Made by a program: the position numbers and the translations under genes
Origin: a virus
Direction: 5' to 3' (one strand)
Length of the DNA: 24,123 nucleotides
IMG/VR virus record: IMGVR_UViG_3300024357_000029
Location: 1 to 24,123 of that record
Part shown: one piece after another, positions 1 to 24,123 of the stretch
How positions within the stretch are numbered: the stretch's first letter is position 1
Layout: each line of letters opens with the position of its first letter
The notes under the pieces: generated by a model
Databases searched by the model: none
Told to the model about the DNA's origin: nothing
Seen by the model: only the letters and a program-made list of their open reading frames with translations

Positions 1-828
1 CGTTTGCTGGCTAAGGCTACTGAGGCAACCGACACCAGCACTAACGCTGCTGTCACCTTCAGCAAGGTTTCAATTAGCACAGTTAAGCTTCGTCTTGACT
101 GGGCACTCAGCACCGAGTCGCTAGAGGATAACATCGAAGGCAACTCGCTTGAGGATCACATTGCTCAGGCAATGGCTCGTCAGACTGCTAACGACATGGA
201 TGACTTGTTCATCAATGGCGACACTACCTCTGGCAACGCACTACTCAAGGCCCTTGATGGTTTCGTAAAGCTTGCGAAGGCATCGGGTGTGGTTGTTGAC
301 GAAGGCGGTAATAACGTGTCAAGAGCTACTTTCGACCGTGTTCTCCGTAACCTTCCCACAAAGTATCTGCAAAGAAGAAGCGATCTTCGTTTCTTCTCAG
401 GTTCTGGTGTGGTTCAGGATGCTATCTATAGCCTTGGTAACCCCAACAGCGCAACCGCTGCTACTGCAGGCGCTCCCTCGCCAGCCTCAACCGCTGGTGA
501 CGCTGCTTATCTGCAGGGTGCAATGTATGCAAATGGTGGCCCCGGTTCAACTGGCCTCGCTCCATTCGGTATTCCACTGGTTGAGATTCCTCTCATGCCA
601 GAGACTGTTTCGGGCGACTACTCTGGCGCTGCTGGTTCACATGGTTATGTGGAACTTACCTTCCCCAATAACAAGGTGATCGGTATCCACAGAGATATCA
701 CTCTCTACCGTCAGTTCAAGCCCAAGACTGACACTATTGAGTATACTCAATTCATGAGAGTCGGCTGCAACATTGAAAATGCTGCTTCCTACGTCATTGC
801 AAAGAACGTCAAGCTTCGTACTCTGTGA
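1..828 (+). CDS. Major capsid protein, HK97-type fold (5' end missing)
   Basis: The reading frame is already open at base 1, so the true start lies upstream and this is the C-terminal 275 residues. The segment SLEDHIAQAMARQTANDMDDLFINGD is split by no stop and resembles the spine-helix and P-domain region of HK97-type capsid proteins; a late stretch with NNKVIGIHRDITLYRQ and a closing beta-rich part fit the P/A-domain end of that family. It would form the icosahedral shell. Codon choice is unlike most of the window: Asn is mainly AAC and Lys mainly AAG, which suggests selection for high expression. It is followed directly by a strong terminator, so it probably ends its own transcript. The family call rests on remembered sequence patterns and on the position ahead of the tail genes; no search was run. 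Confidence 0.85.
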   Translation, partial: RLLAKATEATDTSTNAAVTFSKVSISTVKLRLDWALSTESLEDNIEGNSLEDHIAQAMARQTANDMDDLFINGDTTSGNALLKALDGFVKLAKASGVVVDEGGNNVSRATFDRVLRNLPTKYLQRRSDLRFFSGSGVVQDAIYSLGNPNSATAATAGAPSPASTAGDAAYLQGAMYANGGPGSTGLAPFGIPLVEIPLMPETVSGDYSGAAGSHGYVELTFPNNKVIGIHRDITLYRQFKPKTDTIEYTQFMRVGCNIENAASYVIAKNVKLRTL

Positions 829-851
829 TAATGTAGTCCAATTAAGTGGAG

Positions 852-880
852 GCCCCAGCGAAAGCTGGGGCTTTTGCTTT
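852..880 (+). terminator. Intrinsic terminator after the capsid gene
   Basis: A perfect 8-bp GC-rich stem, GCCCCAGC (852-859) with GCTGGGGC (864-871), closes a GAAA tetraloop (860-863) and runs into TTTTGCTTT. It begins 23 bases after the capsid stop codon. Stem, stable tetraloop and U-tract make this a textbook Rho-independent terminator. Confidence 0.93.
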
Positions 881-906
881 ATATAGAACTTTTTCTATGA
901 TACAAT
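874..906 (+). promoter_or_regulatory. Predicted promoter for the 915 gene
   Basis: An extended -10 (TGA + TACAAT, 898-906) lies 8 bases upstream of the ATG at 915. A start about 7-9 bases after the -10 would fall on or next to that ATG, giving a leaderless or nearly leaderless message. An alternative pairing is TTGCTT (874-879) with TATGAT (896-901), 16-bp spacer; TTGCTT would then overlap the T-tract of the terminator. Which hexamer is used cannot be settled from sequence. Confidence 0.55.
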
Positions 907-914
907 TTGTAGTT

Positions 915-1235
915 ATGGAAGACAATATTGTTAAATCATCGGATGTTAATCCAAAAGAAGAAAAGACAGATCAGCCTGTTAAAAAGTCGCCAGCGAAGCC
1001 AAAGAAGGTCGTTTCTGAGCGCAATCCTAATGAAGAAGTAGCTTCTGCTCCTGATGGACATAAGTTTGTTTATTATGCATCTGGTGCTGGCTATGTAACA
1101 TCTTCTGGATTTAGATTCTCTGAAGATAAAAGAATTCATCTATTAAAAAATGAAGAAGCAGATCACCTTCTTCAGTTCCCAAACTTTAGACTGCCTGATC
1201 AACTAGAACTTATTGAATATTCAAAGGAGATTTAA
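915..1235 (+). CDS. Small hypothetical virion-region protein
   Basis: This encodes 106 residues from the ATG at 915. An in-frame ATG at 846 exists, but it sits upstream of the terminator hairpin and the predicted promoter, so 915 is preferred. The first 50 residues or so are charged and rich in Lys, Glu and Pro, probably disordered. The rest (from GHKFVYYASGAGYVTS to the end) looks like a compact domain with a repeated aromatic/hydrophobic pattern. No ribosome binding site precedes the ATG, in line with leaderless translation. Its place directly after the capsid gene suggests a head accessory or decoration role, but I do not recognise the family and claim no function. Confidence 0.8.
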   Translation: MEDNIVKSSDVNPKEEKTDQPVKKSPAKPKKVVSERNPNEEVASAPDGHKFVYYASGAGYVTSSGFRFSEDKRIHLLKNEEADHLLQFPNFRLPDQLELIEYSKEI

Positions 1236-1238
1236 TAA

Positions 1239-1622
1239 ATGCCGGGTTCAGCTACTGACTATTTAGAAAATAAACTTATAGATCACACGATTGGTCCGAC
1301 TGCGTATACAAGACCTGCTGCAGTGTATATTTCTTTATATACGGTAGCCCCATCAGACGCTACGGCGGGGACAGAGGTTACTGGTGGTAGTTATGCAAGG
1401 CAGGTAGCTACATTTGCAGCAGCCGCTGCTGGTGCAACTACCAATAACACTATTATCGACTTTACTTCGATGCCAGCGGCTACAGTGGTAGCTATCGGTA
1501 TAAACGATGCATTAACCGCTGGTAACTTACTATTTTGGTCTACATTGACTACATCTAGAACTACAGTAGCCGGAGATACTATACGAATAAACTCCGGTGC
1601 TTTATCGGTTTCATTGGATTAA
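1239..1622 (+). CDS. Minor tail or tail-fibre-associated protein (gp80-like pattern)
   Basis: This encodes 127 residues behind a good ribosome binding site (AAAGGAGA, 1223-1230). The protein opens with DYLENKLIDHTIG, then an AAVYISLYTVAPSDATAGTE segment, then GGSYARQ. This 'LENKLLD...YvgL.t..P.d...GtEv.GgsYaR' pattern is shared by a widespread family of phage structural proteins annotated as tail-fibre or minor structural proteins. The C-terminal half is a beta-rich, Ala/Thr-rich stretch with AVGINDA/LLFWSTLTT-like strands. It overlaps nothing and is 3 bases from its upstream neighbour. It is a virion component by family pattern; its exact place in the particle is not known. Confidence 0.72.
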   Translation: MPGSATDYLENKLIDHTIGPTAYTRPAAVYISLYTVAPSDATAGTEVTGGSYARQVATFAAAAAGATTNNTIIDFTSMPAATVVAIGINDALTAGNLLFWSTLTTSRTTVAGDTIRINSGALSVSLD

Positions 1623-1623
1623 T

Positions 1624-1965
1624 ATGCTTAGAAGAGAAATACTTGGTAATGTTGTATCGACAACAATAAACGTAGCTCTTACAAACGTAGGTACATCAAT
1701 ATCATTATTGAATGGAACTACATTTCCCACAGGGGCAACAGCCCCTTTTGTCATAGTAATCGACAGAGGAACGATTAATGAAGAAAAAATATTAGTAGCC
1801 TCTAGAAGTGCAAACACTTTAACTGTAAGCTCAAGAGGATATGATGGCACACCTGCTGTAGCTCATGCAAACGCTGCAACTGTGGATCACGTTTTAGATG
1901 CTACTACTATTCAGGATATGAACACTACTGTATATGATACAGAATTATTATTGTGGGTGAACTAA
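1624..1965 (+). CDS. Small virion protein with RGxxGTxAxxH motif
   Basis: This encodes 113 residues. I place the start at the ATG at 1624, one base after the previous stop; an in-frame upstream ATG at 1597 would overlap that gene by 26 bases. Residues 55-81 carry NEEKILVASR followed by a turn and RGYDGTPAVAH. The same arrangement (a 'do you contain this' beta hairpin, then RGxxGT...AH) occurs twice in the tail-tip protein at 20421 of this window and is common in phage tail and baseplate proteins. There is only a weak ribosome binding site (TTGGA), so translation may be coupled to the upstream gene. Structural role by motif and context; precise role unknown. Confidence 0.72.
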   Translation: MLRREILGNVVSTTINVALTNVGTSISLLNGTTFPTGATAPFVIVIDRGTINEEKILVASRSANTLTVSSRGYDGTPAVAHANAATVDHVLDATTIQDMNTTVYDTELLLWVN

Positions 1966-2304
1966 ATGCCAGCTTTAACTCCTAAAACTCTTTATATAGG
2001 CCAAGGCAATGGTGCAACAGCTAATACTATTTATACTGCTAACACCACTTCTGGAAACTATACAATTATTAAAAGTATAAATGTTTGTAATGCAAACACT
2101 TCTACTACAAAAACTATCAATTTAAATATAGTTCCACCAGCAGGTTCTCCTGCTGAGACTAATTTATATCTTAGCAACTTATCAATTCCTGCGAACACTT
2201 CTGTGCAAATTGATACTACTTTAATATTGAGTAACTCATATTTTGTATCAATTAACCATACTGGTAATGTAACTGTTGTAATGACAGGAGTTGAATACGT
2301 CTAA
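1966..2304 (+). CDS. Beta-rich small structural protein
   Basis: This encodes 112 residues, beginning at the base after the previous stop. The sequence is rich in Thr, Asn and Ser with alternating hydrophobic residues (for example NYTIIKSINVCNA, then TKTINLNIVP, then a final VTVVMTGVEYV), typical of an all-beta sandwich. A single Cys is present. It belongs to a run of short virion-type genes and is probably part of the fibre or tip decoration. I do not recognise a named family. No good ribosome binding site is visible, which fits translational coupling to the upstream gene. Confidence 0.68.
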   Translation: MPALTPKTLYIGQGNGATANTIYTANTTSGNYTIIKSINVCNANTSTTKTINLNIVPPAGSPAETNLYLSNLSIPANTSVQIDTTLILSNSYFVSINHTGNVTVVMTGVEYV

Positions 2305-2315
2305 AAGAGGTGCCA

Positions 2316-2654
2316 ATGGCTGCTGAACGTAATATAAAAATTTATCAAGGCGATACTTATGTACATGAGGTTAGGGTTAAGGACAACTCTAATGTTGCAA
2401 TAAATATTACTTCTAGAACATATGCAGGCCAAATAAGAAAAACAAAAACCTCTAATGTGATCATAGCTACATTCACTACTGCTATAACAAATGCAGCTAA
2501 TGGAACTTTCAATTTTTCTTTATCTTCTAATACAACTTCAAATATTCAAAGTGGAGTTTATTATTATGATATTCAGGAAACAAATGGTATTGTTGTAACA
2601 ACATTGCTAAGCGGAAGAGCGGAGGTGGAGGGGGAGGTTACGCGTGCCGGGTGA
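2316..2654 (+). CDS. BppU_N-like Ig-fold baseplate/fibre protein
   Basis: This encodes 112 residues from the ATG at 2316, preceded at a 5-base distance by AAGAGG; a GTG at 2310 is in frame but overlaps that site. The pattern YQGDTYVHEVRVKD, then ITSRTYAGQIRKTK, then SGVYYYDIQETNG and LLSGRAEVEGEVTR matches the Ig-like fold seen at the N terminus of baseplate upper proteins (BppU_N type) and in many free-standing phage proteins ending 'G...V...VTR'. In related phages such proteins attach receptor-binding parts to the tail tip. Its 3' end overlaps the next gene by 11 bases, and its last codons encode the neighbour's very purine-rich ribosome binding site. Confidence 0.75.
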   Translation: MAAERNIKIYQGDTYVHEVRVKDNSNVAINITSRTYAGQIRKTKTSNVIIATFTTAITNAANGTFNFSLSSNTTSNIQSGVYYYDIQETNGIVVTTLLSGRAEVEGEVTRAG

Positions 2655-2931
2655 TATCACTATCGTACAAGTTCAATCCCCTGTTTACAGTGAATCAACT
2701 AATTTAACATTGAGTGATTCAGATGTAACAGCAGTAACAGTTACATCTTCAGATGTAACAATACTAAATACATCTGCAGCAACTATTTCACTTCCAACTT
2801 CAACAAATTTATCTAATTCTATACCAATGGAATTGGCTGAAGTCGGGGATGCTGGTGTATCTGTTCTAGCCTCTAGATCAGATCATGTGCATCCAGTGAT
2901 TAATTTAGTATTAAATGGAGGAAATTTTTAA
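2644..2931 (+). CDS. Short tail protein with C-terminal SDHVHP motif
   Basis: This encodes 95 residues from a GTG at 2644. That start is chosen because GGGGGAGGT (2629-2637) lies six bases upstream. The middle is Thr/Ser/Val-rich beta sequence. The end reads GDAGVSVLASRSDHVHP, a short motif found in many phage collar and fibre proteins. The last residues (LNGGNF) are encoded by the ribosome binding site of the next fibre gene, so the two are translationally linked. Probably an adaptor or accessory of the fibre that follows. Confidence 0.7.
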   Translation: MPGDITIVQVQSPVYSESTNLTLSDSDVTAVTVTSSDVTILNTSAATISLPTSTNLSNSIPMELAEVGDAGVSVLASRSDHVHPVINLVLNGGNF

Positions 2932-3918
2932 ATGGCTAATACGCTAAGAATTAAAAGAAGGGCAACAGGGGCCACAGGCGCTCCCTCTAGCCTAAAAAAT
3001 GCTGAACTTGCATTTAATGAAGTTGATAAAGTTCTTTACTACGGTCTGGGTACTGATGGCAATGGTGATGCTACTACTATAATAGGAATTGGTGGTGAAG
3101 GATCTTTTGTTACATTAACAAGTGCTCAAACACTATCTGGCAATAAAACATTTACTGGCAACGTAGCTCTGGGTAGCTTGGCAACTGCTACTACACAAAC
3201 CCCCGGCTCAAATACAACAGCAGTAGCGACTACAGCGTTCGTTACTGCTGCTGTGTCTGCTGCAACATCTGGCGTGTCATCTGTTGCTGGTACTGCCAAT
3301 GAGGTTCTTGTTAATGGTGGAACCACCGCAGCAACAGGTGCAGTAACATTAAGTTTGCCTTCTAATGTTACAATTAATAATGATTTATTAGTAAGTAATA
3401 ACTTAACTATAACTGGTAACTTAACTGTTAATGGTACGACTACAACAGTTAACTCAACAACATTAAATGTTGATGATAAAAATATCATTATCGGTAACGT
3501 AGCTACTCCAACAGATACTACTGCTGACGGAGGCGGTATCACACTTCAAGGCACTACCGACAAAACAATTAGTTGGTCGAATACTACAAAAGCTTGGACT
3601 CTTTCTGAAGATCTAGATATTGTATCTGGCAAAGTATTTAAGATAAATAATACATCTGTTCTTTCAAATACAACTCTTGGGTCTGGTGTTGTCAACTCTT
3701 CGCTGACGAGTGTGGGCACTATCGGCACAGGTGTATGGCAAGGCACCGCTGTTGCCGTTCTCTATGGCGGTACTGGCGCTACTACCCAATCTGGGGCTAG
3801 AACAAACTTAGGCCTTGGAACAATTGCTACACAGAATGCAAACAGCGTTTCAATAACTGGTGGTAGTATAAGTTCTATAACTCTTGATCTCGTAACGGTT
3901 GATGGAGGAAGTTTCTAG
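2932..3918 (+). CDS. Tail fibre protein
   Basis: This encodes 328 residues with ATG immediately after the previous stop and GGAGGAA about nine bases upstream. Residues 1-40 (MANTLRIKRRATG, then NAELAFNEVDKVLYYG) form the conserved N-terminal segment of many phage fibres. Next come repeat-like parts, TLSGNKTFTGNVALG and TQTPGSNTTAVATTAFV, then a long Thr/Asn/Val beta region with TITGNLTVNGTTTTVNSTT. The last 60 residues have VLYGGTGATTQSGARTNLGLG and a run ending in GSISSITLD, both common fibre-repeat patterns. It likely forms a trimeric fibre for host binding. There is no obvious chaperone or peptidase domain at the C terminus. Confidence 0.85.
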   Translation: MANTLRIKRRATGATGAPSSLKNAELAFNEVDKVLYYGLGTDGNGDATTIIGIGGEGSFVTLTSAQTLSGNKTFTGNVALGSLATATTQTPGSNTTAVATTAFVTAAVSAATSGVSSVAGTANEVLVNGGTTAATGAVTLSLPSNVTINNDLLVSNNLTITGNLTVNGTTTTVNSTTLNVDDKNIIIGNVATPTDTTADGGGITLQGTTDKTISWSNTTKAWTLSEDLDIVSGKVFKINNTSVLSNTTLGSGVVNSSLTSVGTIGTGVWQGTAVAVLYGGTGATTQSGARTNLGLGTIATQNANSVSITGGSISSITLDLVTVDGGSF

Positions 3919-3933
3919 AATTAAGGAGCTTTC

Positions 3934-4422
3934 ATGGCTAATACTATTAAAATAAAAAATTCTAATATAAGTGGAAATGTGCCATCAACTCTAGAGTATG
4001 GTGAATTAGCAATTAATTATAACGATAGTTCTCTTTTCCACAAAGATAATAGCAATGTTATTATTAAAACAGATTTAGCATTTAATTTAGTTTCTACATT
4101 CACATATCCCGGAACCTTATCGGTTTCAACTGGATCGGCCAGATTCTATATGCATAAATCTGGAACAATAAAAAATGTAATTGCTTCAGTTGGAATATCT
4201 CCAGCAGGCTCATCGGTTGAAGTAGATATATTAAAAAATGGAACTACAATATTTACTGGTGGAACAAATAGACCAATAATAACAGCAGGTAACTATGTAG
4301 ATACTAGTTCGATTCCAGCAGTAACATCTTTTTCTGCGGGAGATTATTTTACTGTAAATATAGTATCAATAGGATCTTCAACTGCTGGATCAAACTTAGT
4401 GGTAGAATTGATCTATAACTGA
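3934..4422 (+). CDS. Second fibre-type protein with beta-sandwich C terminus
   Basis: This encodes 162 residues behind AAGGAG (3924-3929). Its first 40 residues (MANTIKIKNS, then STLEYGELAINYNDSSLFHKD) are the same kind of N-terminal segment as in the 2932 gene, pointing to attachment at a similar site. The remainder (from TLSVSTGSARFYMHKSG, with VEVDILKNGTTIFTG and SFSAGDYFTVNIVSIG) looks like a single jelly-roll domain of the sort used in receptor-binding heads. It lacks the long repeat shaft of its neighbour, so it may be a short fibre or a tip piece. Confidence 0.78.
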   Translation: MANTIKIKNSNISGNVPSTLEYGELAINYNDSSLFHKDNSNVIIKTDLAFNLVSTFTYPGTLSVSTGSARFYMHKSGTIKNVIASVGISPAGSSVEVDILKNGTTIFTGGTNRPIITAGNYVDTSSIPAVTSFSAGDYFTVNIVSIGSSTAGSNLVVELIYN

Positions 4423-4436
4423 TATAAAGAGGGAAA

Positions 4437-5249
4437 ATGGCAGATTCGGATATTCAAATAACAGCGGGTTCTGGAACAAAGGTAGATACTAGAACTGTAG
4501 GAACAGGTTCTGATGAACATAGACAGGTCATAGTAATCGGAGATCCAACAACAGCGGCCAACGTAGCGCCAGTTGATGGAACTTATGGTCTTGAAGTTGA
4601 TGTAAGCAGAGTAGTCCCCGGTACAGGGGCGACAAATCTAGGCAAGGCTGAAGATACAGCTCACGTTGACGGGGATGTTGGCGTGATGATGCTTGGAGTG
4701 CGTAATCACTTTACTGGCAGTAATACAGATGGTGATTATGCTGCTTTATCTGTTGGTAGTTATGGCGATTTAAATACTTTAAGAAGAGCAGATTTAGTTA
4801 AATTAAGTAATACATCTGCAGGATTAACAACTGCAACAACAACCTATGCAATAGGAGATCAAACTGGAACAATATTTACATTACCTAATGCTGCTAGATT
4901 ATCTAATGGTGGTGGAACTGTCGTTGGTATTACATTGATTGATTCATCGGATGTTATTGGAGCAATGGATGTTGTTCTTTTTGATTCCAGCGTAACTTTA
5001 GCAGCAGATAATGCTGCCTTTTCTATATCAGACTCAGACGCAAACAAAATTATTGCTTTAGTACCTCTTGCAGGCGCAACAGATATCGGAAACAACAGGA
5101 TAGCTCAATCATTTAACTTAGCTGTACCATATATTTGCTCTGGTGGTAATACATTATATGCTGCCTTAATAACAAGAAGCAACAATGCTGTATATTCTAA
5201 TTCTGGAGTTACAAGTTTATTGTTGAATGTTTATGTGGAAAAGAACTAA
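4437..5249 (+). CDS. Structural protein of unknown place in the virion
   Basis: This encodes 270 residues; ribosome binding site AAAGAGGG. The N-terminal part (SDIQITAGSGTKVDTRTV, then EHRQVIVIGDPTTAANVAPV, then TYGLEVDVSRV) follows a pattern I associate with phage structural proteins from environmental phages. From residue 95 on there is a two-part beta domain that includes GDYAALSVGSYGDL, FTLPNAARLSNGGGTVVGITLID and an end region with LYAALITRSNNAVYS, which resembles domains seen in capsid- or tail-fibre-associated proteins. The stop overlaps the next start (TAATG), implying coupled translation. No enzyme motif is visible. Confidence 0.72.
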   Translation: MADSDIQITAGSGTKVDTRTVGTGSDEHRQVIVIGDPTTAANVAPVDGTYGLEVDVSRVVPGTGATNLGKAEDTAHVDGDVGVMMLGVRNHFTGSNTDGDYAALSVGSYGDLNTLRRADLVKLSNTSAGLTTATTTYAIGDQTGTIFTLPNAARLSNGGGTVVGITLIDSSDVIGAMDVVLFDSSVTLAADNAAFSISDSDANKIIALVPLAGATDIGNNRIAQSFNLAVPYICSGGNTLYAALITRSNNAVYSNSGVTSLLLNVYVEKN

Positions 5250-6109
5250 TGCCATATCTGTTTGGAGCAGCTAATAATGATACAATAAACCTGCTCACAA
5301 CTCAAGCAAATATTTTTAATCCAGATTCTGGTAATTTAGTTAATATTTGGTTTTATCCAACATCTTTAACAGCCGGTAGATATCTATGGCATTTTAATGA
5401 TACAAACTTAGCTACTGGCAATGGTGTATCAATAGATACAACAACAACTAGATTAAGATATCAAAATGCAGCTGGCGGTCTTTATATTTTGACTGGAGTT
5501 GAAAATATCACAGTAGATAGATGGTGGTTTTTGTCTATTTTTGTATTAAGAGATAATACGAACAGCAGGGATGTTGTTAGAGCTTGGCTTGGAAATGAAT
5601 CTACTGCCCCTCTGGAAATGACAGTATCAATAACTACAAATGCTGCTTCCGTAACTGCCTCTGCTTTAACTATAGGGAATGGCGGCGGTGGTTCTTTGGC
5701 ATTTAATGGGCTTATAGGTCAAACTTCATTTTTACATCAAAGGCAGGTCGGATTAGATCTTGGATCTGCTGGTGGTATATTCCCCCTCAATACACGAACA
5801 GCCATAAGTCAGGCAGAGGCTGATCTAATATATGAAAGATGGACTAAATATTTTTGGCTGGGAAATCCAAGATTTAGTTATATATCCACAGGTAGCAAAA
5901 CTGTGACAAATAACTTGGATATTACAAGATTTTTTTATACCCCGATGAATGGAAATCTATATTATAGATTCCACTCAGATCTTTTGCCATCCTATTTAGC
6001 TACTGGGTTTACAACACTGACAGGCGCTACATTATCGGCAAGTAGAGAGCCAAATCCATTAGTATATAATTGGTTAATGAATGATAAACTGACACCACGA
6101 AGAAGATAA
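5249..6109 (+). CDS. LamG-like (concanavalin A fold) tail protein
   Basis: This encodes 286 residues, starting in the TAATG overlap with the previous gene. Residues 30-160 show a LamG jelly-roll pattern: NIWFYPTSL, then YLWHFNDTN, GVSIDTTTTRLRY, a WWFLSIFVLRD strand, and LTIGNGGGGSLAFNGLIGQ, the usual '(I/L)G......F.G.I' strand. Such domains bind sugars or mediate contacts and are common in phage receptor-binding parts. The C-terminal 80 residues are unlike LamG and may form an attachment or trimer domain. It ends in a basic RRR tail. Role at the adsorption device is inferred. Confidence 0.72.
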   Translation: MPYLFGAANNDTINLLTTQANIFNPDSGNLVNIWFYPTSLTAGRYLWHFNDTNLATGNGVSIDTTTTRLRYQNAAGGLYILTGVENITVDRWWFLSIFVLRDNTNSRDVVRAWLGNESTAPLEMTVSITTNAASVTASALTIGNGGGGSLAFNGLIGQTSFLHQRQVGLDLGSAGGIFPLNTRTAISQAEADLIYERWTKYFWLGNPRFSYISTGSKTVTNNLDITRFFYTPMNGNLYYRFHSDLLPSYLATGFTTLTGATLSASREPNPLVYNWLMNDKLTPRRR

Positions 6110-6111
6110 TC

Positions 6112-6303
6112 ATGAGTCTACTACTATTGTTCAATCAACAAACGGGCGCTCCAGTAACTTATGGTTATTGGGGGATATCTATGAATATAGATCCATACAA
6201 TGAAAAATTTTTATTTTCATCTTCAATGACCCCAAATTATAAATTGAAAACTAAAATGGATTCTGTTGTCTATAATTCATTTATTTCACCATCTTATATG
6301 TAA
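6112..6303 (+). CDS. Small hypothetical protein
   Basis: This encodes 63 residues, two bases after the previous gene. It opens with MSLLLLFNQQTGAPVTYGYWG, a pattern I have seen at the start of phage structural proteins, then a polar, aromatic-rich stretch ending in SPSYM. The LLLLF run is too short for a membrane helix, so it is not a holin candidate. The ribosome binding site is weak (GAAGA). It closes the fibre-type gene run; the predicted promoter at 6328 lies just downstream. Confidence 0.6.
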   Translation: MSLLLLFNQQTGAPVTYGYWGISMNIDPYNEKFLFSSSMTPNYKLKTKMDSVVYNSFISPSYM

Positions 6304-6325
6304 AAAGACTTTATTCTTTGAATGG

Positions 6326-6333
6326 TGTATAAT
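6326..6333 (+). promoter_or_regulatory. Predicted promoter of the 6340 gene
   Basis: A perfect TATAAT (6328-6333), preceded by TG, lies six bases before the ATG at 6340. A start at the usual distance falls on the ATG itself, so the message would be leaderless. I see no good -35 hexamer at 16-18 bp. Confidence 0.6.
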
Positions 6334-6339
6334 TTGAAT

Positions 6340-6489
6340 ATGTCAGATATCAATGTCAATCCGGAAATTCTAATAAATGATCTTTTGGATCAAATAAAAA
6401 AATTAACTCTTGATAATGCAATTTTAAGATGTTATATTGTAAATCTAGAGAGCGATAAGAAGGTTGAAACAAAAACAACCTCTAAATAA
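6340..6489 (+). CDS. Small leaderless coiled-coil protein (49 residues)
   Basis: ATG at 6340 opens a 49-codon frame ending in TAA at 6487-6489. The protein begins MSDINVNPEILINDLLDQ and continues with IKKLTLDNAILRCYIVN, a heptad-like pattern of Leu/Ile that suggests a short coiled coil, then a charged tail rich in Lys, Glu and Thr. No Shine-Dalgarno sequence precedes it, but a perfect TATAAT sits 7 bases upstream of the ATG counted from its last T, which supports a leaderless gene. No transmembrane segment, so it is not an obvious holin despite lying next to the endolysin. Function unknown. Confidence 0.7.
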   Translation: MSDINVNPEILINDLLDQIKKLTLDNAILRCYIVNLESDKKVETKTTSK

Positions 6490-6503
6490 TTAATGGAGAT
6501 TTT

Positions 6504-7346
6504 ATGTCAAGAATGTATATGGCGGGCTACAATGGCTCAACTCTAACAGAGGCCGCTTTAAATGTTTGGAATCCTTGGGTCAGAATAGATCCAGAATTTA
6601 GAAGAAGGTTGAAGCTTCTCATGGACGCATCAATTGATGCTGGGAAGCAGGTCGGTATTGGCGGATCTTGGAGATCCTCTAGTAGTCAATTAAATCTATT
6701 TCTATCAAGGTATACCCCTGAAGACGATGGCGATCTAACAGGTGATACATATTGGCCATATACATTAAATGGTAAATTAGTTGATTATTGGGAGAAGAAA
6801 CCTAATGTAGCGCCAGCAGCACCTCCCGGTCTTTCTTATCATGAAAGCACCACAAAGGCTGGTCATTGCTTAGCTGTTGATATGGTTGGGGATCTCTCTT
6901 TTGTACATCAGAATGTAGGAAAATTTGGGCTTATTCATTTTGGAAATATAAATGGAGAACCTTGGCATATACAGCCATATGAAATACCTCATTCAAGAAG
7001 ATCATATAATTCAACAATACATGAACCTCTCAAAGTATTCCAGAGCACAGCGCCAGTTCCTCAACCACCCAAGCCAGCTAAGCCTGTTGTTGTGGTCCCA
7101 GTTCCAACATTAAGACTTACATCGCCCATTACAGCAAATAAAGAAGTTTTAAAGCTACAGCAGATATGCACATTCTGGGGCTGGTATACGAGCAAGTGTG
7201 ATGGATGGTTTGGTGTTCAAACTGAATATGCTGTTAAGAAGATGCAAACTGCATTAAAGATAACAGCAGACGGCGTGTATGGCCCAGTGACTGCGGCGGC
7301 TTATAAAAAATTTGCTGAGACTATTACGGCTATTGCAGTTAACTAG
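6504..7346 (+). CDS. Endolysin: M15-type peptidase with peptidoglycan-binding domain
   Basis: This encodes 280 residues with GGAG (6495-6498) before the ATG. Residues 30-160 fit the VanY/D-Ala-D-Ala carboxypeptidase (peptidase M15) fold: SWRSSSSQLNLF, then SYHE (His113), GHCLAVDM (His121, Asp126) and GEPWHIQP (Glu152, His155). The AVD and the E..WH pair are the typical zinc ligand and catalytic region. A Pro/Val-rich linker (about 182-203) leads to a peptidoglycan-binding type 1 domain (about 208-272) with LKLQQICTFWGWY, DGWFGVQTEYAVKKMQ and ADGVYGPVTAAA. It should cut cross-links or stem peptides in the host wall at lysis. No signal peptide is evident, so a holin is expected elsewhere in the genome. 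The ligand His113-to-Asp126 distance is longer than in the usual SxHxxGxAxD motif. Confidence 0.9.
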   Translation: MSRMYMAGYNGSTLTEAALNVWNPWVRIDPEFRRRLKLLMDASIDAGKQVGIGGSWRSSSSQLNLFLSRYTPEDDGDLTGDTYWPYTLNGKLVDYWEKKPNVAPAAPPGLSYHESTTKAGHCLAVDMVGDLSFVHQNVGKFGLIHFGNINGEPWHIQPYEIPHSRRSYNSTIHEPLKVFQSTAPVPQPPKPAKPVVVVPVPTLRLTSPITANKEVLKLQQICTFWGWYTSKCDGWFGVQTEYAVKKMQTALKITADGVYGPVTAAAYKKFAETITAIAVN

Positions 7347-7370
7347 TTCTATCCATCAAAACCCTTGTAT

Positions 7371-7378
7371 TGTATAAT
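7371..7378 (+). promoter_or_regulatory. Predicted promoter of the cysteine-rich peptide gene
   Basis: TATAAT (7373-7378), preceded by TG, lies in the gap after the endolysin. Transcription from about 7385-7387 would cover the strong ribosome binding site at 7407 and the peptide gene at 7418. The start point also coincides with another ATG at 7387. No convincing -35 is seen. Confidence 0.5.
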
Positions 7379-7386
7379 CTATATAG

Positions 7387-7428
7387 ATGAACTACATCAA
7401 AGATTTAGGAGGGTTTTATGAGAAATAA
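7387..7428 (+). other. Possible 13-codon leaderless leader ORF
   Basis: ATG at 7387 sits nine bases after the TATAAT, where the message should begin. It reads MNYIKDLGGFYEK and stops at 7426-7428, passing through the AGGAGG of the next gene (7407-7412) and ending 10 bases past its ATG. If translated it would control access to that ribosome binding site. Too short to be trusted as a gene on its own. Confidence 0.25.
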
Positions 7429-7495
7429 AACTTGTGATTGCGGCTGCGAGTGCGTTGAACATTGTGATTGCGGTTGCGAAGAATGTGACTGCTAG
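7418..7495 (+). CDS. Cysteine-rich 25-residue peptide, metallothionein-like
   Basis: ATG at 7418 follows AGGAGG (7407-7412) at a 5-base distance, one of the best ribosome binding sites in the window. The product has 25 residues of which nine are Cys (positions 6, 8, 10, 12, 16, 18, 20, 23, 25), in CxC steps. The unit CDCGCE occurs twice, encoded 30 bases apart with only synonymous differences (GGC/GGT, GAG/GAA), which argues for selection on the protein. Dense CxC patterns with acidic residues and one His suit binding of Zn(II), Cu(I) or Cd(II), as in metallothioneins, but no known metallothionein family is claimed. It has its own predicted promoter. It lies between the endolysin and the neck genes, ending seven bases before the next start. 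Confidence 0.7.
   Translation: MRNKTCDCGCECVEHCDCGCEECDC
7432..7479 (+). repeat. Two-copy direct repeat inside the Cys-rich gene
   Basis: TTGTGATTGCGGCTGCGA (7432-7449) and TTGTGATTGCGGTTGCGA (7462-7479) differ at one of 18 positions and are 30 bases apart. Both copies encode CDCGC, so the peptide looks like an internal duplication. Confidence 0.85.
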
Positions 7496-7502
7496 GTGAA
7501 AA

Positions 7503-8450
7503 ATGGACAACGTTAAAATAAATACTTCCAAGACATTGACGTTAACACTACCATCTGATCCAGATTCAAATCAGGTGTTTGTTACGCTTATTCATGATCT
7601 TGGAAATGATGTTGTTGTTTCTAATACGGCAGCAACAAGAGTATCGGCAGGAGTGTATCAAATAACATTTGGCCAAGCCGCCTCTGGAATATATGTTTTA
7701 AATTCTTCTGGGATATATAAAGCAAAATTTACTTATTTAAAGTCGGGTACTGAATATAATCAGTATCAGGTCTTTAGCGTATATGCCCCATATATAGATT
7801 CTGATACCTTCTTTGAATCATATCCAGAATACATAAATAAATTTGAAGACGTTTTTGATAAATTTGAATTAAAAGCTAGAAATATTATTAATACATATTG
7901 TGGTCAATCTTTTGATTTCTTCCCAGCAAAAACAATATATGTAGATGGAAACAATCATGATATTTTACATCTCCCATTACCAATATCTACTCTAACAAAG
8001 GTTACTGTAAATCCAGATATGTCTGGGCAAGAAGTTATACATGACTCTTCAAATTCTTCTATAAATAAGATAGAGAAGCCAAGACAATCAGGTAATTTTG
8101 AGGCTTCTTATTATATAAGATATAAATCATCTTCTTCTGAATATTCATCTGCATTTACTGGCGAATCTACTGGTGTAAATAATAAATTTTCTTCCAAGAG
8201 CACATTCAAAATAGAAGGAGACTTCGGTTGGAGATATGTTCCTAGCTCTGTTGAGCAAGCCGCAGGTCTTCTTGTAGCTGATTTTATGAATGATGACTCT
8301 GAATTTAGAAGGCATGGAATCATAGAGGTGGATATAGATAGATTTACCACCTTTAAGTTCAAAGGTAATTTCTATGAGACTACTGGCAATATTGATGCTG
8401 ATGTTCTTTTAATGGATTACACATTATTTGTGATGGATTATATAATTTAA
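7503..8450 (+). CDS. Head-tail connector with N-terminal Ig-like domain
   Basis: This encodes 315 residues with AGGTGA (7494-7499) upstream. Residues 1-95 look like an Ig-type beta domain (TLTLTLPSDPDSNQVFVTL, AGVYQITFG, GIYKAKFTYLKSG). From about residue 97 the pattern changes to that of gp6/gp15-like head-tail connector proteins: SDTFFESYPEYIN, KFELKARNIINTYCGQSF, IYVDGNNHDILHLPLPI, and near the C terminus a GWRYVPSSVEQAAGLLVADFM helix followed by DSEFRRHGI. Connectors form a ring under the portal. The fusion of an Ig-like domain in front is unusual. The stop overlaps the next start (TAATG). Confidence 0.75.
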   Translation: MDNVKINTSKTLTLTLPSDPDSNQVFVTLIHDLGNDVVVSNTAATRVSAGVYQITFGQAASGIYVLNSSGIYKAKFTYLKSGTEYNQYQVFSVYAPYIDSDTFFESYPEYINKFEDVFDKFELKARNIINTYCGQSFDFFPAKTIYVDGNNHDILHLPLPISTLTKVTVNPDMSGQEVIHDSSNSSINKIEKPRQSGNFEASYYIRYKSSSSEYSSAFTGESTGVNNKFSSKSTFKIEGDFGWRYVPSSVEQAAGLLVADFMNDDSEFRRHGIIEVDIDRFTTFKFKGNFYETTGNIDADVLLMDYTLFVMDYII

Positions 8451-8827
8451 TGGCATATGGAACTTTCTCTAAATTTCATCATACAATAGAACTCTTCTCA
8501 AAAGAAGAGACAGTTAGTGCTGCCGGTCAGAGAAAACATTCTTTTGTATATAAAGATACCATTCCAGCCCATGCTCAATGGGATTTTGGTGAAAATATGA
8601 ATAGTCCATATATTGCAAACTTTGAAGAATTAAATATTTTTGTTCCAAAAGATTATTTAAGCATAATAAATTATAATTTTAGAGTTAAAAATATAAAAGA
8701 TAGATTTGGGAATATTATAGATAGTTCATATTTTGATATATTATCTATTCAAAAGGCTATGCAATATAATGGCAAGATTCATCATGTTGTATTAGTAATT
8801 AGAAAGGTAATAGAAAATGGCGATTAA
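8450..8827 (+). CDS. Head closure / head-tail joining protein
   Basis: This encodes 125 residues. It starts inside the TAATG overlap with the connector. The pattern HHTIELFSKEETVSAAGQRKHSFVYKDTIPAHAQWD, broken here into strands, followed by FEELNIFVPKD and FDILSIQKAMQYNGKIHHVVLVIRKV, is that of the small beta-barrel head-tail joining or head-closure (stopper) proteins that follow connectors in siphophage gene order. It would plug the connector ring after packaging. It overlaps the next gene by 11 bases. Confidence 0.65.
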   Translation: MAYGTFSKFHHTIELFSKEETVSAAGQRKHSFVYKDTIPAHAQWDFGENMNSPYIANFEELNIFVPKDYLSIINYNFRVKNIKDRFGNIIDSSYFDILSIQKAMQYNGKIHHVVLVIRKVIENGD

Positions 8828-9425
8828 AATAACAACATCAATAAACTCAGGCACAAAAGGGGCTGGCGGTAAAAGTGCTATAGATTCATTTTATGAATTA
8901 GCAGAAATGTTTGACCATATGCCTGAAAGAATAGAATCAGTTATAACAAGAGCAGCCCTTTTATCTAAAGATCAAATTCAAGCAAATATGATTAAAAGAG
9001 GATCTGCTGGTAAATATTTTCAAGTGACTGTAAGAAAGCACGGACCTTTCGGTCTTAAAGTAGTAATAGAGCAAACAGTAACATCAGAAAGTTCATCAAT
9101 AAATTCTAGTTCTGGACACAATCCATTTATAGGATCAAAAATATTTTTTCAATCTGAAATGGGGTATCAGGGTAGGAGATCATATACATCACCAAGATCT
9201 GAGGAAACAAAGGTGATGAAATTTCAGAGATGGGGGGCTAGCTCAGATACTAATTTTTTTAGTCATGTGAATATTCCTTCAATTGGCAAGTATTACTTCA
9301 GTAAAAAAAGTGGAGTTAAACAAATTCCAATTAAAAAAATGGCTTTTGATACAATTTCTGAAAATTTAAATAGAAACTTTAGAACAATAACTTCAAGAAA
9401 TTCAAGAGTAAACAGAGGCATATAA
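8817..9425 (+). CDS. Neck / tail completion protein
   Basis: This encodes 202 residues with AAGGTAA upstream. The N-terminal half (SAIDSFYELAEMFDHMPERIESVITRAALLSKDQIQANM, mostly helical) resembles HK97 gp10-type proteins, which sit between connector and tail terminator. The C-terminal part is Ser- and Lys-rich with KFQRWGASSDTNFF and ends in a basic tail. Gene order (connector, closure, this gene, terminator) supports a neck role. Similarity is weaker than for its neighbours; the family name is an inference. Confidence 0.6.
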   Translation: MAIKITTSINSGTKGAGGKSAIDSFYELAEMFDHMPERIESVITRAALLSKDQIQANMIKRGSAGKYFQVTVRKHGPFGLKVVIEQTVTSESSSINSSSGHNPFIGSKIFFQSEMGYQGRRSYTSPRSEETKVMKFQRWGASSDTNFFSHVNIPSIGKYYFSKKSGVKQIPIKKMAFDTISENLNRNFRTITSRNSRVNRGI

Positions 9426-9429
9426 AAAA

Positions 9430-9849
9430 ATGACAACTATAAGCGTTTATGATGTTAATTCGTATATTTCTAATCATTCGATGATTACATCATTGTTGGG
9501 ACGCAGTATCAAAATATATCCAACTATTGGCTATGGAGATACAAATGGCCCTTTTATTGTCTATGACTTTTTACCATCCATTCCAAATGTTGAAGCTTAT
9601 TGGATGAGAAAAGATTACATTCTTTATACAATATATGACACTGATATTGACAGAGCTTTCCAGCTAATGGAAATTCTATTTTACCTGCTAGGAAGGGGCG
9701 ATGAAGTCGCTCAACCGGGTGGGATAGATGGAACTGATGTTAGAATTCTTTCTTCAATTATAGAAGGAACATCTGTTGAACCACCAGAGGAAAGAGATGG
9801 TTGGTATAAGATGAGAATAGAGTTCTGTATCCTGCACGTTAAGAAATAA
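9430..9849 (+). CDS. Tail terminator protein
   Basis: This encodes 139 residues. The protein has YDVNSYISNHSMITSLLG, then GPFIVYDFLPSI, RKDYILYTIYDTDIDRAFQLMEIL and a C-terminal beta strand DGWYKMRIEFCIL. 'GPfivYdf ... d.i.y.IYd.d.drA..lme' is typical of tail terminator proteins, which cap the tube after it reaches the length set by the tape measure and then dock to the head. It follows the previous gene by four bases with an AGAGG-type ribosome binding site. Confidence 0.75.
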   Translation: MTTISVYDVNSYISNHSMITSLLGRSIKIYPTIGYGDTNGPFIVYDFLPSIPNVEAYWMRKDYILYTIYDTDIDRAFQLMEILFYLLGRGDEVAQPGGIDGTDVRILSSIIEGTSVEPPEERDGWYKMRIEFCILHVKK

Positions 9850-9852
9850 ATC

Positions 9853-9861
9853 TGCTATTAT
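9853..9861 (+). promoter_or_regulatory. Predicted extended -10 promoter of the 9869 gene
   Basis: TGC + TATTAT (9853-9861) lies seven bases before the ATG at 9869, so transcription should begin at or next to the A of the ATG. A second TATAAT (9863-9868) directly abuts the ATG and is too close to serve this start. There is no recognisable -35. Confidence 0.5.
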
Positions 9862-9868
9862 ATATAAT

Positions 9869-10063
9869 ATGAATTATGTTACAATTACATATGTAGGCAA
9901 AAATTCAGGTTTCATAGCCAGAGTTGATTCTAGGGTTTATGAGTTTGAATGGAACAAAGGTCTAGGGATCGGTAACCGAAGCGATGAAGTTAGGCCCGAT
10001 CACGTAAAAAAAATTGCCAAATGGCGAGATAAAAGAGGCAAAAGAATTTTTGTCTGTGAATAG
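9869..10063 (+). CDS. Small hypothetical protein, likely leaderless
   Basis: This encodes 64 residues. It begins MNYVTITYVGKNSGFIARVD, continues with VYEFEWNKG and a helix VRPDHVKKIAKWRDKRGKRIFV. The first half suggests a small beta domain, the second a basic helix. No Shine-Dalgarno sequence is present and a predicted -10 places transcription start at the ATG. It lies between the tail terminator and tail tube genes. I do not recognise a function; a virion or assembly role is only suggested by position. Confidence 0.7.
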   Translation: MNYVTITYVGKNSGFIARVDSRVYEFEWNKGLGIGNRSDEVRPDHVKKIAKWRDKRGKRIFVCE

Positions 10064-10074
10064 GAGGATACAAA

Positions 10075-10677
10075 ATGCCCGGTGCAGCTAACGTAACTGT
10101 AGCAAGTATTGTAGTCGGTGAGGCCGAAATTAGAATCGCAAACTCTAACCTTACCGCAAACGTAACTGAGTTTAACTCAGCAAACCTGAAGTCTGTCGGC
10201 GGAACTCAGGGTGGTGTAGAAATCTCTTGGGAGCCAGATATGGTTGACATTGAAGTCGATCAGTTTGGCGATGCAGCAATGGTGATTCAGTCAAAGGTTA
10301 AAGTGATGTTGAAGACCACAATGGCAGAAGCAAGCCTTAAGAACCTTGCTCTTGCTTGGAACTTTGACAATACTGACCCCGGTACTGACGTTGTTGCTAA
10401 CAATGAACCCGGTTTCGCAAACACCAAGACTTTCCTTTTTGGTGTGCAATCGGTATATCCATTTGAGAAGATGATTCAAGTGGTCGGCACTGCCCCCGGC
10501 ACTACCGCTACTACCACTAAGACTCGTAAGTTCAACACCAAGCGAGCCATTTCGATGGAATCTTCAAGCCTAAGCTTCAAGAGAGCAGAGGCTTCGACCT
10601 TCGCGGTCGGCTTTAGAATCCTGCCAGTTGCAGCCGATACCGGCTATGAATATGGCAAGATTATTGATGAAGTCTGA
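10075..10677 (+). CDS. Major tail tube protein
   Basis: This encodes 200 residues behind AGGAGGA (10062-10068). The order of strands (ANVTVASIVVGEAEIRIAN, then GGVEISWEPDMVDIEVDQFGD, a KVKVMLKTTMAEASLKNLALAW helix, and a late RAISMESSSLSFKRAEASTF strand) follows the pattern of siphophage tube proteins. It stacks as hexamers around the tape measure to make the tail. Codon use is shifted to AAC and AAG, as in the capsid gene, and unlike the neighbouring neck genes. A terminator follows 24 bases after the stop. Confidence 0.85.
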   Translation: MPGAANVTVASIVVGEAEIRIANSNLTANVTEFNSANLKSVGGTQGGVEISWEPDMVDIEVDQFGDAAMVIQSKVKVMLKTTMAEASLKNLALAWNFDNTDPGTDVVANNEPGFANTKTFLFGVQSVYPFEKMIQVVGTAPGTTATTTKTRKFNTKRAISMESSSLSFKRAEASTFAVGFRILPVAADTGYEYGKIIDEV

Positions 10678-10701
10678 TTTCTTCTAAATAATTCGGTCAG
10701 G

Positions 10702-10737
10702 AGCCTCAGATGTGCTATAATACATCTGAGGCTTTTG
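10702..10737 (+). terminator. Intrinsic terminator after the tail tube gene
   Basis: GCCTCAGATGT (10703-10713) pairs perfectly with ACATCTGAGGC (10722-10732), with A10702-T10733 extending it to 12 bp. The eight-base loop is GCTATAAT, and the stem runs into TTTTGCC. The 3' side (GGCTTTTGC) matches that of the terminator after the capsid gene. The loop also carries a promoter -10. Confidence 0.9.
10713..10721 (+). promoter_or_regulatory. Extended -10 promoter in the terminator loop
   Basis: TG-C-TATAAT (10713-10721) is a consensus extended -10. It overlaps the last base of the 5' arm and fills the loop of the terminator hairpin. Transcription would begin near 10728, in the 3' arm, and could drive the chaperone and tape measure genes. 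A -35 is weak (TTCGGT, 10692-10697). Confidence 0.6.
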
Positions 10738-10762
10738 CCGTTTATACAAGGATGGTTATAAA

Positions 10763-11062
10763 TTGAATAACAAAGATTTACATGCTGGCACTGAAATTAC
10801 TTTCGCTGATGGTACGGTCAGAAAGATTCGTCCTCTGACAATCCGTCAGCTTCGTAAGTTCATGAAGATAGCAAATAATATGCGCACTGATGAAGGCTCA
10901 ATGACTGATGAGGATATCGACAATATGATTGAGTCTGCATCAATTGTTATTGGAGCAACAGATCCTCAATTGGCTTCAGATAAAGAAAAGCTTGAGGATA
11001 TTCTTGATCTAAAAACTTATAGCGCATTAATGGCTGCTGCCATGGGTAACGACCCAAACTAG
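10763..11062 (+). CDS. Tail assembly chaperone, short form (gpG-like)
   Basis: This encodes 99 residues. The start is a TTG at 10763 with AAGGA (10748-10752) upstream; the ATG at 10752 is in another frame and stops after four codons. The protein opens with DLHAGTEITFADGTVRKIRPLTIRQLRKFMK, a pattern typical of tail assembly chaperones, and is mostly helical and acidic after that. It ends GNDPN immediately after the slippery heptamer. It sits between tail tube and tape measure, the invariant place of this gene pair. It would bind the tape measure and recruit tube subunits. Confidence 0.82.
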   Translation: MNNKDLHAGTEITFADGTVRKIRPLTIRQLRKFMKIANNMRTDEGSMTDEDIDNMIESASIVIGATDPQLASDKEKLEDILDLKTYSALMAAAMGNDPN

Positions 11063-11379
11063 TAAGTAGTGATGGTGAAACCGAAACAATAGTTTGGGAT
11101 GATTTACCATTACTAAAATATGAAGCTGAATTATTTATGTATGCAGGGGCTTGGAAAAGTCTGCTAGAGTTAGAAGAATCTTTAACTCTAGCAGAGCTTT
11201 TCATATTATATGGTGCATACAATAATGAATTTACAAAACAAATTAAAGTATCAGCTTTGGCAGCCGGTGCTGAAGTTGATTTTTATGATGATTGGTATGA
11301 TCCTATACCAGAAGAAAAACATGTCATAGACGCTTATAACTATCATTCATTACCTATAGGTATAGGTTATGAAGGGTAA
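10763..11379 (+). CDS. Tail assembly chaperone, frameshifted long form (gpGT-like)
   Basis: A -1 slip at CCCAAAC (11053-11059) joins the 99 codons of the short form to 106 codons that run from 11059 to the TAA at 11377-11379, giving about 205 residues. The second frame is open from 11050 but has no good start of its own; the first ATG at 11137 lacks a ribosome binding site. The added part holds IVWDDLPLLKYEAELFMYAG, a helical SLLELEESLTLAELFILYGAY segment and a closing acidic region with DFYDDWYDP. In many siphophages such a fusion is made at a fixed low ratio and is needed for tail assembly. Confidence 0.8.
11053..11059 (+). other. -1 ribosomal frameshift slippery site
   Basis: C CCA AAC fits X XXY YYZ exactly. 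Both tRNAs can re-pair in the -1 frame as CCC AAA. The zero-frame stop TAG follows at once (11060-11062). Confidence 0.85.
11160..11195 (+). other. 13-bp perfect inverted repeat inside the chaperone frame
   Basis: TCTGCTAGAGTTA (11160-11172) and TAACTCTAGCAGA (11183-11195) are perfect complements around a 10-base loop; TTTT follows at 11198-11201. It lies within the long-form coding sequence, about 100 bases past the slippery site. It should form a stable RNA hairpin. Confidence 0.75.
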
Positions 11380-11382
11380 TTA

Positions 11383-11411
11383 TTGCTTTATTTATTAAAG
11401 AATGACATAAT
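11383..11411 (+). promoter_or_regulatory. Possible promoter ahead of the tape measure gene
   Basis: TTGCTT (11383-11388) and extended -10 TGA + CATAAT (11403-11411) are separated by 17 bp. Transcription would start near 11418, about ten bases before the ATG at 11429. The hexamers are only partial matches to consensus. Confidence 0.35.
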
Positions 11412-11428
11412 TGTTACTGGATGGCAGT

Positions 11429-14400
11429 ATGACAATAGACAAGTATACGATTGACATTCAGGTTGGAGGCATTAATAATTTAACTGCGCTAAGCAGCGCA
11501 ATGTTAAATTTAAATGCCGCTGTTAAAGGCAATGTAAAGATTGCCAAAGATTTCGATGCTACCCAGAGTGCGTTAAGTACGGCTCTGGGTAGAACCGATA
11601 AAGGCGTTCAAAATCACGCAAAAAATTTAGGACAACTTGTAGCAAATCAATCTGTTCTAGGTAATGAATATAGAAGAGTAAAGCGTGATATAAATGAATA
11701 TAGAACTGGTCTAGCATCGGCTACAGTCCAGCAAGCAAAGAATCTACCTCAATTAGAATCATATGCAAAGGCTTTAAAAGGAATTAAAGCAAGAGCTTTT
11801 GCTGATGATTTGAAATCAATGACTGTTGAAATGAAGCGTCTTGGTAAAGATGCTCAATTCACTGGTAGATCAATGATTATCGGTCTTACAACGCCTATTT
11901 TAGCATTTGGTAAAACAGGTCTTGCTACTTTTGAAAAAGTAGACTCTGAATTAATTAGACTAAATAAATTAATTGAGGGTATGGCATCCAGTATGGATAA
12001 TGCGTTCCAAAAAATGGGAACGTCTGCCGGAGAGGCATCTCAAGCTGCTATTCAGCAAGCAGAAGAGATGGTTAAAACTTATAAAAAAGTAGATCAAGCT
12101 CTTATTGATATATCTTTAAGATATGGTGATGCTAGAGAATTAATTATAAGTATTGCCGGTGATTTTGCTGAATTTGGTTTTATTGCCGAAGACAATATTG
12201 TTGCATTAACTGAGCTAGCGGCTCAAGCAGAAAAATTGGGGTCTATGGATATTGGGCCTTCAAAAGATTTGCTTACATCAATGTATGCTCAAGCTAGCTT
12301 ATTAATACAAGAAAATGAATTAGCTCATAATAGAGTAACTGATGCTTTAGAAATAGAAACAAAAGCAGTAAATGTTGCTAGAGGGCAACTATACATGTTT
12401 AATGCTGTTGAAAACGCAACAGCTCTCTCTCTAAGAGATCTCGCTTCTGCATTCCCTGAAGTAGCGGCATCTGCCACCACATTCGGTCTTACAATGACTG
12501 AATCTGCCGCTCTATTAGCGCCGATGAAGGCCGCTGGTTTCGATATTGGTGCAGCAGCAAATGCAATTAAAGTATCTCTTCAGAGATTAAATGATCCTAC
12601 TATAAAGAGCACTGAGCTTATTGGTCAATTAAGTCAAGTAACAGGGTTTGACTTTAAACAATCCACTCACATCGGTTTAACTGCAATAGACGCATTGACT
12701 AAAGGATATGATCATTTACAAGCATCTACAAACTATGGCAGAGAGGGTGCTCTAGAATTTTTTGATGAAGTATTTGGTGTTCGTCAAGGGCCTAGAATGC
12801 AAAGGGCAATCGCTGATCTTAATATATTTAATCAAGCGATGATTCGTAGTGGAACTACTGAACAGAAAATAATTGGCATGGCCAGTAAACAGCTTCAGAT
12901 TGGGGACAGTGCTCTTAAAGCCATCAGATCTTTTAGCGATATAGGCGCTGTTGTCAGAATGGCAAATGCTGAAATTGGTGATCAAGTTAAAATTCTTGAT
13001 GAATTCGGCAAAGAAGCTACGATAGTAGTTAGTAGAAGAGATATAGACGCAGCAAAGAAAGCTAGAAAAGTAGTTGGCGATTATATTGACCAGCAAGCCA
13101 AGGAAGGCAAAGATATTTTAGCTCAAGTAACTTCGCAAGCTGGTCGTGCATTAGTTGTTGAACTAGGCGGCGTTGGTGAAGCTCAGAATAGAGCAACTTC
13201 TGAACTTAAAACGGCACTAGATTCAGTTAAAGTATTTATTGAACAAATAAGAACTAACTTTAAGATTTTTGCTGCTGATTTCATAGAGTCTTTCAAGCCA
13301 ACTATTGAAACAATAGCCAATACTGTCAAATCTCTAGCAGAAAAATTTAGAGAATTAGATCCTACTACTAAGAAAATAATCGCTGGGTTTGCTGGCATCG
13401 TTGCACTAGCTGGCCCACTTGTTTTTGCTTTCGGTCAGGCTAGACTGCTTCTAGCTACAATCTCTAATGTTGCTTTAAAACTTCTTCCCGGTCTTGCTAA
13501 CCTAACAGTAGAAAGCTTTGCCGCTGGCGATGCTTTATTAAGATTAAAAAAACCAGTAATTCTTGTTGGCGATAGTTTTGAAACTGCTGCGTCTAGAAGT
13601 TCTCTATTTATAGCAAAACTTGCAAATATGAATGGCCCAATAGGGGCTTTAGCTAGAAAATTTGGTGTCTTAACTGGTGCATTAAAAACAACTAGGACTG
13701 CGGGTGATGATGTTGTTGCTAGATTGGCTGCAATAAATAGTCCAGCTCAGACGGCTAGATTAGGTGGGGCTGCTCAATTAAGATCTCTTGGAAATTTCCC
13801 TCCTAATCAACTACCTCCCCCTGTAGTGCCCCCAAATACTCTAACCAATGCTGCGACTCAAGCAGCTAGTGCTACAACACAAGCAGCCAATACGGCCGCT
13901 ACAGCTACTACTACTGCAGCAACAACCGCTGCAACCACTACAACCGCTGCTGCAACAGCAGCAGCCTCTAGCGCAACATCCGCGGCTGCTGGTGCTGCTG
14001 CATCAACAACTACCGCAGCGGCTGCTGCTTCCACCACTGCAGGCGCTGCAACCGCTGGAGTAATATCATCTTCAACTGCCGCTGTTGCTTCGATGAATGC
14101 TGCTACAACCACTGCTGCTACAGCAGTTACTGCAGGAGCCACGCAGGCATCTACAGCCATTGCTGCTCAACAGGTGGATTCTGAAAGATGGATTGCAGGA
14201 TCGGCTCAGAGAAGGATAGCCAGAGAACAAGCCAATCTTGCTCGCACAGAGGCTACTTTTAGCAGTTTAAATCTTGGATTTGACGCTGCTCTTCAAGAGG
14301 CAAATGCAATTTTTGCAACTAATACTACCCAATTAACAACAGCGGCAACTACTGTCGCTGAACAATCGGTTTTTGGACTAGTTGCTGCTCTTGAAGAATC

Positions 14401-17400
14401 TGCTGCTGGATTTATTGCTGCTCTTGAAGCAGAAGCAGCAACTGTAACGGGCATGGCTGCCTCTATTGAGGGGGCTGCTGGCCTTTTGTCTGCTGCAGGA
14501 GTGGAATTAAATACTGCTGCGGCTAGCCTTGTAGCCGCTAGTGCAGCTATGCCAGCCGCAATGGCTCAATCTTTCGCAGCAATGATGGCTACTCCCGCTC
14601 TTGGTGCTGGCCCAATGGCTATGGGCGCTTTGCCTGCCGCTGGTGCATCCAGTTTTGCAAATGAATTTGGATATATGCGCAGCCCTAGTGCTATGAATCC
14701 TAAAATAAGTATGAATCGTAAAATAATTGAAGCTACGATTGCTAATCCTCAACCTCTGGCGGCATTACCTGCTGCTGGTCAAACAAGCGTAGCTTCAAAA
14801 CACCTACCTGTTCGCGGCCCCGGCGGAAGAATGATGCCAAGATACACAGCGACTCTGGCAGGCCCCGCTGGTGGATACTTTCCAGCGACTGGCGGTGTTG
14901 CTGCAGGCATAGCCGCCGATGTTGAAAGAGCCATGATGCCTCCACAATTAGCTCTTCCTGCTGCTGGCCAGACTGTTAAGGCTACAAAATGGGCAGCGAC
15001 TCCTGCTTTTCAGGCATTCCCTGAAAGGGAGTTTGCAAATGCATTTGAGGCGAATAGGTTAACGCCCAGAATTACACAAGCAATTCCAATGGGGCCTGTT
15101 CCTGAAATTCCATCAACCGCAATCCCCATGGGGCCGGGGCCTTTCCCGATGCCAGCAGTTCCTGCCGCTACACCTGACTATTCAAATATGCCAAGAAAAG
15201 CTAAAAAGGCAGCAAAGGCTGCTGCTGCAAAGAAGGCACAAGAAGCATCTGCTGCAGCAAAAGCAGTAACTACTCAAGCGACAACTGCTGCTGCCGTTAC
15301 TGCACAAGAAACCGCTGCAGCAGCAAAAGCCGCAGAGCAAGCCGCAGCAGCAGAAGCTCAAAGGGAATTGAGAGCAGCAAAAAGAGTTGCCGCTGAAACT
15401 TTGAAGAAAGAGACTGCAGCAATAGAGACTGCAGCAGCCACTGCTATTCCAAGATCAGCTCCCACCCCGTTCAATCCAAAGAGTGGATCTTATGTAAGTC
15501 AATTATTTAAAGCAGCAGAAGGCGATATACCGGGTGCTCCTGCGGGTAGTGGTGCTGCATTCGCACAAAATGCAGTAGCTATGGAAAAAGCCAAGACTTC
15601 TACTAAATCAAGAAGATTTTTTAGGAACGTTCTAAGAAAGGGTCCGGTTGCTAATGTAACGCCCATGTCTTTAAGACCAGCTATAGAGAATGCTCTTCCA
15701 TTTGAAGATGAAATAAATCAAAGATTTCTTCAAACTAAATATACTGGCGACAGATTAGGCGATAAGGCTAGGCGTAGCGGTGGTTTAGCCAAAAAGAGAC
15801 TTGGATTATTTGCTGGTTCTGCGAAAAGAAAGGCTTTAGCTGCTGGTGAATTAATTTCTTCTGGGGCTTCTAAAACAGGTGAACTAATTGGATCAGGCGC
15901 TGCTGCTGCAAAAGGCCTTGGCACTGAAGCTCTCCAAAAAGCCAATAAAGCTGCTATATCTTCAATGGCTGCTTTAGAAACAGCCTCCACAAGAAGTATG
16001 AATGCAACTGCTAAGGCCGTTGCAGTAGGTTCTGATAAGGCTGCCTCTGGTTTTAGACTATTTGGTAGAAGTGCTAAAGATGCAGCTAATAAGCTTGGTG
16101 CTTTTAATGATAAACAAATTGACAAATTAAAAGCCAGAGTTGTTCCAAGAGCAAGACAATTTGCAACAGATTTTTCAGATGGTCGTATAGCCAATGCTGG
16201 TAGGGGCGGACTTGGGGTTGTTAAAAAAGTTACTGGTTTCAATGCAATATCTGGCGGTGTATCTGGAACTAAGAATGCCATAAATCAACTACCTGCTGGT
16301 GCTGGAGTATTTAAAAAACTCACGGCAGGCGTTTCTGGCTTTGCTGGTGGATTAAAGGGCACTATTGGGATAATGAAAGTATTTAAGATGGCCTTCCTTG
16401 GGCTTGGCATCACTGCAATCATTATCGGTATAGTTGCAGCAGTTAAAATTTTGATTGATATATTCAAGAGCGGTGGAAACACCATGAGTAAAGTTGGAGA
16501 AAATTTCTCCAAAGCTTGGGGATATATAAAGTCAGCTGTTACTGCAGTAATCAAGCCAATTAAAGATGCAATATTTACTCTCGTAAGCATGGCTGGAAAC
16601 GGCGGTGGTGTCAAGGGTGGATTCCAGAAAATATCTGAATTCATAATGAATATGGCTAAAACAATTAGTGATTTCGTTAAGAAATACATTGTACCTGCCA
16701 TTAAGTTTGTAATGACTCAAGTTGTAAACCTTATAAAAGGTATTGTGAAGATTGTTCAAGGAGTTATTGCCCTATTCAAGGGTGATACAGATAATGCTTG
16801 GAAGAGAATCAAGGAAGGCCTTGTCTCTCTAGCTAGAGTGATTCTAAAGATTGTATTAAAGATTGTAACTGGATGGATAAGCCTATGGGCTTGGATGGTT
16901 AAGTCAATAATTAAATTGGTTGCAAAAATAATTTCTTATATTATAAAAGGAATTGGCGGAGCCATACAATGGGTCGGTGAAAAATTTGCAAGCTTTGTAG
17001 AGGGAATACCATTTATAGGTGAAGGCCTTGCTGACGGAATCAGAGGGACTGTCAATACAATAAGCGATGCATTAGATTTGGCTGGCGAGGGCGTTGAGAT
17101 TGTTGCTGACGGAATCGCTAGTGGTGTTGACACTGTTGCCAACGGTGCTATTGGTGCAATAAATAATGTTGGTGACGCTGTAATTACTCAACTTAATAAA
17201 TGGGGAGGCGGCGAGCAAAAATTACTCTCACAAACCAAGAAGAAAGAGCAGGGAACTGATCGTAGAGCACCAAAGGTAGAAGAAGTAGCCTATGATCAAA
17301 TGGGACAGGGCATAGAAAATGCTGCAGAAAGTGCAGCAAAGAAGATAGCCGATGCTGTCAAACAAGCCCTTGAATCTCTGCAGCAAAAATTTGTTGATCT

Positions 17401-19249
17401 TGTTTTAGGTCAATTAAATGATTCTTTGAATAAAGCTACTAATCAAATGATAGAAGCTCTTGAAAAACAAAAAGATGCTGCTCTAAAAGTTTATGATGAT
17501 CAAGTAGAGAATCTTGAAAAGATTCAGAAGGCCGAAGAATCTCTAACGAAAGAGATGCAATATCAGGCTGATAGAAGAAGAGTCATAAAGGAAAGAGAGC
17601 TACAGGTTGAAAATTTCCAAAGAGATCGCGCTTTGGCTATCTATGAGGGAAGAATAGACGACGCAAGAGTTCTTGCTCTTCAAGATGTAAAGAATAATGA
17701 GGATTATCAACAAAGTCTTAAAGAAATTGATACTCAAAGAAATAGAGATCTTGCTCAAGAAAATCTTGATGCTTTAAGAAAGAGCATCGAAGAAGCAAAA
17801 AATCAAGCATCTAAATTTTTTGATGATCAGATTGAAAACTTCAAAAAAGCCGCAGAGGAAATTACTAAGTTTCCACCATTAACCATTGAAGAATATAAAT
17901 CTCAACTTGATAAATTGAATGAAGCAGCAACTACTGCTGCTACAACAAATAGTTCCACTTTCTCAGACATGATTGAGAATATGGTAACTACTATGAATGA
18001 TAAGATTCCTAATAAAGGAGTCCCAGCATTTGAAAATAATTTAAATCAATTAGTTCAAGTAGCTCATGATAAATATGGTTTAGGTGAAGATGGCATTGCT
18101 GGAATGACAGTAGCAATGCTTGAAAATATTGGAGCTACTATAGATGGTAATACATTTATTAATGAAAGCTTTACTGCATTAGTTGATAGTCTTAATGAAA
18201 GCGCAGATGCTGGATTTAAAAATATTGCTGAATCTATACTTACACCCGCTCTGGACGATTTTGCAAATATTATTACAGAACATGACCCATTCAAAGTTCT
18301 TGCCGAAGCGGTAGCATTTGCTAATGAAACTATTTTAAGAGAAATGCAGGCTATGGTTACTGGCTCCGCAAGCAAAGTTGGGTGGTTACTTCCATATTTG
18401 GATCAGTATATAGTTAAATTAGCTACATTGGCTGCTATTCAGGGAGTAGTAAACGACGGAACAACGACACCGGGTGGATTGCCTCCCGCCAATCAGCCAA
18501 TAAATCTTCATGATTCAATTTATGGTTGGTTTGATAAGCCAATACAAAGACCCGGTATTTCTTATTTCAATAACGCTAGAATGTATGGTGGTAGTATTCC
18601 AATGAAAGCATATGCAAATGGTGGATCAATTCAGTCGTTTGCAGCTGGTGGTGTTTCTTCCAATAATAAGGGGATGGTTACTGGTGGATTTGATTCTACT
18701 GGTGTCCCCGCTCTATTGCACGGTGGAGAATTTATTGTTAATGCTAAGGCTGTAAAAAATATAGGTTTAGCTACATTAACTCTTATGAATAATTTAAGAT
18801 TCAATAGAGGTAAAGATATAACAAATACTGGAATGACTGGTGCTAATAATATTAATAATTTAATTATTAACGATAAACCAAATGCCAATCTAGGTAAACC
18901 ACCGACAGCTTCCGTACCAGTAGAATTAATATCTATCAATCCAAAAGTTTTTGATTTTATTCAAAATTTAAATTCTCCAAAGTTTGAAGATATTAAGTTT
19001 AGACAGCCCAAACCAATAAACGATATAAACTTTAGATCTCCTGAAATGAAGAATCCTCAATCAGGTATAGTTAATAATACAAATAGCAATAGCACTATTA
19101 ATATCTATGTAGATAATTTCATAGGTGAAGATCAATGGTTTAATGAGATGATTAAACAATATAATATGAATGTTCTTCCAAAGAAAGAAAAAGGAGCCGG
19201 TTTAGAGAATAGAGTAATATCTTCTTATAGCGGCCTTGCAAGAGGTTAG
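11429..19249 (+). CDS. Tail tape measure protein
   Basis: This is 2606 residues from ATG 11429 (GGATGG four bases upstream; an in-frame TTG at 11411 would add six residues). Residues about 165-470 show the TP901-type tape measure core (EKVDSELIRLNKLIEG, ELAAQAEKLGSMDIGPS, ASAFPEVAASATTFGLT, FFDEVFGVRQGPRMQ). Then come a hydrophobic helix near 660, an Ala/Thr low-complexity region (about 808-912), a Pro/Ala-rich part with LPAAG repeats, a Lys/Ala helix region (about 1255-1338), a transmembrane-like segment (about 1655-1677), amphipathic and hydrophobic helices (1780-1870), a long coiled coil (1990-2150) and a C-terminal part with STGVPALLHGGEFIVNAKAV, a conserved tape measure ending. It sets tail length and is probably ejected with the DNA. 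Confidence 0.93.
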   Translation: MTIDKYTIDIQVGGINNLTALSSAMLNLNAAVKGNVKIAKDFDATQSALSTALGRTDKGVQNHAKNLGQLVANQSVLGNEYRRVKRDINEYRTGLASATVQQAKNLPQLESYAKALKGIKARAFADDLKSMTVEMKRLGKDAQFTGRSMIIGLTTPILAFGKTGLATFEKVDSELIRLNKLIEGMASSMDNAFQKMGTSAGEASQAAIQQAEEMVKTYKKVDQALIDISLRYGDARELIISIAGDFAEFGFIAEDNIVALTELAAQAEKLGSMDIGPSKDLLTSMYAQASLLIQENELAHNRVTDALEIETKAVNVARGQLYMFNAVENATALSLRDLASAFPEVAASATTFGLTMTESAALLAPMKAAGFDIGAAANAIKVSLQRLNDPTIKSTELIGQLSQVTGFDFKQSTHIGLTAIDALTKGYDHLQASTNYGREGALEFFDEVFGVRQGPRMQRAIADLNIFNQAMIRSGTTEQKIIGMASKQLQIGDSALKAIRSFSDIGAVVRMANAEIGDQVKILDEFGKEATIVVSRRDIDAAKKARKVVGDYIDQQAKEGKDILAQVTSQAGRALVVELGGVGEAQNRATSELKTALDSVKVFIEQIRTNFKIFAADFIESFKPTIETIANTVKSLAEKFRELDPTTKKIIAGFAGIVALAGPLVFAFGQARLLLATISNVALKLLPGLANLTVESFAAGDALLRLKKPVILVGDSFETAASRSSLFIAKLANMNGPIGALARKFGVLTGALKTTRTAGDDVVARLAAINSPAQTARLGGAAQLRSLGNFPPNQLPPPVVPPNTLTNAATQAASATTQAANTAATATTTAATTAATTTTAAATAAASSATSAAAGAAASTTTAAAAASTTAGAATAGVISSSTAAVASMNAATTTAATAVTAGATQASTAIAAQQVDSERWIAGSAQRRIAREQANLARTEATFSSLNLGFDAALQEANAIFATNTTQLTTAATTVAEQSVFGLVAALEESAAGFIAALEAEAATVTGMAASIEGAAGLLSAAGVELNTAAASLVAASAAMPAAMAQSFAAMMATPALGAGPMAMGALPAAGASSFANEFGYMRSPSAMNPKISMNRKIIEATIANPQPLAALPAAGQTSVASKHLPVRGPGGRMMPRYTATLAGPAGGYFPATGGVAAGIAADVERAMMPPQLALPAAGQTVKATKWAATPAFQAFPEREFANAFEANRLTPRITQAIPMGPVPEIPSTAIPMGPGPFPMPAVPAATPDYSNMPRKAKKAAKAAAAKKAQEASAAAKAVTTQATTAAAVTAQETAAAAKAAEQAAAAEAQRELRAAKRVAAETLKKETAAIETAAATAIPRSAPTPFNPKSGSYVSQLFKAAEGDIPGAPAGSGAAFAQNAVAMEKAKTSTKSRRFFRNVLRKGPVANVTPMSLRPAIENALPFEDEINQRFLQTKYTGDRLGDKARRSGGLAKKRLGLFAGSAKRKALAAGELISSGASKTGELIGSGAAAAKGLGTEALQKANKAAISSMAALETASTRSMNATAKAVAVGSDKAASGFRLFGRSAKDAANKLGAFNDKQIDKLKARVVPRARQFATDFSDGRIANAGRGGLGVVKKVTGFNAISGGVSGTKNAINQLPAGAGVFKKLTAGVSGFAGGLKGTIGIMKVFKMAFLGLGITAIIIGIVAAVKILIDIFKSGGNTMSKVGENFSKAWGYIKSAVTAVIKPIKDAIFTLVSMAGNGGGVKGGFQKISEFIMNMAKTISDFVKKYIVPAIKFVMTQVVNLIKGIVKIVQGVIALFKGDTDNAWKRIKEGLVSLARVILKIVLKIVTGWISLWAWMVKSIIKLVAKIISYIIKGIGGAIQWVGEKFASFVEGIPFIGEGLADGIRGTVNTISDALDLAGEGVEIVADGIASGVDTVANGAIGAINNVGDAVITQLNKWGGGEQKLLSQTKKKEQGTDRRAPKVEEVAYDQMGQGIENAAESAAKKIADAVKQALESLQQKFVDLVLGQLNDSLNKATNQMIEALEKQKDAALKVYDDQVENLEKIQKAEESLTKEMQYQADRRRVIKERELQVENFQRDRALAIYEGRIDDARVLALQDVKNNEDYQQSLKEIDTQRNRDLAQENLDALRKSIEEAKNQASKFFDDQIENFKKAAEEITKFPPLTIEEYKSQLDKLNEAATTAATTNSSTFSDMIENMVTTMNDKIPNKGVPAFENNLNQLVQVAHDKYGLGEDGIAGMTVAMLENIGATIDGNTFINESFTALVDSLNESADAGFKNIAESILTPALDDFANIITEHDPFKVLAEAVAFANETILREMQAMVTGSASKVGWLLPYLDQYIVKLATLAAIQGVVNDGTTTPGGLPPANQPINLHDSIYGWFDKPIQRPGISYFNNARMYGGSIPMKAYANGGSIQSFAAGGVSSNNKGMVTGGFDSTGVPALLHGGEFIVNAKAVKNIGLATLTLMNNLRFNRGKDITNTGMTGANNINNLIINDKPNANLGKPPTASVPVELISINPKVFDFIQNLNSPKFEDIKFRQPKPINDINFRSPEMKNPQSGIVNNTNSNSTINIYVDNFIGEDQWFNEMIKQYNMNVLPKKEKGAGLENRVISSYSGLARG
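13850..14165 (+). repeat. Ala/Thr low-complexity tract in the tape measure gene
   Basis: About 105 codons are almost all GCN or ACN, with CAA, AGC and TCA interspersed; the protein reads as runs such as TTAATTAATTTTAAATAA. Trinucleotide-like repetition makes all other frames open here too, so apparent minus-strand or shifted ORFs in this stretch are artefacts. It is likely a helical or flexible spacer. Confidence 0.85.
15190..15450 (+). repeat. Lys/Ala-rich low-complexity tract in the tape measure gene
   Basis: The encoded segment alternates Ala runs with Lys, Glu and Gln (KKAAKAAAAKKAQEASAAAK and similar), as expected of a long single helix. It is distinct in composition from the Ala/Thr tract upstream. 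Confidence 0.75.
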
Positions 19250-19251
19250 CC

Positions 19252-19656
19252 ATGCCATCTCTTTCTTTAAATCAGTTAATAAAAATCAATGGTACTCTTA
19301 TAACTGAACATAATAGATCTTTTTCCGATGGGTCATCATTTCAAAATATAGATATTGAGCTTGCAAATGGCAATCTAAAAAGATATTATAAAACTCCAAG
19401 ATTAATTTTTAACTTATCTTGGAGGTTCTGTCCAGATAAAGCCTCTATGTCTGTCGATGGGCAGGCATCAAGAGATTTTATATATAATGCATGTATAGAC
19501 AATACTAATATAATTTTATCTATTCAAAGAGATAGAAATTCAGAATGGAGAGATTATACATGTATGATGAATGATTATTCTGAATCTTTAGTGAGAATAG
19601 ATATGGCAAGTCAAACAAAATTTTATGATATATCTATTTCTTTAAGTGAGTTATAA
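19252..19656 (+). CDS. Distal tail protein, single-domain paralogue
   Basis: This encodes 134 residues behind AAGAGG. Key features are IKINGTLITEHNRSFSD, YYKTPRLIFNLSWRFCPDK, ASRDFIYNACID, a middle IILSIQRD strand, and the end DYSESLVRID...FYDISISLSEL. The C-terminal half of the next gene has the same pattern, so the two are paralogues. Lying directly after the tape measure, it probably belongs to the distal tail or tip complex. Stop and next start overlap as TAATG. Family name not recognised. Confidence 0.72.
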   Translation: MPSLSLNQLIKINGTLITEHNRSFSDGSSFQNIDIELANGNLKRYYKTPRLIFNLSWRFCPDKASMSVDGQASRDFIYNACIDNTNIILSIQRDRNSEWRDYTCMMNDYSESLVRIDMASQTKFYDISISLSEL

Positions 19657-20420
19657 TGGCTGTTTTTGATGATACATACTATAGTATAACATTCAATGCT
19701 TCGGGGCAAAAATTTCTTATAGTTGCTCCTATCATTATTGATGCTCAAGTAACTTCTAACTTCTCAATATCTCAATCAATTATATTAAGAGAAGTCATAC
19801 CTTCTACAACTGTCACATCAGTCAGCACTGTTAATGCTACTATAATTGCTCGCAGACCAATTCCTGCGACAACAGTCACTCCTAAATTTACTGTAAATAT
19901 ATCTTTAAATATAGTAAATGCTACTGCTGCCATAACTGCTGGGCAGTTTAAGTGTTTAATTAGTAATTTAGAAATATTTAGATCTGGAGTGCTGCAAGAT
20001 ACTGCCGGATTAAAACCAATATTTTCAATAGACGGAGTTCCATTAACTCAGCAAAATAGAAAATATTCCAATTCTTTAAAATCTCTTAAAACTTCAAACT
20101 CTAGATGGAATAATAGAACTGGTGTTTATTACAAAAATCAAAATAACAAAAATACATTTGTGTTACAATGGACATACGTCCCATCAAAGCGTGAAAATAC
20201 TATAGATTTATTTGAATCTAGAAATTTTATTAAACAAAAAGCTGATGATCCAAATGCTCATACTTTGACTATTAGAAATATAGATGCCAATGGTCTTACT
20301 AAAAATACCGCTACCACATACAATGTTTTGATTGTTGATTATAGTGAGACTTTAAAAAGAAGAGATCTTAATTTAGACGAATATTATTGGGATTTTTCAA
20401 TAACTTTGCAGGAGGTGTAG
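19656..20420 (+). CDS. Distal tail protein with three 21-residue repeats and a paralogous domain
   Basis: This encodes 254 residues. Residues 32-94 are three tandem 21-residue units, each starting VT and the first two ending IPxTT. Residues about 118-254 match the whole of the 19252 protein in order: FSIDGVPLTQQNRKYS with INGTLITEHNRSFS, TFVLQWTYVPSKRE with IFNLSWRFCPDKAS, SRNFIKQKADDPNAH with SRDFIYNACIDNTN, and DYSETLKRRDL...WDFSITLQEV with DYSESLVRIDM...YDISISLSEL. It therefore looks like a duplicated domain with a repeat stalk added. It likely forms part of the tail tip. The last codons include GGAGGTG, the ribosome binding site of the next gene. Confidence 0.75.
   Translation: MAVFDDTYYSITFNASGQKFLIVAPIIIDAQVTSNFSISQSIILREVIPSTTVTSVSTVNATIIARRPIPATTVTPKFTVNISLNIVNATAAITAGQFKCLISNLEIFRSGVLQDTAGLKPIFSIDGVPLTQQNRKYSNSLKSLKTSNSRWNNRTGVYYKNQNNKNTFVLQWTYVPSKRENTIDLFESRNFIKQKADDPNAHTLTIRNIDANGLTKNTATTYNVLIVDYSETLKRRDLNLDEYYWDFSITLQEV
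19749..19937 (+). repeat. Three tandem 63-bp (21-residue) repeats
   Basis: Units cover residues 32-52, 53-73 and 74-94 of the 19656 gene. Conserved features are VT at the start, alternating hydrophobics (FSIS / STVN / FTVN) and IPSTT or IPATT at the end of the first two. DNA identity is low, so the duplication is old. Confidence 0.65.
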
Positions 20421-23400
20421 ATGCAAACAAAAGATATCTATGGCAAAACATTAAGTACATCTTTTGAATCTGCAATAACTGCTACAGCTCAATATATTAA
20501 ACCCAGAGTTGTTATTGATTTTCAAGACTCAAGACATTTACAAAATGTAACGATTACAACCAATGATCCACATTCGTCAAGTGCTAATGGAGATTTGGGA
20601 TATTACTTTACTAAAGAAGATGTTTTATCCAGTGCCCAGTATGAGACTTTCTGCTGGGCGGTTTGTGGTGCATTAGATAACGATGGACAGCCAATTACTG
20701 CATCTGGTCAATATGTGGCTATGCCATCCAATCTAGAGGATGATTTAAAATACGGATGGTGGTCGGCTACAAAGAGCAATGCCTCTGGTACTTTTACTAC
20801 TAATCCATATATAGATATTAACTTCACAGCTACAACTATAAATAAAGTCAAAGTAGTTACTCCTGTTCATTTAGGGCAAGTTAAACAATTTACAATTGCA
20901 GTCATAAGCGCCGGTTCAGGAACTGTATTAAACAAAACTTATACATTCAATACAGCAATAAATGAGTTTGAAAAAATAATAAATTTAAATCAAACTTATA
21001 CTGATATTAATAGAATACTTTTGACTATTGTAAGTACCAAAAATAATCTGGATTATGCAAGAATACTAACTGTATCTCCAATGTATCAAGTTGATATATC
21101 TGACTATGTTATCAATACTTCATCATCTAGAATTAGAGATTTACATGAAAGCTCTCTTCCTATAGCGGGAACAAGTCAAACAAGTTGTACGATATCTATT
21201 GATAATAGCGGAAAGTTATTTAATATTCTAGATACTTCTTCTCAATATGGCAAATTTCTTCAAAAAGATATAAAGGTACATCTATCTTCTGGATGGAAGA
21301 CCATAGCGTTGGCCCCAGACACTCCGGTAGTAGCTTATCTTCAAACTGCGATGAATGCATCTGGCGATACTCATTTATATACTAATGGAACAGTCTATTT
21401 CCCCGATGGAGATGTTGGGAATACTGGGCTAGAGTCAAATTATTTTATTCTTACGATTGAAGAGGGTACAAATAATGAAGAAAAAATTCTTATAAAGAAG
21501 AAAACAACAGATTCACAATTTGAAATTCAGCAAAGAGGCTATGCTGGAACGGACGCTGTGGCGCATGCGGTTGGTTCAACTGTTAAGTTTGATCCATTTG
21601 AATATGTAAATATAGGAACTTTTTATTTAGAAGAAATTTCATCAGGCTCAAACGATATGAGCGTAAGTCTATCTCTACAGGATGGTTTTAAATTCTTGAA
21701 TGAAAAGATGTTAGAGAGAGGAATTTTTATTCAAGATAGTACAGTTCCAAATGCTTCTGCAAATATGTTGATGTTTGGCAACTTTCCTAGAAAAGACATT
21801 ATCAAGTATCACAGATTTTCTGATTGGCCTGTAGAAAATGGCGCAATTCTCCAATTGAAATTTGATGATGTATCAAAGAATACATCCAATACATTGGGAT
21901 ATGTATATGAAGGCCTGAGATACCGTGTCTATCAGCCAGTAGATGGTCTTGAGTCCGTTGTTAAAGATATGAAACTGGACGCAAGAGAAATTGAGCTGTC
22001 AGATCTTGACAAAGCAATGGGTTTGCAATCATCTATATCTCCAACATATGTTGGAGTAAAGTCCAATGTTAACTTGAGTGCTTATAACTTTACATCTGAT
22101 CTCGCTACTGCTGATAGGAATACATACTATCAAGGAATTTTTGATGGGTATTGGATTCCTACTACGACAGCTACTGCCCAGCAAATAGGTTTTAACGTCA
22201 ATCAGGGCGGAGCAAGGTTATTTATAGATGATAAATTAATAGTAGATGGATGGACAAATGTAACAGCTACTACTTATTATTTCACAACAATGGATGTAAC
22301 TGCTGGTAATGCTTATAAGGTTAGACTTGAATTCTTCCATACTACAAGTACATTTAGTTTACAGCTAAACTATATAAACTCTGCGACTATAATTCCTTCT
22401 ACTCAATTATTTACAAATGTAATAGATGACAATATCGGATCTAAGGGAATAAGTTCTCCTTCTACTATTACAACTTTGTTAAAGAATTATGCTATTCCAT
22501 CAAAATTTGTTTCCTTGCAGCAGTCATCATCAATGACTTGGAATAAAAATGATTCATCTATTTATTTATCTAATAGCGTAGGTAATACAAGTGTTGTAGA
22601 TTCATTTGTAAGAATACCTTATCATTCATCTTTAAACCCAACAGATGCTACTGTTTATCCTTCAAAAGATTGGTCAATCGAAATAATATTCAAAGCTCCA
22701 AACGGGGCTTTTGGTACTCAAGGTGAGTATATAAGTAACTGGGCAAATGCTGCCCCAACAACTGGTTTTGAATTCTTTTATATATCATCGACTAACCACG
22801 GCATAAAGGTAAAAACAAATGCTGTTGGCACTCCAACTGTTACTGCGACTAGCACCACTGCAATGCCAAATAGCGGTACTGGATGGAATCATATATTTGC
22901 TTCATATAGTGCTTATTACAATACAATTTATTATTATGTAAATGGCTCTTTACATGCATCGGTATCTGCTGGCTCTGGTACGCCTGTTTTTGGCACTACA
23001 GATATTACCATAGGCGGGAGAGGTGCCTCCTTTACCAGCGGCGTTGGTGTCGTAAGGCCAACTTTCTCCGGATCAGTCGCTGGTTTAAATATGTATTTAG
23101 ATGAATTTACCATCTATAAAAATTATTTCGATGCCGAAACAATTAAGAGAAGATATGTTGAAACTCAAATAAAAGAAATTAGAAAATATCCATTCTTATA
23201 TGGTTTTAATCAATCAGTATATCAAGCAATACAAGATATAACTTTTGCTGATTTAGGTAGAATGTATTTAAATGAAAATAATCAAGCAGTTTGTGAGCAC
23301 TACTATGCTTTCTTTGAAAGCTCAATAGATCAACACGCAAATGTTCAACAGACTTTGGCTGATTCTAGCTATATTATTGACGCTAATTATACAAAAACAT

Positions 23401-24123
23401 TGCAAGTAAATAGTGTAATAGTCAAAGTAGCAGGCATGGCTTCCAGATCGGTTGATTACCAGCCTGTCTGGCGAGCGCCAGACAATACAACTCTAGGAGT
23501 AATAACTCTAACATCTAATGTTAATACATCTGCAAATAGCATACCTGTCTCTAGCTTTGATTTAATTCCATTCCCTAAGTCAGGATATTTTATAATAGAT
23601 AGTGAAATTATTAAGTATACAAATACTAGCAAAACCGCCTTTTTAAATGTTGAAAGAGGCGCTCTTGACACTGTTGCTGCTAATCATACAGTAAATACAA
23701 AAGTAAGAGAAGTAAGATGGTTTGATTTTCAATTTGATAAGACTCCTGTATTTTCAATTAAAAATCCATTTATTACAGGAATATTATTTGAAGATCCAGA
23801 TGAAATCAGTTTATTGAAATGGTATGCAGGGCCTTACAAAGCAAATTTAATTATATCAGCATCAAATAATGTTGAATCTAACTCAGTTGTATTTGCCGAA
23901 GGCACAGACCCTATCACAAATAAAGTTGCATACACATCAATTGCTGGTATTCCTGTTCAAACTACAGAAAATGCTGGGCAAATTAAAGAACAAAAGTCTA
24001 CAAACTCTGAAAATAGAAGAAAATATGGATTAAAAGAAATAACTATAGAGAGTCCTTTTATTACAAATGCTGATATAGCTCAAGAATTGGCTGATTTTAT
24101 AATTTTAAAAATGTCTGAGCCAG
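20421..24123 (+). CDS. Tail-tip / minor tail protein with PA14 and LamG modules (3' end missing)
   Basis: ATG at 20421 follows GGAGGTG (20411-20417). The frame stays open to the end of the window, 1234 complete codons, so the protein is longer than this. Residues 1-230 are beta-rich. About 345-390 has NNEEKILIKKK and RGYAGTDAVAHAVGSTV, and about 1065-1095 a similar SEIIKYTNTS...RGALDTVAANH, both recurring tail motifs. Residues about 550-655 fit a PA14 domain: YYQGIFDGYW, then GGARLFIDDKLIVDGW, then VTAGNAYKVRLEFFH. Residues about 720-915 fit LamG: FVRIPYHSSLNP, WSIEIIFKAP, GWNHIFASYSAYYNT, DITIGGRG and LNMYLDEFTIYKNYFD. PA14 and LamG are sugar-binding folds. The last part may be a hub or attachment domain. 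Confidence 0.85.
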   Translation, partial: MQTKDIYGKTLSTSFESAITATAQYIKPRVVIDFQDSRHLQNVTITTNDPHSSSANGDLGYYFTKEDVLSSAQYETFCWAVCGALDNDGQPITASGQYVAMPSNLEDDLKYGWWSATKSNASGTFTTNPYIDINFTATTINKVKVVTPVHLGQVKQFTIAVISAGSGTVLNKTYTFNTAINEFEKIINLNQTYTDINRILLTIVSTKNNLDYARILTVSPMYQVDISDYVINTSSSRIRDLHESSLPIAGTSQTSCTISIDNSGKLFNILDTSSQYGKFLQKDIKVHLSSGWKTIALAPDTPVVAYLQTAMNASGDTHLYTNGTVYFPDGDVGNTGLESNYFILTIEEGTNNEEKILIKKKTTDSQFEIQQRGYAGTDAVAHAVGSTVKFDPFEYVNIGTFYLEEISSGSNDMSVSLSLQDGFKFLNEKMLERGIFIQDSTVPNASANMLMFGNFPRKDIIKYHRFSDWPVENGAILQLKFDDVSKNTSNTLGYVYEGLRYRVYQPVDGLESVVKDMKLDAREIELSDLDKAMGLQSSISPTYVGVKSNVNLSAYNFTSDLATADRNTYYQGIFDGYWIPTTTATAQQIGFNVNQGGARLFIDDKLIVDGWTNVTATTYYFTTMDVTAGNAYKVRLEFFHTTSTFSLQLNYINSATIIPSTQLFTNVIDDNIGSKGISSPSTITTLLKNYAIPSKFVSLQQSSSMTWNKNDSSIYLSNSVGNTSVVDSFVRIPYHSSLNPTDATVYPSKDWSIEIIFKAPNGAFGTQGEYISNWANAAPTTGFEFFYISSTNHGIKVKTNAVGTPTVTATSTTAMPNSGTGWNHIFASYSAYYNTIYYYVNGSLHASVSAGSGTPVFGTTDITIGGRGASFTSGVGVVRPTFSGSVAGLNMYLDEFTIYKNYFDAETIKRRYVETQIKEIRKYPFLYGFNQSVYQAIQDITFADLGRMYLNENNQAVCEHYYAFFESSIDQHANVQQTLADSSYIIDANYTKTLQVNSVIVKVAGMASRSVDYQPVWRAPDNTTLGVITLTSNVNTSANSIPVSSFDLIPFPKSGYFIIDSEIIKYTNTSKTAFLNVERGALDTVAANHTVNTKVREVRWFDFQFDKTPVFSIKNPFITGILFEDPDEISLLKWYAGPYKANLIISASNNVESNSVVFAEGTDPITNKVAYTSIAGIPVQTTENAGQIKEQKSTNSENRRKYGLKEITIESPFITNADIAQELADFIILKMSEP

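Follow-up and report, generated by a model that had tools for sequence, protein, structure and literature searches.

A conserved nine-cysteine microprotein family in the lysis cassettes of uncultured phages of probably aquatic actinobacteria

The 25-codon open reading frame at positions 7418-7495 of the viral DNA studied here (the window, a stretch of 24,123 nucleotides) belongs to a genuine, conserved viral protein family that is under purifying selection and occurs widely among uncultured phages whose hosts are probably aquatic actinobacteria. Its gene accompanies the lysis cassette, which is found at two genomic positions and with endolysins of several types, and some lineages do without the peptide. 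We think it probable that members of the family are metallothionein-like peptides with a single metal-thiolate cluster, produced late in infection from the last gene of the cassette. An earlier note had pointed to this gene, with nine Cys residues at 36% and an AGGAGG site, lying between lysis and neck genes, and the sequence, its translation and the flanking genes agree with that description (Table 1).

Table 1. Features of the window at and around the microprotein gene
Feature	Position	Strand	Basis or remark
Endolysin, VanY/M15-type motif and PG_binding_1 domain	6504..7346	+	Upstream neighbour of the peptide
TATAAT -10 box	7373..7378	+	Promoter of the peptide-neck operon by reading
AGGAGG ribosome-binding site of the microprotein	7407..7412	+	Sequence; 5 nt 5' of ATG
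Nine-Cys microprotein gene	7418..7495	+	25 aa, MRNKTCDCGCECVEHCDCGCEECDC; ORF translation, family, selection
First CDCGCE unit	7433..7450	+	Sequence
Second CDCGCE unit	7463..7480	+	Sequence
Head-tail adaptor (neck) gene	7503..8450	+	Downstream neighbour, 7 nt past the peptide

Nine of the 25 residues are Cys, spaced as CxCxCxC-x3-CxCxC-x2-CxC with no adjacent Cys pair. Besides one His, the peptide contains acidic residues and Gly; aromatic residues are absent, as are hydrophobic stretches. We shuffled the window 200 times with dinucleotides preserved and counted open reading frames of 15-60 aa with at least 30% Cys and at least six Cys; none arose in the shuffled windows, and the real one holds a single such frame, the microprotein gene itself. 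The earlier note had taken the duplicated CDCGCE unit as an argument against chance because the copies differ only synonymously. This is true of the window, where there are two base differences, both synonymous, but not of the family as a whole, in which the halves have diverged (e.g. CSCGCE/CDCGCD). Since the near-identity of the units is peculiar to the window sequence, family-wide conservation is the stronger evidence. A recent local duplication is superfluous as the origin of the peptide, the two-half structure being old in the family.

Using a DNA pattern constrained by hardly more than the Cys spacing, a single Gly and the stop codon, we found 69 matching IMG/VR contigs, of which 68 are true members with one copy apiece, comprising 32 distinct protein cores or variants. 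The same pattern gave no members in 84,980 bacterial and archaeal species genomes, where all six matches were low-complexity or broken, and a host origin of the peptide was rejected on the basis of this collection. So that the result would not presuppose the Cys residues, we also searched with each half of the peptide separately: all nine Cys were present in 52 of 52 matches to the N-terminal half and in 67 of 71 matches to the C-terminal half, the remaining four being unrelated. Over 20 independent pairs, pN/pS was 0.14 for all codons and 0.40 with Cys codons removed, and all 57 differences in Cys codons fell at the third position. Because this set was drawn with the nine-Cys pattern, its Cys component is conditioned, and the weight lies on the non-Cys value and the half-pattern searches. 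The CxC spacing is invariant across the family, with an adjacent Cys pair only in the L204 type (ECC); core position 14 is Gly in 40 of 40 sequences, using four codons, and core position 16 is D or E in 39 of 40. The invariant Gly with its four codons, the pN/pS values and the half-pattern searches together indicate that the frame is selected as protein. Thus, the search of related contigs and the comparison of synonymous with non-synonymous change both support the earlier claim of a real phage peptide, and a spurious reading frame is ruled out by conservation, selection and the shuffling.

As the earlier note had supposed, the peptide fits no family that can be named: no match was found in Pfam, NCBIfam, PHROGs, PADLOC or PDB sequences, including a Pfam search of five members at E values up to 10, and the nine-Cys family is not described in the literature and family libraries that we searched. 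A tblastn search of phages with the 25-mer also returned nothing, a null made uninformative by the BLAST low-complexity filter, and looser nine-Cys and K-x-C patterns were discarded, as they returned mostly low-complexity or chance reading frames. Separate Cys-rich phage microproteins of 40-48 aa with other Cys spacing (e.g. MSNCKNCGCGCHCGQSCTDCWECPDCDC... and MKTCKKCGCTCHCKDELHADDYGVCTCDDCRC...) were seen at 7186-7326 on the minus strand of contig L330 and in L341-L351. The L330 gene precedes an SNase gene and several of the others precede a tail-type gene; these are possibly more metallothionein-like phage peptides.

Across the family, the cassette begins with small membrane proteins of 61, 82 and 66 aa types, whose likeness to holins was judged by inspection alone, and continues through the endolysin and sometimes an SNase to the peptide as last gene; the earlier note had not remarked on this close tie to the cassette as a whole. 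It lies before the neck gene in 21 contigs, the window's type, and before a BppU-like/tail-assembly gene in 45, and in two further member contigs the peptide follows an SNase. Among 80 loci carrying relatives of the neck gene, the peptide is immediately 5' of that gene in 13 and about 2 kb further upstream in five. In 57 of 68 contigs an endolysin directly precedes the peptide or is separated from it by a single gene; the distance is about 25-150 nt in most copies, and in many the start codon of the peptide overlaps the endolysin's stop codon (TGATG or TAATG), which suggests that translation of the two is coupled in those copies. The gap to the following gene is about 0-34 nt. Several side observations concern these regions. 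An SNase (thermonuclease) gene lies directly 5' of the nine-Cys peptide in L054, L202, L230, L226 and L243, lineages that include contigs in which the usual cassette is not visible. Within the phage lysis region of L032, positions 3847-5142 encode a 431-aa secreted Thr/Pro-rich protein whose C-terminus (LPKTG, a membrane segment and a basic tail) forms a sortase-type anchor. Elsewhere in the window, a 2,612-aa tape-measure-type reading frame (11411-19249) contains a long Ala/Thr-rich low-complexity stretch.

The TATAAT box, which the earlier note had assigned to the peptide alone, is real and conserved in relatives, but it appears to serve the neck operon. GTATAAT occurs upstream of 8 of 15 distinct neck-adjacent copies, the TATAAT promoter survives in relatives with a decayed peptide, and in a peptide-less clade TATAAT or TACAAT directly precedes the neck gene. 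Since the promoter persists after the peptide has decayed, it is best read as that of the neck operon, with the peptide as first cistron. Most copies, including that of the window, have a Shine-Dalgarno sequence or overlap the upstream gene; in L056, L058 and L235 only 6 nt separate the TATAAT from the ATG, and a leaderless start is possible there. We also noted that the sequence 5' of the neck gene in L012-L053, CTGTTATAATTGAATATTATG, has a -10 box immediately ahead of that gene's ATG, an arrangement which suggests that the late transcript of the peptide-less clade is leaderless.

The earlier note had named a broken frame between the same flanking genes as a finding that would refute a real peptide. 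Such frames exist in L016, L026 and L028, where the flanks are as in L058 and L235, the start codon and about 50 bases are gone, and a scar ending in TGCTGA is left; L027 and L029 carry the same scar ahead of the neck gene. Because these broken frames lie inside a family otherwise under purifying selection, we read them as decayed remnants that show dispensability, not as signs of a spurious reading frame. In the neck-gene tree, a large sister clade keeps a VanY-type cassette with about 32 noncoding bases at the position of the peptide. The peptide itself occurs on either side of the deepest split of this tree (by midpoint rooting only), which makes an old origin followed by losses probable.

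The whiB gene, which is confined to Actinobacteria and their phages, was present in 25 of 31 contigs tested. The capsid protein of the window shares 50% identity with its counterpart in large Streptomyces phages, and within the phage collection the neck gene matched Streptomyces phages only. Together, whiB, a published marker for Actinobacteria and their phages (PMC6802176), and the Streptomyces-phage-like capsid protein place the hosts among the Actinobacteria, presumably uncultured and probably aquatic ones.

A single metal-thiolate cluster fits the nine Cys, set in CxC steps among acidic residues and Gly, with neither aromatic residues nor a hydrophobic stretch, and we infer metal binding as the best explanation of this composition. 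The peptide shows the features by which metallothioneins are recognized, namely low mass, very high Cys content, CxC motifs and few aromatics. That it works like a metallothionein is our leading hypothesis; it falls outside the known families in which membership could be tested, no sequence link to metallothionein families was found, and no metal-responsive regulator was seen beside it. In the reducing cytoplasm, the nine thiolates would wrap one cluster of roughly three Zn(II) or Cd(II) ions or, with Cu(I), roughly six. Linkage to lysis suggests action late in infection, and as the host cell dies, at about the time of lysis, the peptide may buffer soft metals or oxidants; we make no claim on which metal is bound, nor on altered lysis timing. 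A bolder version, which we regard as doubtful, is that a metallopeptide of the lysis module controls metal supply at lysis, by activating the endolysin, triggering the holin or shielding virions from metal and oxidants in the lysate. To our knowledge, such control is not a described step in phage lysis, and our literature search found no metallothionein encoded by a bacterial virus. Should metal binding hold, few known metallothionein-like proteins would be as short as this peptide, and through its link with the lysis cassette a possible participation of metals in phage lysis becomes testable.

A lysis regulator that binds a zinc-dependent M15-type endolysin or its zinc, keeping the enzyme inactive until the holin opens, or that delivers zinc to it, seems to us unlikely, for all the closeness of the endolysin and the frequent overlap with its stop codon. 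Most peptide-adjacent endolysins are indeed VanY (PF02557) or M15-like, the latter without a significant Pfam match and with invariant SVHxTxxAxD...HxE residues. The window endolysin has VanY motif residues in common with that of L068, and an AlphaFold model of the M15-like L237 endolysin has its best, weak PDB matches in the zinc peptidases VldE and LdcB. However, the endolysin of L108 is an Rv2525c-type glycoside hydrolase, six contigs have a small membrane gene and not the endolysin as immediate neighbour, and the residue preceding the fifth Cys follows genome placement, not endolysin type. The earlier proposal that the peptide supplies zinc to the adjacent M15 endolysin is weakened accordingly: the endolysin type swaps freely among M15-like, VanY and glycoside hydrolase forms, and in the large sister clade VanY-type endolysins occur where the peptide is absent, both of which argue against one dedicated zinc client.

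A Cys-responsive leader, in which ribosomes stalling at Cys codons control the next gene, has a precedent in mycobacterial Cys-codon-rich leaderless sORFs (PMC9031893), shares their actinobacterial context and would suit the three copies whose TATAAT is 6 nt from the ATG. We nevertheless judge it highly improbable, given the selection on non-Cys residues, Cys codons that alternate with others in the window peptide, the short gap to the next gene, and a place that is usually last in the lysis cassette. The RNA has a weak consensus fold with 0 compensatory pairs and an unpaired downstream Shine-Dalgarno sequence, single-sequence folds differ among members, and the downstream genes are of two unrelated kinds by placement, neither of sulfur metabolism. 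CxC peptides could alternatively be thiol donors or binders of a protein target, and a thiol/redox peptide or an inhibitor of a host metal-dependent protein (e.g. by removal of Zn, Cu or Fe-S metal) would recall the scavenging of reactive oxygen species by metallothioneins (PMC7387436) and the many ROS-defence genes of freshwater phages (PMC6802176). The invariant Cys spacing is unneeded for simple thiol donation, and we give this reading little credence. We prefer the metal-thiolate peptide to lysis-regulating, redox and anti-host roles.

Among known systems, the beta domain of mammalian metallothionein also has nine Cys in CxC steps, which form a single M3S9 cluster, but its spacing is different and it is part of a two-domain, Lys-rich protein, whereas the phage peptide is Asp/Glu-rich. 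SmtA/PmtA (PF02069) and MymT share the prokaryotic setting and Cys richness and are folded proteins of roughly twice the length; the PF02069 profile had no match in five member peptides or in 21 phage contigs, and no SmtB-like regulator was seen by the peptide. The family 8 Cu-metallothioneins of Neurospora crassa and Agaricus bisporus are similarly CxC-rich and of nearly the same length (26 versus 25 residues), but they are eukaryotic, Gly/Ser-rich and have seven Cys, compared with nine Cys and an acidic composition in the phage peptide, with no detectable homology. The shortest fungal Cu-metallothioneins have 26 residues, and the family 8 pattern is CxC-x5-CxC-x3-CxC-x2-C (PMC4755600), which the phage spacing does not match. 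Mycobacterial polycysteine leaderless ORFs (Canestrari 2020) are likewise short, Cys-codon-rich, actinobacterial and located ahead of another gene; they have contiguous Cys codons and attenuate that downstream gene (PMC9031893), whereas the phage peptide has non-contiguous Cys, selection at the amino acid level and no conserved RNA structure. The Zn3Cys9His cluster held by a Pseudomonas metallothionein (PMC7387436) has a ligand count equal to that offered by the nine Cys and one His of the window peptide.
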